Origin: Synechococcus sp. RS9909
GTDB lineage: Bacteria > Cyanobacteriota > Cyanobacteriia > PCC-6307 > Cyanobiaceae
Assembly (NCBI RefSeq): GCF_014279595.1
Contig: NZ_CP047943.1
Location: forward strand, 2,044,422-2,108,421
Direction: 5' to 3'
DNA: 64,000 nt
Shown: positions 1 to 64,000 of the stretch, piece by piece
Position numbering within the stretch: position 1 is the stretch's first letter
How the letters are laid out: each line of letters begins with the position of its first letter
Program-made: the position numbers and the translations under genes
Notes under the pieces: model-generated
The model's database searches: none
What the model was told of the DNA's origin: nothing
The model's input: only the letters and a program-made list of their open reading frames with translations

Positions 1-1175
1 GGCTGCACCGACTCGAGGATGGCGACGGCGGCTCGATCGGTGACACCGGGGCTGCCGAGGGTGGCGCTGAGCCTGGCATAGCCGGCCAGCATGTGATCGC
101 GACAGGAACGGTCACCCAGGAGCGGCTGGGCCTCGCGCACCAGCGCTTCGGCCGTGAACGCATCCTGGAGCAGTTCGGGCACCAACCGCTCCCCCAGCAG
201 CAGGTTGACCGGGGAAATGTGGTCCACCTGAAAGCGCAGCAGATGGCGAGCCACCAAGGCCGTGAGTCGGCTCACCCGGTACCCCACCACCTGGGGGACC
301 CCATGCAGGGCCAACTCCAGGTTGATCGTTCCCGATTTCCCCAGGGCCAGATCCGCGGCGGCGAAGAGGCTGGGCTTGAGACGGTCGGCGTCGGCGGCTG
401 CGATGACGCGCCCCCGCACGCCGGCCTCCTGCAGAGCCTGGCGCAGCGACTCTTCAAAGGCCGCAAGCCCGGCGGGCACCATCACTTCAAGGGCTGGATC
501 GGCAGCCTGCAACCGGGCAGCGGCATCCACCAGAACCGGCATCAAATAGCGCAGCTCCTGGGGCCTGGAGGCGGGCAGCAGCAACAGCAGGGGAGCCTCG
601 GCGGGGAGCGCCAGGGTGCGGCGAGCTTCCGAACGGGAAGGGCGATGGGCCGCCAGATCGAGGAGCGGATGGCCCACCCAGGTGACCTCGGCACCGCGGG
701 CGGCATAAAACTCCGCTTCAGCAGGAAAGATCGCCAGGATGCGATCGGTGAAACGCAGCAGACGCGTGGTGCCGCCATCGCCCATGCGCCAGGCCCATTC
801 CTGCGGGGCGATGTAATACGTGATCGGCACATGGGGCAGACGCCGCCGCAGATCGCGGCCCAGGCGCACGTTCGCCCCCATGTAGTCGATCAGCACCACC
901 ACATCAGGCGGTCGAGACCTCAGCAGCTGATTGACCCGGGCCTGAAGCCGCAGGGTGGGCACCACCAGGGGCAGTGCCTCCCACAGGCCGATCGCCCCCA
1001 TCGGCGCCGTGTCGGCGAGCAACTCAGCGCCAGCCTCACGCATGCGTTCACCACCGAGGGCAAGCACGTCCAGCGCAAGGCCGAGCCGCTTCGCCTGACG
1101 ATGGAGGGCTTCGATGAGAAGGCTCCCCTGCAGATCACCGGACACCTCGCCGGTGCTGATCAGGATGCGGACCAT
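1..1175 (-). CDS. lpxB: Lipid-A-disaccharide synthase LpxB (3' end beyond window)
   Basis: LpxB condenses UDP-2,3-diacylglucosamine with lipid X to form the lipid A disaccharide at the inner face of the cytoplasmic membrane. I translated the minus strand from the ATG at 1175, which overlaps the lpxA stop as ATGA. The reading frame stays open to the window edge, giving about 391 codons. The N-terminus reads [14 protein letters not shown], a typical LpxB glycine-rich opening. Further in are [16 protein letters not shown], the family block APQEWAWR and WVGHPLLD. E. coli LpxB is about 382 residues, so only a short C-terminal tail can be missing. It is the last visible gene of the lpxC-fabZ-lpxA-lpxB run and is probably translationally coupled to lpxA. 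Confidence 0.93.
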
Positions 1176-2026
1176 CAGCGACCGCCGGCAGCGGGCATCG
1201 GGCCACGACGCCCCTTGGTGATGGAAGCCTCCAGGAAGCTGCAGAGATGGTCTGCAGCCGGCAGAAGAGCCGTCTGGCGCGCCTGACGGAGGCTTTCGGC
1301 GATCACCAGATCAGAGCGATAAATCAGGGTCCAGATGTCCTGAAGCTGACGCAGCTCCTCCCCTCCATTGCTCTGATCCAGGCCACGGCGCCGCAGCCCC
1401 ACCCGATTCAGTCCCCGAACCCGACCGGGGTGCCCTTCCACCAGGCAGTAAGGCGGCACATCCCGATCCACCCGGGTCATGCCGCCGACCATCGCCAAGC
1501 CGCCGATGTGCACAAACTGATGAATGCCGAGACAGCCACCAATCACGGCACGATCTTCAATCTCCACATGGCCGGCCACCTGGATGCCGTTGGACATGAT
1601 GATCCCATTGCCGAGCAGACAGTTGTGACCGAGATGGCAGTAGGCCATCAACAAGTTGTGGTCGCCAATTCGGGTGACTTCCCCCTCATCGGTGGCGCGA
1701 TTGATGGTGACGCATTCACGGATGGTGTTGTGATCGCCGATCACTACCTCCGTCGGGGCACCGCGATACTTCAGATCCTGAGGTTCCTGGCCAAGACAGG
1801 CACCTGGGAAGATGCGATTCGAGCTACCGATGGTCAGACGGCCATCGAGCACGACATGGGGACCGATCCAGGAGTTGGCACCGATCCGCACGCCAGGACC
1901 GACCACGGCGCCAGGTCCGATCACAACCCCTTCGGCCAGCTCGGCCCTGGGGTCCACAACAGCCAGAGGATGGATCTGCACCGCCGAATCCTCGCTGATG
2001 ACCGATGGGGAAGGGGTCTCCGGCAT
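1175..2026 (-). CDS. lpxA: UDP-N-acetylglucosamine acyltransferase LpxA
   Basis: This enzyme starts lipid A synthesis by moving a 3-hydroxyacyl chain from acyl-ACP to the 3-OH of UDP-GlcNAc in the cytoplasm. The 283-residue product shows hexapeptide repeats ([LIV]-G-x-x) from about residue 20 to 200, which form a left-handed beta helix. The block [12 protein letters not shown] carries His134, aligned with catalytic His125 of E. coli Lpx[16 protein letters not shown] and [19 protein letters not shown] follow, then the short helical C-terminal domain. The length is slightly above the E. coli 262 residues because of an N-terminal extension of about 17 residues, so a later start is possible. It lies 5 bp after fabZ and overlaps lpxB by 4 bp. 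Confidence 0.95.
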
Positions 2027-2031
2027 GACGC

Positions 2032-2499
2032 TCAGTCCACCAGGGAGAACATCAGCTCACCGGAGCAGACGAGCTGACCCTCCACCGAGGCTTCCGCTTT
2101 CACTTTGCCGAAGCGCTGCCGCTTCAGACTGAGCAGCTCGCAGCAGATTCGCAGCTGATCGCCGGGCACCACAGGTCGCCGAAAACGGACTCCATCAATG
2201 CCTGCAAACACGAACAGTCCCTTGGGGAGGTCGGGCATCTGGGTGACGATCAGTCCGCCCACCTGGGCCATCGCCTCCACGATCAGCACCCCGGGCATCA
2301 AGGGACGATCGGGGAAATGACCCTGAAACTGCGGCTCGTTCAGGGTCACATTCTTGATGGCCACTGCCCGCACTCCCGGCTCATGCTCCAGAACCCGATC
2401 GACTAGGGCGAAGGGATAGCGATGGGGCAACAAGCCCATGATCTGCTCACTCGTGAGCACAGGCTCGGTGGGCGTGGCCGTGGAGGGGGGGGTGGTCAA
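2032..2499 (-). CDS. fabZ: 3-hydroxyacyl-[ACP] dehydratase FabZ
   Basis: FabZ dehydrates (3R)-hydroxyacyl-ACP in type II fatty acid synthesis. It competes with LpxA and LpxC for the hydroxyacyl pool, which is a known reason for its position among lpx genes. The 155-residue hotdog-fold protein has [18 protein letters not shown] near residues 21-38 and the catalytic block [20 protein letters not shown], with the His61/Glu75 pair. The N-terminal 15 residues are Thr/Pro rich and unconserved. It sits 4 bp downstream of lpxC and 5 bp upstream of lpxA, so the three genes should be co-transcribed. Confidence 0.96.
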
Positions 2500-2503
2500 C
2501 GGT

Positions 2504-3364
2504 TCAGCGAGGGGAGGAAGAGAGATCTGCCAGGGCAGCAGCCAGATCGGTGTGCAGGCCGTGGGAGCCCCGATACACGAGCACCTGTGCCTGGGGGAAC
2601 CCCACCAGGGCCAGATCCCCGATCAGGTCCAAGAGCTTATGGCGCACCGGTTCATCCACGAAGCGCAGCGGTGGGTTGAGCCAGTGCTCTCCATCACACA
2701 CCAGGGCGTTGTCGAGAGCGCCTCCCTGAATCAGCCCCGCAGCGCGCAGCTGATCCACCTGGTCGCGAAAGCCGAAGGTGCGCGCTGGGGCAATCTCCCG
2801 CACAAAGCGTTCGGGCGTCAGGGTGATCGCCAACTGCTGCCGCCCGATCGCCACCTGGGGGAAGTCGATCACCCCGACCAACTGAAAACGCTCGGCGGGA
2901 GTGGCCGTGATCACACTGCTGCCACGATGACGCGTGATCGGGGCCGTGAGCCTGGGGCCGGGTCGGCGTGACGTCGCTGCTGGAGCAAAGCCCGCCTCGT
3001 CGATCGCCTCCACCCAACCGAGGGCAGAACCATCCAGTAGGGGGACCTCCGGTCCGCTCACCTCCAACTCCACATGACTCAGCCCTGTGCCGGCCAGTGC
3101 GGCCAGTAGATGCTCCACCGTGGCCAGGCGCCGCTCCCCCAGATCCAGGGTGGTGCAGAGCTGGCTGTCGCGCACCTGGGCCGGGCTGAGGCTGACAGGC
3201 TCACTAGAGGCAGAGGCCTCGGCCCAACGCACGTGATATCCAGCCCGTTCGGACGGCCTGAGCGTCACCGACACCGAAGCACCGCTGTGCAGGCCAACCC
3301 CGGTGCGCCTCACAGGCGAGGCGAGGGTCCACGAGTCGTTGTAATCGGCAGGCCAGGAGGCCAT
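2504..3364 (-). CDS. lpxC: UDP-3-O-acyl-N-acetylglucosamine deacetylase LpxC
   Basis: LpxC is the zinc-dependent, committed deacetylation step of lipid A synthesis in the cytoplasm. The protein has 286 residues, slightly shorter than the E. coli enzyme (305). [10 protein letters not shown] near residue 20 is the family N-terminal signature. TVEHLLAAL supplies the first zinc-ligand His (His85), and the C-terminal block [14 protein letters not shown] supplies the second His and Asp ligands. The ATG at 3364 overlaps the upstream bamA stop (ATGA), which fixes the start and implies translational coupling of outer-membrane protein assembly and lipid A genes. No regulatory site is obvious inside the operon. 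Confidence 0.96.
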
Positions 3365-5679
3365 CAGAATTTCCAGCCCACACCCAGGTTGAAACGCCAG
3401 TCACCGGTGAAGTCCTGGCTGGCCACCTCCAGGCGCAAGGGGCCGACCGGGGTGGTAACGATCACACCGGTACCGATGGAGAAGCCTGATCCCGGTTTGT
3501 CGAGGAGCTCACCCGGCTTTCCGGGAACATTCGCCTGGGAACCGAAGGACGTGCCGGCATCCACGAAGAGTTCACCGGCAAAAATGCTGATGATCGGGAA
3601 GCGGTATTCAATCGTGGCCTCACCGAAGCTGCGGCCCACACCCAGATCGCAGTCATACCAACCGCGCACGGAATTGGAGCCGCCCAGGCAGAAGGCTTCG
3701 TAGGGGGGAAGCTGACCGATGACGGTGCCCGCCTTCAGCTGGATGCCAATCGCCTGGGGGCAATTGGCCTTCTCGCCGGGCTTGGGACGACAACCCTTCG
3801 CGATCTTGAGCCAGTTCACAGGGAAGAACTGGGTGTAACTGGCCCTTAAGCGGTTGAAGGTGGGGGAATTGGCCCCCACGGAAACGAATTGCTCGGTTCC
3901 CAGGCTGAGGAAATTACCGGAGGTGGGATTGCGTGGATCGTTCAGCTTGTTGTAGGTGGCGGCGAAGCGCACGCTGGCCAGATTATTTTCGGTGGCGCAA
4001 TCGGAGGAATTGCTGCTGTAGGCAATACAGATGATCTCATCATTCGGAATCCGATCATTGTTGATATTTTCATTAGGAACGCCGTAGGGACGCGAATCCC
4101 CAGCGAAATTGATCGGACGCACATTCTGGATGTTCAATCCAGCCAAAACATTCCAGGGTACGATCTTGTAGGGATCACCACCGTTGAGCGGCCGGGCAAA
4201 CACAATATTGCCGCCGACCCGCTGCAAAGCAACGGAATCACCCTCGAAGTCAAACCAGCTGTATTCAGGGAATTGCTTGTCGGCATTGGCAACATTGTCA
4301 AACTTTCGCCCCGCGGGATTGTTGTCGGTGTTGATCTCGTAGGCGTAGGTGGAGTTGTTGTTGACGTAGTCATCCACCGTGACGATGCTGCCGTTGTTCT
4401 GACTCTGGAAGACCTGGGGAACTTCCCGGCTCAGGAACAACGAGGTGCGGAAGGAGGTTCGCCATTTATCCCCTTTGATCCAGGGATCGGTGAAGGTGAA
4501 ATTCGCCAGGCCGCCATACTGGCCATAGGTAAGGTTGAGCGCCAGATTCCAGGCCCGCCCGAACAGGTTGCTGTCCTGGAGCTGCACCTGGCCGAACACA
4601 CCCTGACTCTGGCTGTACCCGAGACCACCGGAGAGGGAGCCCGTGGATTGCTCCACAATGCCAAGAATGATGTTGACGGTGCCAGGCTCACCGGCCACCG
4701 GCTTCAGGGTCACCTTCACATCACTGAACAGCGAGGTGCTGTAAAGGCGTTTGATGTCACCTTCCAGCTGATTGCGGTTGAACGGTTCACCGGGCTTGAT
4801 CGAGATTTCCCGTGTCACCACCCAGGGCTTGGTCTTGCCCTTGATCGGCTCACCCTTGTCGTTGGTGCTCTCGCCCTCCCTGTTCAGGAACTGCACCTCC
4901 ACACCGGCCACAGTGCCGATCACCACCTTGAGCTGCACCACACCCTCGGGGCTGACCCGACTGGGCCCGGAGACCCGTGCCAGCGAGTAGCCCTCCTTGG
5001 CATACCAACCCTGCAGCTCCTTCATCCGCAACTGGAGCTCATTCAGGTTGAGCGTGCGGCCGTAGTCGGAACTGAACGTCTGCTCAACCACCTCCGGCGG
5101 CATCTTGGTGTCGTCGGGTTCAAGCTCAACCTGGGTCAGCACGGGGTTGGGCACCACCTTCACCAACAGCTGCACGCCCAGGGGGCCATTGATCGGCTCG
5201 ATCCGGACATCGGAAAACCAGCCGGTGGCGTAGATCGCATCCAGATCGGTTTTGAGCTGGTCGCGGGTGACGCGACTGCCCGGACGCACCGTCATCGCGT
5301 CGTAGGCCGCCAGCTCGAGGCGCTCCTGTTCCGGATGACCGGCAATGCCTTCGATCACCACCTCACTGATCAGCACCCGAGGCTGGGCCGGCGCCTGCTC
5401 CAGGGGCTCCTGCACCGCAGGCTGTTGCTCAGGGGGCAGCTGCTGCTCGGCTGCGGGCTGCTGCTGGGAAGGGAGGACCTCCTCCACCTCAATTTTTTCC
5501 ACGTCCACCTGCTCCACCTCAACCTCCACCGTCTCGGTCAGAGGCTGCTCCTGCTGCTGCTCTGCTGGATTCTCCTGGGCCCTCAGGGCTGGGCTGGCCA
5601 TCAGGGGCAAGGCCAGAGCAAGACCCAGAGCTCCCCGCCGAACGGCGTCCGTGGTCCGGCTTGAGGAGAAATTGACCAT
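3364..5679 (-). CDS. bamA: Outer-membrane assembly factor BamA/Omp85
   Basis: Omp85/BamA inserts beta-barrel proteins into the outer membrane. The 771-residue product starts with a basic segment and a hydrophobic stretch ending MASPALRAQ, a signal peptide. An acidic low-complexity region rich in Val, Glu, Gln and Pro follows (about residues 40-95). Then come POTRA domains (for example ISEVVIEGIAGHPEQERLE, then TGWFSDVRIEP, and later TSLFSDVKVTL), and a C-terminal 16-strand-type barrel with GGSNSVRGW and terminal RFNLGVGWKF. The ATG at 5679 is preferred over an in-frame TTG at 5712. Cyanobacterial homologues carry three POTRA domains and are relatives of chloroplast Toc75/Oep80. It lies 46 bp downstream of purC and overlaps lpxC by 3 bp. 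Confidence 0.93.
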   Translation of the reverse strand: MVNFSSSRTTDAVRRGALGLALALPLMASPALRAQENPAEQQQEQPLTETVEVEVEQVDVEKIEVEEVLPSQQQPAAEQQLPPEQQPAVQEPLEQAPAQPRVLISEVVIEGIAGHPEQERLELAAYDAMTVRPGSRVTRDQLKTDLDAIYATGWFSDVRIEPINGPLGVQLLVKVVPNPVLTQVELEPDDTKMPPEVVEQTFSSDYGRTLNLNELQLRMKELQGWYAKEGYSLARVSGPSRVSPEGVVQLKVVIGTVAGVEVQFLNREGESTNDKGEPIKGKTKPWVVTREISIKPGEPFNRNQLEGDIKRLYSTSLFSDVKVTLKPVAGEPGTVNIILGIVEQSTGSLSGGLGYSQSQGVFGQVQLQDSNLFGRAWNLALNLTYGQYGGLANFTFTDPWIKGDKWRTSFRTSLFLSREVPQVFQSQNNGSIVTVDDYVNNNSTYAYEINTDNNPAGRKFDNVANADKQFPEYSWFDFEGDSVALQRVGGNIVFARPLNGGDPYKIVPWNVLAGLNIQNVRPINFAGDSRPYGVPNENINNDRIPNDEIICIAYSSNSSDCATENNLASVRFAATYNKLNDPRNPTSGNFLSLGTEQFVSVGANSPTFNRLRASYTQFFPVNWLKIAKGCRPKPGEKANCPQAIGIQLKAGTVIGQLPPYEAFCLGGSNSVRGWYDCDLGVGRSFGEATIEYRFPIISIFAGELFVDAGTSFGSQANVPGKPGELLDKPGSGFSIGTGVIVTTPVGPLRLEVASQDFTGDWRFNLGVGWKF

Positions 5680-5725
5680 GGAGAAGGCAGCGGTCGGCCG
5701 ATTCGGCCGCAAACGTCCGCAGACC

Positions 5726-6478
5726 TTACCTGTAGTTGCGGGGGTTGGGGCAGCACCCTTGGACCCGTTTGTAGACCTCCCCGTAGGCCTCGATCAGCCC
5801 ACCCAGATCCTGGCGGAAGCGATCCTTGTCAAGGATGCGGTCCTGTGGATCCAGGATGCCCAGGTCCCAGAGTCGGCAGGTGTCCGGGCTGATCTCATCC
5901 GCCACGAGCAGCTCGCCGCTGCGATTGCAACCCAGCTCCAGCTTGAAATCCACCAGTTGGAGCTCCAGATCCCGAAAGAAGGGCCCCAACACGGCATTCA
6001 CGCGCCTCGCCAGAGTTTCCATTTCCTGACGTCGCTCCCGGCTCACCAGCTGCAGCAACTCGAGCCGGGATTCCGTGAGCAGAGGATCTCCGAGGCCATC
6101 ATCTTTGTAATAGAGGTCGAGCAGGGCCGGTTTCAACGCCGTACCAGCCTGGATCGGAGTCTGTTTACAGAGCGACCCTGTGGCCACGTTGCGTAGCACC
6201 ACCTCAAGGGGAATGACGTCCACCCGCTGCACCGCCATCCAGGTATCGCCAACCAGGCCCTGGTAGTGCGTCGGAATGCCGGAGCGTTCCAACAGCTCAA
6301 ACAACCGAGCCGAGATCTGACAGTTCAGCCGCCCTTTGTCGTCCAGTTGCTCCCGCTTGAGGGCATTGAAGGCGGTGGCGTCGTCCTTGAATTCCACAAG
6401 CACGATGTCGTCGTACTCCGAGGCGTACACACGCTTGGCCTTTCCCTCGTAGAGCAGGGGACCGGTGGAAACGCTCAT
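5726..6478 (-). CDS. purC: SAICAR synthetase PurC
   Basis: PurC ligates aspartate to CAIR with ATP hydrolysis in purine synthesis. The 250-residue protein is close to the normal length (about 237-250). It shows [11 protein letters not shown] at residues 8-18, the ATP-site block [12 protein letters not shown], and [15 protein letters not shown]. The substrate-loop block ESRLELLQL and the C-terminal motif [17 protein letters not shown] follow. The start codon at 6478 overlaps the stop of the upstream exported-protein gene (ATGA), so the two are probably translated together. Purine synthesis is also represented by divergently placed purD about 1 kb away. Confidence 0.96.
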
Positions 6479-7437
6479 GGGCGAGGGGGTGGGACGATCA
6501 CCGGAAAACCGGCAGGCCTTGATTCTCCCAGGACAGCATGCCCACCTGGCTGTCGGGGCGATCGCAGCTGTTGATCGAGTGCATCAGGATCAGCACCTGA
6601 ACCTTGCAGAAGGGTGTAGCGGTCATCCAGCCGACGCGACAGCCGTTCCAAACGCTGCCGCGCCCTGCTCCCATCGCCCCCAGCCTGCAGATTCAGGCGC
6701 AACTGCAACCTCAGCAGATCGACAGCCGTTGACCAGGCCTGGTCGGCGGCCGCCTGATCCAAGGCCGCCTCGAGCAGATCGTCACTGCTGGGCTGACCGA
6801 GGGTCTGCAGCCATTCGGCCACGCGCCCATAACGGCGTGCGGCCACGAGCCCGGGAGTTCGTCCAGCCAGAAGAACGGCAGCGGCGCGATCCAACTGCCC
6901 GGAAGCAGCCTCATGGTCCGCGAGCAGGTCAAGGGCCGAACGGGTCAGCGGTTCGCCCTCCTCCGACACACCCACTACGAGCTGTTCCTGGTCCAGGCTG
7001 GCGAGATCGCCATTGGCCAGCCGCCGCAGCGCCAGGGCGGCGCGCCGATGGTCGAGGCTTGCCGATGCGGCTCTCCAGTCGAGCAACAACCACTGCCGGC
7101 GCTGCTGACGAGGCCCAGGCCCGAAGCGATTCAGCACCACCTGAGCACTGGCGGGAGCCTTGCATGTCAACAGGGCCCTGGCGTTGGCCATCACCACGGG
7201 AAAGGGCTGGGGCGCGGGGGCCACCAGCATCAAACGATCCCTCAACTCCTGGAGGCGTGGCTTGAGATTGAAACGAGCCGCATCGGCACAGGCCAGTTGC
7301 AACTCGGGGATGCCCCCCTCCAGCAACGCCATCTGGTAGGCCACCTCGCCCATCGGCAAAGGCTGGGCCTGACTATGGGCCTGCATCTGGGGCTGGACCG
7401 CAAGCAACAGCGTCAGGGGCAGGGCATGGATCCCCAT
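6475..7437 (-). CDS. Conserved picocyanobacterial exported protein, function unknown
   Basis: I do not recognise a functional family. The 320-residue product begins with a short hydrophobic segment ([15 protein letters not shown]) that looks like a signal peptide. The remainder is Ala/Leu/Arg/Gln-rich and helical, with repeated alanine- and leucine-rich helices typical of TPR/HEAT-like solenoids, and a Pro-rich C-terminus. The codon use resembles the neighbours. It overlaps purC by 4 bp (ATGA), suggesting translational coupling, and is divergent from purD across 102 bp, which must hold both promoters. A periplasmic or lipoprotein-like scaffold is possible, but no catalytic motif is visible. 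Confidence 0.8.
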
Positions 7438-7539
7438 GGGGCGGCCGTCAACAAAGATGGAAACCGTTCGCCCTGCGACGCGAACGCCCCGGCGATACCA
7501 CTCAAACCTAAGGGGACTTCCCCCATCGTTCCCGCTGCC

Positions 7540-8844
7540 ATGGCCCTCTCACCCTCCTGTCCCCAGCCCCTGCCACCGCTGGCGCGGTTGCTTGTCGTGG
7601 GGAACGGTGGCCGCGAACAGGCCCTCTGCTGGGCACTCGAACGCTGCCCCGCTGTCGACAAGGTCTGGATCAGTCCGGGCAATGGCGGACCTTTCGGCGA
7701 GCGACTGGACACGGCGGCCAGCGATGCCGACGGGCTGCTGTCGCTGTGCCATCAGCATCAGATCGATCTGGTGGTGATCGGCCCCGAAGCGCCTCTGGCG
7801 GCCGGACTGGCCGACACGCTGCGGGCCGCGGGGCTGGCGGTGTTCGGACCAGGGGCTGATGGCGCCCAGCTGGAGGCCAGCAAAGCCTGGGCGAAGCAGC
7901 TGATGCTTGAGGCCGGCATTCCCACCGCCGGACACTGGACCGTCACCAGTGCCGAGGAGGGCCTGGCCCTGGTGGCGCAGCTGCAGCGCCCCCTCGTGGT
8001 GAAAGCCGATGGCCTCGCCGCCGGCAAAGGGGTGACGGTGGCGGAATCGATCGCGGCCACGGAGGAGGCGATCCGGGATGCCTTCAATGGTCGCTTTGGC
8101 TCCGCCGGCGAACGCCTGGTGTTGGAAGAGCGTCTGGAGGGGCCGGAGGTGTCTGTGTTCGCCCTCTGTGACGGCGAACGGCTGGTGCTTCTGCCGCCCG
8201 CCCAGGATCACAAACGCCTGCTGGATGGCGATCAGGGGCCGAACACCGGTGGGATGGGGGCCTACGCCCCTGCGCCCCTGCTGGATGCCAAAGGCCTGGA
8301 CCAGGTGCGTCGCCAGGTTCTGGAGCCCACGGTTGCGGCCCTGCAGGCCCGGGGCATCGCCTATCGCGGGGTGCTTTACGCCGGGCTGATGCTCACGGCC
8401 GACGGTCCGCGCGTGATCGAATTCAACTGCCGCTTCGGCGATCCCGAATGTCAGACCCTGATGCCGCTGATGGGGCCTGAACTGGCGCGGGTGCTGCAGG
8501 CCTGTGCCCTGGGACGGCTGGATCTCGCCCCGACCTTGACAGTGCAGCAACGCTGCAGTGTTGGCGTGGTGGCGGCGGCGGCGGGCTATCCGGAACAGCC
8601 GCGCCAGGGCGATGTGATCGAGGGGGACCTGGCTTCGTCAGACCAGCGCCAGCTGTTCCATGCGGGCACGCGCTTGGCCGCCGATGGTCAACTTCTGACC
8701 GCAGGCGGCCGGGTCCTGACGATGACGGCCCAGGCTGACGACTTCGATGCGGCCTTCTCCGCCGTGTACCGCTCCCTGGAGCACGTGCGCTTCGAGGGCA
8801 TGCAGCTGCGTCAGGACATCGGTCATCAGGTGCGGCAGGCCTAG
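7540..8844 (+). CDS. purD: Phosphoribosylamine-glycine ligase PurD
   Basis: PurD (GAR synthetase) joins glycine to phosphoribosylamine in purine synthesis. The frame is open much further upstream, but homology starts at the ATG at 7540 and gives 434 residues, the family size. LLVVGNGGREQALCWAL is the N-terminal domain signature. VVKADGLAAGKGVTV is the ATP-grasp nucleotide block, DHKRLLDGDQGPNTGGMGAY is the family signature, and EFNCRFGDPECQ holds the metal-binding residues. It is divergent from the purC unit and only 24 bp upstream of nblS, so purD and nblS may be co-transcribed. Confidence 0.96.
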   Translation: MALSPSCPQPLPPLARLLVVGNGGREQALCWALERCPAVDKVWISPGNGGPFGERLDTAASDADGLLSLCHQHQIDLVVIGPEAPLAAGLADTLRAAGLAVFGPGADGAQLEASKAWAKQLMLEAGIPTAGHWTVTSAEEGLALVAQLQRPLVVKADGLAAGKGVTVAESIAATEEAIRDAFNGRFGSAGERLVLEERLEGPEVSVFALCDGERLVLLPPAQDHKRLLDGDQGPNTGGMGAYAPAPLLDAKGLDQVRRQVLEPTVAALQARGIAYRGVLYAGLMLTADGPRVIEFNCRFGDPECQTLMPLMGPELARVLQACALGRLDLAPTLTVQQRCSVGVVAAAAGYPEQPRQGDVIEGDLASSDQRQLFHAGTRLAADGQLLTAGGRVLTMTAQADDFDAAFSAVYRSLEHVRFEGMQLRQDIGHQVRQA

Positions 8845-8868
8845 GCTGCCTCAGAGCGCCCCAGCGCG

Positions 8869-10926
8869 ATGGCCAGCAGCGCATCAGCAGCACCCGCAAC
8901 CGGCTCCCCCGCCGCTTCCACCACAACGAGCTGGTGGGGAAAGCTGCGGCTGTGGTGGGCCGAATTCAGTCTTCAAACGAAGCTGCTGTCGGTGGCGACT
9001 CTGGTGGTGAGCCTGATGATGACTGGCATCACCTTCTTCGCCCTCAACGGGATCCAGCGCGACGCCGTCATGAATGACACGCGTTACGCCAGGGATCTGG
9101 GTCTGCTCCTGGCAGGGAATGTGAGCGAGTTGGTGGCAGAGGGCCACGACCGCGAACTGGCCAATGTCACCGAATCCTTCTGGCGATCGAGCCGCAGCCT
9201 GCGTTACATCTTCTTCGCCGACCCCGAGGGCATCGTGTATTTGGGGATTCCGATCAGCGGCAGCGGTCAGGAGACGCCCAATGACCTGCGCCTGAGTCGA
9301 CGGCTTGAGCTGCCGGCGGGTCTGCGCAACCGCCCCCAGAACCCCTTGGTGCGTCAGCACCTCACCCCCCAGGGCCAGGTGACCGATGTGTTCGTGCCTC
9401 TCGTACGCGATGGGCGTTACCTGGGCATCCTTGCCCTGGGGGTGAATCCCAACGAAACCGCTCTCGCCAGCGCCGCCCTCACCCGCGAGGTGACGGTGGC
9501 GGTATTTATCTCGATCTGGGTGCTGGTGATCCTTGGGGCTGTGTTCAACGCCCTCACGATCACGCGACCGGTGAAGGAACTGCTGCGGGGCGTCCGCTCG
9601 ATCGCCTCCGGAGATTTCGAGACACGGATTGCCCTGCCAGTCAGTGGGGAACTGGGGGAATTGCTGGATGGGTTCAATGCCATGGCCGCCCAGCTGCAGG
9701 CCTACGACGCCGCCAACATCGAGGAGCTCACCGCCGCCCAGGTGAAGCAAGCGTCCCTGATCGCCACGATGGCTGATGGCGCCGTGCTGCTTGATGCCGA
9801 AGGACGGATCGTGCTGGCGAATCCCACCGCCCGCCGGCTGTTTCGCTGGGAGGGGCGCAACCTTGAAAGCCAGGAGCTGCTCGATGAACTGCCCCACCTC
9901 CTGGCGATCGAACTGCATGCTCCCCTCGATGCTCTCTTGAACGGCATCAGCGACAGCGAAGACCTGCGCTGCAGCATCGACGATCCATCCCGCACCCTGC
10001 GGATCGTGCTGCAGTCGGTGCGCGATGCCAGCGGCGAAAGCCTGAAGGGAATCGCGGTCACCATTCAGGACCTGACGCGGGAAGTGGAACTGAACGCAGC
10101 CCAGAGCCGATTCATCAGCAACGTCTCCCATGAACTGCGCACACCGCTGTTCAACATCAAGAGCTACGTGGAAACGCTCCACGACATGGGCGACCAGCTC
10201 AGCGAGGAGGAAACCAAGGAATTTCTGGGTGTCGCCAACGCCGAGACCGATCGGCTCACACGACTGGTGAACGATGTGCTCGACCTCTCACGCCTGGAGT
10301 CGAACCGACCGGTGCAGTTCGAAGCCATGGCGCTGACACCGGCCCTGGAGCAGACCCTGAGGAACTACAAGCTCAATGCCGACGACAAGCAGGTGAGCCT
10401 GAGGCTGGATGTGCCGATCGAACTGCCGGAGATCCTGGGCAACTGGGATCTGCTGCTTCAGGTGCTCGACAACCTGGTGGGCAATGCCCTGAAGTTCAGC
10501 CGCCAGGGAGGTGTGCTGATGCTGCGCGCCTACACCTGGCCCGACAGCTGCTGGATGCCAGCAGCACGGCAAGAGGAAAGCGCTCCCCATTGCGACCTGA
10601 TCTCACCGCTGCCCAGGGTGCGCATTGAAGTGGCCGATACCGGCTTCGGCATCAGCGAAGCGGATCAACAACGCATTTTCGATCGTTTCTATCGCGTCGA
10701 GAATGCGGTGCACACCGAGGTGGGAACGGGTCTGGGGCTTTCCATTGTTCGAGGCATCGTCGAAAAGCATGGCAGCACGATCCACATGGCCAGCGAACCA
10801 GAGGTCGGCACCACCTTCTGGTTTGATCTGGCCCTCGCCCAGTCGGATCAGGATGAACTGCAGCTTCTGTCGGACCGACGCAAACGCCAGGACCTGGAGC
10901 TGTTGGAACAGGAGCTGAGCGGTTGA
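8869..10926 (+). CDS. nblS: Sensor histidine kinase NblS (DspA/Hik33 type)
   Basis: NblS is a membrane-bound kinase that controls high-light, nutrient-stress and phycobilisome-degradation responses, usually via response regulators RpaB and NblR (family knowledge). The 685-residue protein has a transmembrane helix around residues 40-65, a periplasmic sensor region, and a second helix near 205-230 (FISIWVLVILGAVF). A HAMP domain, a PAS domain and the H-box ISNVSHELRTPL with His421 follow. The N-box is DNLVGNALKFS, and VADTGFGIS and GTGLGLSIVRGIVEKHG are the G boxes. An insertion of about 30 residues separates the N-box from the first G box. Its stop codon lies only 6 bp from the convergent kaiC stop. 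Confidence 0.92.
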   Translation: MASSASAAPATGSPAASTTTSWWGKLRLWWAEFSLQTKLLSVATLVVSLMMTGITFFALNGIQRDAVMNDTRYARDLGLLLAGNVSELVAEGHDRELANVTESFWRSSRSLRYIFFADPEGIVYLGIPISGSGQETPNDLRLSRRLELPAGLRNRPQNPLVRQHLTPQGQVTDVFVPLVRDGRYLGILALGVNPNETALASAALTREVTVAVFISIWVLVILGAVFNALTITRPVKELLRGVRSIASGDFETRIALPVSGELGELLDGFNAMAAQLQAYDAANIEELTAAQVKQASLIATMADGAVLLDAEGRIVLANPTARRLFRWEGRNLESQELLDELPHLLAIELHAPLDALLNGISDSEDLRCSIDDPSRTLRIVLQSVRDASGESLKGIAVTIQDLTREVELNAAQSRFISNVSHELRTPLFNIKSYVETLHDMGDQLSEEETKEFLGVANAETDRLTRLVNDVLDLSRLESNRPVQFEAMALTPALEQTLRNYKLNADDKQVSLRLDVPIELPEILGNWDLLLQVLDNLVGNALKFSRQGGVLMLRAYTWPDSCWMPAARQEESAPHCDLISPLPRVRIEVADTGFGISEADQQRIFDRFYRVENAVHTEVGTGLGLSIVRGIVEKHGSTIHMASEPEVGTTFWFDLALAQSDQDELQLLSDRRKRQDLELLEQELSG

Positions 10927-10932
10927 GCCCCC

Positions 10933-12471
10933 TCAGTCGTCGGCGGTCACTCCGCGCACGATCCGGGAGAGCTCGCTGCGTTCATCCGTGCTGACCCGGT
11001 GGGGCACACCGGAGATGATTCGCTCGAAATTGGAGAACGAATCCTTGATCTGGGGGCCATTGCCCGTGATCACGAATTCTCGGATGCCTTTGTCGTGCCA
11101 GGAGCCGCGCATCTTGAAGACGTTCAGGGCCCGAGCCATCTCACCGCGGATCTCCACATACTGCAGCAGCAGGATCGTGTCGGTGATGGTGGAGATATGG
11201 GAGTCGGTGATCGAATGGCTCCCCATGAACTCCTCGGAGGTGTTGGTGAAGAAACCGGCGATCTCTTCCTGCTTCGCATAACCGGTAACACCGATCACAA
11301 ACTGGCGGAAGGCATTGTGACTGACGCCCCTGGCCAGGGCAGACAGGGAATCAATCGCCATCCGCGACGGCTTGAACTGGCTGATTTCCGTCTTGATGAT
11401 CTGAAGGTGATCCTCCAGGCCTGTCGACTCCGGATAAGCACAGATGATCTTGAGCAAGCCATCCTGCTCCATCTGCTCAAAGTCGATCCCCCAGCTGGTG
11501 GCATTTCGCAGGAGCTGGGCGCGTGATTCCTCGTAGGCAAACAGAATGGCCCGCTCTTTATTACGGCAGGCGTCCTCAATGAACTTCGAAACCAGCAAGG
11601 TTTTGCCGGTCCCCGTGGCACCGGTGGCCAGGATGATCGAATCCTTGAAGAAACCACCACCGCACATCTCATCGAGGCGGGGCACTCCCGAACTGAGGCG
11701 CACATTCGAGGAGCGCTGGGTGAGGCGCATGGCACCGAGCGGGAAGATGCTGATGCCATGGGCTCCCATCGTGAAGGGAAACTCCCCCTTCATGTGAGTG
11801 GTGCCGCGGAGCTTGAGGATCTCAACGGTGCGGCGTCGGCGCTCTCCCTCGAGAACATTGCGGAGAATCACCACATTGTCGGAAACGAATTCCTCCACGC
11901 CGTAGCGCGCGATCGGACCATATTCATCGATTCTCTCGGTGGTCATCACGGTCGTGACACCGATCTCCTTCAACCGGGCAATCAGTCGGAAGATTTCGCG
12001 ACGCACCACAAAAACGGCGTCGTATTGCTGGAACACCGCGGTGATCGAATCGATCGCCACCCGTTTGGCCTTGTATTTGCGAATGGCGTAGTGGATGCGC
12101 TCGATCAGACCAGACAGATCAAAGCTGCCCGCCACATCCTGGCCATCGGGGTCGGGGGAAGCATCAAGAATAAAGAGCTTGTCCTGCTCGACCATCTCCT
12201 GGAGATTCCAGCCGAAACTGGCCGCATTGCGCAGGATGTCGAGCGGAGACTCCTCAAAGGTGACGAAAATGCCCGGCTCGTCGAAGTGGGCAATGCCGTT
12301 GTGAAGGAAATGCAGGGAGAACACCGTCTTACCGGTGCCGGAGGTGCCGCTGATCAGGGTGCTGCGCCCGATTGGCAGACCGCCCTGGCACACATCATCA
12401 AAGCCCTCGATCCCGGTCGGGAGCTTCTGCACCTGCATCTGAGGTGAGCTGCTGGAACTGGAGATCTGCAT
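10933..12471 (-). CDS. kaiC: Circadian clock ATPase/autokinase KaiC
   Basis: KaiC is the hexameric core oscillator, an ATPase whose CII domain autophosphorylates and dephosphorylates with about 24 h periodicity. The 512-residue product has two RecA-like domains. CI carries Walker A GTSGTGKT at residues 42-49 and a Glu pair at 73-74. CII carries GATGTGKT at 284-291 and a Glu pair at 314-315. The phosphosites are conserved as Ser427/Thr428 in DSHISTITDT. The A-loop/C-terminal tail ends RIVRGVTADD and is somewhat short. The ATG at 12471 is preferred over a TTG at 12492. The gene lies 66 bp downstream of kaiB in a kaiABC operon. Confidence 0.97.
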   Translation of the reverse strand: MQISSSSSSPQMQVQKLPTGIEGFDDVCQGGLPIGRSTLISGTSGTGKTVFSLHFLHNGIAHFDEPGIFVTFEESPLDILRNAASFGWNLQEMVEQDKLFILDASPDPDGQDVAGSFDLSGLIERIHYAIRKYKAKRVAIDSITAVFQQYDAVFVVRREIFRLIARLKEIGVTTVMTTERIDEYGPIARYGVEEFVSDNVVILRNVLEGERRRRTVEILKLRGTTHMKGEFPFTMGAHGISIFPLGAMRLTQRSSNVRLSSGVPRLDEMCGGGFFKDSIILATGATGTGKTLLVSKFIEDACRNKERAILFAYEESRAQLLRNATSWGIDFEQMEQDGLLKIICAYPESTGLEDHLQIIKTEISQFKPSRMAIDSLSALARGVSHNAFRQFVIGVTGYAKQEEIAGFFTNTSEEFMGSHSITDSHISTITDTILLLQYVEIRGEMARALNVFKMRGSWHDKGIREFVITGNGPQIKDSFSNFERIISGVPHRVSTDERSELSRIVRGVTADD

Positions 12472-12537
12472 GACACCGACGTTCTGTTGCAACGGTAAGG
12501 AGATTTGAGCGGTTCCTCCGGATCAGCACAGCCGCGC

Positions 12538-12897
12538 TTAAGAATCTGTGCTGTCTGTGTCGGCGTCCTCCAACGCATCCATCAGCGAGGAGGTCAGGCC
12601 ATTGTCAGAGAGTTCGTCGTAGAGCAGATCAAGACCGATCAGCACCCGTTCCCGATCGGAGAGGTCTCCGATGATCCGCCGCACCGGCGGCGGCAGGATC
12701 TTCGAGAGCGTTGGCGTGGCCAGAATCTTGTCCTCCTCGGCCAGCTGGGGATTTTTGAGCACATCGATCACCTTGAGGGCGTACACCCCCTGGAACTCGG
12801 TCTCGAGGATGTTGCGCAGCGTCTTGAGCGCACGCATCGAGTTAGGCGTGTTCCCGGCGACGTAGAGCTTGAGGATGTAGGTCTTGCGAGCACTCAT
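12538..12897 (-). CDS. kaiB: Circadian clock protein KaiB
   Basis: KaiB is the fold-switching clock protein that binds the KaiC CI ring, sequesters KaiA and displaces SasA/CikA partners. The 119-residue product opens with [17 protein letters not shown], characteristic of KaiB, followed by [22 protein letters not shown]. The segment VLIGLDLLY retains the Gly and Asp equivalent to S. elongatus Gly88/Asp90, residues known to control fold switching. It is about 17 residues longer than S. elongatus KaiB because of an acidic Asp/Ser/Thr C-terminal tail. Its start overlaps the kaiA stop (ATGA). Confidence 0.97.
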
Positions 12898-13802
12898 GAC
12901 GACAACTCCTGATCAGTGACGGCAGACGCACCGGCGGGCTGGGAAGCGACCGAGGCGGACAGGGACAGATCCGGCGGAATCGAACGTCGATACATCTCAC
13001 AGAGGTGTGCCATCACGTCCAGCAAGGCCAGGCGATAGTCCTGCAGGAAATCGTTCTTGTGCCCTTCAAGTCTGAGCTGCTTCCAGAAGTCGTCAATGAG
13101 GTTCATGTGAATCTCCACGGCGCGCGTGATCGGCAGATCAGCGAAGAACGCAGTGTTCACAAAGCTTTCGAGCGCCTGGTTGGCAGCCGCCGGGTCTCGG
13201 AAGTAGCTCAGCAGGAGATCCCGATAGGTGCGCTGCAACGACTTGAGCAACTCGGCCTGGTCATCGGCAGCCAGATGGGCGAGAAAGCGGGAGGGATCGC
13301 GCTTGTAGAAGACGCCGAGGTAACCGAGCCGTTCCTGCAGCCGACTGGTGAGTCGCCAGGCGCTCGCCTCGACCGCCGCCCCCCCTTCCACATCGACCGC
13401 CGTTCCCCCACTGGGGCGGTCCTCCCGCTGACCGTGCCGCAGAAAGCGGGAGATGGCCGCATCCACGTTGTAACCAAGCTGCTCGAGCTGATCCACCGGC
13501 AGATGCACCTCTTCCGGGTGGTAATCCACATGGCCCATCACCTCTCCCACCACAACGGCGGGGAAAAGAAGACCTGCTTCCAGAAGCGATTGGCGCACCT
13601 CAGGCGTGAGCAGGGACTGCTCGATCACCACCGCATCCACCGCCTCCCGCTGCCCCTCCAGAACCTGGCGCAGATCCGTGGTCTCCCGGTTCAGCCCCAG
13701 ATCCACCGGGGTGTAGCGGTTGCCAGGCAACCACTGCCGACAGGTCTCGATCAATGGCGACGTCCTCAGCAGCAACGCGATGGTGAGGGCCGGGCCGGTC
13801 AT
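12894..13802 (-). CDS. kaiA: Circadian clock protein KaiA, full length
   Basis: KaiA stimulates KaiC autophosphorylation by binding its A-loops. The 302-residue product has a pseudo-receiver N-terminal domain (about residues 1-130, starting [11 protein letters not shown]), a variable linker rich in Gly/Val/Glu, and the conserved C-terminal four-helix domain. That domain contains [36 protein letters not shown] and [22 protein letters not shown]. The protein is complete, whereas Prochlorococcus lacks kaiA. The ATG is at 13802, the coding end overlaps kaiB by 4 bp, and the gene is divergent from rplU across 163 bp. Confidence 0.96.
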
Positions 13803-13965
13803 CCAGCAGAACAGGGGTCCATACGCTGAATCTTGACGGAGGGAGCCTCGAAAGGTGAAGATCTTTGTTTGTCTTTCGATTGCGACTCAGGCTGAATCGC
13901 GCTTCGAGCAACACCCCTGGGTGACAACCATCGAATCCCGAGCCTGATTGCGTCCTTCTCCGCCC

Positions 13966-14316
13966 ATGGCAGACCCGAATCCCGACACCTACGCCATCGT
14001 TGAGGCCTCCGGCCAGCAATTCTGGCTCCAACCCAACCGTTATTACGACCTGGATCGGCTCCAGGCCGCGGTTGATGACACCGTGACCCTGGACAACGTG
14101 CTTCTGGTGAAGGATTCCAAGGGCACCACCGTGGGCCAGCCCTACGTGAAAGACGCCAGCGTCTCCTTGAAGGTGATGGACCATCGCCGCGGCCCCAAGG
14201 TGATCGTCTACAAGATGCGTCCGAAGAAGAAGACCCGGCGCAAGAATGGTCACAGGCAGGAGCTCACCCGGGTGATGGTCGAATCCATCTCCGTGGGCGG
14301 CAAGGCCATCAGCTGA
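13966..14316 (+). CDS. rplU: 50S ribosomal protein L21
   Basis: L21 is a structural protein of the large ribosomal subunit. The 116-residue product has [24 protein letters not shown] near the N-terminus, [17 protein letters not shown] in the middle, and a Lys/Arg-rich rRNA-binding segment ([18 protein letters not shown]) followed by the conserved terminal block. The ATG at 13966 is preferred over an upstream in-frame TTG at 13948. It is followed 40 bp later by rpmA, the usual rplU-rpmA pair. The 163-bp region upstream is shared with divergent kaiA. Confidence 0.96.
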
Positions 14317-14356
14317 TCGTCAGTCCGACTCATCCACCCCACCGCTCTCTCACCCC

Positions 14357-14623
14357 ATGGCTCATAAGAAAGGCACAGGCTCCACGCGCAACGGACGCGA
14401 TTCCAATGCCAAACGCCTCGGCGTGAAGGCCTACGGCGGCGAAACCGTCACCGCAGGCTCCATTCTGATCCGTCAGCGCGGCACCTCGGTGCTTCCCGGC
14501 CTCAACGTGGGCCAGGGCAAGGACGACACCCTCTTCGCCCTCACCGATGGTGTGGTCACCTTCGAAACCATCCGCCGCGGCCTGCGCAATCGCAAGCGCA
14601 TCAGCGTGGCGAGCGCCAGCTGA
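14357..14623 (+). CDS. rpmA: 50S ribosomal protein L27
   Basis: L27 is a large-subunit protein whose N-terminal tail reaches the peptidyl-transferase centre. The 88-residue product begins [20 protein letters not shown], with the typical Gly-Ser-Thr-Arg-Asn-Gly-Arg block, then [20 protein letters not shown] and a central [12 protein letters not shown]. The length and sequence are standard. It forms a two-gene operon with rplU. Its last 23 bp overlap the 3' end of a convergent DUF2127 gene, and its likely terminator (14671-14705) lies inside that gene. Confidence 0.96.
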
Positions 14624-15071
14624 AACCGCCGGTGGCCTGACGCAACGTCAGCAACAAGCCCAACACGGTGAGCCCCAGGACCAACACGGTTCTGGGGCTT
14701 TGTTCATGGAGAAGATGGCCAACTTCCAACGGGAGAGCCATCACGAAGACCGCCACCAGCAGCCATTCCCCCCAATGCCGCCCCACCCAGGTCGCCCAGG
14801 CCGCCAAGAGGATCAGGGCGGCATACACGCCGCTGAGCACGGCCAACCTCCCCAGACGGCTCGGCCCGAGCAACTCGGCACGATCAGCAGCCTGCACCAA
14901 CAACTCACGGTTGGCCTGTCCCCAGACATCAGCCCAGTGGGAGAGCTGATCAAACTGGCGACTCCCCACCAGGGACGCCAGACTCACCAGCAGCAACACC
15001 AGCGCCAGAACCACCTTCTTGATCACAATCAGGCGCAACAGGAGCCGACTGGAGCCGGATTGCCGGGGCAT
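14601..15071 (-). CDS. DUF2127-family membrane protein
   Basis: The 156-residue product has about four predicted membrane helices: [17 protein letters not shown] near the N-terminus, [20 protein letters not shown] in the middle, [19 protein letters not shown], and a C-terminal hydrophobic segment. The first helix preceded by RLIVIKK and the central ALPLEVGHL resemble the DUF2127 integral-membrane family, whose function is unknown. The gene lies 20 bp downstream of the methyltransferase on the same strand, so the two may share a transcript. It overlaps rpmA tail-to-tail by 23 bp. The assignment to DUF2127 is by pattern recognition only. Confidence 0.75.
14671..14705 (+). terminator. Rho-independent terminator of rplU-rpmA
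   Basis: An AGCCCCAG / CTGGGGCT stem (14671-14678 with 14692-14699), extendable by two pairs, is followed by a short T-rich run. It lies 48 bp after the rpmA stop but inside the coding region of the convergent DUF2127 gene. The T-tract is interrupted by a G, so its strength is uncertain. Confidence 0.6.
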
Positions 15072-15091
15072 GCGCTGAATTCAAAGGACAA

Positions 15092-15844
15092 TCAGAGCGG
15101 ACGGTAAGCCCGGGTGGTGATCAGCCAGGGATGGAAGCGTTCCAGGAAGTGGGCCTGCAAGGTGCGGAAGAACTGGTCGATCAGGGCAGGATCGTCGAAA
15201 TGAAAGGGGTACTCACTGTTGTGACCCTTGAAGAAATACCAATTGAGCAACGCCGTGCCATCGGCAGCCAGGCAGCGATGGAACTCCAGCAACTGGGCGG
15301 AGGGGTCGGGCAGGTGCTCCAGCACATCAAGACACACCAGCGTGTCGAAGCGCTGCCCCCGACAGCTGGCCAGGTCGCGATGCACCGACAGGCGATGCTC
15401 CAGGCCCAGCGCTGCGGCACGAGCCTGCAGGAATTGGCGGTTGTGGGGGTTGAGATCCACAAACCACACATGCTCCACCTGGGGCAGAGCTGCCGCGGCC
15501 AGGGCATGGGTTCCAATCCCACCACCAAAATCGAGCAGATGGCCGCGGGCGAACTGCTGTTGCAGGCGCAAGGTGTCGGCGATGTAGTCGGTGCTGGTCA
15601 GATGCCAGGCCGCCAGCTCGAGCAGATGACCGGTCCCGACCGTGTCTTCGTAGAACGCGGTGGCGTCCTCCGGCCGAAACGCACCGGGATGGAGTGCGGC
15701 CAGATCGTCCGTTCCGACCGGGAGGCGCGCCTCCAACTCCGTCAGGGAACAATCGAGGAAGCGGGAGAGATGGCGGCGCAGGTCAAAGCCATCAGCGAGA
15801 AAGGCCTCCACATCGAGAGCGGCGGACCGACTGACCTGCTGCAT
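15092..15844 (-). CDS. Class I SAM-dependent methyltransferase
   Basis: The 250-residue protein carries a Rossmann-type methyltransferase core. HLLDFGGGIGTHALAAAA (around residues 100-118) is the SAM-binding motif I, VWFVDLNPHNRQFLQAR is motif II, and FDTLVCLDVLEHLPDPSAQLLEFHRCL is the motif IV/post region. An N-terminal domain of about 90 residues has no recognisable motif. The acceptor substrate cannot be inferred. It is upstream of the DUF2127 membrane protein on the same strand and divergent from truB (80 bp apart). Confidence 0.85.
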   Translation of the reverse strand: MQQVSRSAALDVEAFLADGFDLRRHLSRFLDCSLTELEARLPVGTDDLAALHPGAFRPEDATAFYEDTVGTGHLLELAAWHLTSTDYIADTLRLQQQFARGHLLDFGGGIGTHALAAAALPQVEHVWFVDLNPHNRQFLQARAAALGLEHRLSVHRDLASCRGQRFDTLVCLDVLEHLPDPSAQLLEFHRCLAADGTALLNWYFFKGHNSEYPFHFDDPALIDQFFRTLQAHFLERFHPWLITTRAYRPL

Positions 15845-15924
15845 GTCCGATTTCGATCAGGTTGGTGCAACCTACGCGGCGGTGCTGAGTGCCACAGTCT
15901 TGGGCGGATGGAGCGTGAGGGCCA

Positions 15925-16818
15925 GTGAATCGGGAGGGCGCCAATCCGATCGGCTTTGTGGTGATCGACAAGCCGTCGGGGCTGACATCCCATGCCTGCG
16001 TCGCCCGCCTACGCCGCTGTCTCGGCACCCGCCGGGTCGGTCACGGCGGCACCCTGGATCCAGCCGTGACCGGCGTCCTGCCGCTCGCCGTCGGGCCGGC
16101 GACCCGATTGCTTCCCTATCTGCCCGGCGCCAAGACCTACGTGGGCTCGATTCAGCTTGGACGGCGCACCAGCAGCGATGACCTCGACGGTGACCTGCTG
16201 GAGGAGCGTCCCTGGCCCCGACTCAGCCACGCTGATCTGAATCAGCGACTGGATGCCTTCCGAGGCACGATCCAGCAGCGGCCACCCCAGGTGTCGGCGG
16301 TGCATGTGGATGGCGTGCGGGCCCACGCCCGCGCCAGGCGTGGCGAAACGATGGACCTCCCCCCCCGCGAGGTGCGCATCGACCGCCTGACGCTCCTGGA
16401 CTGGGATCCCGACTCCGGCGAGCTGGCGCTGGAGGTGCACTGTTCCGCTGGCACCTACATCCGCTCCCTGGCCAGAGATCTGGGCGAGCAACTCGGCTGC
16501 GGTGGCTGCCTGGCACGCCTGCGGCGGCTGCAGGCCCTGGGTTTCAGCATCGACCAGGCGGCTCCTCTCCCCCTCGACGCGACCTCAGCGACACCGCCCC
16601 TGATCGCGCCCCAGCTGGCGCTCCAGGATCACCCGACGCGCATCACCACGGCAGCCGAGCTGGAGGACTGGCGCTGCGGGCGGCGCCTGAGCTTGGATCC
16701 AGACATCGCCGCGGGGCCGGTGGTGGTGCTGGCTCCAGACGGCCAGATGCTCGGCCTGGGCCTGCACGAGCCACCCGGCAGCCTGAGGCCGAAGGTGGTG
16801 TTCGACGCCCAGGGCTGA
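15925..16818 (+). CDS. truB: tRNA pseudouridine(55) synthase TruB
   Basis: TruB makes pseudouridine 55 in the T loop of tRNAs. The 297-residue protein starts at a GTG (15925) with [20 protein letters not shown]. The catalytic block [19 protein letters not shown] contains the nucleophilic Asp. [17 protein letters not shown] and [18 protein letters not shown] are further family motifs. The C-terminal region (about residues 225-297) matches the accessory PUA-like part seen in cyanobacterial TruB. It is 59 bp upstream of yebC on the same strand. Confidence 0.95.
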
Positions 16819-16877
16819 AGCCGACCAGGGACCCGCCCGTAATCTGCGGGGTCGAGGAGAACAACGCTCGGGCAACG

Positions 16878-17663
16878 ATGGCCGGCCACAGCAAATGGGC
16901 ACAGATCAAGCGCACCAAGGCCGTGGTGGATGCCAAACGCGGTGCCGTGTTCACCCGGATCGGCCGGGAGATCACGGTGGCGGCCCGAGCAGGTGCGGAT
17001 CCGGCGGGGAACTTTCAGCTGCGCACGGCCATCGCCAAGGCAAAGGCGGCCGGCGTGCCGGCCGCCAACATCGAAAGGGCGATCGCCAAGGGATCCGGCC
17101 AGGGAGGCAGCGGCAGCCAACTGGAGAGCATGCGCTACGAAGGCTATGCCCCGGGGGGCGTGGCGGTGCTGGTGGAGGCCCTCAGTGACAACCGCAACCG
17201 CACGGCCGCTGACCTGCGTCTCACCTTCAGCAAGAACGGCGGCAACCTCGGTGAGTCGGGATGCGTCAGCTATCTGTTCGACCATCGCAGCGAGGTGCGC
17301 ATCGCCGCCAGGCCGCACCAGGATGAAACCCGGTTGGGCATTCAGGAGGAAGCCCTTGTCGAAGCGCTGCTCGAGCTCGATGCGGAGGGTTACCAGCTCG
17401 AAGGCGATGGCCAAGAAGCCTTGGTGCATGGGCGCTTCGAGGCGCTGGAGGCCCTGCAGGATGGCCTGCGCGACAAGGGCTGGGTCGTTCTCGAATGGGA
17501 ACACACCTGGCACCCCCTCACGGCAGCGGTGGTGGATCGCGCCGAGACAGCCCACCAATGCCTGAAGCTGCTCGAAGGGCTGGAGGCTCTCGACGACGTC
17601 AGCAGCGTCAGCACGAATCTGGAGATTCCGGAGTCGGTTCAGGCAAGCCTCACATCCCGCTGA
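16878..17663 (+). CDS. YebC/PmpR-family protein
   Basis: The 261-residue protein begins [20 protein letters not shown], diagnostic of the YebC/TACO1 family. [33 protein letters not shown] and the block [23 protein letters not shown] follow. Members have been described as DNA-binding regulators (PmpR), and more recently YebC proteins as ribosome-associated factors that relieve stalling at proline stretches. Which role applies here cannot be told from sequence. The gene converges on nagB with a 14-bp 3' overlap. Confidence 0.92.
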
Positions 17664-18441
17664 CGGCGTCAGCCGACAGGGCTGCCGCATCAGCCCAGAG
17701 ATGGACACGCGGATGGGAGCCGAGCCAGCTGGCGGGTAGATCGGGGGTGGCTTCACCGCGGAGCAAACGCGCCAGGATCAAGGCCTTGCCCACTCCCGTC
17801 ACCACGAGGTGAATCTCCTCGGCCTGCAGGATCTCGGCGATGCCGAGCGTGATCGCCTGCGGCGGCACCCGTTGGGGATCACCGCCAAAGGCAGCAGCGT
17901 TCTGAATCCGCGTTGCATGGCTGAGCTGCACCACCCGGCAGCGCGTGTCTGCCCCGCAGGGCGGCTCATTGAAGCCCACATGGCCATTGCCGCCCAGGCC
18001 GAGCAACTGCACGCCCAGCCCCCCGGCCCGCTCTAGGGCCAGGGCATACCGCCTGGCTTCCCCATCCGGATCGGGCGCCGCTCCATCGGGCAAGCGGAGT
18101 TGAGCAGGAGGCAGGCCCAGGGCATCCCCCAGGCAGCGCTGCATGGTGGCGGCGAAACTGGCGGCAGAACCCGAGTCCACCCCCACGTACTCGTCCAGAT
18201 TGAAGCTCAACCAACCCTCGATCAGGCGCTGCCGTTCCGCCTCCGTCCATCCCCGCAGACGATCGATCAGTTGCCGATAAAAGGGCTCCATTGTCCGCCC
18301 GGTCGCCAGCCCCAACGGTTTCGGTTCTCGCAGCTCCAACCTCTCCCGGAGCCGGCTTTCCCAGTGATCGACGACAGCCTCGATCAACTGGAGCGGGTCG
18401 GGGCGGGAAACCAGTCGAAAGGACACCGGTGGCGAAGGCAC
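17650..18441 (-). CDS. nagB: Glucosamine-6-phosphate deaminase/isomerase NagB family
   Basis: NagB converts glucosamine-6-phosphate to fructose-6-phosphate and ammonia. The product has [16 protein letters not shown] (phosphate loop), FNLDEYVG with the conserved catalytic-site Asp, and [14 protein letters not shown]. The last motif matches the Bacillus-type GRNGHIGFNEP variant, where Asn replaces the E. coli Asp. The open frame extends to 18543, but that part overlaps the SpoIID-like gene by 83 bp. A GTG at 18441 gives 263 residues, matching the family length, so I prefer it. A 6-phosphogluconolactonase-like role is less likely given the NagB signature. Confidence 0.87.
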
Positions 18442-18460
18442 AGCAAACGTGACGCTGAAC

Positions 18461-19813
18461 TCAGCCCCTCCAGGCTGGCTCGAGCGCAGGGGCCAGCGCC
18501 ACCGCAGGATCATCGCTGGGGCGGAAGGGCCTGATCTGAACACCCCGGTAATAGTGCTGAAGAATCTGACGGAAATCGGCTCCCCGCTCCGCCAGCGCCC
18601 GGGCCCCCCACTGACTCATGCCCACACCATGGCCAAAACCACGACCGCGCACCTCCAGCACCGGTTGCGGCTGAACCATTGAGGCGGGCAGAGGCGGTGG
18701 CGGCACCAGGGCGTCATCACCACCTTCGCCGTCCGGGTCGCGCAGCAGCCCCACCCAGCGGGTGCCATCGTTGCGCCCAGGGGCCTGCCGATCCTCCGGC
18801 TCGCCATCAAGCCAGGCGAATTCCACCATCGTGCTCTTGAGGCCGAGCCGCTGACGCAGCTCCCGGCCACTGAGATTCAGGGAGCCGGCAGGCCCCTGCA
18901 CCCGCAGCAGGCGCACACGCCCTGTGGAACTGGTGGCCAACACCTGAAAAGAGCGCGCGCCCCCGATCTCCCCGAAGGCGCGGCGAAGCTGCATCGCATC
19001 AAAGCGAGCCTGCCAGCGGTGCACCGGGCTCTCCTGGTCGTGGTCCGGAACGCTCACCAGATAGGGCAACTGGGAACGCCAGACCTCACCACTCGCCTCG
19101 GTCGCCCCGCCGGAGCTGCTGTGGAACACCGCATTGATCAGCTTTCCTCCATGCACCATCACCAGGGAGCGAGTGCTGTCGACGGCTTCTTCGGTCCTTG
19201 GGGTCGCAGACTCAAGGCCGCGGTACACCTGGCTGGCCACGGTGGCCTTCACATCGAACCCTCCCGCCTTGCCCCGCTGGCGCAGGGCATAGGTGCGTGC
19301 CGCCACCGCCTGGGCCCTCAGGGCTGCCATCGGCCAATCCTGTGGCATCTCACTGCCCACAACGCTGGCGAGGTAGGCCTCGATCCCCAGCTGGTTCACC
19401 ACCTGAATCTGGCGATCGTGCACCGTCAGATGCAGCACGCCGCCATAACGCCGCTGTGCCAGCCAGATCCCGCGGGGATCATCGGTCTCCAGGCTCAGCC
19501 GCGTGCTGGCGGAGAGTTCCCGCCGCTGCAGCGGTTCTGAAGGATCCCCCTGGGGCTGAAAGTCCAGCAACAGGCGCCCATCCACCAGGCGCACCTCCAG
19601 GCGTTGCAGCGCCAAGCGCTCCAGGCCACCGCCTCGCACTCGCAGGGGACGGGCCGCATCAGCCCGCAGCGTCACCTGGTCGGCCCGCTGCAGCAACACG
19701 CGCATCTCCGGTTCTCGAGCCGCGATCACCGCAGGCGGCCCGGCCAGTCCCGCCAGCAGAGCCGCCGGCAGGCCGAGGACAAGGGAGGGCAGCGGTCTGA
19801 ACAAGACCGACAT
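18461..19813 (-). CDS. SpoIID/LytB-domain exported protein
   Basis: From the ATG at 19813 the product has 450 residues and opens with a signal peptide (MSVLFRPLPSLVLGLPAALL, then hydrophobic to AVIAA). The SpoIID/LytB domain occupies roughly residues 150-430. LGIEAYLASVVGSEMPQDWPMAAL, AQAVAARTYAL and VFHSSSGGATE are its signatures, and GRGFGHGVGMSQWGARALAERG ends it. In Bacillus SpoIID is a lytic transglycosylase acting on denuded peptidoglycan. Cyanobacterial relatives are uncharacterised exported cell-wall proteins. The longer open frame to 20083 would overlap divergent rnz and is rejected. Confidence 0.88.
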   Translation of the reverse strand: MSVLFRPLPSLVLGLPAALLAGLAGPPAVIAAREPEMRVLLQRADQVTLRADAARPLRVRGGGLERLALQRLEVRLVDGRLLLDFQPQGDPSEPLQRRELSASTRLSLETDDPRGIWLAQRRYGGVLHLTVHDRQIQVVNQLGIEAYLASVVGSEMPQDWPMAALRAQAVAARTYALRQRGKAGGFDVKATVASQVYRGLESATPRTEEAVDSTRSLVMVHGGKLINAVFHSSSGGATEASGEVWRSQLPYLVSVPDHDQESPVHRWQARFDAMQLRRAFGEIGGARSFQVLATSSTGRVRLLRVQGPAGSLNLSGRELRQRLGLKSTMVEFAWLDGEPEDRQAPGRNDGTRWVGLLRDPDGEGGDDALVPPPPLPASMVQPQPVLEVRGRGFGHGVGMSQWGARALAERGADFRQILQHYYRGVQIRPFRPSDDPAVALAPALEPAWRG

Positions 19814-19895
19814 CAACGAAGGCAGCCCAGTGTGCCGCCCCCGACCAGGTTCATCCAGGGTGCATGGCAGATTTGAACGTTGAGCGCAGCAGACC

Positions 19896-20843
19896 GTGCA
19901 GGTCACCTTCCTCGGCACCAGCTCCGGCGTTCCCACCCGCGCCCGCAATGTTTCCGCCGTGGCCCTGCGCTTGCCCCAGCGCTCAGAGCTCTGGTTGTTC
20001 GACTGCGGGGAAGGCACGCAGCACCAATTTCTGCGCAGTGATCTGCGCCTGTCCCAGCTGCGCCGGGTGTTCGTCACCCACATGCACGGTGATCATGTCT
20101 TCGGACTGCCTGGCCTGCTCGCCAGCCTCGGCCTGGCCGGCAGCAGCGACGGTGTCGATCTGTATGGCCCCGATCCGCTCGAGGCCTACCTGCAGGGAGT
20201 GCTGCACACCAGTTCCACGCGGATCGGCTACCCCCTGGCGGTTCATCGCGTCCGGGAGGCGGCTGAGAACGGCACGGTGCTGCTGGAGGACGACGACATC
20301 ATCGTGCGCACCACGCCGCTGACCCATCGCGTGCCTGCCTATGCCTACCGCATTGAACAAAAGCCACGGCCCGGCCGATTCGATGTGGATCAGGCCCGGG
20401 CCCTCGCCATCCCCCCAGGCCCGATCTACGCCGCCCTCAAGCGCGGTGAAACGGTCAGCCTCGACGACGGCCGCCGGATCGATGGACGCCAGCTCTGCGG
20501 CCCGACACGCCCCGGCGTGAGCGTGGTGTATTGCACCGACACCGTGTTCTGTGAAGCGGCCGTGGCGTTGGCCCGAGGCGCGGATCTGCTGATCCATGAG
20601 GCCACGTTCTCCCATGGAGAGGCGGAGATGGCCTTTCAGCGCCAACACTCCACCAGCACGATGGCCGCCCAGACCGCGGCGGAAGCCGGTGTGCAGCAAC
20701 TGGTGCTCACCCACCTGAGCCCCCGCTATGCCCCCGGCAATGCCATCAGCGCCGATGACCTGCTGGCGGAGGCGCGGGCGATCTTTCCCAACACGGTTTT
20801 GGCCAAGGACTTTCTTTCCCTGGAGGTCAGCCCGCGGGACTGA
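19896..20843 (+). CDS. rnz: Ribonuclease Z
   Basis: RNase Z is the zinc endonuclease that trims tRNA 3' ends. The 315-residue protein starts at a GTG at 19896 with [18 protein letters not shown]. The metallo-beta-lactamase motif [18 protein letters not shown] and further metal ligands in LLIHEATF and [10 protein letters not shown] are present, as is a tRNA-binding exosite insertion around residues 150-200. This is the short bacterial form (about 305-320 residues). It is divergent from the SpoIID-like gene, 82 bp apart. tRNA-Val in this window lacks an encoded CCA, consistent with a need for 3' end maturation. Confidence 0.95.
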
Positions 20844-20967
20844 CCAGCTGCGGCGAAGGCGACGCTGCAACAGTTCATGATCAGCTGAGCCTGTGGCAGT
20901 CCAGGGGACCACCCCCCCGTGATACAAGAGCCTGGTGCGGTGTATCCGTCAGATCCTGGCGTCCTCC

Positions 20968-21480
20968 ATGGCCTCTCTTTTCTTCTCCCTGCGACGGTCC
21001 GTGAGCCGGCTGCTGTTCGTGCTGCCTGTGTTGATCGGACTCGCGTTCAGTTCGCCTGCGCTGGCAGCCCAATGGGATGCTGCAACCCTCACGGTCCCGG
21101 CCGATGCCAGCGGCGATCAGGTGACCTTCAGCGAGCAGGAGATCAAAACCGGCCGCAAGATCTTCAACACCAGCTGCGGCACCTGCCATGCCGGTGGGAT
21201 CACCAAGACCAACCACAACGTGGGGCTGGATCCTGAAACCCTCGCCCTGGCGACGCCGGCCCGGGACAACGTCGACAGCCTGGTCGACTACATGAAGGAT
21301 CCCACCTCTTACGACGGCGAGTACAGCATCGCCGACGTGCATCCCAGCATGCGCAGCAGCGATCTGTTCGTGCAGATGCGTGATCTCACCGACGATGACC
21401 TGCGACTGATCGCTGGTTACATCCTTGTCGCCCCCAAAGTTCAGGGCAACCAGTGGGGTGGCGGCAAGATCTACTTCTGA
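20968..21480 (+). CDS. psbV: Photosystem II cytochrome c550 (PsbV)
   Basis: PsbV is an extrinsic lumenal c-type cytochrome that stabilises the manganese cluster of photosystem II. The 170-residue precursor has a signal peptide (RRSVSRLLFVLPVLIGLAF, cleaved near ALAAQ). The haem motif is CGTCH at residues 70-74. Other typical segments are GLDPETLALATPARDNVDSL, MKDPTSYDGEYSIADVHPS with the probable second axial His, and the C-terminal GGGKIYF. The ATG at 20968 is preferred over an upstream GTG at 20935. A strong terminator follows immediately, so it is probably monocistronic. Confidence 0.97.
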   Translation: MASLFFSLRRSVSRLLFVLPVLIGLAFSSPALAAQWDAATLTVPADASGDQVTFSEQEIKTGRKIFNTSCGTCHAGGITKTNHNVGLDPETLALATPARDNVDSLVDYMKDPTSYDGEYSIADVHPSMRSSDLFVQMRDLTDDDLRLIAGYILVAPKVQGNQWGGGKIYF

Positions 21481-21496
21481 TCTGTCTTCCAGGCAC

Positions 21497-21529
21497 AAAA
21501 AACCGCTCCGGTTCTGGAGCGGTTTTTTT
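21497..21529. terminator. Bidirectional terminator after psbV
   Basis: An ACCGCTCC / GGAGCGGT stem with a short loop is flanked by an A-run on the left and a T-run on the right. It can therefore terminate psbV on the plus strand and the convergent ORF on the minus strand. The stop codon of the minus-strand ORF (21528-21530) lies at the edge of the T-run. Confidence 0.9.
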
Positions 21530-21878
21530 ATGGCAACGCGTTGCCGGGATCTAAGGAGCGCGGATGCCGGCTATACCACCATTCCTGAAGCTCAGCGCTG
21601 AAGCGGATCGAAAACAACGTCAGCACGGTGGTCGTGGGCCGGGAGCCCGGTTGCAGCAACTCAACGGCGTAGGACGGGCAGCGACGGGCGGCCAGATCGG
21701 GAACAAAACGCCGACCAACCCGGCGCCAGCTCGGTTCCTTGCTGCGCCACACCAGACGACAACAGGGCCAGGGCAACTCCTCCCGATCAAACAGACGGCA
21801 ACAGGGACCAATCACCCTGAAGCTGTACTGCCCCCCCGGGCTGGTGTGGACACTGCCGTGGTCGAGAACGGTCGTCAC
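21528..21878 (-). CDS. Unrecognised small Cys-containing protein
   Basis: I do not recognise this product. From a GTG at 21878 it is 116 residues. The open frame runs up to 21995 from a possible ATG. It contains paired cysteines in GPCCRLF and WPCCRLVW, followed by a basic stretch (KEPSWRRVGRR) and SIRFSAELQEWWYSRHP. The codon third positions are G/C-biased like the neighbours, no competing gene lies on the other strand, and the length is plausible, but homology support is missing. It ends in the psbV terminator, so the psbV terminator is probably shared. A non-coding interval cannot be excluded. Confidence 0.45.
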   Translation of the reverse strand: MTTVLDHGSVHTSPGGQYSFRVIGPCCRLFDREELPWPCCRLVWRSKEPSWRRVGRRFVPDLAARRCPSYAVELLQPGSRPTTTVLTLFSIRFSAELQEWWYSRHPRSLDPGNALP

Positions 21879-22008
21879 CTCCGCAGAGGAGGCAGCTGTC
21901 GAGCACGCTGCCGACATAGGAGCACCAGACCGAGCTTCAGCAAGGCTGGCATGCTGCCAGCAAAAAGCCACCCCGAGGGGTGGCGAAGGGCTCAACGGGC
22001 GGAGCAGC

Positions 22009-22308
22009 TCAATAGAGCTCTTCTTCGGCGTGGGTCTTGATGGTGCAGTCGGAGGTGGGATAAGCCACGCAGGTCAGCACGAAACCAGCTTCGATCTGGT
22101 CATCATCCAGAAAGCTCTGATCGGACTGATCCACGGTGCCAGCGGTGATCTTGCCGGCGCAGGTGGAGCAGGCACCGGCACGGCAGGAATAGGGCAGATC
22201 GATTCCCTGCTCTTCAGCGGCGTCGAGGATGTACTGATCATCGGGCACCTCGATGGTCTTGTTCAGACCTTCGCTCTCATTGATCAGAGTGACCTTGTAG
22301 GAAGCCAT
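22009..22308 (-). CDS. petF: Plant-type [2Fe-2S] ferredoxin (PetF)
   Basis: This is the soluble electron carrier from photosystem I to FNR, ferredoxin-thioredoxin reductase and other reductases. The 99-residue acidic protein has the canonical cluster motif [14 protein letters not shown] with Cys42, Cys47 and Cys50, and the fourth ligand Cys80 in [33 protein letters not shown] precedes the motif. The C-terminal acidic HAEEELY is typical of photosynthetic ferredoxins. It has 142 bp of upstream intergenic DNA and is probably monocistronic. Confidence 0.96.
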
Positions 22309-22450
22309 GGCTGGTTGGGGTGTGCAGGAACCGAGAGCCCGGACCTGCAGGACTGCACCTATCTACATCGGCCGAGGGGTCAGCCAGCCGGTTCGTTGAC
22401 GCAAATCCCTCAAGCCCAATCAAAGCCAGTGCTCTGATAAGCCCCTCTTA

Positions 22451-23365
22451 TCAAGAAATGCTTCGGCGGATCTCCAGCAAGCCCCAGCGTCCCTGCGCCG
22501 CCTGATCGGTCACCTGCCAGCCCAACGCCTCCAGAACGGCGGAGAGCCGGGGCGCCTGCTCGAGCAGCAAGCCACTGAGCAAACCGCGACCGGAGGGCTT
22601 GATCAGAGACTCAAATGCGGGCGCCAGGGCTTCAAGCACCGGCGCGAGAATGTTGCAGAGCAACAGGTCGGCGGGCTGGCCTTCCAGAAGTGCCGCCAGC
22701 ACATCGGCGGACCCCTGCCGCACCACCAAGCTCTCGGCCGGCACGGCCCCCAGACGGGCGTTCTCGGCGGTGGCGCGAACGGCCAGGGAGTCGGTGTCGA
22801 CGGCGCAGACCGTGCGGGCACCCATCGCCAGGGCCGCCAGGCCGAGAATGCCGCTGCCGCACCCCAGATCGGCCACCCGCAGCCCCTCAGGCGGCTGCTG
22901 CTCGAGCGCCTCCAGGCAAAGGCGGGTGGTGGGGTGGCTTCCGGTGCCGAAGGCACTGCCAGGATCCATGCGCAGCACCAGGCGATGAGCCTGCTCCGCC
23001 GGTGGCTCCAGCCAGGCCGGCAGGATCAGCAGCGTTGCTCCCACGGGATCGGGCTCCCAGTGCTGCTTCCAGGTGAGGCTCCAGTCTTCATCGTCGAGCT
23101 CGCACCACAAGGGATCGGCCAGAGCGAGATCGAACGTGCGCGCCAGCGGCTCAAGGCTGGCCAGAAGAGCGACCCGTTCGGGCTCAGGCCATTCCGGCGA
23201 AGGCAACCAGAGGTGAAGGGTGCGTTGGTCGGGGTGCTCCGGCGCGTGCTCCACCGACACACGCTGCAGGCCGAGGCTGTCGAGTTTCCACAGAAGTGAC
23301 TCCTCGAGTTCAGGCGCCAGCGGCAGCGACAGTCGCCACCAGCGCAGCGGCACAGACACAGACAT
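22451..23365 (-). CDS. prmA: Ribosomal protein L11 methyltransferase PrmA
   Basis: PrmA trimethylates lysines and the N-terminus of ribosomal protein L11. The 304-residue product has the N-terminal substrate-recognition domain (WWRLSLPLAPELEESLLWKL), the linker, and the methyltransferase domain. DPGSAFGTGSHPTTRLCLEAL and VADLGCGSGILGLAALAMGA form the SAM site, and LLCNILAPVLEAL carries the family NILA-type catalytic motif. The ATG at 23365 is preferred over TTG at 23368. It follows serA by only 9 bp, so the two share a transcript. Confidence 0.95.
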   Translation of the reverse strand: MSVSVPLRWWRLSLPLAPELEESLLWKLDSLGLQRVSVEHAPEHPDQRTLHLWLPSPEWPEPERVALLASLEPLARTFDLALADPLWCELDDEDWSLTWKQHWEPDPVGATLLILPAWLEPPAEQAHRLVLRMDPGSAFGTGSHPTTRLCLEALEQQPPEGLRVADLGCGSGILGLAALAMGARTVCAVDTDSLAVRATAENARLGAVPAESLVVRQGSADVLAALLEGQPADLLLCNILAPVLEALAPAFESLIKPSGRGLLSGLLLEQAPRLSAVLEALGWQVTDQAAQGRWGLLEIRRSIS

Positions 23366-23374
23366 CAAGCCGGC

Positions 23375-24961
23375 TCAGAGGGTGACGGGATGGGCTTCCT
23401 GGATGCCGTTGATGGCATGGATGGTGGCCAGCAGGCTGGGGGGGATCGGATCATCGATGCTCAGGACCATCACCGCATCACCCCGCACGATCCTTCGGCC
23501 GACCTGCATGGAGGCGATGTTGACGTTGTGCTCACCGAGCAGGGAGCCAAGGTGGCCAATGATCCCGGGCATGTCGCGGTGACGGGTGAACAGCATGTGC
23601 CGACTGGGGGGCACATTCACCGGAAACTCGTCGATGCTCGTGACCCGCAGATCGCCGTCGGCGAACACGGCACCGGTGACGCTGTGTCCCCCCTGGCCGC
23701 CACGGGTGGTGAGCTGGAGGGATCCGCCAGCGAAATCGCGGCTGGCATCGTCTTTGATCTCCAGCACATGGATTCCCCGCCCCTTGGCCTCCAGAGCGGC
23801 ATTCACATAATTGATGCGCTCACCAAGGGCACTGGAGAGGAGCCCCTTGAGAGCCGCCACCACCAGGGGTTGGGAGGGATGCTCGGCGAATTCGCCCTGG
23901 AGTCGCACCTCCAGCTCCTGCACCTGACCGCCCGAGAGCTGACTCACCAGCAAACCGAGGGTTTCCGCCAGCTGGAGATGGGGCTTGAGCCGCTCCATGA
24001 TCTCAGCGCTGAGACCGGGAATATTGACGGCGCTGCGGGCGGGCAGACCGAGCAAGACGTCGCGGATCTGCTCGGCCACATCGATCGCCACATTCTCCTG
24101 AGCCTCCTCGGTGGAGGCACCGAGGTGGGGCGTGAGCACCAGACCCCGCTCCACCGCACGAAGCGGAGACTCCACCGCCAGGGGTTCGCTGGCGAACACA
24201 TCGAGACCAGCCCCGGCGATCACACCGGTGTTGATGGCCTCTGCGATCGCCGCCTCATCGACGATGCCGCCCCGGGCGCAGTTCACGAGGCGGGCGGTGG
24301 GCTTCATGCTGCGCAGCAACTCCGCATTCACCAGATTTTCGGTATCTGGCGTGCGCGGAATGTGAAGGGTGATGTAATCGGCCGTGCGAAACAGCTCGTT
24401 GAGCTGGGTGAGTCGCACCTGCATCTGCTGAGCCCGATCAGCGGAAATGAACGGATCAAAGGCGATCACATCCATGCCCATCGCCTTGGCCACCCGGGCC
24501 ACATGGGAGCCGATCTTGCCGAGCCCCACCACCCCGAGAGTTTTCTTGTAGAGCTCGTTCCCCACATATTTCTTGCGATCCCAGGCGCCCTGCCGCATCG
24601 AGGCATGGGCCTGAGGCACATGGCGGGACAGAGACAGCAGCAAGGCCAGGGCATGCTCCGCCGCCGCAATCGTGTTGCCCTCCGGTGAATTCACCACCAG
24701 CACCCCCCGTTGGGTGGCCGCCGGCACGTCGACATTGTCGACACCAACGCCGGCGCGGCCGATGATGCGCAGTCGATCGCCGGCAGCGATCACATCGGCG
24801 GTGACCTGCGTGCCGGAACGGATCATCAGGGCGTCGTAGTCACCGATGATCGCCTTGAGTTCATCGGGGCTGAGACCGGTGCGCTGATCCACCTGTGCCA
24901 CCTGGCCAAGGATGTCGATCCCCGCCTGATCAATGGGATCGGAAACCAGAACTTTCGTCAT
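23375..24961 (-). CDS. serA: D-3-phosphoglycerate dehydrogenase SerA
   Basis: SerA oxidises 3-phosphoglycerate to phosphohydroxypyruvate with NAD+, the first step of serine synthesis. The 528-residue protein is the long form. The N-terminal part contains IGRAGVGVDNVDVPAATQRG and the NAD site LGVVGLGKIGSHVARVAKA. Catalytic segments are NCARGGIVDEAAI and LTPHLGASTEEAQ. An ASB intervening domain and a C-terminal ACT domain (MLFTRHRDMPGIIGHLGSLL) complete it, consistent with serine feedback. The ATG at 24961 (MTKVLVSDPID) is preferred over an upstream in-frame start at 24982. Confidence 0.96.
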   Translation of the reverse strand: MTKVLVSDPIDQAGIDILGQVAQVDQRTGLSPDELKAIIGDYDALMIRSGTQVTADVIAAGDRLRIIGRAGVGVDNVDVPAATQRGVLVVNSPEGNTIAAAEHALALLLSLSRHVPQAHASMRQGAWDRKKYVGNELYKKTLGVVGLGKIGSHVARVAKAMGMDVIAFDPFISADRAQQMQVRLTQLNELFRTADYITLHIPRTPDTENLVNAELLRSMKPTARLVNCARGGIVDEAAIAEAINTGVIAGAGLDVFASEPLAVESPLRAVERGLVLTPHLGASTEEAQENVAIDVAEQIRDVLLGLPARSAVNIPGLSAEIMERLKPHLQLAETLGLLVSQLSGGQVQELEVRLQGEFAEHPSQPLVVAALKGLLSSALGERINYVNAALEAKGRGIHVLEIKDDASRDFAGGSLQLTTRGGQGGHSVTGAVFADGDLRVTSIDEFPVNVPPSRHMLFTRHRDMPGIIGHLGSLLGEHNVNIASMQVGRRIVRGDAVMVLSIDDPIPPSLLATIHAINGIQEAHPVTL

Positions 24962-25094
24962 CAACCGGCGGAACACAGCCACCCTTCACTGTAGAGAGCG
25001 GCTCGCGAAGCACCTGTTGTGCAGCGGACCATGACAGAGCGAATCGTGGCGCAACGGCCCACAGGCGAGACTTGGCAAGTGCGAGGGGATGGTC

Positions 25095-25613
25095 ATGCCG
25101 GTCTGTGTGCTGGTGCTGAAGGAGCTGACGGACGCCACCAGCCTCAGGCAACGACTGGACGCTGAACCGTTCCCCCTGCGCCAGTGTCTGCTCGTGGCAC
25201 CGGAGGGGGAGGACACCGCCGCTGCCGTGGCGATGGATCAGGTGGATCTGCTCAATCCGAGTCTGGCCCGCCAAAGGCGCCAACGATCCATGGCCCGCTG
25301 GCTGATGCCCTTCGGCTTCTTCGCTGGCCTCACCTTCACCCAGATCACCAACCTGGAGACCTTCTCGGCCCTCGGCCCCTGGGGAGAACCGGTCGTGGGG
25401 GGCCTGCTGGGACTGGTCTCAGGCCTGATGGGCAGTTACGCCGCCGCCGCCAGCGTGCCGTCCGACAACGAAGACGGCGTGCGCATCCTGCGCAATCGCC
25501 ATGAGGAAAGGCGCTGGCTGCTGCTGCTGGAAACCCCAAGTGGGGTGGAACCGCCCTGGCAGCTGCTACAGAGCGCCCGTCCCCTGCAGGTGGTGCGCCT
25601 CAGCGAACTCTGA
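25095..25613 (+). CDS. Conserved cyanobacterial membrane protein, function unknown
   Basis: The 172-residue product has a soluble N-terminal part (VCVLVLKELTDATSLRQRL), then two hydrophobic segments (WLMPFGFFAGLTFTQITNL and VVGGLLGLVSGLMGSYAAAA) that look like membrane helices. A C-terminal part that could be soluble includes LRNRHEERRWLLLLETP. The GAGGGG at 25083-25088 has good spacing to the ATG at 25095 and is too close to the ATG at 25089. The stop overlaps the next gene start (TGATG), so it is translationally coupled to the photosystem II S4-domain gene. No enzymatic motif is visible. Confidence 0.82.
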   Translation: MPVCVLVLKELTDATSLRQRLDAEPFPLRQCLLVAPEGEDTAAAVAMDQVDLLNPSLARQRRQRSMARWLMPFGFFAGLTFTQITNLETFSALGPWGEPVVGGLLGLVSGLMGSYAAAASVPSDNEDGVRILRNRHEERRWLLLLETPSGVEPPWQLLQSARPLQVVRLSEL

Positions 25614-26407
25614 TGCTCCCCCGCACCGAACTGCTGCAGGGGGCCCGTCACCGGGAGGACCTTGAACGCCTGCTCGATCAAGCGGAGGCGGTGCTGCGCA
25701 CCTGGCAGCCCCAGTGGAGCCCTTTTCTGGAGGCCCCCCTCCAAGAAGAAGCCTTCGACCGTTTCTCCAGCCTCACCGAACTGTCCTGGCAGCGAGAGGG
25801 GGGATACCCCGGCGCTGAGCGCTGTCGCCTTCTCTGCCAGCGACGGGATCCCGACCTTGATCCAAGTTCGGAAACGCAGGAGCCAGCGCCGATTGTGGGG
25901 CTCACGGTGGAGGGGAATTTCCTGTTTGACCCGATTGTTCCCGCCGACATCCGCCGGGCCCTCGCCCCCCTGGGCGCTGCCCCTGAGCAACTCGGCGACG
26001 TCTGGATCCGTGGCGATCGTGGCGCCCAGCTGCTCTGCACTCCGGAGGCCGCCGATCGCCTGAATGGACGAAAGGGGCGACTGCGTGACGTGGAGATCCA
26101 CTGCGAAACCGTGCCGATCGATGGCCTTCAGCTGCCAGTGCGCCGCGCCATCAAACGCTTCAGCAGCGTGGAGGCCTCCTGCCGACTCGATGCGATCGCC
26201 TCAGCCGGCTTTGGGTTATCCCGCAGCAAGGTGAGCCAGGAGATCCGATCGGGGCAGCTGCGCCTGAACTGGGAGCCAATCCGTCAGGCCAGCAGGGAGC
26301 TCAAGGTGGGCGACCGATTGCAGCTGCAGAACCGAGGCAGCGTCGAGGTGCTGTCGCTCACGCTCACCAAGCGTGAGCGCTGGCGGGTGGCGATGGAGCG
26401 GCGATGA
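25613..26407 (+). CDS. Photosystem II S4-domain protein (YlmH-like)
   Basis: The 264-residue protein matches the photosystem II S4 family (TIGR03069-type), a cyanobacterial/plastid protein of the YlmH group. An N-terminal alpha/beta region is followed by the mid-region block GDVWIRGDRGAQLLC. The C-terminal S4 RNA-binding domain (about residues 180-255) includes RLDAIASAGFGLSRSKVSQEIRSG and LNWEPIRQASRELKVGD. YlmH homologues act in ribosome-associated quality control in Bacillus, so a translation role is possible. The gene's start overlaps the upstream membrane-protein gene. Confidence 0.88.
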   Translation: MLPRTELLQGARHREDLERLLDQAEAVLRTWQPQWSPFLEAPLQEEAFDRFSSLTELSWQREGGYPGAERCRLLCQRRDPDLDPSSETQEPAPIVGLTVEGNFLFDPIVPADIRRALAPLGAAPEQLGDVWIRGDRGAQLLCTPEAADRLNGRKGRLRDVEIHCETVPIDGLQLPVRRAIKRFSSVEASCRLDAIASAGFGLSRSKVSQEIRSGQLRLNWEPIRQASRELKVGDRLQLQNRGSVEVLSLTLTKRERWRVAMERR

Positions 26408-26493
26408 GACCTCATCACCACTCAACTGCTAGGTTCACTCTCACAGCAGGACAACTGCTGGTCACGCCTCTCGCAATGTCCGATGCGACGGGA

Positions 26494-26565
26494 GGGCGAT
26501 TAGCTCAGAGGTAGAGCACTACCTTGACACGGTAGGAGTCACTGGTTCGATTCCAGTATCGCCCA
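26494..26565 (+). tRNA. tRNA-Val (anticodon GAC)
   Basis: A 72-nt cloverleaf is visible. The acceptor stem GGGCGAT pairs with ATCGCCC, the D arm is GCTC-loop-GAGC, the anticodon stem is CTACC/GGTAG with loop TTGACAC, and the T arm is ACTGG/CCAGT with TTCGATT. The anticodon at positions 34-36 is GAC, which reads GTC and GTT valine codons. The discriminator base is A and no CCA is encoded. It sits 28 bp upstream of murD. Confidence 0.96.
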
Positions 26566-26593
26566 CTTCCTTTCAACACGATCCAGCTCCATC

Positions 26594-27994
26594 ATGACGC
26601 GCACCGTGGTCGTGGGTCTGGGACGCTCGGGAATCGGAGCGGCACGGTTGCTACGGGCGCAGGGGAAAACCGTCACCGTGCTGGAGCGGCTTGAAGGTGA
26701 CAGCCAGACGCGGCGAGCCAGAGATCTGATCAATCAGGGGATCGAGGTGCAGCTCGGTCGTCCACTCACCCTGCCGAGTTTCGCGCCATGGCTCGACGAC
26801 CTCGAGGCCGTGGTGGTGAGTCCTGGGATCGACTGGAATCACCCCACTCTGGAGGCCTTGCGGCAACAGGGGGTGGCCGTGATCGGCGAAATGGCCCTGG
26901 CCTGGCAGTTCCTCAACAGAACGCCTTGGATTGGCATCACGGGAACCAACGGCAAAACCACGGTGACCCAACTGCTGCAGCACGTGCTCAGCTCAGGCGG
27001 ACTGCACGCCCCCATGGCAGGCAACGTGGGCCATTCCGCCACTGAATTGGCCCTGAGCCTGAGTGCAGTAGCGCCCAATGATGGCGACCCTGCCACCCCA
27101 GATTGGCTGGTGATGGAGATGAGCAGCTATCAGATCGAAGCTGCCGCGATCGTGGCCCCTCGCATCGGCATCTGGACGACGCTGACGCCCGACCACCTGG
27201 AACGACACGGCACGCTGGAGGCCTATCGCGCCATTAAACGGGGACTGCTCGAGCGCTCGCAGATTCGCATTTTCAATGCCGATGACTCCGACCTGAGCCG
27301 CCAGCGGGCGAGCTGGGACCACGGCCTCTGGATCAGCGCTGCGGGGGCTGGCGACGGGGCAACGGCCGCTGATCTCTGGTGCGATGCCGAGGGCGTTGTT
27401 CATTGCAGGCGCCGGGGCCCCCTGTTCCCAGCCAGCGCACTGGCCATGCCAGGAGATCACAACCGCCAGAACATGCTGTTGGTAACCGCCGCGGCCCTGG
27501 AGGCGGGGCTGGAACCCGAGGTGATCGCCGCGGCCCTGCGCACCTTCCCGGGGGTGCCCCACCGCCTCGAACGGCTGGGAGAGCTCAAGGGCATGCAGGT
27601 GTTCAACGACAGCAAAGCCACCAATTTTGATGCGGCCGTGGTGGCCCTCCGCTCCGTGCCCAGGCCAGCGGTCGTGCTCGCCGGGGGCCAGACCAAGCAA
27701 GGGGAGGCAGGTGAATGGCTCACCCTGATGGGCGAACGCAGCTGCGCGGTTGTGCTGTATGGCAGTGGCGCCGAGGAACTCGCCAACCTGCTCAGCTCCA
27801 GCGGTTACCCCGGCCAGATCAGACGCTGCGACGACCTGGACGCAGCCGTGCCGATCGCACTCGACCTCGGCCGTCAGTTGCGTGCGGGCACGCTGCTGCT
27901 GTCGCCGGCCTGCGCCAGCTTCGACCAATACAGCGATTTCGAAGCACGAGGCGACCATTTCCGCACGCTGATCGCCACGCAGCTGAGCACCTAA
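26594..27994 (+). CDS. murD: UDP-N-acetylmuramoyl-alanine-D-glutamate ligase MurD
   Basis: MurD adds D-Glu to UDP-MurNAc-L-Ala in peptidoglycan synthesis. The 466-residue protein has the N-terminal Rossmann-like domain (TVVVGLGRSGIGAARLL) and the Mur-ligase ATP motif IGITGTNGKTTVTQLLQ. MEMSSYQIEAA, TLTPDHLERHGTLEAY and the C-terminal VFNDSKATNFDAAVVAL and LSPACASFDQYSDFEARGDHF are also typical. Length and motif order are standard. It is separated from the EVE-domain gene by 26 bp. Confidence 0.96.
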   Translation: MTRTVVVGLGRSGIGAARLLRAQGKTVTVLERLEGDSQTRRARDLINQGIEVQLGRPLTLPSFAPWLDDLEAVVVSPGIDWNHPTLEALRQQGVAVIGEMALAWQFLNRTPWIGITGTNGKTTVTQLLQHVLSSGGLHAPMAGNVGHSATELALSLSAVAPNDGDPATPDWLVMEMSSYQIEAAAIVAPRIGIWTTLTPDHLERHGTLEAYRAIKRGLLERSQIRIFNADDSDLSRQRASWDHGLWISAAGAGDGATAADLWCDAEGVVHCRRRGPLFPASALAMPGDHNRQNMLLVTAAALEAGLEPEVIAAALRTFPGVPHRLERLGELKGMQVFNDSKATNFDAAVVALRSVPRPAVVLAGGQTKQGEAGEWLTLMGERSCAVVLYGSGAEELANLLSSSGYPGQIRRCDDLDAAVPIALDLGRQLRAGTLLLSPACASFDQYSDFEARGDHFRTLIATQLST

Positions 27995-28020
27995 CCTCGG
28001 CGCAGGAAACGGACATCGCC

Positions 28021-28482
28021 TTGGCCTACTGGCTGATGAAAAGTGAGCCGGATGCCTACAGCATCGAGGATCTTGCCCGAGACAGCACCACCCTCTGGGA
28101 TGGAATCCGGAATTATCAGGCTCGCAATTTCATGCGCAGCATGAACGTGGGCGATCGTGCTTTTTTCTATCACTCCAACTGCAAACCACCGGGAATCGTG
28201 GGGCTGATGGAAGTGGTGGAGACCGGCCTGGTGGATCCCAGCCAGTTCGATCCGAGCTCGAAGTATCACGATCCGGCCTCCAAGCCGGAGTCGCCACGCT
28301 GGGACTGCGTGAAGCTCCGCTATCTGGGGGTCTTCAGCGCGATCTTGAGCCTGGAGGCCTTACGCAACACCTACAGCGACGACGATCTGGCGGTGGTGAG
28401 GCGCGGCAACCGCCTCTCCATCCTGCCGGTGCCCGAGGCAATCGCCACGGATCTGCTGCAACGCCTTGGCGAGCTCCAGTAA
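28021..28482 (+). CDS. EVE-domain protein
   Basis: The 153-residue protein is a stand-alone EVE (PUA-like) domain. AYWLMKSEPDAYSIEDLA is the typical opening, LWDGIRNYQARNFMR the conserved block, and NVGDRAFFYHSNCKPPGIVGLMEV the central strand-loop. These domains are thought to bind modified bases. A TTG at 28021 gives the family-typical N-terminus (M)AYWLMKSEP. An ATG at 28036 would remove the first strand. It is downstream of murD and directly followed by a membrane-protein gene. Confidence 0.88.
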   Translation: MAYWLMKSEPDAYSIEDLARDSTTLWDGIRNYQARNFMRSMNVGDRAFFYHSNCKPPGIVGLMEVVETGLVDPSQFDPSSKYHDPASKPESPRWDCVKLRYLGVFSAILSLEALRNTYSDDDLAVVRRGNRLSILPVPEAIATDLLQRLGELQ

Positions 28483-28489
28483 CGGCGCA

Positions 28490-29203
28490 GTGCCGAGCGG
28501 AAGGGAGGTCCTCCCCCTGGCCACGGTGTTGCCACGGGCCTGGATCGGATTCAGCAAAGCCCCGTGGCGCTGTGTGGGCCTGGCGGCCTTGATTCTGATC
28601 ACCCTGATGGGACCAGGGGTGCTGGCCAGCGACATGCAACGCAGTGGCTGGCCCCTGATTGCGAGCCTGGGCCACCTGCTCGTGGCCTGCAGTCTGCTGC
28701 TGCCGATCGCTCCCGCCGTGGCGTTGCTGCAGCTGGCGGATCAACTGCTCCCCGGCCCGGGAGCCGCTCCAGAAGGCCACAACCATCCCCAACCCACCAC
28801 AAGGCTCTGGCTCTGGCGTCAGGGCGTGGCACTGCTGCTTCTCGAGCTGCTGATCCTGGCCGGCGGACTGACGGGCCTGAAGCTGCTGTACGACCTCTTG
28901 ATCGCCCAGAGCGGCGTCTTGGCTGGAGCAGCCCTGCTCGCTGGCGGACTGGCTCTCAGCGTCTGGACAGCCGGGCAGCTGCTGGCCTTCCCGTTGCTGG
29001 TCCATCACCGGCATCGACCCCTGGCTGCCATGGAGCACAGCAGTCGCCTGGTGAATGGCAACCGCCTCAAGGTGCTGGCCCTGATCGGGCTTCTTCTCGG
29101 ACTCAATGCCGTGGGACTGATGGGTGCCTGCCTCGGGCTGCTCATCAGCCTCCCCTTGAGCGCCTTGGTTCTGATGGCCAGCTGCCGGACTCAGACGTCC
29201 TGA
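28490..29203 (+). CDS. Conserved multi-pass membrane protein, function unknown
   Basis: The 237-residue product has about six hydrophobic segments. Examples are WRCVGLAALILITLMGPGVL, PLIASLGHLLVACSLLLPIA and VALLLLELLILAGGLTGLKLL, with a final LLIGLLLGLN..GLMGACLGLLIS pair. A Leu/Ala-rich composition and no charged catalytic motif suggest an uncharacterised integral membrane protein. The GTG at 28490 starts 7 bp after the EVE gene stop. A TTG at 28466 would overlap it. It converges on the DUF2811 gene with a 13-bp overlap. No family is recognised with confidence. Confidence 0.75.
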   Translation: MPSGREVLPLATVLPRAWIGFSKAPWRCVGLAALILITLMGPGVLASDMQRSGWPLIASLGHLLVACSLLLPIAPAVALLQLADQLLPGPGAAPEGHNHPQPTTRLWLWRQGVALLLLELLILAGGLTGLKLLYDLLIAQSGVLAGAALLAGGLALSVWTAGQLLAFPLLVHHRHRPLAAMEHSSRLVNGNRLKVLALIGLLLGLNAVGLMGACLGLLISLPLSALVLMASCRTQTS

Positions 29204-29520
29204 AGCAAGGACTGGCGACAGAACAGATTGCCCACATAGAGACGGGTGATCGACCTGGAGCTGACCCCGTTCTGCACCAGAAACCCAGCCAGTGCGGCCT
29301 GCACCAGGCGGTAGTGGTCCCAGTTGGGGTGTCGCTCGATGAAACGACGCATGGCCTGCTGGAGCGGTTCGGGAAGCTCGGTCTGAAAACTCACGGTCGC
29401 GGTTTCAGCCACCTGGGGGGCGGGAGCTCGATGACCTGAGGGCGCCCCAACCGACACAGGCGCCCCTGCTTCCGCAACCTCAGCTGTGTTCATCACCCGC
29501 ATGTCGTGCACTGACCGCAT
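29191..29520 (-). CDS. DUF2811-family small protein
   Basis: The 109-residue product carries a core matching the DUF2811 family of cyanobacteria: FQTELPEPLQQAMRRFIERHPNWDHYRLVQAALAGFLVQNG, then SRSITRLYVGNLF. Function is unknown. The N-terminal 40 residues are Ala/Val/Pro-rich and variable. The ATG at 29520 has a GAGGGG six bases upstream, which favours it over the in-frame ATGs at 29502 and 29493. Its upstream region contains one of the DnaA-box-like sites, so its transcription may respond to replication status (inference). Confidence 0.82.
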   Translation of the reverse strand: MRSVHDMRVMNTAEVAEAGAPVSVGAPSGHRAPAPQVAETATVSFQTELPEPLQQAMRRFIERHPNWDHYRLVQAALAGFLVQNGVSSRSITRLYVGNLFCRQSLLQDV

Positions 29521-29828
29521 CCCAGACCCCTCAAACGCTCACCAGTTCTCCACACCCTGAGGGCGACGTCAAGCGGCAAATGCGACGCCCTTCCAAGCGG
29601 TTCTCCCGATAAGACTCCAGGCACAAAGCCCTTTCCTGGCCTGTGATGCGGTGAAGAGTCCGAGACAAGCCGCCTCGCGCCGCCCGTCAAGGGAGCGAGA
29701 GCCAGAAAGCCGACTTTTCCACAGTCGAAGCCCATGCGCGCCATTCCAAGCAAAAGCCTGTGGAAAAGCTCCTCAAGACCACGCGGCAAACCGTGGAAAA
29801 ACAAAAACGAGAAAATGATCAGCAGGGC
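29521..29828. other. 308-bp intergenic region with clustered DnaA-box-like sites
   Basis: No convincing gene is seen here. The region contains TTTTCCACA at 29715-29723 and its inverse complement TGTGGAAAA at 29759-29767, both exact matches to what I recall as the cyanobacterial DnaA box. TTTTCCACG (reverse strand, 29792-29800) and TTCTCCACA at 29546-29554 are one-mismatch relatives. An A-rich patch (29797-29818) lies at the right end. It could be a replication origin, a DnaA-titration site, or DnaA-regulated promoters. Confidence 0.6.
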
Positions 29829-30209
29829 TTATGAAGGCGGGGAGTCCCAGAGCGTTCTCACCGCTGCCGCCATCGCCTGGGCTGCGGGGGCCGGCCAATG
29901 CCCTTCCACGCCCCGTTCCCCCAGGGTGTCGTCCTGCAGAACCACCCGCAGATCCCATTGATCGCGATCACCATCGAGACACCCCCACCAGGGCAAGCGC
30001 TCCAACTCCAGGCTCAAAGCCTCTTCAGCCATCAACTGATCGACCAGCGCTCGATGCTGCTCCACCAGGGCGGTGATCAGGGAGACAAGCTCGCGCCACT
30101 CGTCTCCGGTCAACTCAAAAGCCCATCCCTCACCACCAATCAAGACGGGATAGCGGCAGCGGGAAGGATCCCAGGCCAGGCGCCAACCGGGCCCCTCGCG
30201 CTGAATCAT
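29829..30209 (-). CDS. DUF1818-family protein
   Basis: The 126-residue product matches the cyanobacterial DUF1818 family: [38 protein letters not shown] near the start, [22 protein letters not shown] in the middle, and [14 protein letters not shown] near the end. Its function is unknown, though conservation across cyanobacteria suggests a housekeeping or photosynthesis-related role. The ATG at 30209 overlaps the rpoZ stop (ATGA), indicating translational coupling with the RNA polymerase omega subunit. Confidence 0.85.
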
Positions 30210-30430
30210 CCAGGCAGAAGGTCAGGTTGGTCCTGCTCGTCGCTCAGCTCAACGATGGCCCGTTGCACCGGCTTGACACTGGATTCCTCCAACAAACCAT
30301 CGAAATCGTCGAAGCGACGCTGCTTGGCGCGGAAGGCAATGCGCACCGTGGTGAGGTAGCGATTACTCGACTGGCGGATCAGACTTTCGCCCCGTTTGGC
30401 GAGATCCTGGGCACTGACACCGGCACTCAT
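30206..30430 (-). CDS. rpoZ: RNA polymerase omega subunit RpoZ
   Basis: Omega binds the beta' subunit and helps assemble RNA polymerase. The 74-residue product contains [37 protein letters not shown], typical of cyanobacterial RpoZ, followed by a variable C-terminus with [19 protein letters not shown]. The ATG at 30430 is preferred over a GTG immediately upstream. It is followed by DUF1818 with a 4-bp overlap, so the two form a small operon. Confidence 0.9.
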
Positions 30431-30463
30431 CACGCGCGACCAATCGAAGCTTGAACCTTCACC

Positions 30464-30748
30464 TTAATTGAGCAGGTCGCTGTGAAAGGGAACGTGCATG
30501 GGATAGCTGCGCTGCAGCGACCCCGGCACCCTGAGCACGATCTGACGACCGAGCCCCATGGCCGCCAGGGGGCGGCGCACCAGCTCCAACAAACCACTGA
30601 TCTCCTCGAGATGGCTGGCATCGAGGCACTCGATCCGAACACTGCCCCAGCTGCGCGAGATCCTGCAATCCCGCAGCGGTTCGAGCTTCGCCTCCAGCAG
30701 CGGCTCCTCGCGGTAAAAGGACAACACCAGACGCTGCAAGCGGTCCAT
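30464..30748 (-). CDS. Unrecognised 94-residue protein
   Basis: I do not recognise a family. From the ATG at 30748 the product is MDRLQRLVLSFYREEPLLEA followed by LRDCRISRSWGSVRIECLDASH and PLAAMGLGRQIVLRVPGS, ending in PMHVPFHSDLLN. It looks like a compact alpha/beta protein. Divergent from the Hsp70-like gene with only 39 bp between starts, it is probably a real gene. A longer frame upstream to 31000 would run antisense through the Hsp70 gene and is rejected. It lies upstream of rpoZ on the same strand (33 bp apart) and could be in the same transcript. Confidence 0.7.
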   Translation of the reverse strand: MDRLQRLVLSFYREEPLLEAKLEPLRDCRISRSWGSVRIECLDASHLEEISGLLELVRRPLAAMGLGRQIVLRVPGSLQRSYPMHVPFHSDLLN

Positions 30749-30787
30749 ACCGATCCTCTTTAGTCTCACCACATCTCCAACCTGCCC

Positions 30788-32422
30788 ATGGCAGCGGATC
30801 CCCCCCCGGCGGACGAAGAAAACCTTCAGGTTTCCCCCCGCAGCGGCACCCTGGCCATCGACCTCGGCAGCACCACCACCGTGGTGGCCTTCCAGGCGGA
30901 TGGCTCCAGGCACCTGGAACCGGTTGATCTGCCACCGATCAGCCGCACACCAGGCGAAGTTCCCAGCCTGTTGTGGCTCAAAGACAGCCAAGACACCCAC
31001 CCCCTGGTGGGCCGCCAGGTGATCGACAGCGGCCTGAATACCTGGGATGGGCCGGAACTGCTCAGGGATTTCAAACGCTCGATCGCAGGCAGCAGCCCAG
31101 AATCAGGCGAGGCCGGCCGCAACCTCTCAGCGCAGGAGGCCGCCGAACGGTTGCTGGCAGAGATCTGGCGTCGCCTGCCGAACCAGCTGACCGTGCACCG
31201 CTTGGTGCTCACAGCGCCGATCGACCATTACCGCGGCTACCGCCACTGGTTGCTGCGTGCCTGCGAGGCGCTGCCCGTCGACGCCATCGCCCTGGTGGAT
31301 GAACCGACGGCAGCGGCCCTCGGCGCGGGATTACCCCCCGGCTCCAAGCTGCTGGTGGTGGATCTGGGGGGGAGCACCATCGACATGGCGTTGGTGGCCC
31401 TCGAGGGGGGCGAAGGACGGGCGGCACCCCTGGCCCAGCTGCTGCGCTTCAACGGCCGGATGCTGGGATCCAGTCGTCAGGCCCTTCGCTGCGCCAGGGT
31501 GCTGGGAAAAGCAGGCTTGCGCCTGGGCGGCAGGGATCTGGACCACTGGATCCTCGATCACCTCACAGGCGCGAGCCGAACCGCTGAGGGCGTGCTGCCG
31601 TTGGCCCTGCTCAACGCGGCGGAGCGGCTGAAATGCCGCCTGAGCGATCCAGACCTCGAGGCGCAAACCAGCGTCACGGAACTCGCCGTCACCAGCCATG
31701 ATGCGGCGCCCTGTGAGCTGCGTCTGAACCGAGAGGAGCTGAACCGTTTGCTGCAGGCGCGCGGCCTGGTTGAGGCCCTGGATGATCTGCTGGAGCAGAC
31801 CCTCGCCGGCGGCCGCCGCCACGGGGTGAACCTGGAGGACCTGCAGGGGGTGATGGCGGTTGGAGGCGGCGCTCGACTGCCCCTGCTGCGCAATTGGCTG
31901 GAACGTCGCACCAGGCCCGTTCCCCTGCTCACGCCCGCCCCGGTGGAGGCGGTCGCCCGTGGCGCCCTGGCCCTGACTCCGGGGGTTCAGATCCGGGACG
32001 TGCTGCGTCACGGTGTGTCCCTGCGCTGCTGGGACCGGCGCAGCAACCGCCATCACTGGCACCCGCTGTTCATGGCTGGACAGACCTGGCCCACCACCAC
32101 GCCCCTGGAGATCGTCCTCGCCGCAGGACGCGACGACCAGAGGCAGGTGGAGCTGGTGCTGGGGGAACCCGAAGTGGTCGGACACCACGATGTGGTGTTT
32201 CGCCACGGCCTGCCGACCCTGCAGTCGAGTGACCGCGCCCCCCGCATCCGTGTCTGGGATGGCGACCCTGTCGCCGTGCCGCTCCAGCCAGCGGGGAAAG
32301 CTGGCGAAGACTGCCTGCGACTGCGCTGGTCTCTCGACGCTGCTTCCCAGCTGCGCGTGGGGATAGAGGATCTCCGCAACGGCAAATCCCTGCCCTCTCT
32401 CGTCCTCGGCACCGTGAGATAA
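30788..32422 (+). CDS. Hsp70-like protein lacking a helical lid
   Basis: The 544-residue protein has an actin-like ATPase domain. TLAIDLGSTTTVVAF (residues 21-35) is the phosphate-1 loop, LLVVDLGGSTIDMALVAL the phosphate-2 loop, and GVMAVGGGARLPLLRNWLERR the adenosine motif. After about residue 400 comes a substrate-binding beta-domain (HGVSLRCWDRRSNRHHWHPLF, AGQTWPTTTPLEIVLA), then the protein ends without a DnaK-like helical lid or EEVD-type tail. DnaK is about 640 residues. Such divergent Hsp70s occur in cyanobacteria with unknown clients. The adjacent 280-residue membrane-anchored gene (51 bp downstream) could be co-transcribed. Confidence 0.87.
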   Translation: MAADPPPADEENLQVSPRSGTLAIDLGSTTTVVAFQADGSRHLEPVDLPPISRTPGEVPSLLWLKDSQDTHPLVGRQVIDSGLNTWDGPELLRDFKRSIAGSSPESGEAGRNLSAQEAAERLLAEIWRRLPNQLTVHRLVLTAPIDHYRGYRHWLLRACEALPVDAIALVDEPTAAALGAGLPPGSKLLVVDLGGSTIDMALVALEGGEGRAAPLAQLLRFNGRMLGSSRQALRCARVLGKAGLRLGGRDLDHWILDHLTGASRTAEGVLPLALLNAAERLKCRLSDPDLEAQTSVTELAVTSHDAAPCELRLNREELNRLLQARGLVEALDDLLEQTLAGGRRHGVNLEDLQGVMAVGGGARLPLLRNWLERRTRPVPLLTPAPVEAVARGALALTPGVQIRDVLRHGVSLRCWDRRSNRHHWHPLFMAGQTWPTTTPLEIVLAAGRDDQRQVELVLGEPEVVGHHDVVFRHGLPTLQSSDRAPRIRVWDGDPVAVPLQPAGKAGEDCLRLRWSLDAASQLRVGIEDLRNGKSLPSLVLGTVR

Positions 32423-32472
32423 GACGACCGTGGGGTGAGGCGATAGAAAGATGATGATTCCGCCTGATCGCC

Positions 32473-33315
32473 TTGGCGCTGCGCCGCCACACCCTGCCCC
32501 GTTACTGGCTCGGGCTGACCCTGGGAGGTGTCGCCCTGCTGTGTGGTGTCGCCTACTGGTGGGAGCAGCAACTACCCCTACGCCTGCGTGACGCCGCCCA
32601 GCGAGGCGACTTAGAGGCCTGCCTCCGGTACAGCGAACAGCTTGCGGCGCTGCGCTGGCTGGGCCAGAAAGCGCCGAGCGAACAGGCCACCTGTCGGCGC
32701 CGTCAGGCCGAACTGGCCTGGGAGCAAGGCGACCGATCGCAAGCCCTGCGCCTCCAGGAACAGCTGGTGAATTCGGCGATCGGCAGCAGCAGCGAACAAC
32801 AACAGGACCGCCAACGTCTGATGCGTTGGCGCGATCAGCTCCGCAATCAGGCGCTTCTTCGCTTCCGGGAAGGCGATCTCGATGCCGCCATCACCCTGCT
32901 CCAACCGGTCGAGCAAGGGGATGGTCGTCCCGGCACGCGCCTCAGCGACAGCCTGAGGGAAACCTGGAACCGCAACCGCCTCAACCACGAGCGGTTGCTG
33001 GAGATGGTGCAAGACCAGAAATGGTGGGAAGCCCTCTCGCTGCTCAATCAGCTCGACCATCCCTGGTGGCAGCGCAAAGCCCTTGCCGAGAGAGCCAAGG
33101 TGGAAGCGGCGATCGATGCGCTCCGCGATCGGGAGGAGCACCACAGCCACGGTGAGCTGCCGGCCCACACCGTTCCCCAGGCGGAACTCGACGCTGCCGT
33201 GCGACAACGCATTCGCATGGGCATGGATCCCTGGCAGGCCTTCATCTCGGGCTGCGCCGATGTGGGTGGCACGGTGGTCGAGGACGGGCCGGAAAGCCTC
33301 TGCCGCAGGCCCTGA
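32473..33315 (+). CDS. Membrane-anchored helical (TPR-like) protein, unknown function
   Basis: The 280-residue product begins at a TTG with ALRRHTLPRYWLGLTLGGVALLCGVAYWW, an N-terminal membrane anchor. It continues with a Gln/Arg/Leu-rich helical region (AAQRGDLEACLRYSEQLAALRWLGQ, ELAWEQGDRSQALRLQEQL) reminiscent of TPR repeats, and a Cys-containing C-terminus (DPWQAFISGCADVGGTVVEDGPESLC). I cannot assign a function. It is 51 bp downstream of the Hsp70-like gene and 54 bp upstream of ftrV, so the three could form a transcription unit. A partnership with the Hsp70-like protein would be a speculative inference from position. Confidence 0.78.
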   Translation: MALRRHTLPRYWLGLTLGGVALLCGVAYWWEQQLPLRLRDAAQRGDLEACLRYSEQLAALRWLGQKAPSEQATCRRRQAELAWEQGDRSQALRLQEQLVNSAIGSSSEQQQDRQRLMRWRDQLRNQALLRFREGDLDAAITLLQPVEQGDGRPGTRLSDSLRETWNRNRLNHERLLEMVQDQKWWEALSLLNQLDHPWWQRKALAERAKVEAAIDALRDREEHHSHGELPAHTVPQAELDAAVRQRIRMGMDPWQAFISGCADVGGTVVEDGPESLCRRP

Positions 33316-33369
33316 TCGGGCAGACGTCCCCCGGTGCATGACACAATGCGCCCCAGCGACAACGGGCCC

Positions 33370-33591
33370 ATGCAAGCGGGAGACAAGGTGACGGTCTCAA
33401 CCAGCGTCGTGGTCTACAACCACCCCCAGCACCGCGGTGAGGGCTTCGATCTGCAGGGTCAGGAAGGCGAAGTGGTGAGCCTGCTCGGTGAATGGAAGGG
33501 CCGCCCGATCAGCCCCACCCTGCCGGTGGTGGTGGCCTTCGGGCGCTACAAGGCCCACTTCCGGGAAGACGAACTCACCGCGCTGAACTGA
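33370..33591 (+). CDS. ftrV: Ferredoxin-thioredoxin reductase variable subunit FtrV
   Basis: FtrV is the small non-catalytic subunit of ferredoxin-thioredoxin reductase, which passes electrons from photosystem I-reduced ferredoxin to thioredoxins. The 73-residue product reads QAGDKVTVSTSVVVYNHPQH, then FDLQGQEGEVVSLLGEWKGR, ISPTLPVVVAFGRYKAHF and REDEL, matching the SH3-like FtrV fold. The ATG at 33370 gives the expected N-terminus. Other in-frame starts lie upstream (33334, 33346). The catalytic FtrC subunit is not in the window. It overlaps convergent pyrR by 17 bp. Confidence 0.92.
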   Translation: MQAGDKVTVSTSVVVYNHPQHRGEGFDLQGQEGEVVSLLGEWKGRPISPTLPVVVAFGRYKAHFREDELTALN

Positions 33592-34144
33592 CCGACTCAT
33601 CGCGGCGCAGATACACACCTTCCTCACCATCGAGGTCGAGCAAGCGCAGTTCAATGGTTTCCGTGCGTCGTGTCGGCACAACCCGTCCACAGAAATCGGG
33701 TTGGATTGGAAGCTCACGATGGCCGCGATCCACCATCACCAGCAGCAGCACGCGACAGGGTCGCCCCCAGGTCTGGATCGCTTCCAGAGCAGCCCGCACC
33801 GTGCGACCCGTGAAGATCACATCATCCACAAGCACCACCGTGCGGCCCTCGACAGTGATCGGTAGATCGGTGGCCTGCACAAGACGGGTGCCAACCCGAT
33901 CGAGATCATCGCGATAAAAGGTGGGATCCAGGGTGCCCTGGGCAATGGTGCGACCTGTGAGATCCTCCAGCTGCCGGGCCAGAACCCTGGAGAGATGAAC
34001 ACCACGGGTGGGAATGCCGAGCAACAACAGATCATCGATGCTGTCGACCGCTTCCAGCACTTGCGATGACAGGCGGGCCAGCGTGCGCGCCAGCTCCTGG
34101 GCCGAGAGAATTTCAATCCGTTCGGATTCAACAGAACCGGCCAT
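33575..34144 (-). CDS. pyrR: Pyrimidine regulatory protein/uracil phosphoribosyltransferase PyrR
   Basis: PyrR is a PRTase-fold protein that in Bacillus attenuates pyr mRNA and has UPRTase activity. The 189-residue product contains DLLLLGIPTRGVHLSRVLA, the region IAQGTLDPTFYRDDL, and the PRPP-binding motif TVVLVDDVIFTGRTVRAALEAI. VMVDRGHRELPIQPDFCGRVVPTRRTE follows. The ATG at 34144 is preferred over a GTG at 34165. No pyr operon is next to it, so attenuation of a local operon is not visible. It is convergent with ftrV and divergent from gpmI. Confidence 0.93.
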   Translation of the reverse strand: MAGSVESERIEILSAQELARTLARLSSQVLEAVDSIDDLLLLGIPTRGVHLSRVLARQLEDLTGRTIAQGTLDPTFYRDDLDRVGTRLVQATDLPITVEGRTVVLVDDVIFTGRTVRAALEAIQTWGRPCRVLLLVMVDRGHRELPIQPDFCGRVVPTRRTETIELRLLDLDGEEGVYLRRDESVSSAR

Positions 34145-34288
34145 TCTCAACTGCTCGGTTGGCACTCAGTGTATGGCCGAGCCATGGGCGAAAGCTGACG
34201 CATGCCAGGGTTCAAGACTCGAGAGGATGGCCCTCGCGGTAACTTGATTCTGGAGAAGCCCTTAAGAACTGATCTTTGCGGAGTGAAC

Positions 34289-35911
34289 GTGCCGAACACC
34301 AGTGAGAAGAGCTTTCGTCACTCAGGCGGCGTTGCCCCTGTTGTGCTGACCATTCTGGACGGTTGGGGATATCGGGAAGGATCGGATCACAACGCGATCC
34401 GCAGTGCGCAGACACCGGTGATGGATGCCCTCTGGCACGCCTATCCCCACGCGCTGATCGAAGCCAGCGGCGCCCATGTGGGTCTCCCGGATGGGCAGAT
34501 GGGGAACTCGGAGGTGGGCCACCTCACAATCGGAGCCGGTCGGATCATCCGCCAGGAGCTGGTTCGCATCAGCGAAACCGTGCGCAACGGTCAGCTGGGG
34601 GAACGAGAGGCTCTGCGGGAGCTGGCCGCAGACCTGCGCCGCAGCGGCGGCACGCTCCATCTGCTCGGGCTCTGCTCCGATGGAGGCGTGCACAGCCACG
34701 TGGATCACCTCTGCGGCCTGCTGCGCTGGGCCGCCGCCGAAGGCCTGGAGCGCGTGGCTATTCATGCGATCACCGACGGTCGCGACACCCCCACCGACAG
34801 TGCGCCCCGCTACATCCGCCAGGTGGAGGAAGCGATCCACTCCTGCGGCGTGGGCGAACTGGCCAGTCTCTGCGGTCGCTACTGGGCCATGGATCGGGAT
34901 CATCGCTGGGAGCGCACCAGCAAGGCCCATGCCCTGCTGACCGATCCCACGCTCCCCAGCAGCGGCCTGAGCGCTGCTGAAGCGGTGGCAGCGAGTTATG
35001 CGCAGGGCACCACGGATGAATTCCTCGAACCGGTGCGCCTGAACGATCGGTGCCTGCGCGATGGGGATGGCCTGGTGGTGTTCAACTTCCGCCCCGACCG
35101 GGCCCGTCAACTGGTTCAGGCGCTCTGTCTCGAGCACTTTGATGGCTTTGAGCGCGGGCATCACCCCAGGCTCAACGTGGTGACGTTCACCCAATACGAA
35201 GCCGATTTGCCCGTGGCTGTGGCTTTCCCGCCGGAATCGCTCGATCAGCTGCTCGGCCAGGTGGTGGCGGAGCACGGCCTGAAGCAATACCGCACCGCTG
35301 AAACGGAAAAATATCCCCACGTCACCTATTTCATGAACGGGGGGATCGAGCAACCGCTGGACGGGGAGGATCGTCACCTGGTGCCTTCACCAAGGGTGGC
35401 CACCTACGACCAGGCTCCCGCCATGGCCGCGGCCAGCCTCACCGACAGCTGCATTGCCGCCATCGAGAAGGGGGTGTATTCCCTGATCGTGATCAACTAC
35501 GCCAACCCCGACATGGTGGGGCACACCGGCGTGATGGCCGCAGCCACCGAAGCGATCCAGGCAGTGGATCACTGCATCGGCCGCCTGCTGGACGCGGTGG
35601 GCCGCATGGGCGGCACGATGCTGATCACCGCCGACCATGGCAACGCTGAAGTGATGCAGGGCCCTGATGGTCAGGCCTGGACCGCCCACACCACCAATCC
35701 GGTGCCGGTGATTCTGGTGGAAGGGGAGCGGCGCAAGGTGCCCGGTCTGGGGAATGCGATCCAGCTGCGTGACAACGGTGGCCTCGCTGACATTGCGCCC
35801 ACGCTGCTGCAATTGCTTGATCTGCCTAAACCCGACGCCATGTCGGGTGCGAGCCTGATTGAAGCGATCGATGCCCTCGCCTCGCGCTCCCGCCTGCCCC
35901 AACCCGTCTGA
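34289..35911 (+). CDS. gpmI: 2,3-bisphosphoglycerate-independent phosphoglycerate mutase
   Basis: GpmI interconverts 3- and 2-phosphoglycerate with manganese. The 540-residue protein shows [20 protein letters not shown] and the phosphoserine site [48 protein letters not shown], the metal-binding [10 protein letters not shown] and [12 protein letters not shown] are also present. The GTG at 34289 has GGAG five bases upstream and fits best. In-frame GTG at 34283 is too close to the ribosome-binding site. secG follows 11 bp later. Confidence 0.95.
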
Positions 35912-35922
35912 TTCCCCATTCC

Positions 35923-36153
35923 ATGCTCACCTCCGTTCTCTCCTGGATCTGGATCGGCAGCGGCGTGCTGCTCATCCTGCTCGTGCTGTTGCACAGCCCG
36001 AAGGGCGATGGCATGGGCGGGTTGGCCGCCAGCGGCAGCTCGATGTTCACCAGTGCCAGCAGTGCTGAAGCCACGCTGAACCGCTTCACCTGGACCTGCC
36101 TGGCGATCTTCCTCAGCCTGGCCGTGATCCTCAGTGCTGGCTGGCTTCGCTGA
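35923..36153 (+). CDS. secG: Preprotein translocase subunit SecG
   Basis: SecG assists SecYE in protein export. The 76-residue protein has two membrane helices (LSWIWIGSGVLLILLVLLHS and FTWTCLAIFLSLAVILSAGW) joined by the conserved cytoplasmic segment SPKGDGMGGLAASGSSMF. This two-helix plan and the Gly-rich loop are characteristic. It is 11 bp after gpmI, a common picocyanobacterial pairing, and may depend on its promoter. Confidence 0.93.
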   Translation: MLTSVLSWIWIGSGVLLILLVLLHSPKGDGMGGLAASGSSMFTSASSAEATLNRFTWTCLAIFLSLAVILSAGWLR

Positions 36154-36224
36154 CGCGCGTTGGCGCCAGTCTTCAAGCTTCAGCGAGAGCCAAGCGGTTG
36201 GCATGAACATGAAATAGTCAGCAT

Positions 36225-36250
36225 GAAAAAACCCCCGCCGCAGCGGGGGT
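36225..36250 (-). terminator. Rho-independent terminator of groESL
   Basis: A perfect 8-bp stem, ACCCCCGC with GCGGGGGT around a four-base loop, is followed on the minus strand by a run of T (A-run 36225-36231 on the plus strand). It lies 29 bp after the groEL stop and functions for the minus-strand transcript only. Confidence 0.9.
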
Positions 36251-36278
36251 GAATCGTTGATGCTTGCGGAGCCGTCGA

Positions 36279-37946
<1,668 letters not shown>

Positions 37947-38000
37947 TCAGTCAATCGATCAGGCCCTGATCCTGAGGATTGGGCCTGGGGCTCGGAAGCC

Positions 38001-38312
38001 TCAGTTCACGACGGCGAGAATGTCCTTCTCGGACAGCAGCACGTATTCATCGCCACCGAGCTTGATGTCGGTACCGGCGTACTTGCTGTAAAGCACCTTG
38101 TCGCCCACGCCCACTTCCGGGGCCTGACGGGAACCGTCGTCGTTGCGCTTGCCGGGCCCCACCTGGACCACCTCGCCCACCTGGGGCTTTTCCTTGGCGG
38201 TATCAGGCAGAAGGATGCCACCGGCGGTCTTCTCCTCCGACTCAGACACTTTGACGAAAACGCGATCTCCAAGGGGCTTGACGGTGGAGACGCTGAGGGA
38301 AACAGCTGCCAT
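38001..38312 (-). CDS. groES: Co-chaperonin GroES
   Basis: GroES caps the GroEL ring. From the ATG at 38312 the product has 103 residues with the beta-barrel block [33 protein letters not shown], the mobile-loop region, VVQVGPGKR and the C-terminal [16 protein letters not shown] longer in-frame start at 38411 would cross the CIRCE operator and is rejected. It is the first gene of the groESL operon, with the CIRCE operator 55-81 bp upstream. Confidence 0.96.
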
Positions 38313-38366
38313 GGGTGAATGCAGGAGCAGGAACAGGAGGCGCGAAGCGCCACGGGCCGGCACGAG

Positions 38367-38393
38367 CTGGCACTCGAGGCCGACGAGTGCCAA
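38367..38393 (-). promoter_or_regulatory. CIRCE operator (HrcA binding site)
   Basis: The inverted repeat is CTGGCACTC, a 9-base spacer, then GAGTGCCAA, close to the consensus TTAGCACTC-N9-GAGTGCTAA. It lies upstream of groES in the 196-bp region shared with divergent atpD. HrcA-based heat-shock repression of groESL is the established role of this element in many bacteria. Confidence 0.92.
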
Positions 38394-38475
38394 CCTACGC
38401 TTCCGATCCAAGACTCCGCCAGCACCTCGGCGTGCGGGTGACCGAACCCAACCTCGGCAGCCATTGCGGTGGTAA

Positions 38476-39972
<1,497 letters not shown>

Positions 39973-40043
39973 TTGGTCGGGGGGTGTGATGCACACCCCT
40001 TGATTGCGATCCCTCGTCCGCTCACCCCTCCGATTCAAGGTTC

Positions 40044-40445
40044 ATGTCACTCACCCTTCGCGTTCTGGCTCCAGACCAGAACGTTTTTGATGGACGTGCT
40101 GATGAGGTGATCCTCCCCAGCACCACCGGTCAGCTCGGCATCCTCCCCGGCCATGTGTCGTTGCTTGCGGCGCTGGATGTGGGAGTGTTGCGCGTCCGCG
40201 ACACCAATGGCTGGCAATCCATCGCCTTGATGGGAGGCTTTGCCGAGGTGGAAGCCGATGAAGTGACGGTGCTTGTGAATTCGGCGGAACTGGGCAGCAG
40301 CATCAATGCCAGTGAAGCCGAGGCTGATTTGGAGCAAGCCCGAGCGGCCGTGACTCGCATGGAAGGTCAATCACCGACTCCAGAGAAGGTGAAGGCACAG
40401 CAGACTCTCGATCGAGCCCGCGCCCGCGTTCAGGCAGCCAAATAA
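40044..40445 (+). CDS. atpC: ATP synthase F1 epsilon subunit
   Basis: Epsilon is part of the rotor shaft and can inhibit ATP hydrolysis. The 133-residue protein begins SLTLRVLAPDQNVFDGRADEVILPSTTGQLGILPGHVSLL, the conserved N-terminal beta-sandwich, and ends with two helices containing EAEADLEQARAAVTRMEGQ. Length and sequence are standard. A strong terminator follows 44 bp later, defining the end of atpDC. Confidence 0.96.
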   Translation: MSLTLRVLAPDQNVFDGRADEVILPSTTGQLGILPGHVSLLAALDVGVLRVRDTNGWQSIALMGGFAEVEADEVTVLVNSAELGSSINASEAEADLEQARAAVTRMEGQSPTPEKVKAQQTLDRARARVQAAK

Positions 40446-40489
40446 CCAAATAATTTCCAATCATCTTCTCCGTTCAGGAGCCAGACGCG

Positions 40490-40514
40490 TCTCCCTTCGG
40501 GGAGATTTTTTTTT
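40490..40514 (+). terminator. Rho-independent terminator of atpDC
   Basis: TCTCCC (40490-40495), loop TTCG, GGGAGA (40500-40505) is followed by nine T. The tetraloop and long T-tract make this a strong terminator for atpD-atpC. Confidence 0.92.
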
Positions 40515-40538
40515 GCCCGCGGGTCGCGATCAGCCATC

Positions 40539-40560
40539 AAAAAACCGCCCGAAAGGGCGG
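40539..40560 (-). terminator. Rho-independent terminator of the PSRP-3 gene
   Basis: Minus-strand CCGCCC, loop TTTC, GGGCGG is followed by six T (A-run 40539-40544 on the plus strand). It lies 46 bp after the PSRP-3 stop. It is back-to-back with the atpDC terminator, isolating the two convergent transcripts. Confidence 0.88.
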
Positions 40561-40606
40561 TGATGACGTGGTCGGTCTGTGCCCAACAGGCCATGGCAAG
40601 CCAAAC

Positions 40607-41994
<1,388 letters not shown>

Positions 41995-41998
<4 letters not shown>

Positions 41999-42276
41999 AC
42001 GGAATGCCTTGGAGCGTGTTGGGCAGGGAGTGGTCCCTGCTGATCAGCGCCGTCCTGCTGGTGACTCTGGAGGTCAGCCATGTTCTGGACTGGTTGGTTC
42101 AGCAGAACTCCGCGCTGGTGCTGGGCGGGCTGCTGCTGCTCAGCCTGAGCGTGCTGTTGCTCGCCCGCCGAATCGCCCACCATGCCGATCACCTGGCGGA
42201 ACACCTCGGCGAGCCCCTGGGAACCCTGATGCTGCTCACCGTGGGGGTGGTGTGGGTCGCCCTGCAGGTTGTGTGA
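41995..42276 (+). pseudogene. N-terminal fragment resembling Ca2+/H+ antiporter ChaA
   Basis: The 93-residue product overlaps the HAD stop (ATGA). It has two hydrophobic segments (WSLLISAVLLVTLEVSHVL and ALVLGGLLLLSLSVLLLARR) followed by HADHLAEHLGEPLGTLMLLT. This resembles the E. coli ChaA segment HADVLAHRLGEPYGSLIL and its following helix. Full-length ChaA is about 366 residues, so this would be only the first quarter. No continuation is visible before pepP. It may be a degraded gene or a small stand-alone membrane protein. Confidence 0.6.
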
Positions 42277-42297
42277 TCGCCAGATTGTGTGATCGCC
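42269..42297. repeat. 16-bp tandem duplication between ChaA-like fragment and pepP
   Basis: TTGTGTGATCGCC occurs at 42269-42281 and again at 42285-42297, with three bases between (AGA). The first copy carries the stop codon of the ChaA-like fragment and the second fills the gap to the pepP stop at 42300. It looks like a small slippage duplication. Confidence 0.85.
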
Positions 42298-42299
42298 GC

Positions 42300-43634
42300 T
42301 CAGCGCTCCATCGCCGCCAGGCTCTTGGCGGCGGCGGCCGTGAGCACCTCATGGCCGCAGGCCACCTCAGCGCGATCCCTCACGGCCACATCATCCTCGA
42401 TGCGGATACCGATGCCCTTCCAGCGCTCCTCAATCGCCGGCTGCCCCTCAGGCACGGGCAAGCGATCGCTCACATAGAGCCCCGGTTCCACCGTGAGCAC
42501 CATGCCCGGCTCCAGTTCCACCGGATGCTCACCGAGGCGATAGGCCCCCACATCGTGCACATCCAACCCGAGCCAATGGCCGGTGCGGTGCATGTAGAGG
42601 TGGCGATAGGCGCCCTGCTCAATCACGCCGTCGACCTCGCCGCGCAGCAGGCCGAGCTCCAGCAAGCCCTCCACCAGCTGCCGCAGGGCGGTCTGATGCA
42701 CATCCTCCGCGGTCGCGCCCGGTTGCACCGCCGCCACTGCGGCCTCCTGGGCCGACAGCACCAGCGCATACAGCTGCCGCTGCTCCGCACTGAAGCGCCC
42801 ATTCACCGGAAAGGTGCGGGTGATGTCGCCGTTGTAGTAATCGGGAAGGGAGCAGCCCGCGTCGATCAGCAACAGATCTCCGTCACGCAAGGGATCCCGA
42901 TTGTCGATGTAATGGAGCACGCAGGCGTTATCGCCACCGGCCACGATCGAGCTGTAGGCCGGCCCGCGAGCCCCGGCGGCGAGAAAATGCTGTTCAATCA
43001 GGGCTTGCACCTGTCGCTCGCCCATCCCCGGCTCCACAGCAGCCCGGGCCAGCTCATGGGCCTCCGCCGAAATGCGGCAGGCCTGCCGCAGACGCGCCAG
43101 TTCCTCCGGCTCCTTGCGCAGGCGCTGGCGATGCAGCATCGGGCAGGGAGCCACCAACCCCAGGGCCGCTGCACCACTGCGCGGCGCCCGATCCAGCTGC
43201 TGGGCCCAGGCCTTCAGCACCAGGGGTTCCACGGCGGGGTGCCGCCCGACCCGAAAGGCGATGCCCTCCGCACCCTTGAGATACTCCGGCAGGCGTTGTT
43301 CCAGCTCATCGCGAGGGTGGGCGATGTCCGCCCCGTAGTGCTCCACCGCTCCCTCACAGCCCCAGCGCCGGCCGGTCCACACCTCGGCGCCTGGCTCGCG
43401 CGGATTCACAAACAGCACATAGCGCTCACCCTCCGCTCGGTGGGGCAACAGCAGCGCCACCGCATCGGGTTCGTCGAATCCGGTGAGATACCAGAAGTCG
43501 CTGTCCTGCCGGAACGGCCACTCGCAATCGGCATGGTGGGTGACCAGCGTCGCCGCCGGGATCACCGCCGCCGCACCACCGAGCTCAGCGAAACAGCGCT
43601 CACGTCGCTGGGCATGACGCTGCTGGTCGATCAC
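42300..43634 (-). CDS. pepP: Xaa-Pro aminopeptidase PepP
   Basis: PepP removes N-terminal residues preceding proline using two manganese ions. The M24 pita-bread fold holds VLHYIDNRDPLRDGDLLLIDAGC with the first metal Asp, YYNGDITRTFPVNG with the second, the His in WLGLDVHDVGAY, and Glu residues in LTVEPGLYV and GIGIRIEDDVAV. The N-terminal domain includes FRQDSDFWYLTGFDEPDA. A GTG at 43634 aligns with the E. coli start and gives 444 residues. A TTG at 43676 would add 14 residues. Confidence 0.92.
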   Translation of the reverse strand: MIDQQRHAQRRERCFAELGGAAAVIPAATLVTHHADCEWPFRQDSDFWYLTGFDEPDAVALLLPHRAEGERYVLFVNPREPGAEVWTGRRWGCEGAVEHYGADIAHPRDELEQRLPEYLKGAEGIAFRVGRHPAVEPLVLKAWAQQLDRAPRSGAAALGLVAPCPMLHRQRLRKEPEELARLRQACRISAEAHELARAAVEPGMGERQVQALIEQHFLAAGARGPAYSSIVAGGDNACVLHYIDNRDPLRDGDLLLIDAGCSLPDYYNGDITRTFPVNGRFSAEQRQLYALVLSAQEAAVAAVQPGATAEDVHQTALRQLVEGLLELGLLRGEVDGVIEQGAYRHLYMHRTGHWLGLDVHDVGAYRLGEHPVELEPGMVLTVEPGLYVSDRLPVPEGQPAIEERWKGIGIRIEDDVAVRDRAEVACGHEVLTAAAAKSLAAMER

Positions 43635-43687
43635 GGCGGAGACAGAGTGACAGGGAACCGTCAGGATGGCAGGCAAAGCACCCCGGC

Positions 43688-44701
43688 ATGACCACCGACC
43701 TGCTGACCCTGCTGTTGATGGTGCTGGTGGTGCTGGCGGGATCCGCCGTCTGCTCGGGCGTTGAAGCGGCCCTGCTCACGGTCAATCCCGTGCGCGTGCA
43801 CGAGCTGGCCGCACGGACAGGGCCGCCAGCGGGAGCACGACGGCTGGCCCAGTTGCGTCAACGCCTCGGCCGCACCCTCTCGGTGCTGGTGATCGCCAAT
43901 AATGGGTTCAACATTTTCGGCAGCATGATGCTCGGCGGCTACGCCGCTTGGGTGTTTCAGAAAAACCAGTTCAGCGACGTGGCCCTGCCGCTGTTTTCGG
44001 TGGCCCTCACCGTGCTGGTGATTCTGCTGGGTGAAATTCTTCCCAAGGCGATCGGCACCCGGCTCGCCCTCCCCGTGGCCCTGGCCAGCGCGCCGGTGCT
44101 GCACTGGCTCGGGGTGCTGATGCGACCCCTGGTGCTGCTGCTGGAGCGATTGCTGCCTGCGATCAGTGAAGAGAATGAAATCAGCACCGACGAGAACGAA
44201 ATCCGGCTGCTGGCACGCCTCGGCTCCCAGAAGGGACAGATCGAAGCCGATGAGGCGGCGATGATCGCCAAGGTGTTCCAACTCAATGACCTCACCGCCA
44301 GGGATCTGATGACCCCCCGCGTGGCCGCACCCACCCTGGAGGGTGCCGCCTCGCTCGAAGCCCTCCGCCCCCAGCTGCTGGCGAACCCCTCGGCCTGGTG
44401 GGTCGTGCTCGGCGCCGAGGTGGATCGGGTGCTTGGGGTGGCCAGTCGCGATCAGCTGCTCACTGCCCTGCTGGAGCAACGCGGTCAGCTCAGTGCCGCT
44501 GATCTCTGCGAGCCGGTGGAGTTCGTGCCCGAGATGATCCGGGCCGACCGCTTGCTCACCAGCTTCCGACGCGACAACAGCGGTGTGCGCGTGGTGGTGG
44601 ATGAATTCGGCGGCTTTGTGGGCGTGATCGGTGCCGATGCGGTGCTGGCGGTGCTGGCCGGCTGGTGGCGCAAAGGTGCGGGCGTGGGGATAGCGGAATG
44701 A
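43688..44701 (+). CDS. CNNM/DUF21-domain membrane protein with CBS region
   Basis: The 337-residue protein has an N-terminal DUF21 (CNNM/HlyC-CorC) domain with several helices (LLTLLLMVLVVLAGSAVCSGVEAALLT, SVLVIANNGFNIFGSMMLGGY, VALTVLVILLGEILPKAIG). A cytoplasmic part follows, with IEADEAAMIAKVFQLNDLTARDLMTPR, the typical start of the CBS pair. It ends before a CorC-HlyC C-terminal domain, so it is a shorter member of the family. CNNM proteins are linked to magnesium or other divalent cation efflux. The substrate here is not shown. It overlaps the GTPase gene by 4 bp. Confidence 0.88.
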   Translation: MTTDLLTLLLMVLVVLAGSAVCSGVEAALLTVNPVRVHELAARTGPPAGARRLAQLRQRLGRTLSVLVIANNGFNIFGSMMLGGYAAWVFQKNQFSDVALPLFSVALTVLVILLGEILPKAIGTRLALPVALASAPVLHWLGVLMRPLVLLLERLLPAISEENEISTDENEIRLLARLGSQKGQIEADEAAMIAKVFQLNDLTARDLMTPRVAAPTLEGAASLEALRPQLLANPSAWWVVLGAEVDRVLGVASRDQLLTALLEQRGQLSAADLCEPVEFVPEMIRADRLLTSFRRDNSGVRVVVDEFGGFVGVIGADAVLAVLAGWWRKGAGVGIAE

Positions 44702-46044
44702 GAGCCAGCGATCCCAGCCATGCCTGCGACGGGGGGCCATCCACCCTGAAACGTTGCCTGCAGCTGCTGGACCAGTGGCGTGCGGAGCTGCACCTCACCC
44801 CCAGGGAAACCACGCTGCTGGCCGGCAACCTCAAGGCGCTGGAACGCCAACTCGATCGATTGGCTCAGCGACGGCTGCGGGTGGCGGTGTTCGGGCGCGT
44901 CGGTGTTGGGAAGTCGAGCCTGGTGAATGCACTGGTGGGGGAGGCCGTGCTGGCCACCGACGTCGCCCATGGCTGCACCCGCCAACAGCAGGCCGTACCC
45001 TGGCCCATCGCTGTGCCGGGGCTGAAGGGCGTCGATCTGGTGGACACCCCGGGCATCGATGAGGTCGCCGCTGCCGGACGGGCCCGGCTGGCCGCTCGGG
45101 TGGCGCTGCAGGCCGATCTGGTGCTGTTGGTGCTGGATGGCGACATCACCCGTGTGGAACTGGAGGCCCTCGAAGCCCTGCGCGACGGCGGCAAACCCGT
45201 GCTGCCGGTGCTCAACCGCAGCGATTGCTGGCCGCCACAGGAGCTCGACGCCTTGCTGCAGAGCATCCAGCGGCGACTCCCCAACGGCATGGTCGCCCCC
45301 GTGGCGGTAGCCGCCGCACCGCGTCAGGCGGTGCGGCTGGAGGATGGCCGGGTGCGCAGCCGGGCCATGGCCGCCCGGATCACGGCCCTGGCCACAGGCC
45401 TGCAGCAGTGGCTGGAGGCGCAGGGCCCGGCCCTGCTCGCCCTCAACGCTCTGCGCCAGGCGGAACGACTGCAGCAGGCGCTGGAGGCTGGTCGACTGAA
45501 GCGCAGGCGCCAAGCGGCCCAGGGGCTGATCGGTCGCTACGCCGCCCTCAAGGCGGCGGGCGTCGCGGCCAATCCCTTGGTGCTGCTGGATCTGGCCGGA
45601 GGTCTCGCCTGCGACACGGCCCTGGTGGTGCAGCTCTGCCAGCTCTATGATCTGCCCATGGGGGGACCCGCCGCCCGCCGGCTGCTGCAGCGACTCTCGG
45701 GCCACAACGCCCTGATCGGCGGGGCCCAGCTGGGCATTCAGGTGGCCCTCAGCGGCGTCCGCCAGCTGCTGTTGGTGGCTGCCCCATTCACAGCCGGCCT
45801 CTCCCTGGCACCAGCGGCACCGGTAGCTATGGCCCAGGCGGCTCTGGCCGTCCACACCACCCGCCGCACCGGGCGACTCACCGCTCGCTGGCTCCTGGAG
45901 CAACGGGGCCGAGGCCGGCGGAGCCAACCACAGCCCACCAGCCTGCTGAAGCGGCTCGCCTGGCAGGACGCCACGCTGGGGCGACTTCTGATGACCTGGC
46001 CCCAGCGCCGGGATCGGGGCGGCCTGCGAGAGCTGCTGCCATGA
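44698..46044 (+). CDS. Era-like GTPase with C-terminal DUF697-like region
   Basis: The 448-residue protein has a G domain. The P-loop VAVFGRVGVGKSSLVNALVG is followed by the G3 motif VDLVDTPGIDEVAAAG. G4 appears as LNRSDCW rather than NKxD. The C-terminal 230 residues are Ala/Leu-rich and include LLVAAPFTAGLSLAPAAPVAMAQAAL, suggesting a membrane-associated DUF697-type region. Its role is unknown. Related cyanobacterial proteins are annotated as small GTP-binding proteins. The ATG at 44698 overlaps the upstream transporter stop, and the stop overlaps the nadD start (ATGA at 46041). Confidence 0.85.
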   Translation: MRASDPSHACDGGPSTLKRCLQLLDQWRAELHLTPRETTLLAGNLKALERQLDRLAQRRLRVAVFGRVGVGKSSLVNALVGEAVLATDVAHGCTRQQQAVPWPIAVPGLKGVDLVDTPGIDEVAAAGRARLAARVALQADLVLLVLDGDITRVELEALEALRDGGKPVLPVLNRSDCWPPQELDALLQSIQRRLPNGMVAPVAVAAAPRQAVRLEDGRVRSRAMAARITALATGLQQWLEAQGPALLALNALRQAERLQQALEAGRLKRRRQAAQGLIGRYAALKAAGVAANPLVLLDLAGGLACDTALVVQLCQLYDLPMGGPAARRLLQRLSGHNALIGGAQLGIQVALSGVRQLLLVAAPFTAGLSLAPAAPVAMAQAALAVHTTRRTGRLTARWLLEQRGRGRRSQPQPTSLLKRLAWQDATLGRLLMTWPQRRDRGGLRELLP

Positions 46045-46625
46045 CGGCAGCTCCTGGCCTTGCCCTGTTCGGCACCAGCGCCGATCCGCCCACCTGCGGG
46101 CATCAGGCGCTGCTGGAGGGACTGACCGACCGCTTTTCCGAGGTGGCCACCTGGGCGAGCGACAACCCCTCCAAGCAGCACGCCATCCCCCTGGAGCAGC
46201 GCCTCGAATTGCTCAGCACCCTGGTGCAGTCGATGCAGGCCCCCCGGTTGCAGCTGGTGCAGGAGCTCAGCAGCCCGTACGCCATCACCACCCTGCAACG
46301 CGCCGAAGCGCGCTGGCCCGGTCGCCCCCTCAGCTTTGTGGTGGGCAGTGACCTCACTGCCCAGATCCCCCGCTGGAAAGACGCGGCATCGCTGCTGCAA
46401 CGCTGCCAACTGGTGATCGTGCCCCGCCAAGGCTTCCCGATCCAGCACCAGGATCTCGACCAATTACGCAACCTGGGCGGCCAGTTGGAGATCTTGCCGC
46501 TCACGATTCCAGCGACGGCCAGTTCGAACATCCGGCAACGGCCTGCCGCGGAACAGATTCCAGCCGCCCTGCACCCCCTGCTGCTGAAGCACAATTTCTA
46601 TGGTTTTGCCCCCGGCTCGGGCTGA
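46041..46625 (+). CDS. nadD: Nicotinate-nucleotide adenylyltransferase NadD
   Basis: NadD adenylates nicotinate mononucleotide in NAD synthesis. The 194-residue protein has the nucleotidyltransferase opening LALFGTSADPPTCGHQALLEGL, a version of the GTFDPPHxGH motif. VVGSDLTAQIPRWKDAASLL carries the substrate site, and ATASSNIRQRPAAEQIP holds the ISSTxIR-like motif. It overlaps the GTPase gene and precedes nadE by 6 bp, giving adjacent NAD-pathway genes in one transcript. Confidence 0.93.
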   Translation: MTAAPGLALFGTSADPPTCGHQALLEGLTDRFSEVATWASDNPSKQHAIPLEQRLELLSTLVQSMQAPRLQLVQELSSPYAITTLQRAEARWPGRPLSFVVGSDLTAQIPRWKDAASLLQRCQLVIVPRQGFPIQHQDLDQLRNLGGQLEILPLTIPATASSNIRQRPAAEQIPAALHPLLLKHNFYGFAPGSG

Positions 46626-46631
46626 GGATCC

Positions 46632-48389
46632 ATGCGCATCGCCCTGGCCCAGATCAATCCACTGGTGGGCGATCTACCTGGCAATGCCGCGCGCATCCTC
46701 GCCGCCTGCCAACAGAGCCAGCAGCAGAGCGAACCGGCGGATCTGCTGCTGACGCCGGAACTCTCGCTCTGGGGCTATCCCCCGCGCGACCTGCTGCTCA
46801 ACCCCACAGGGGTGGCTCAGCAACAGACGGTGATGGACCACCTGAGCCAAGACCTGCACGACCTCGCCCCGGCGCTGGCCGTGCTGGTGGGCGTGGTGGA
46901 ACCAGCCGGGGACAGCGCTCTGCCCCATCTATTCAATGCCGTGGCCTTGATCCAGGCGGGACGGTGGCGGGTGGTGGGACGCAAACAGCTGCTCCCCAGC
47001 TACGACGTGTTTGATGAAAGCCGCTACTTCCGCGCCGCCAGCGGCCCCTCCTGCCTGACCCTCAACCTGGCCGGGCAGCCCTGGCGTCTGGGACTCACCA
47101 TCTGCGAAGACCTCTGGGTGGAGCCCGCGCTCCAGAACCAGCGGCTCACAGGCCCCGATCCTGTGGCGGCCCTCGAACCGCTCGGCGTGGATCTGCTGCT
47201 GAATCTTTCCGCCTCCCCGTTCGCCCAGGAGAAATCCCCCCTGCGCCGCGAGCTGGCCGCACGGGCCGCCGCCCGCCTCAACTGCCCGGTGATCTACGTG
47301 AATCAGGTGGGGGGCAACGATGAGCTGATCTTTGATGGCGGCAGCTTTGTGATCGACCGCCCCAGGCAGGAGGGTCAGGCCGTACCGACGCTGACCCTGC
47401 AGCTGCCGATCTGCAAGGAAGCCCTGGACCTCTGGGATGCCGGCAGCACAGCCGCCGCGTCTGAGCTCAACCCCAAAGGGGCCGCAGCGATCAGGCCCGA
47501 TCACCACGCCATGAGCCGCGAAGAGCAACTGCTGCGCGCTCTGGTGCTGGGGGTGCACGACTACGCCGGCAAATGTGGCTTCCAGCGCGCCCTGCTCGGC
47601 CTCAGTGGAGGCATCGATTCCGCCCTGGTGGCCGTGATCGCCTGCGCTGCCCTGGGGGCCGATCGGGTGCAGGCCCTGCTGATGCCCTCCCCCTGGAGCT
47701 CCAGGGGCTCGATCGAGGACGCCGCTGCCTTGGCGCATCGACTGGGCCTCCACACCGACACCACACCGATCGAGGCGCTCATGGACAGCTTCGCCGCCAC
47801 ACTGACGCCGGTGCTCCAGGGTCCGCCGGCGGATGTGACCGCCGAGAATCTCCAGTCGCGCATCCGCGGCACCCTGCTGATGGCCGTGGCCAACCAGCAG
47901 GGGCAGTTGCTGCTCTCCACCGGCAACAAATCGGAACTGGCGGTGGGGTACTGCACCCTCTATGGCGACATGAACGGGGGCCTGGCGGTGATCGGTGACC
48001 TCTACAAATCCACCGTCTTCGCTCTCTGCGACTGGCTCGACAGTCCGGCCAGCCAGACCTGCCGCCGCGACCTCGGGCTGCCGACCAACGGCGAACTGGT
48101 GGGGCGCCCGATCCGGGAGAAACCCCCCAGCGCCGAATTGAGGCCCGACCAAAAAGACAGCGATTCGCTGCCCGATTACGCCGTGCTCGATCCGCTGCTG
48201 CGCGACCTGATCGAAGAGCATTGCGGAGAGGAGGCGTTGCTGCAGCGGGGCCATGCCCCCGAGACGATCACCCGGGTGCTGCGCCTGTTCCGCCGGGCCG
48301 AATTCAAACGACGCCAGGCGCCGCCGCTCCTGAAGGTGAGCCGTCAGGCTTTCGGCACAGGCTGGCGGCTGCCGATCGCTGCCGTCTGA
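46632..48389 (+). CDS. nadE: Glutamine-dependent NAD+ synthetase NadE
   Basis: NadE converts nicotinate adenine dinucleotide to NAD+ using glutamine nitrogen and ATP. The 585-residue protein has an N-terminal nitrilase-type glutaminase with the Glu-Lys-Cys triad in LLTPELSLWGYPPRDLL, VVGRKQLLPSYDVFDESRYF and LGLTICEDLW. The C-terminal synthetase domain has the P-loop LGLSGGIDSALVAVIA and ATGNKSEL-type segment LLSTGNKSELAVGYCTLYGD. The fused glutaminase form is typical of cyanobacteria. It lies 6 bp after nadD and 28 bp before ald. Confidence 0.96.
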   Translation: MRIALAQINPLVGDLPGNAARILAACQQSQQQSEPADLLLTPELSLWGYPPRDLLLNPTGVAQQQTVMDHLSQDLHDLAPALAVLVGVVEPAGDSALPHLFNAVALIQAGRWRVVGRKQLLPSYDVFDESRYFRAASGPSCLTLNLAGQPWRLGLTICEDLWVEPALQNQRLTGPDPVAALEPLGVDLLLNLSASPFAQEKSPLRRELAARAAARLNCPVIYVNQVGGNDELIFDGGSFVIDRPRQEGQAVPTLTLQLPICKEALDLWDAGSTAAASELNPKGAAAIRPDHHAMSREEQLLRALVLGVHDYAGKCGFQRALLGLSGGIDSALVAVIACAALGADRVQALLMPSPWSSRGSIEDAAALAHRLGLHTDTTPIEALMDSFAATLTPVLQGPPADVTAENLQSRIRGTLLMAVANQQGQLLLSTGNKSELAVGYCTLYGDMNGGLAVIGDLYKSTVFALCDWLDSPASQTCRRDLGLPTNGELVGRPIREKPPSAELRPDQKDSDSLPDYAVLDPLLRDLIEEHCGEEALLQRGHAPETITRVLRLFRRAEFKRRQAPPLLKVSRQAFGTGWRLPIAAV

Positions 48390-48417
48390 GCCAGATTGAA
48401 GCAACAGCCCCGCAGCC

Positions 48418-49557
48418 ATGGCCCACTCCATTCTCACCGCTCCGATGGCGAGCATCGGGGTTCCCACCGAAATCAAGGCGGATGAGCAGCGGGTGGCCCT
48501 CACCCCCGATGGCGTCAGGGATCTGGTCACCCAGGGGTTGGAGGTGCGCGTGCAGGCCGGCGCCGGTGATGGCGCTGGCATCGCCGATGCAGCCTTTGCA
48601 GCGGCCGGCGCCCAGGTGGTGGACCGGGACACCGCCTGGGCTGCCCATCTGGTGGTGAAAGTGAAAGAACCGCAGGAGGAAGAATTCCGGTTCCTTCGCG
48701 ATGACATGGTGCTGTTCACCTACCTGCATCTGGCCGCCTACCCGAAGGTGGGGCAGGCCCTGCTGGATGCGGGCACCACCGGCGTGGCCTACGAGACGGT
48801 GCAACTCGAAAATGGCAGCCTGCCCCTGCTGGCGCCGATGAGCGAAATCGCCGGACGCCTCGCGGCTCAGGTGGGCGCGCGGCTGCTGGAGAGGCCGAAC
48901 GGTGGACGCGGCGTGCTGATCGGTGGCTGCACCGGCGTGCGCCCGGCCCGTGTGGTCGTGCTCGGAGCCGGCACGGTGGGCTGGAATGCGGCCCGACTGG
49001 CGGCGGCGATGGATGCGGAGGTGATGCTGCTGGATCGCTCCCCCGAACGGTTGCGCAGTTTGGAAGCCGACCGGCGCGGGCGGCTGATGAGCGTGGTGAG
49101 CAGCCGCGGCCTGCTGGAACGGCTGGTGCCCACCGCCGACCTGCTGATCGGTGCTGTGCTCACCCCCGGCGGCCGTGCTCCCACGCTGGTGGATGAGGAG
49201 ATGGTGCAACAGATGCAACCCGGCTCGGTGATCGTCGATGTGGCGATCGATCAGGGGGGCTGTGTAGCCACCAGCCGGGAAACAACCCACACCGACCCCA
49301 CGGTGACCATCCACAGCGTGCAGCACTACGCCGTGGGCAACATGCCCGGTGCGGTGCCGTTCACCTCCACCGAAGCACTGGTGAGCGTCACGCTCCCCTA
49401 CATCCTCGGCATCGCCGGCCGCGGCCTGGAGGAAGCGGTGACCGAGCGGCCTGAACTGCTCTCCGGCCTCAACACCGTCCAAGGGGCCGTCTGCCATCCA
49501 GGCGTTGCCAAAGCGCTGGGTGTTCCCCCGAGACACCCGATGGCCTGCCTGCGCTGA
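48418..49557 (+). CDS. ald: Alanine dehydrogenase
   Basis: Ald interconverts alanine and pyruvate plus ammonia with NAD(H). The 379-residue protein opens MASIGVPTEIKADEQRVALTPDGVRDLV (residues 10 on) and includes LVVKVKEPQEEEFRFLRDDMVLFTYLHLA. The NAD-binding glycine motif is RVVVLGAGTVGWNAARLAAAM. SVIVDVAIDQGGCVATSRETTHTDPT and HYAVGNMPGAVPFTSTEAL follow. An alternative ATG at 48445 is possible. It follows nadE and converges with the DUF3326 gene, with 1 bp between their stops. Confidence 0.95.
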   Translation: MAHSILTAPMASIGVPTEIKADEQRVALTPDGVRDLVTQGLEVRVQAGAGDGAGIADAAFAAAGAQVVDRDTAWAAHLVVKVKEPQEEEFRFLRDDMVLFTYLHLAAYPKVGQALLDAGTTGVAYETVQLENGSLPLLAPMSEIAGRLAAQVGARLLERPNGGRGVLIGGCTGVRPARVVVLGAGTVGWNAARLAAAMDAEVMLLDRSPERLRSLEADRRGRLMSVVSSRGLLERLVPTADLLIGAVLTPGGRAPTLVDEEMVQQMQPGSVIVDVAIDQGGCVATSRETTHTDPTVTIHSVQHYAVGNMPGAVPFTSTEALVSVTLPYILGIAGRGLEEAVTERPELLSGLNTVQGAVCHPGVAKALGVPPRHPMACLR

Positions 49558-49558
49558 A

Positions 49559-50632
49559 TCAGCAACTCTCCTGCAGTGGCCGCAGCGGCCGCTGCAGCGC
49601 TGCGGGAGCAATCCCCTCCCTCAAGCTGAGCACCAACCCCGCCGCCTCGGCATAGCTCGCCGCCGGCAGCACCCGATCCGCCAGGCCGAGGGCCGCTGCA
49701 GTCACCTGCAGCAGGGAGGCATTGGCGACGGTGATCACCGGGATCCCTCGCTCAACACACGCCAGCACGGCCTCGCCGCCCAGGGCCCCATCAGGCACCA
49801 CCACTGCACCGAGATCAGCAGCCTGCAACCGCAGGCTGCGCGCACCAGCGAGACCAGTTGGCACCACCAGATCCGGCGCCCGGCTCAGCCCCACCAACAC
49901 ACAGGCCAGGAACGTGTATCCCAGTTCCTCCCCCGCCGCGCGGGGGTCCAGCTGCGGATCAAGGGGCAACGGCGACAGGGCCGGCGCATGGGCGCAGGGG
50001 ATCTGCAGGTGACGCACGAGCGCATGGCTGATCACCGCCTCCGCACCGGCGAGGGCATCCACACCACTGCCGTGGCGATAGGCCACCAGAGCGTCACTCT
50101 CAGGATCCTCGGGAAAGCGCGCCACCACAGCGATCGCCGTGGCGCCAGCGTCTTTCAGGCGCTCTCCGGCGCGCAGCAAGGCATCGGGATGCTCCAGGGT
50201 TCCCCAGCTCACGCCGCTCTCCCCCAGCTCCAGATGGACCCCGAGCGGTTGATCGGTGCTGAGCACAGGTCCGATCTCCAGCCCCAACGTCGCCCGGCAG
50301 CCATCCGCCACCTGCAGATGGCGCTGACGCAACTCCGGCTCAATCCCGGCATCCAGCAGGAGGCCGATCCGTTGCTGACGCACGGGTTGCAGGGCCCAGT
50401 CGCCGGCGGCGAAGCGATCCAGGGCGTAGCCCTCCACGTAATGGATGCGGCGATCGCTCCAGTAGAGCGCGGCTCCATTCATCACATTCGGGTGGGTCAC
50501 CAGGCAACCTGAGGCCGCCGCCAGCAGTCGCGCGCTGGCCAGGGCATCCCCGGCGTAGCCACCGATCGCGCAACCGATGCCGGTGGGCACCAGCAGCAGG
50601 GTGGGCAGGGACGCTGCCGTCACTGGATCCAC
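49559..50632 (-). CDS. DUF3326-family protein
   Basis: The 357-residue protein matches the cyanobacterial and plant DUF3326 family. LLLVPTGIGCAIGGYAGDAL is at the N-terminus, then LVTHPNVMNGAALYW and HYVEGYALDRF, and EELGYTFLACVLVGLSRAPDLV and ITVANASLLQVTAAALGL nearer the C-terminus. Function is unknown. The start is a GTG at 50632, with another in-frame GTG at 50623. It overlaps the upstream 62-residue gene by 13 bp, and that gene in turn overlaps the ferredoxin gene, so the three form a coupled minus-strand unit. Confidence 0.85.
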   Translation of the reverse strand: MDPVTAASLPTLLLVPTGIGCAIGGYAGDALASARLLAAASGCLVTHPNVMNGAALYWSDRRIHYVEGYALDRFAAGDWALQPVRQQRIGLLLDAGIEPELRQRHLQVADGCRATLGLEIGPVLSTDQPLGVHLELGESGVSWGTLEHPDALLRAGERLKDAGATAIAVVARFPEDPESDALVAYRHGSGVDALAGAEAVISHALVRHLQIPCAHAPALSPLPLDPQLDPRAAGEELGYTFLACVLVGLSRAPDLVVPTGLAGARSLRLQAADLGAVVVPDGALGGEAVLACVERGIPVITVANASLLQVTAAALGLADRVLPAASYAEAAGLVLSLREGIAPAALQRPLRPLQESC

Positions 50633-50808
50633 ACGGCCTCGAGACGCAACAGGCGGCTGTCGCCTTCGGCTGTGGGTGCCACCGAGGTGATCGCCCAGCG
50701 CAGCGGTTCACCGTGCCGGCGCAGCTGATCACGCAACCAGGGCCTCAGCTGAGCTGCCGGCAACCCTGGAGGACTGACCAGGGTGACGTGACGGTGCAGC
50801 AGCTTCAC
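50620..50808 (-). CDS. Conserved 62-residue protein, unknown function
   Basis: The product reads MKLLHRHVTLVSPPGLPAAQ, then LRPWLRDQLRRHGEPLRWAI and ends with RLLRLEAVWIQ. It resembles a small conserved hypothetical of picocyanobacteria, but I cannot name a family. The GTG start at 50808 overlaps the ferredoxin stop (GTGA), and its 3' end overlaps DUF3326. The tight coupling on both sides supports it being a real gene. Confidence 0.72.
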   Translation of the reverse strand: MKLLHRHVTLVSPPGLPAAQLRPWLRDQLRRHGEPLRWAITSVAPTAEGDSRLLRLEAVWIQ

Positions 50809-51143
50809 TTCTGATACTGACCGAACTGGGCCTCATACAGCGCATCCTCCTGACCGGCGATCACCTTGAGATCGGAACGGGGGTAAGACACACACAGAAG
50901 GGCAAAACCATCCTGGCGCAGCTCCTCTTTTACGCCCATGGCATCGGGCTGATGCACCTCGCCCTCGGTGATGCGGGCCGCGCAGGTCGTGCACACCCCG
51001 GCGCAGCAGGAACTGGGCAGAGGAACACCCGCCGCTTCGGCAGCGGCGAGCACCGTTTGCTCAGGGGTGCACGGAAAGGCATGCTGCTGACCATCCAATT
51101 CAACGGTGATGGCGAAGGAGGGGGCCGCAGTGGAATCGCTCAT
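50805..51143 (-). CDS. [2Fe-2S] ferredoxin with Cys replacing Arg in the cluster loop
   Basis: The 112-residue protein (ATG 51143) is a plant-type ferredoxin relative. Its cluster loop is SSCCAGVCTTCAARI, with ligands Cys46, Cys51, Cys54 and a fourth Cys84 in ALLCVSYPRSDLKV. The usual CRAG becomes CCAG, placing an extra cysteine beside the cluster. The N-terminal 20 residues are variable. It is coupled to the 62-residue and DUF3326 genes. Such ferredoxins often serve dedicated partners rather than photosystem I. The upstream frame to 51209 is unlikely. Confidence 0.9.
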   Translation of the reverse strand: MSDSTAAPSFAITVELDGQQHAFPCTPEQTVLAAAEAAGVPLPSSCCAGVCTTCAARITEGEVHQPDAMGVKEELRQDGFALLCVSYPRSDLKVIAGQEDALYEAQFGQYQK

Positions 51144-51212
51144 CCTTGTTGAAACGGTGACGGAAAGCAGCATCCTCTCAGGAGGGAGGGTCGGCACTGG
51201 CGCCAACACAAC

Positions 51213-51237
51213 AAAAAAGCCGACCCGAAGGCCGGCC
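51213..51237 (-). terminator. Rho-independent terminator of the main atp operon
   Basis: On the minus strand GCCGGCC, loop TTCG, GGTCGGC (one G-U wobble) is followed by six T. It lies 33 bp after the atpG stop and ends the eight-gene ATP synthase operon. Confidence 0.9.
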
Positions 51238-51269
51238 TCGTTGAGAAAAGCTGTCAGTGCAACCCAAGG

Positions 51270-52220
51270 TCAGGCCATCGCAGCGGCACCACCCACCACT
51301 TCAAGAATCTCCTGAGTGATCGCCGCCTGACGGGCCTTGTTGTAGTCAAGGGTCAGAGTCTTGGCGAGGGCCTTGGCGTTGTCGCTGGCATTGTTCATCG
51401 CCGTCATCCGGCTGGCGAGCTCAGAGGCGGCAGCTTCCTGAAGGGAACGCAGCAGCTGGTTCTGCAGATAGAGCGGCAGCAGAGCATTGAGCAACTGCTC
51501 CGGGCTCTGCTCAAACACGATGTCGGAAGGGAGGCTCGGCTGGGTGTTGGCAGGACCCGAACCGGTTTCCACCGTGAGGCGACCTTCCTTGGTGGTGAGA
51601 CGGAAGATTTCGTCGTCGGCCTCAGCAATCCCCTGGGGGTCGAGGGGAAGCAGGGTCTGCACCACGGGCTTGCAGCTCACCAGGTTGATGAATTTGGTGT
51701 AGATGATCTCCACACGATCGGTGGTGTCAGAGAGAAACTCTGCGAACACTTCGTTGGCGATCGCACCGGCTTCATCCGCCGTAGGCACCTGCTCCAGACC
51801 GGTGAAGGTGGCCTGGATGGGGTACTGCCGATTGGTGAAATAACTGATCGCCTTACGACCGATCAACACCAGATCGACTTTGTAACCCTGCCCCTTCAAC
51901 TCTGCGAAGCGTTGCTCCGTGCGCTTGATGATGTTGGCGTTGTAGCCGCCACACAAGCCACGATCACCGGTGACAGCCACCAGGGTGATGGTGTCGACGT
52001 CGCGCTGCTCCAACAGGGGAGCGTCGGCATCTTCAAAACGCATGCGCGACTGGAGGTTTTCCAGCAGGCGTGCAAGCCGATCCGCGAAGGGACGGCTACG
52101 CAGCACCTGTTCCTGGGCCCGCCGCACTTTGGCCGCAGCCACCAGGCGCATCGCCTCGGTGATCTTGCGAGTGTTCTTGACCGATTTGATCCGGTCTCGG
52201 ATCTCCTTCAGATTTGCCAT
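51270..52220 (-). CDS. atpG: ATP synthase F1 gamma subunit
   Basis: Gamma is the central rotor shaft. The 316-residue protein has the N-terminal coiled-coil [32 protein letters not shown] and the C-terminal helix [46 protein letters not shown]. An insertion around residues 200-240 includes [16 protein letters not shown], as expected for the photosynthetic gamma regulatory region. Plant-type redox-active cysteines are not obvious. It is the last gene of the operon. Confidence 0.96.
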
Positions 52221-52231
52221 GGCTCAGGCCC

Positions 52232-54356
<2,125 letters not shown>

Positions 54357-54357
<1 letters not shown>

Positions 54358-54875
54358 CAGGCGTCCTCCAGATTGGCGATGGAGGCATCGATGAGACGGG
54401 CTTGACCGTTGGCATCAAGGCGACCAGGCAATTCGGCCATGACCTTGTCGATCGCGGCCATGGCGGCCTCACGGCGAAGTTGCTCACTCAAGCGGGCACC
54501 CTCGGCGGTGAGCTCGGAAAGAGCGTCCTGCTTGAGGGCAGCCATCGCAGAAATCGTGCGCTTCTCGCCATCCAGACGGATCGCCTCAGCACGGGCCTTG
54601 CCGTCCGCAAGGATCGTTTCTGCTTTCTGCTGAGCGGCGGCGAGGTCGGCCTGGGCTTTGGCGAGATCAGCCGTTGCTTTCTTCAGACGGGTCTCGGCAT
54701 CGTCGAGATCGCGAAGGATCGCCTGGCGACGACGTTCAAGAATGCCGCCGAGGAATCCCTTCAGGAACCAGCCCAGCACCCCGATCACAATGATCAGGTT
54801 GATCAGGTTGGTCTCGAAGAGGTTCAGGTTGATCCCGAAACCCTCAGAGGCGAAGAGTGAATAGAAAGTCATCAT
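54357..54875 (-). CDS. atpF: ATP synthase b subunit
   Basis: Subunit b anchors the peripheral stalk in the membrane. The 172-residue protein has one N-terminal membrane helix (LINLIIVIGVLGWFLKGFLGGIL) after GINLNLFETN, then a long charged amphipathic coiled coil with ERRRQAILRDLDDAETRLKKATADLAKAQADLAAAQQ. Cyanobacteria use b and b' as a heterodimer, as found here. It overlaps atpF' by 1 bp and atpH by 1 bp. Confidence 0.96.
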
Positions 54876-55339
54876 CAGGCCGCCAACAATCGTTGAATGA
54901 TCTGAGAGCTGAGTTGATCGACCTGGGCCATCAACTGGGCTGAAGCCTGCTCACGCTGTGACTCGATCTCACGGCGGGCCTGCTCGCGCGTGCGATTGGC
55001 TTCCGCCTCAGCTTCGGCGAGAGCTTCGCGATACAGACGGTCCACCTCCTGCTCGGCCTCCACAATGGCGGCCTGGGCGGCCTGTCGAGCGCTCCGAAGC
55101 TGATCGGTGAGGTCAGCTTCCAGACGCTCAACCTGGGCCAGCTTCTGCTTGGCCTCGGCGCGGCTGGTGGAGATGTAACCCTCACGATCTTCCACGACCT
55201 TGCCGACCGGACGGAAGAAAAGGGAGTTGAGCAGGAAGGTGAGGAGCACCACCTGAACCGCCATCAGCGGCAGGGTGGCATCGAGGTCGAAAAGACCTCC
55301 CTCCGGTACCCCTGCTTCAGCGAGCAGAAGCCAGGTCAT
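54875..55339 (-). CDS. atpF': ATP synthase b' subunit
   Basis: Subunit b' pairs with b in the peripheral stalk, a feature of photosynthetic bacteria and chloroplasts. The 154-residue protein has an N-terminal membrane region ([34 protein letters not shown]) and a long coiled coil, ending [23 protein letters not shown]. It lies 89 bp after atpE. Its stop overlaps the atpF start. Confidence 0.95.
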
Positions 55340-55428
55340 GAAAGAGGAGCGCTGGGTGGAAGCGAAACAGTGAACTCAGACGAAACGGCGGATCGCATCC
55401 CGGAGGATGGCGATCCGCGCTGCCTGGA

Positions 55429-56558
<1,130 letters not shown>

Positions 56559-56580
56559 GAAGTCAGGGGGTTGCGCGGAC

Positions 56581-57006
56581 TCAGGCGTCAGTGACGGCCT
56601 GAAGGATCAAGGCGGGCTTGTAGAGAAGAAAACCGAGAAAGGCGGGAAGCAATTCGAGCTGGGGAAGCCTGGCCGAAGCGACGATCAGGAGCATCGGCAC
56701 AACCAGCTGAAATCGCCCCACCTGACGGGATCCTCCGCCGAGCCGGGCCACGCTGCGGGCGAGCAGACGCAGGTACAGAAGACCGGCGGCTGCTCCCACC
56801 AACAGGCTGCGGGCCACAAGGAGATCGAAACGGATGGCCGCGACAAGGGCCGCAACCAGGGAAACGATCAAGGTGGCCAGCATCAGTCGCCGTTGCAGTC
56901 GGGCGTAATCGTCCATTCCGTTGTCGGCAGGGCCGGAGGCCAGAGCCGCATCAGTGGAAGACAACGCCTGCAAAAAGCTTCTGAGAAAGCGCGCGGAATC
57001 TATCAC
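56581..57006 (-). CDS. atp1: ATP synthase accessory protein Atp1 (AtpI-like)
   Basis: This is the first gene of the cyanobacterial atp operon, an AtpI/UncI-like membrane protein whose Gram-negative relatives help assemble the c-ring. The 141-residue product has hydrophobic segments ([45 protein letters not shown] and [31 protein letters not shown]-like tail). The start is a GTG at 57006, overlapping the upstream methyltransferase stop (GTGA). An ATG at 56919 could be the true start, shortening it to about 112 residues. Confidence 0.85.
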
Positions 57007-58226
57007 GCGTGCTCGGCTCGTACCCCTTTGGGAGCACGGAGGAGCAGCAGTCTCCGCCGCCAGAGATCCCGAACGATGGAGGCGTTGATCTCCAGGCCGG
57101 CAAGGGAGTGCAGGGGCACCCCGGGCTGAGACTCCACAGCACGCAACACGGCGACCTCAGCATCGCTGAGCGAAAGGGGCTCGAGGTCCGGACCGAGCAG
57201 ACTCCCGGAAGGCCAGCCCCAGAGGCAGGGCTGAAGCTCCGCAGAAGCATCCAGCAGCAGCCGATCGTCCAACCATGGATTCGGCACCACCGGGCGCCGC
57301 GTCAGAAAAAACTCGAAATGACTGATGTCGGGGTCGAGCTCCTCCACAAGAGCCCACTGATCGCGAGGAGAGAGCGCAAGGGCTCTCTCCAGGAGCTCAC
57401 CCGTGAGAAGGCGGGATGGGTGCCACACCGCAGGATTGGAGAAACCGGCGAAATGGAGCCCGGCCGCTTCGATCAGAGCCATCAGCCGCTCCAGGTTGTA
57501 ACTGGTCTCCTGGGGGTGGAGATACATGTCGGCGAAATTGGCATCCGCGGCCGTGTCAAGCGCCCACCGCTGCTCGTGATGGCGCCGGAGCCGATGCTCT
57601 TCGGGAAGCACCTGAAACAGTTCTCGACCCAATCTCAGACCGCTCTCCCCCGTGCCCACCCCCAAAAGAGCGAGGGCCCGCTGACAGCGATGAATCTCCC
57701 AACGTCCCGCATCGGCATAAAGGAACAGATGCAGAATTCCGTCCTCCGCCATCAGCTCAGCCAAAGAGCGCAGTCCGGCGAGGGGATCCCGGAGATGGTG
57801 GAGCACCCCCACGGAATTGATGTAGTCAAACGGCCCCTCGCCAGCGAGATCCAGCAGGCTGCGTTGTTCCTGGCGCAGTGCCACCACCCGCTCGCCTCCT
57901 CCGGAGCGACGCAGGCGCTCCCGCGCCACCTCCAGGGCGCCGGCGCTGATGTCCACTGCCAGCACGTCCGCCCCCGGATTGAGATGGCAGAGATAATCCG
58001 TGCTCACCCCGGTGCCGCAGCCGGCATCGAGTAACCGCAAGGGATGGGGGGCTCCAGAGGAGGGGCACGGCAACTGGCCCCGCACGGCGGACTGAACGCT
58101 GGCCCAACACCAACGCCAGTTGTACCCGGGAGGGGGGCCATCCTGAAGCGGATCACCCGGGTAGGGGAAGCGGTCATAGAAAGCGCTCACCACTGGCGTG
58201 GCAGCGTCGCGGCGGGAGTCGGACAT
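57003..58226 (-). CDS. SAM-dependent methyltransferase upstream of the atp operon
   Basis: From the ATG at 58226 the product has 407 residues. The methyltransferase core begins near residue 60: LRLLDAGCGTGVSTDYLCHLNPGADVLAVDIS is the SAM site, then FDYINSVGVLHHLRDPLAGLRSLAELM. The C-terminal half (about 180 residues), including MYLHPQETSYNLERLMALIEAAGL, has no domain I recognise. Its substrate is unknown. It overlaps atp1 by 4 bp (GTGA), which raises the possibility that it is transcribed with the ATP synthase operon. A longer frame to 58322 lacks support. Confidence 0.85.
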   Translation of the reverse strand: MSDSRRDAATPVVSAFYDRFPYPGDPLQDGPPPGYNWRWCWASVQSAVRGQLPCPSSGAPHPLRLLDAGCGTGVSTDYLCHLNPGADVLAVDISAGALEVARERLRRSGGGERVVALRQEQRSLLDLAGEGPFDYINSVGVLHHLRDPLAGLRSLAELMAEDGILHLFLYADAGRWEIHRCQRALALLGVGTGESGLRLGRELFQVLPEEHRLRRHHEQRWALDTAADANFADMYLHPQETSYNLERLMALIEAAGLHFAGFSNPAVWHPSRLLTGELLERALALSPRDQWALVEELDPDISHFEFFLTRRPVVPNPWLDDRLLLDASAELQPCLWGWPSGSLLGPDLEPLSLSDAEVAVLRAVESQPGVPLHSLAGLEINASIVRDLWRRRLLLLRAPKGVRAEHA

Positions 58227-58390
58227 GCGGATGGGAGCAGACGGCAACACCGCTGGGGTGTGTCGCGAGCTTTTCATGCGCCAGGGCGGGATTCCGAGCG
58301 CGCAGCCACGGCCTGCAAACATTTGTTCATGCCCTTCCTGGAGCCCAGAAGGCGACCCGTAACCTGGCCGGATCCGGCTTGCTTTCGTTC

Positions 58391-61300
58391 ATGACCGTGA
58401 CCGCCAGCAGCGGCAGCCCCAGGGTCTCCCCTCAGCTGTTCGACACCCTGCCGCTCTCCAGCGTTCGTCAGGCTGAACAACAGGACCGCTTTCCCGATGG
58501 AGCGGAGCTCGACAACCTGGTCACCTTCTTCCGCAGCGGTCAGGATCGTCTGGCTGCCGCCCAGGTGCTGGCCGCCAATGCCGAAGCGATCGTGGCGCGA
58601 GCAGCCAACCGCATCTTTGCCGGCGGTACGCCGCTGTCCTTCCTCGACGCACCCCTGAGCACGGGTGAGAGAACTGCAGCCGACGGCGCGCCGCTGGCGT
58701 CGGATCAGGTGGCATTCGCTCAGTCGGTGCGCACCTTCACCGGGGCCGATGGCTCCGCCGGACGCGGCAACGTCCTCAGCCGCCTGCTCCAGGGCAGTGG
58801 AGAAGACGCTGACGTCCGCGTGGTGCTGCCGACCGGATTTGCTCCGATCAGCGTCGCCAAATACGGCCCTGATCGCATGCGGAAGTCGATCCGCGATCTC
58901 GGCTGGTTCCTGCGCTACGTGGGTTACGCCCTTGTGGCGGGTGACCCCAGCATCCTTGCCGTGAACACCCGCGGCCTGCGCGATGTGCTGGAGAAAGGCT
59001 GCTCCCTCGCTGCCACCAACGTGGCACTTCAGGAAATGCGTGCAGCCGCAGCCAGCCTGCTCAAACAACAACCGGAAGCGCGGCGCCTCACCGTGCAGTG
59101 CTTCAACGTGCTGCTCGAAGAACTGGCGATTCCAACGCCTTCGGCCCGACAACGCCTGGGCAGCTCCGAGAACCAGGGCCTGCAACTGCCGGCGATCTAT
59201 GCCCTCGCCGCCAAGGGCAAGGCGCTGCGTTACACAATGAAGCCGGCCATGACCGGCGCCCAGAAAGCCGAGGTGGTTCGCGCCGCCTATCGCCAGGTGT
59301 TCGAGCGCGACATCACCAAGGCCTATTCACAGAGTCCCTGCCCTGTGGAGGCCACCCAGGTGCGCCAGGGTGACATCTCCATGCGCGAATTCATCCGCGC
59401 CCTCGGCCGCAGCAAGGAGTATCGCCAGCAGTTCTACGCACGCTTCTCCAACAGCAGGGCCGTGGAACTCGCCTTCCGCCACTTCCTCGGACGCGGTATC
59501 AGCTCCCGCGAAGAATTCACCCGTTATTTCGACATCGTCAGCGCCCAGGGGCTGAACGGTCTGGTGGATGCGCTGATCAACACGATGGAGTATGCGCGCG
59601 TCTTCGGCGAGGAAACCGTTCCTTTCCTTAGAGACCTGGGCGAGGAAGCCCAGGAGAGCGCCGGCTGGGGCTCAAACCGCAAACTCTTCCGCTTCAGCGC
59701 CCCCTTCGAAGGAGCACCCCAATACGTCACCCTCTATGCCTCCTACCGCCAGCCCTTCGGCGACCAGCATGCCTACGGCGGCGGCAACGACCCGCTAGCG
59801 ATTCAGTACGGCGCCATCTTCCCCTCCGCCACAGCATCGGTTGCCACCCGCCCAGCCCCGGCTGGCTACGACAACCGCCGGATCCTCGTGGGTAATGGCA
59901 TGCGGGAGCCTGGTCAGATGGCCAGCCCCCAGTTCCGAGGCAGCACACCTCGCCGCGTTGGCCCCCGGGTGATGCGTCTCCAGCAGATCGCCACCGGCGG
60001 AAATTCCATTCCTCGTCGCGCCGGCCAGCCCAGCATTCGCGGCACCGAATCCAGCACCCAGGCGGTGATCAACGCCGTGTACGTCCAGGTGCTGGGCAGT
60101 GCCGGCTACGAGGGCGAACGCAACAGGGTGGAAGAGATCAAATTGGAAAACGGCGACATCAGTCTGCGTGAATTCGTGCGTCAGGTCGCCCGTTCCCAGG
60201 CCTTCCGCCGTCGCTATTGGAGTGGCCTCTACCTCACCAAAGCGATTGAGGTGATGCATCGCCGCCTGCTCGGCCGTCCCACCTTCGGGCGCTGGGAGAT
60301 CGACGCCCTGTTCGACACGGCAGCGCAAAAGGGTTTCTACGGCGTGGTGGATGCCCTGATCAACAGCAGCGAATACAACGACTGCTTTGGTGAAGACACC
60401 GTGCCCTATGAGCGGTTCATCACCCCCACCGATCTGCGCACCCGTCGGGTCCCCGCCCTCAAGCGTCCCGTTGACCTGATTGCTGCTGGCGCCGCCACCA
60501 CCTATCAGCGCCCCAATGTGCTGAAGCCGAAGGGGTTCCGTTCCAGCGCCGATCTCACCCGCCGCAATCTGGCCGACAAGCCAACCGTCCGCGGCAGCTG
60601 GAGTGCCCAGCTCAGCGGTGGCCAGGTGCAGGAAACGCGCCCGGCGCGACAGCAGGGCCCTGAAAGCCTGCGCAGCCAGCCAGCACCACGCCGTCGATGG
60701 AGCGCACCGCGCTGGCAGCCCGGCGGTGCACAAGCCACCAGCTGGAGCAGCGTTTCGTCAACGGCGGCACCGGTCGCGCCCCAACCCAGCGCCCCGGCAG
60801 GTGCAACCCCCAGCTGGAGCAGCTCCAGCAGCAGCGGCGGCTTCGGCCTCCCCGAAACGGCCGAAACCGCCATGCGCAAGGCTCTCGCAGGCGCCAGCCC
60901 CAGCGGTCTCAGCCGGCGTGAGGGGCTCGATCGCCCCCTGCGCCTGGCGGAGGCCGCGACCGGGAACGAAATTGACGCCGCGATTCAGGCGATCTATCGC
61001 CAACTGCTCAACCGCATGCCTATGGAGTCAGAACGTCTGAGCGATGCGGAATCCCTGTTCCGTCAACGCCGCCTCAGCGTGGCCGAATTTGTGGGACGCG
61101 TGGCCGCCAGTGAGCTTTTCCAGCAGCGTCTCTGGCGCATGGCTCCACTGCGGGCCGCGACGGCAGCCCACTTGGCGCTCCTGGGGCGGGCACCGCTGCC
61201 ACGCGAAGTGAGCGCGTTCCTGGCCACCCGCGTCAAGCAGGGCCAGCAGGCCGCCATCGATCGCCTGCTCAGCTCCGAGGCTTACGCCAATGCCTTCGGC

Positions 61301-61429
61301 GCCGATCAGGTTCCGAGCTACCAGGGCATGAACAGCCAGGACGGCACCACCATGGCCAGCTTCAACCGTGGTGCAGCGCTGTATGGCGGCAATGCCGGCC
61401 TCAACCCTCCGTTTAAGGGCGCCATCTGA
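58391..61429 (+). CDS. apcE: Phycobilisome core-membrane linker ApcE (L-CM)
   Basis: ApcE scaffolds the allophycocyanin core, anchors the phycobilisome to the thylakoid and passes energy to photosystem II. The 1012-residue product starts with a phycobiliprotein-like domain (about residues 15-240), including the PB-loop insertion. The bilin Cys is probably Cys204 in VLEKGCSLAATN. Three linker (REP) domains follow, beginning at AAYRQVFERDITKAYSQSP, AVYVQVLGSAGYEGERNRVEE-like and AIYRQLLNRMPMESERLS. An unusual Trp/Ser/Pro/Gln-rich stretch separates REP2 from REP3. The ATG at 58391 gives MTVTASSGSP. Three linkers suggest a compact core. Confidence 0.96.
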   Translation: MTVTASSGSPRVSPQLFDTLPLSSVRQAEQQDRFPDGAELDNLVTFFRSGQDRLAAAQVLAANAEAIVARAANRIFAGGTPLSFLDAPLSTGERTAADGAPLASDQVAFAQSVRTFTGADGSAGRGNVLSRLLQGSGEDADVRVVLPTGFAPISVAKYGPDRMRKSIRDLGWFLRYVGYALVAGDPSILAVNTRGLRDVLEKGCSLAATNVALQEMRAAAASLLKQQPEARRLTVQCFNVLLEELAIPTPSARQRLGSSENQGLQLPAIYALAAKGKALRYTMKPAMTGAQKAEVVRAAYRQVFERDITKAYSQSPCPVEATQVRQGDISMREFIRALGRSKEYRQQFYARFSNSRAVELAFRHFLGRGISSREEFTRYFDIVSAQGLNGLVDALINTMEYARVFGEETVPFLRDLGEEAQESAGWGSNRKLFRFSAPFEGAPQYVTLYASYRQPFGDQHAYGGGNDPLAIQYGAIFPSATASVATRPAPAGYDNRRILVGNGMREPGQMASPQFRGSTPRRVGPRVMRLQQIATGGNSIPRRAGQPSIRGTESSTQAVINAVYVQVLGSAGYEGERNRVEEIKLENGDISLREFVRQVARSQAFRRRYWSGLYLTKAIEVMHRRLLGRPTFGRWEIDALFDTAAQKGFYGVVDALINSSEYNDCFGEDTVPYERFITPTDLRTRRVPALKRPVDLIAAGAATTYQRPNVLKPKGFRSSADLTRRNLADKPTVRGSWSAQLSGGQVQETRPARQQGPESLRSQPAPRRRWSAPRWQPGGAQATSWSSVSSTAAPVAPQPSAPAGATPSWSSSSSSGGFGLPETAETAMRKALAGASPSGLSRREGLDRPLRLAEAATGNEIDAAIQAIYRQLLNRMPMESERLSDAESLFRQRRLSVAEFVGRVAASELFQQRLWRMAPLRAATAAHLALLGRAPLPREVSAFLATRVKQGQQAAIDRLLSSEAYANAFGADQVPSYQGMNSQDGTTMASFNRGAALYGGNAGLNPPFKGAI

Positions 61430-61778
61430 GCCGCAGCCTGCGCCAACGTCTCCAGCCTCGGATTGACCGATCACATCACCCCATGCACTCACCTGTGCAT
61501 GGGGCTTTTTCTTGCGTTTGTTGTCATCAACAGAGGGCAAAATTGATGGCGATTGTATTGATCAATGCCGCAGTCGCCCCATCGACAGGCTCCCTGCAGA
61601 CTCCTTGCGCTGCAATGACTCTTAAGGATTCATGGCGGAGTGAAGAACTGTTACCGGCCCCGGGGGAGATTCTCAGCGCTGCCACAGAATGCTGGGGCGA
61701 TCAGGCACACTGGTCGCGTCAACCACTCACCGGATATCGGTCTCCTTCGGGCGGCCGCTTGTTTCGAGGCAGAACTGC
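61430..61778 (+). promoter_or_regulatory. 349-bp apcE-apcA intergenic: terminator and apcABC leader
   Basis: After the apcE terminator at 61479-61510, about 268 bp separate the end of the terminator from the apcA ATG. This is long for such a compact genome. An AT-rich patch near 61511-61570 contains the palindrome ATTGATCAAT at 61557-61566. I see no further open reading frame of interest and did not identify a -10/-35 pair with confidence. Confidence 0.55.
61479..61510 (+). terminator. Rho-independent terminator of apcE
   Basis: CCCCATGCAC (61479-61488), loop TCACCT, GTGCATGGGG (61495-61504) is followed by CTTTTT. A 10-bp perfect stem lies 50 bp after the apcE stop. It should separate apcE from apcABC or attenuate read-through. 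Confidence 0.92.
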
Positions 61779-62264
61779 ATGAGCATCGTCTCCAACTCGA
61801 TCATCAACGCGGACGCCGAAGCCCGCTATCTCAGCCCTGGCGAACTCGACCAGATCAAGGCGTTCGTCGCCGGCGGTCAGCGTCGCCTTCGCATCGCCCA
61901 GGTTCTCAGCGAAAGCAGGGAGCGCATCGTCAAGCAGGCTGCTGGCCAGCTCTTCCAGAAGCGCCCTGACGTCATTTCCCCTGGCGGCAACGCCTACGGC
62001 GAGGAAATGACCGCTTCCTGCCTGCGCGACATGGACTACTACCTGCGTCTCGTCACCTACGGCGTGGTCGCTGGAGACGTCACGCCGATCGAAGAGATCG
62101 GCGTGATCGGCGCCCGCGAAATGTATCGAGCCCTGGGCACTCCCCTCGAAGCCATGGCTGAAGCGATCCGCGAAATGAAGGCGGTGGCCATGGGCATTCT
62201 CACCGGCAGTGATGCCGAAGAAGCTGGCACCTACTTCGACTATGTGGTGGGCGCTCTCGCCTGA
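61779..62264 (+). CDS. apcA: Allophycocyanin alpha subunit ApcA
   Basis: ApcA is the alpha chain of the phycobilisome core. The 161-residue globin-like protein has [29 protein letters not shown] and the phycocyanobilin site [19 protein letters not shown] with Cys81. VGALA ends the protein. Length 161 is standard. The ATG at 61779 is preferred over upstream in-frame codons in the leader. It is the first gene of apcABC, with apcB 42 bp downstream. Confidence 0.97.
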
Positions 62265-62306
62265 CCTTCGTCGACTTCTCGCCTTCTCGCCCCTCTTCAC
62301 GGATCC

Positions 62307-62795
62307 ATGCAAGACGCCATCACCAACGTCATCAACAAGTCTGACGTTCAGGGTCTCTATCTCGACTCTGCGTCGATGAGCAACCTTGAGAGCTATTTCG
62401 CCAGCGGCGAACTGCGCGTCAAGGCCGCTGCCACCATCAGCGCTAATGCTTCCACCATCATCAAAGATGCGGTTGCCAAGGCTCTGCTCTACTCGGACAT
62501 CACCCGTCCTGGAGGCAACATGTACACCACGCGTCGCTACGCCGCCTGCATTCGCGACCTGGATTATTACCTCCGGTATTCCACCTACGCCATGCTCGCC
62601 GGTGACACCTCCATCCTGGATGAGCGCGTGCTGAACGGCCTCAAAGAGACCTATAACTCTCTGGGTGTGCCCATCGGTGCCACTGTGCAGGCCATTCAGG
62701 CCATGAAGGAAGTCACCGCTTCGCTGGTCGGCCCCGATGCTGGTCGTGAAATGGGCGTGTACTTCGACTACATCTGCTCCGGCCTCGGCAACTGA
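62307..62795 (+). CDS. apcB: Allophycocyanin beta subunit ApcB
   Basis: ApcB pairs with ApcA to form the core trimers. The 162-residue product begins [20 protein letters not shown], has the methylated-Asn region [15 protein letters not shown] (Asn71), and the bilin site [22 protein letters not shown] with Cys81. It ends [10 protein letters not shown]. Length and motifs are standard. It is 42 bp after apcA and 5 bp before apcC. Confidence 0.97.
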
Positions 62796-62800
62796 GTTCC

Positions 62801-63001
62801 ATGCGGTTGTTCAAAGTCACCGCCTGCATTCCAAGTCCTGAAAAGACCCGGAGTCAGCGCGAACTTCAAAACACCTTCTTCACGAAGTGGGTGCCATACG
62901 ACAGCTGGTTCGCTGAACAGCAGCGCATCATGAAGCAAGGTGGACGCATCCTGAAGGTGGAACTCTGCAGTGGGCGTCCTCAGGTGAACGTCGGCAACTG
63001 A
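62801..63001 (+). CDS. apcC: Allophycocyanin core linker ApcC (L-C 7.8)
   Basis: ApcC is the 7.8-kDa linker that caps core cylinders. The 66-residue protein reads RLFKVTACIPSPEKTRSQRE, LQNTFFTKWVPYDSWFAEQQ and RIMKQGGRILKVEL, typical of the CpcD-like fold. It is the last gene of apcABC, with a strong terminator 33 bp after its stop. Confidence 0.96.
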   Translation: MRLFKVTACIPSPEKTRSQRELQNTFFTKWVPYDSWFAEQQRIMKQGGRILKVELCSGRPQVNVGN

Positions 63002-63033
63002 GCTTCCATCCATTCACCAACGCCATTGTTGAG

Positions 63034-63059
63034 AGCCCGACGTCAAGTCGGGCTTTTTT
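63034..63059 (+). terminator. Rho-independent terminator of apcABC
   Basis: AGCCCGA (63034-63040), 7-base loop, TCGGGCT (63048-63054) is followed by a T-run through 63059. It ends apcABC before ftsW. Confidence 0.92.
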
Positions 63060-63109
63060 GTGGCTTGGCAAAGTCGCCCTCAGGCGTCTGAATGGGAGGT
63101 CATAACTCG

Positions 63110-64000
63110 ATGGCGTTGCGCAGTTCCCGTGTCCTCACCCGTAGAAGCCAGCCAGCCGAACGGGCAACCGAGCGGTCTGCCGGTTTCTGGCAGCGGCATC
63201 TGCCCCTCGATTGGTCGCTCTGGCCTGCTGAAGCCAGGCTTTTGATCAGCCTCACCGCCATCTGGAGCATCGCCGGCCTGCTGATCCTGGCCTCCGCGAG
63301 CTGGTGGGTCGCAAGCCGGGAAATGGGCGAAGGGGCCTACTACGTGAAACGCCAGCTGATCTGGATGGGTGCCAGCTGGATGCTGCTGATCAGCGCGATC
63401 AGCACCGATCTCCGGCGCTGGATGAAGATTGCCGGTCCTGCCCTCTGGCTGGGAATCCTGCTGGTGGGAGCGACCCTCGTGTTCGGAAGCACGGTGAACG
63501 GCGCCAGCCGCTGGCTGGTGATCGGCCCGATTCAGATCCAGCCTTCCGAATTGGTGAAGCCGTTTGTGGTGCTCCAGGCCGCCAGTCTGTTTGCGCACTG
63601 GAAACGCAGCGCCGCTGATCAGAAACTGCTCTGGCTGGGCAGCTTCGGAGCCCTCATCCTGCTGATCCTCAAGCAACCGAACCTGAGCACCGCAGCACTC
63701 ACCGGACTCCTGCTGTGGCTGATGGCCTTTTCCGCCGGTCTCCGCCTGCGCACCTTGTTCGGCACCGCGCTTCTTGGTGGGCTTCTGGGCTTCGCCAGCA
63801 TCATGATCAATGAGTATCAGCGCCTTCGGGTGATCTCCTTCCTGGACCCGTGGCAGGACCCCCAGGGCAACGGCTATCAACTCGTGCAGAGCCTGCTAGC
63901 GATCGGCTCGGGTGGTCTGTTTGGCGAAGGCTTCGGCCTCTCGACCCAGAAACTGCAGTATCTGCCCATCCAAAGCACCGATTTCATCTTTGCCGTGTAT
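63110..64000 (+). CDS. ftsW: Cell division SEDS protein FtsW (3' end beyond window)
   Basis: FtsW is the SEDS peptidoglycan glycosyltransferase of the divisome. The visible 297 codons run from an ATG at 63110 and stay open to the window edge. A basic cytoplasmic N-terminus of about 40 residues precedes helix 1 (LLISLTAIWSIAGLLILASAS). The loop VFGSTVNGASRWLVIGPIQIQPSELVKP is the family signature, ALILLILKQPNLSTAALTGL corresponds to the QPDxGT block, and the last visible residues QSTDFIFAVY match the catalytic loop region. About 80-100 residues are missing compared with the family. FtsW is more likely than RodA because of the IGP and basic N-terminus, but this is not certain. Confidence 0.88.
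   Translation, partial: MALRSSRVLTRRSQPAERATERSAGFWQRHLPLDWSLWPAEARLLISLTAIWSIAGLLILASASWWVASREMGEGAYYVKRQLIWMGASWMLLISAISTDLRRWMKIAGPALWLGILLVGATLVFGSTVNGASRWLVIGPIQIQPSELVKPFVVLQAASLFAHWKRSAADQKLLWLGSFGALILLILKQPNLSTAALTGLLLWLMAFSAGLRLRTLFGTALLGGLLGFASIMINEYQRLRVISFLDPWQDPQGNGYQLVQSLLAIGSGGLFGEGFGLSTQKLQYLPIQSTDFIFAVY

Follow-up and report, generated by a model that had tools for sequence, protein, structure and literature searches.

Phased DnaA-box arrays upstream of DUF2811 genes in cyanobacteria, a probable DnaA-controlled regulatory element

The intergenic region between DUF2811 and DUF1818

The window, a 64-kb stretch of DNA analysed here, contains a DUF2811 gene and a DUF1818 gene that are both on the (-) strand. 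As an earlier note on this DNA had described and the ORF coordinates confirmed, they are separated by an intergenic gap of 308 bp (29521-29828). An RNA polymerase omega-like gene (PF01192) precedes DUF1818. Four sites in the gap resemble the word TTTTCCACA (Table 1). All four, two exact and two with one mismatch, were found where the note had placed them, as was the copy of TTTTCCACG at 5495-5503, and no further exact TTTTCCACA is present within the 64-kb window. The note had named TTTTCCACA as the cyanobacterial DnaA-box word; this matches the published origin of S. elongatus, which adjoins dnaN and has 11 boxes with the consensus TTTTCCACA (PMC3480399).

Toward DUF2811, the order of the elements is weak outer box, box A, box B, CTTGAC, CTTGAC, and box C. 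Boxes A and B form inverted arms that are perfect over 11 bp in the window. At the place of the weak outer box, many relatives have TTCCCC, and its distance of 33 bp from box A agrees with one of the phased spacings described below (32-33 bp). The first CTTGAC is a possible -35 element, its promoter role being suggested by sequence. Among the family loci L014-L042, the words GTCTTA..GAGAC are also conserved in the gap, and a dyad resembling ATTGATTAG..CTAATCAAT lies directly past the DUF1818 stop; the dyad is degenerate in the window itself.

Table 1. Features of the gap and its flanking genes, in coordinates of the window
Feature	Position	Strand	Description
DUF2811 gene	29191-29520	-	PF10929, 109 aa, E 4.4e-28
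Family-conserved block	29544-29554	-	TGTGGAGAACT, containing box C
Box C	29546-29554		TTCTCCACA in (+) reading; one mismatch; 25 bp before DUF2811 ORF start
CTTGAC, second	29568-29573	-	Family-conserved; just ahead of box C; putative element
CTTGAC, first	29686-29691	-	Family-conserved (alignment of 30 loci); downstream of boxes A and B
Box B	29715-29723	+	Exact TTTTCCACA; inverted; 44 bp from box A
Box A	29759-29767	-	Exact TTTTCCACA; same direction as DUF2811; position kept in relatives
Weak outer box	29792-29800	-	TTTTCCACG, one mismatch; 33 bp before box A, orientation as A
DUF1818 gene	29829-30209	-	PF08848; upstream neighbour in the window's family

The number of boxes proves nothing, since finding seven sites in 64 kb when one mismatch is allowed is ordinary by comparison with shuffled sequences (mean 5.85; at least seven in 38 of 100 shuffles). 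A count across the whole genome, which the note had proposed, went against the idea of an overrepresented word. In the genome (one contig, 2,603,169 bp), exact TTTTCCACA occurs 7 times and the reversed word 11 times, with 223 and 230 occurrences, respectively, when one mismatch is allowed. The exact word is rarer than its reversed control, and thus TTTTCCACA as such is not enriched. Close pairs of boxes, on the other hand, are rare in the sampled stretches: in a 400 kb sample of the genome, the sole pair (at most one mismatch) within 60 bp adjoins dnaN, just upstream. Three of the seven exact copies in the genome are in DUF2811 arrays (2074136, 2074180, and 1344554), and a fourth (1344260) is inside the start of a DUF2811 copy. 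The decisive evidence is the arrangement conserved in relatives, not box number.

Conservation of the array and its linkage to DUF2811

The window's family is taken to be Cyanobiaceae (marine Synechococcus and Prochlorococcus) on the basis of gene content and genome size. Of 121 genomes sampled from it, 111 had DUF1818, and 90 of these 111 loci were examined. DUF2811 was on the same strand in 72 of them; the other 18, with no same-strand DUF2811 in the DNA examined, were left out of the pair count. Conservation of the boxes in relatives had been named in the note as a check, and it was borne out. An inverted pair at 44-46 bp was present in 65 of the 72 DUF1818-DUF2811 gaps (44 bp in 43, 45 bp in 18, and 46 bp in 4) and in none of 360 mononucleotide shuffles. 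The remaining seven gaps had more altered boxes, spaced 44-45 bp. Across family loci of 28% to 67% G+C, the spacer sequence varies freely and the boxes and their spacing are kept. A box of the box C type was present in 39 of the 65 paired loci. The exact inverted pair occurred in 37 of the 121 family genomes, once in each, and the reversed-pattern control in none of the 121. Thirty of these exact-pair loci were examined: 28 had both genes, L140 had DUF1818 only, and L124 had DUF2811 only.

The window's genome has two extra DUF2811 copies, at G000:C1:1284749-1284919 and 1344100-1344270, and the 14 family genomes searched had 2 to 5 DUF2811 matches each. All 15 further copies examined in the window's family had at least two boxes upstream, spaced 21-22 bp in 14 of them and 11 bp in L286. 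For the main-type copies in this family, at least two boxes were found in 13 of 15 (one each in L259 and L262), with two copies from G010 included among the 15 family loci. Altogether, 28 of 30 DUF2811 copies examined in the family had at least two boxes upstream.

Of the 388 genomes sampled from the class, 375 have PF10929, and the boxes were found with it in other families. We examined 75 other-family loci from genomes with DnaA, each with at least 500 bp of upstream DNA; L235, L239, and L242, which have no DnaA, were counted apart. At least two boxes were present within 700 bp upstream in 72 of the 75, and at least one exact box in 69. L220 and L241 had no box and L232 had one. These 75 loci averaged 1.99 exact boxes per locus compared with 0.021 in shuffles. 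In named genomes, where at least 600 bp of upstream DNA was required (2 of 80 loci dropped), at least two boxes were upstream of DUF2811 in 75 of 78, the exceptions being L287, L338, and L341. Picosynechococcus PCC 7117 has two exact boxes that are 21 bp apart, Synechocystis salina (L346) passed the count only because two near-boxes are scattered in its upstream DNA, and a single box was found in the endosymbiont of Epithemia clementina. Stretches of equal length beyond the array and on the other side of the gene are almost devoid of boxes. At 127 class loci with full flanks, there were 1.87 exact boxes per locus in the 700 bp upstream, 0.03 farther upstream, and 0.00 downstream, and at least two boxes were found at 122, 2, and 2 loci, respectively.

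The arrays are phased. Among same-strand box distances of up to 60 bp at the 75 other-family loci, 278 of 307 were 11, 21-22, 32-33, 42-44, or 53-55 bp. We aligned the 134 of 147 loci that had a suitable exact box, using the last exact box as the anchor, and a common plan emerged with boxes at -43, -21, and 0. An inverted TGKGGA was at +44/+45 in 92 of the 134 loci and at +46 in three more. Since the class plan has an inverted box at +44/45, the inverted pair in the window is its version of the class-wide plan, and box A is the counterpart of the anchor box. Furthermore, TGTAAA (42 occurrences) or TATAAA (14) starts at +90 to +99 from the anchor, and this is perhaps a -10 element; the proposed -10 and -35 elements were picked by eye. 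The arrays are about 200-600 bp ahead of the DUF2811 coding domain, a distance that would suit a simple promoter only with a long leader.

It is DUF2811, and not DUF1818, that the element accompanies. The inverted pair was beside DUF2811 where DUF1818 was not found at L124 and at 10 loci of other families, and DUF1818 was not found beside the element in the tested loci of other families. The exact pair alone was present in 78 of 388 genomes across the class (control 0). Among the matches listed, 21 exact-pair loci from other families (L153-L173) were examined; DUF2811 was nearby in 10 and absent from the DNA examined in 11, and thus outside the window's family the exact pair does not by itself identify a DUF2811 locus. 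In some of the 11 pairs without DUF2811 in the DNA examined (L153-L157, L163, L168-L170, L172, and L173), additional boxes are present between the arms, and such pairs may represent origins or other targets of DnaA.

The DUF2811 protein, loss of dnaA, and the gene downstream

DUF2811 is a 57-residue domain, and the protein is small and mostly helical. The model of the 109-aa protein had a mean pLDDT of 71.1; its best Foldseek match had an E value of 3.7, and its best VIA match was to pyrroline-carboxylate reductase (Z 4.5 over 44 residues). The model of the 66-aa L190 protein (mean pLDDT 86.9) has extended residues 1-12 and helices at 13-25, 31-46, and 51-62. In outline, this model resembles a ribbon-helix-helix protein to which a third helix has been added. 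Its best Foldseek E value was 3.3, neither model gave a known fold, and the Pfam matches at E<=1 included no ribbon-helix-helix family among those listed. A PDB sequence-profile search gave one hit with an E value of 1.7, and four DUF2811 proteins had no NCBIfam match at E<=1. DUF2811 therefore had no significant match to other Pfam or NCBIfam families or to PDB sequences; Sda was outside this comparison. There was no DUF2811 match in phage records, and DUF2811 appeared in no paper of the literature library searched.

To follow DUF2811 and DnaA together, we used 334 of the 388 genomes (completeness >=90%, contamination <=5%), with PF08299, the box-binding domain of DnaA, as the marker of the protein. 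PF08299 was missing in 13 of these genomes, PF10929 in 12, and both in 10. In other words, DUF2811 was missing in 10 of 13 DnaA-less genomes and in 2 of 321 DnaA-bearing ones (Fisher p 4e-15, if the genomes were independent, which they are not). The ten joint-loss genomes are from f36 (6), f42 (1), and two f32 genera (1 and 2). Since six of the ten are in one family, there were maybe only three or four independent joint losses. The two genomes with DnaA and without DUF2811 (G145 and G257) are assemblies of about 380 and 460 contigs. Three DnaA-less genomes still have a DUF2811 sequence. In G444 it has two stops, and upstream of it are a near-box and an exact box that is oppositely oriented; in G256 it is open with no box left, whereas the DnaA-bearing genus mate G420 has three exact boxes; and in G470 it is open with one exact and two altered boxes. 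Of the 54 excluded genomes, seven without a DnaA match (62-83% complete) have DUF2811, and one with DnaA lacks DUF2811. DUF2811 is mostly discarded when dnaA is lost. Loss of dnaA has been published for free-living Cyanobacterium and Geminocystis and for endosymbionts (PMC7198777).

In 45 of 160 loci, the gene immediately after DUF2811, on its strand, encodes a protoporphyrinogen oxidase (L177-L256 and L287-L366, including L192, L210, L190, and L214; 127 of the 160 span over 3,000 bp). The matched stretches of the two genes are 34-522 bp apart, and no oxidase gene was found upstream or on the opposite strand in the DNA examined at the 160 loci. Two unrelated kinds of oxidase are present, HemJ-like in 18 loci and FAD-type in 27, and the four that were checked pass the NCBIfam cut-offs of TIGR00701 and TIGR00562. 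In the 60 class loci L177-L236, the 9 HemJ-like and 10 FAD-type genes have 19 different family labels. There was no oxidase gene in the window or in 61 loci of its family (about 1.5 kb of flanking DNA). That enzymes of two unrelated types, both catalysing the same step, occupy the same position suggests a functional link between DUF2811 and the oxidase, which we regard as a lead.

Control of DUF2811 by DnaA and alternative readings

The earlier note had offered three readings of the gap: a replication origin, a DnaA-titration locus, or DnaA control of a flanking gene. A cluster of oriented, phased DnaA boxes is oriC-like, and the element has the same box word as the S. elongatus origin described in PMC3480399; unlike that origin, it is not at dnaN and has no skew switch. 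In the window's genome, dnaN starts at 174 of the contig, 529 kb from the gap, and dnaA is at 1.796 Mb. We measured skew in 20 sampled 20-kb stretches and in the window divided into four parts. GC and AT skew were +0.038 and -0.104 just after the contig start and -0.033 and +0.042 just before it, and they mostly keep their sign along each arm; exceptions are 260-280 kb, with both signs reversed, and 780 to 1450 kb on the terminus side, with mixed signs. Within the window, GC skew does not change sign from quarter to quarter (-0.010, -0.031, -0.027, and -0.015), and AT skew is +0.077, +0.072, -0.008, and +0.076, the third quarter being a further exception. Both skews thus switch at dnaN and not at the window, a result that counts against the origin reading only. 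Inexact boxes (one or two mismatches) extend from -194 to +4 across the contig start, where the 100 bp richest in A+T of the surrounding 2 kb are also found, and this dnaN-proximal group is likely to be oriC. Moreover, dnaN is up to half a chromosome away from the element in other families. We therefore rejected the gap as an origin, whether main or secondary, a reading that is now extremely improbable. A non-coding DnaA titration or nucleotide-switch site, with DUF2811 as a mere neighbour, is a better alternative and still an unlikely one. In E. coli, datA and DARS1/2 are box groups off oriC in which the boxes are conserved and the spacer regions are variable (PMC4585315), and the DUF2811 element is likewise a DnaA-box group outside oriC with conserved spacing. 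The fixed geometry with its inverted pair fits such a site, as does the presence of exact boxes in the gap when the dnaN-proximal origin has inexact ones only. With dnaN as a proxy for oriC, a fraction of 0.169-0.242 of the chromosome separates the locus from dnaN in all but one of 12 family genomes (0.366 in G071). This distance ranges from 0.013 to 0.499 in 18 genomes outside the family (seven genome lengths rounded), however, whereas datA and DARS are non-coding, keep their relative distance from oriC and, in the case of datA, have an IHF site. The element is instead linked to a gene, being found with DUF2811 across families and beside its further copies, and the DUF2811 protein itself is co-lost with DnaA.

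Two other readings concern what would recognise the sites. A protein other than DnaA could bind TTTTCCACA, which is very unlikely given that the published origin consensus is this same word (PMC3480399) and that the gene or the array decays in most DnaA-less genomes. Alternatively, the perfect 11-bp arms in the window could form an RNA hairpin or belong to a small RNA. The arms do not co-vary: of the 65 family pairs, 34 are exact, 27 have one arm altered, and 4 have both altered with no matching changes. In addition, the usual class-wide partner TGGGGA pairs incompletely with TTTTCCACA, and Rfam gave no match in the gap and two sub-threshold hits outside it. An RNA element was therefore rejected, and its probability is close to nil.

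Two regions of the window's genome drew attention during these searches. The stretch at 260001-280000 (G000:C1, L045) has about 16.5 kb of long plus-strand frames with a strongly different third-position skew (-0.486) and a strand skew of reversed sign, and it may hold a giant gene or an acquired one. Frames of 275 aa at G000:C1:357614, 1244135, and 1262941 have identical weak Bac_DnaA scores and are presumably insertion-sequence ATPase copies of the IstB/DnaC type.

The gap cluster is very probably the cis-regulatory region of DUF2811, a copy of a cyanobacteria-wide element that would act as a DnaA-controlled promoter similar to that of sda. Of the three readings, DnaA control of a flanking gene is the one that gained support, with DUF2811 as the gene and DnaA as the predicted binder. 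The layout would be a run of helically spaced boxes in one orientation, followed about 44 bp after the last of them by an inverted box and then by the transcription start and DUF2811. The phased boxes would be bound cooperatively by DnaA, most probably as ATP-DnaA, which would act on a promoter just downstream of the array, so that DUF2811 expression would be set by replication state. Activation is the likelier direction because the array is upstream of the apparent core promoter. In the window's family, box C is close to the gene and could add repression. Since DUF2811 is mostly discarded when dnaA is lost, the protein probably acts in the DnaA pathway.

Sda is a small checkpoint protein with a helical fold. 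As in the case of sda, the element is a DnaA-box array upstream of a small-protein gene and away from the origin, and as in a promoter of the sda type, there are several boxes upstream (72 of 75 other-family and 13 of 15 window-family loci) that are tied to the gene and not to a place. It differs from sda in being cyanobacterial, in its spacing, which is mostly 21-22 bp and includes an inverted box 44 bp away, in the co-loss of DUF2811 with dnaA, and in the protoporphyrinogen oxidase gene that is often downstream. In B. subtilis, sda is directly activated by DnaA at an array of upstream boxes with a preference for ATP-DnaA (PMC4447404), and for 91% of 339 genes, DnaA-dependent expression was reported to run through one protein (PMC8203912). 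E. coli DnaA prefers paired boxes 2-3 bp apart, or 11-12 bp start-to-start (PMC11317965). In the literature on DnaA in cyanobacteria that we searched, no title or abstract described such an array; full texts and subscription journals may hold one.

In a red alga, DNA replication in the organelles and in the nucleus is connected by a tetrapyrrole signal (PMC3539659), and DnaA binding to oriC depends on photosynthesis in S. elongatus (PMC6478999). An ancient DnaA-DUF2811 circuit, with the oxidase gene often next in line, might couple replication state to chlorophyll and haem (tetrapyrrole) synthesis. This output would keep dnaA where replication is DnaA-independent, and DUF2811 would be useless and lost once dnaA goes. 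We offer this idea tentatively and consider it rather doubtful as it stands.

The role of DnaA is unclear in Synechocystis 6803, PCC 7002, and Nostoc 7120, which replicate without DnaA (Ohbayashi et al. 2020, PMC7198777). A class-wide array before one gene, mostly co-lost with dnaA, is a candidate DnaA target, and the question of the role of DnaA could thus be tested with the dnaA mutants described by Ohbayashi et al. (PMC7198777). The array is also a first lead on the DUF2811 family, present in 375 of the 388 sampled genomes of the class, and an example of an apparent regulatory element with its spacing kept across a whole class. The proposed control of a neighbouring gene by DnaA would in this way extend from one gap to an element found throughout the cyanobacteria.
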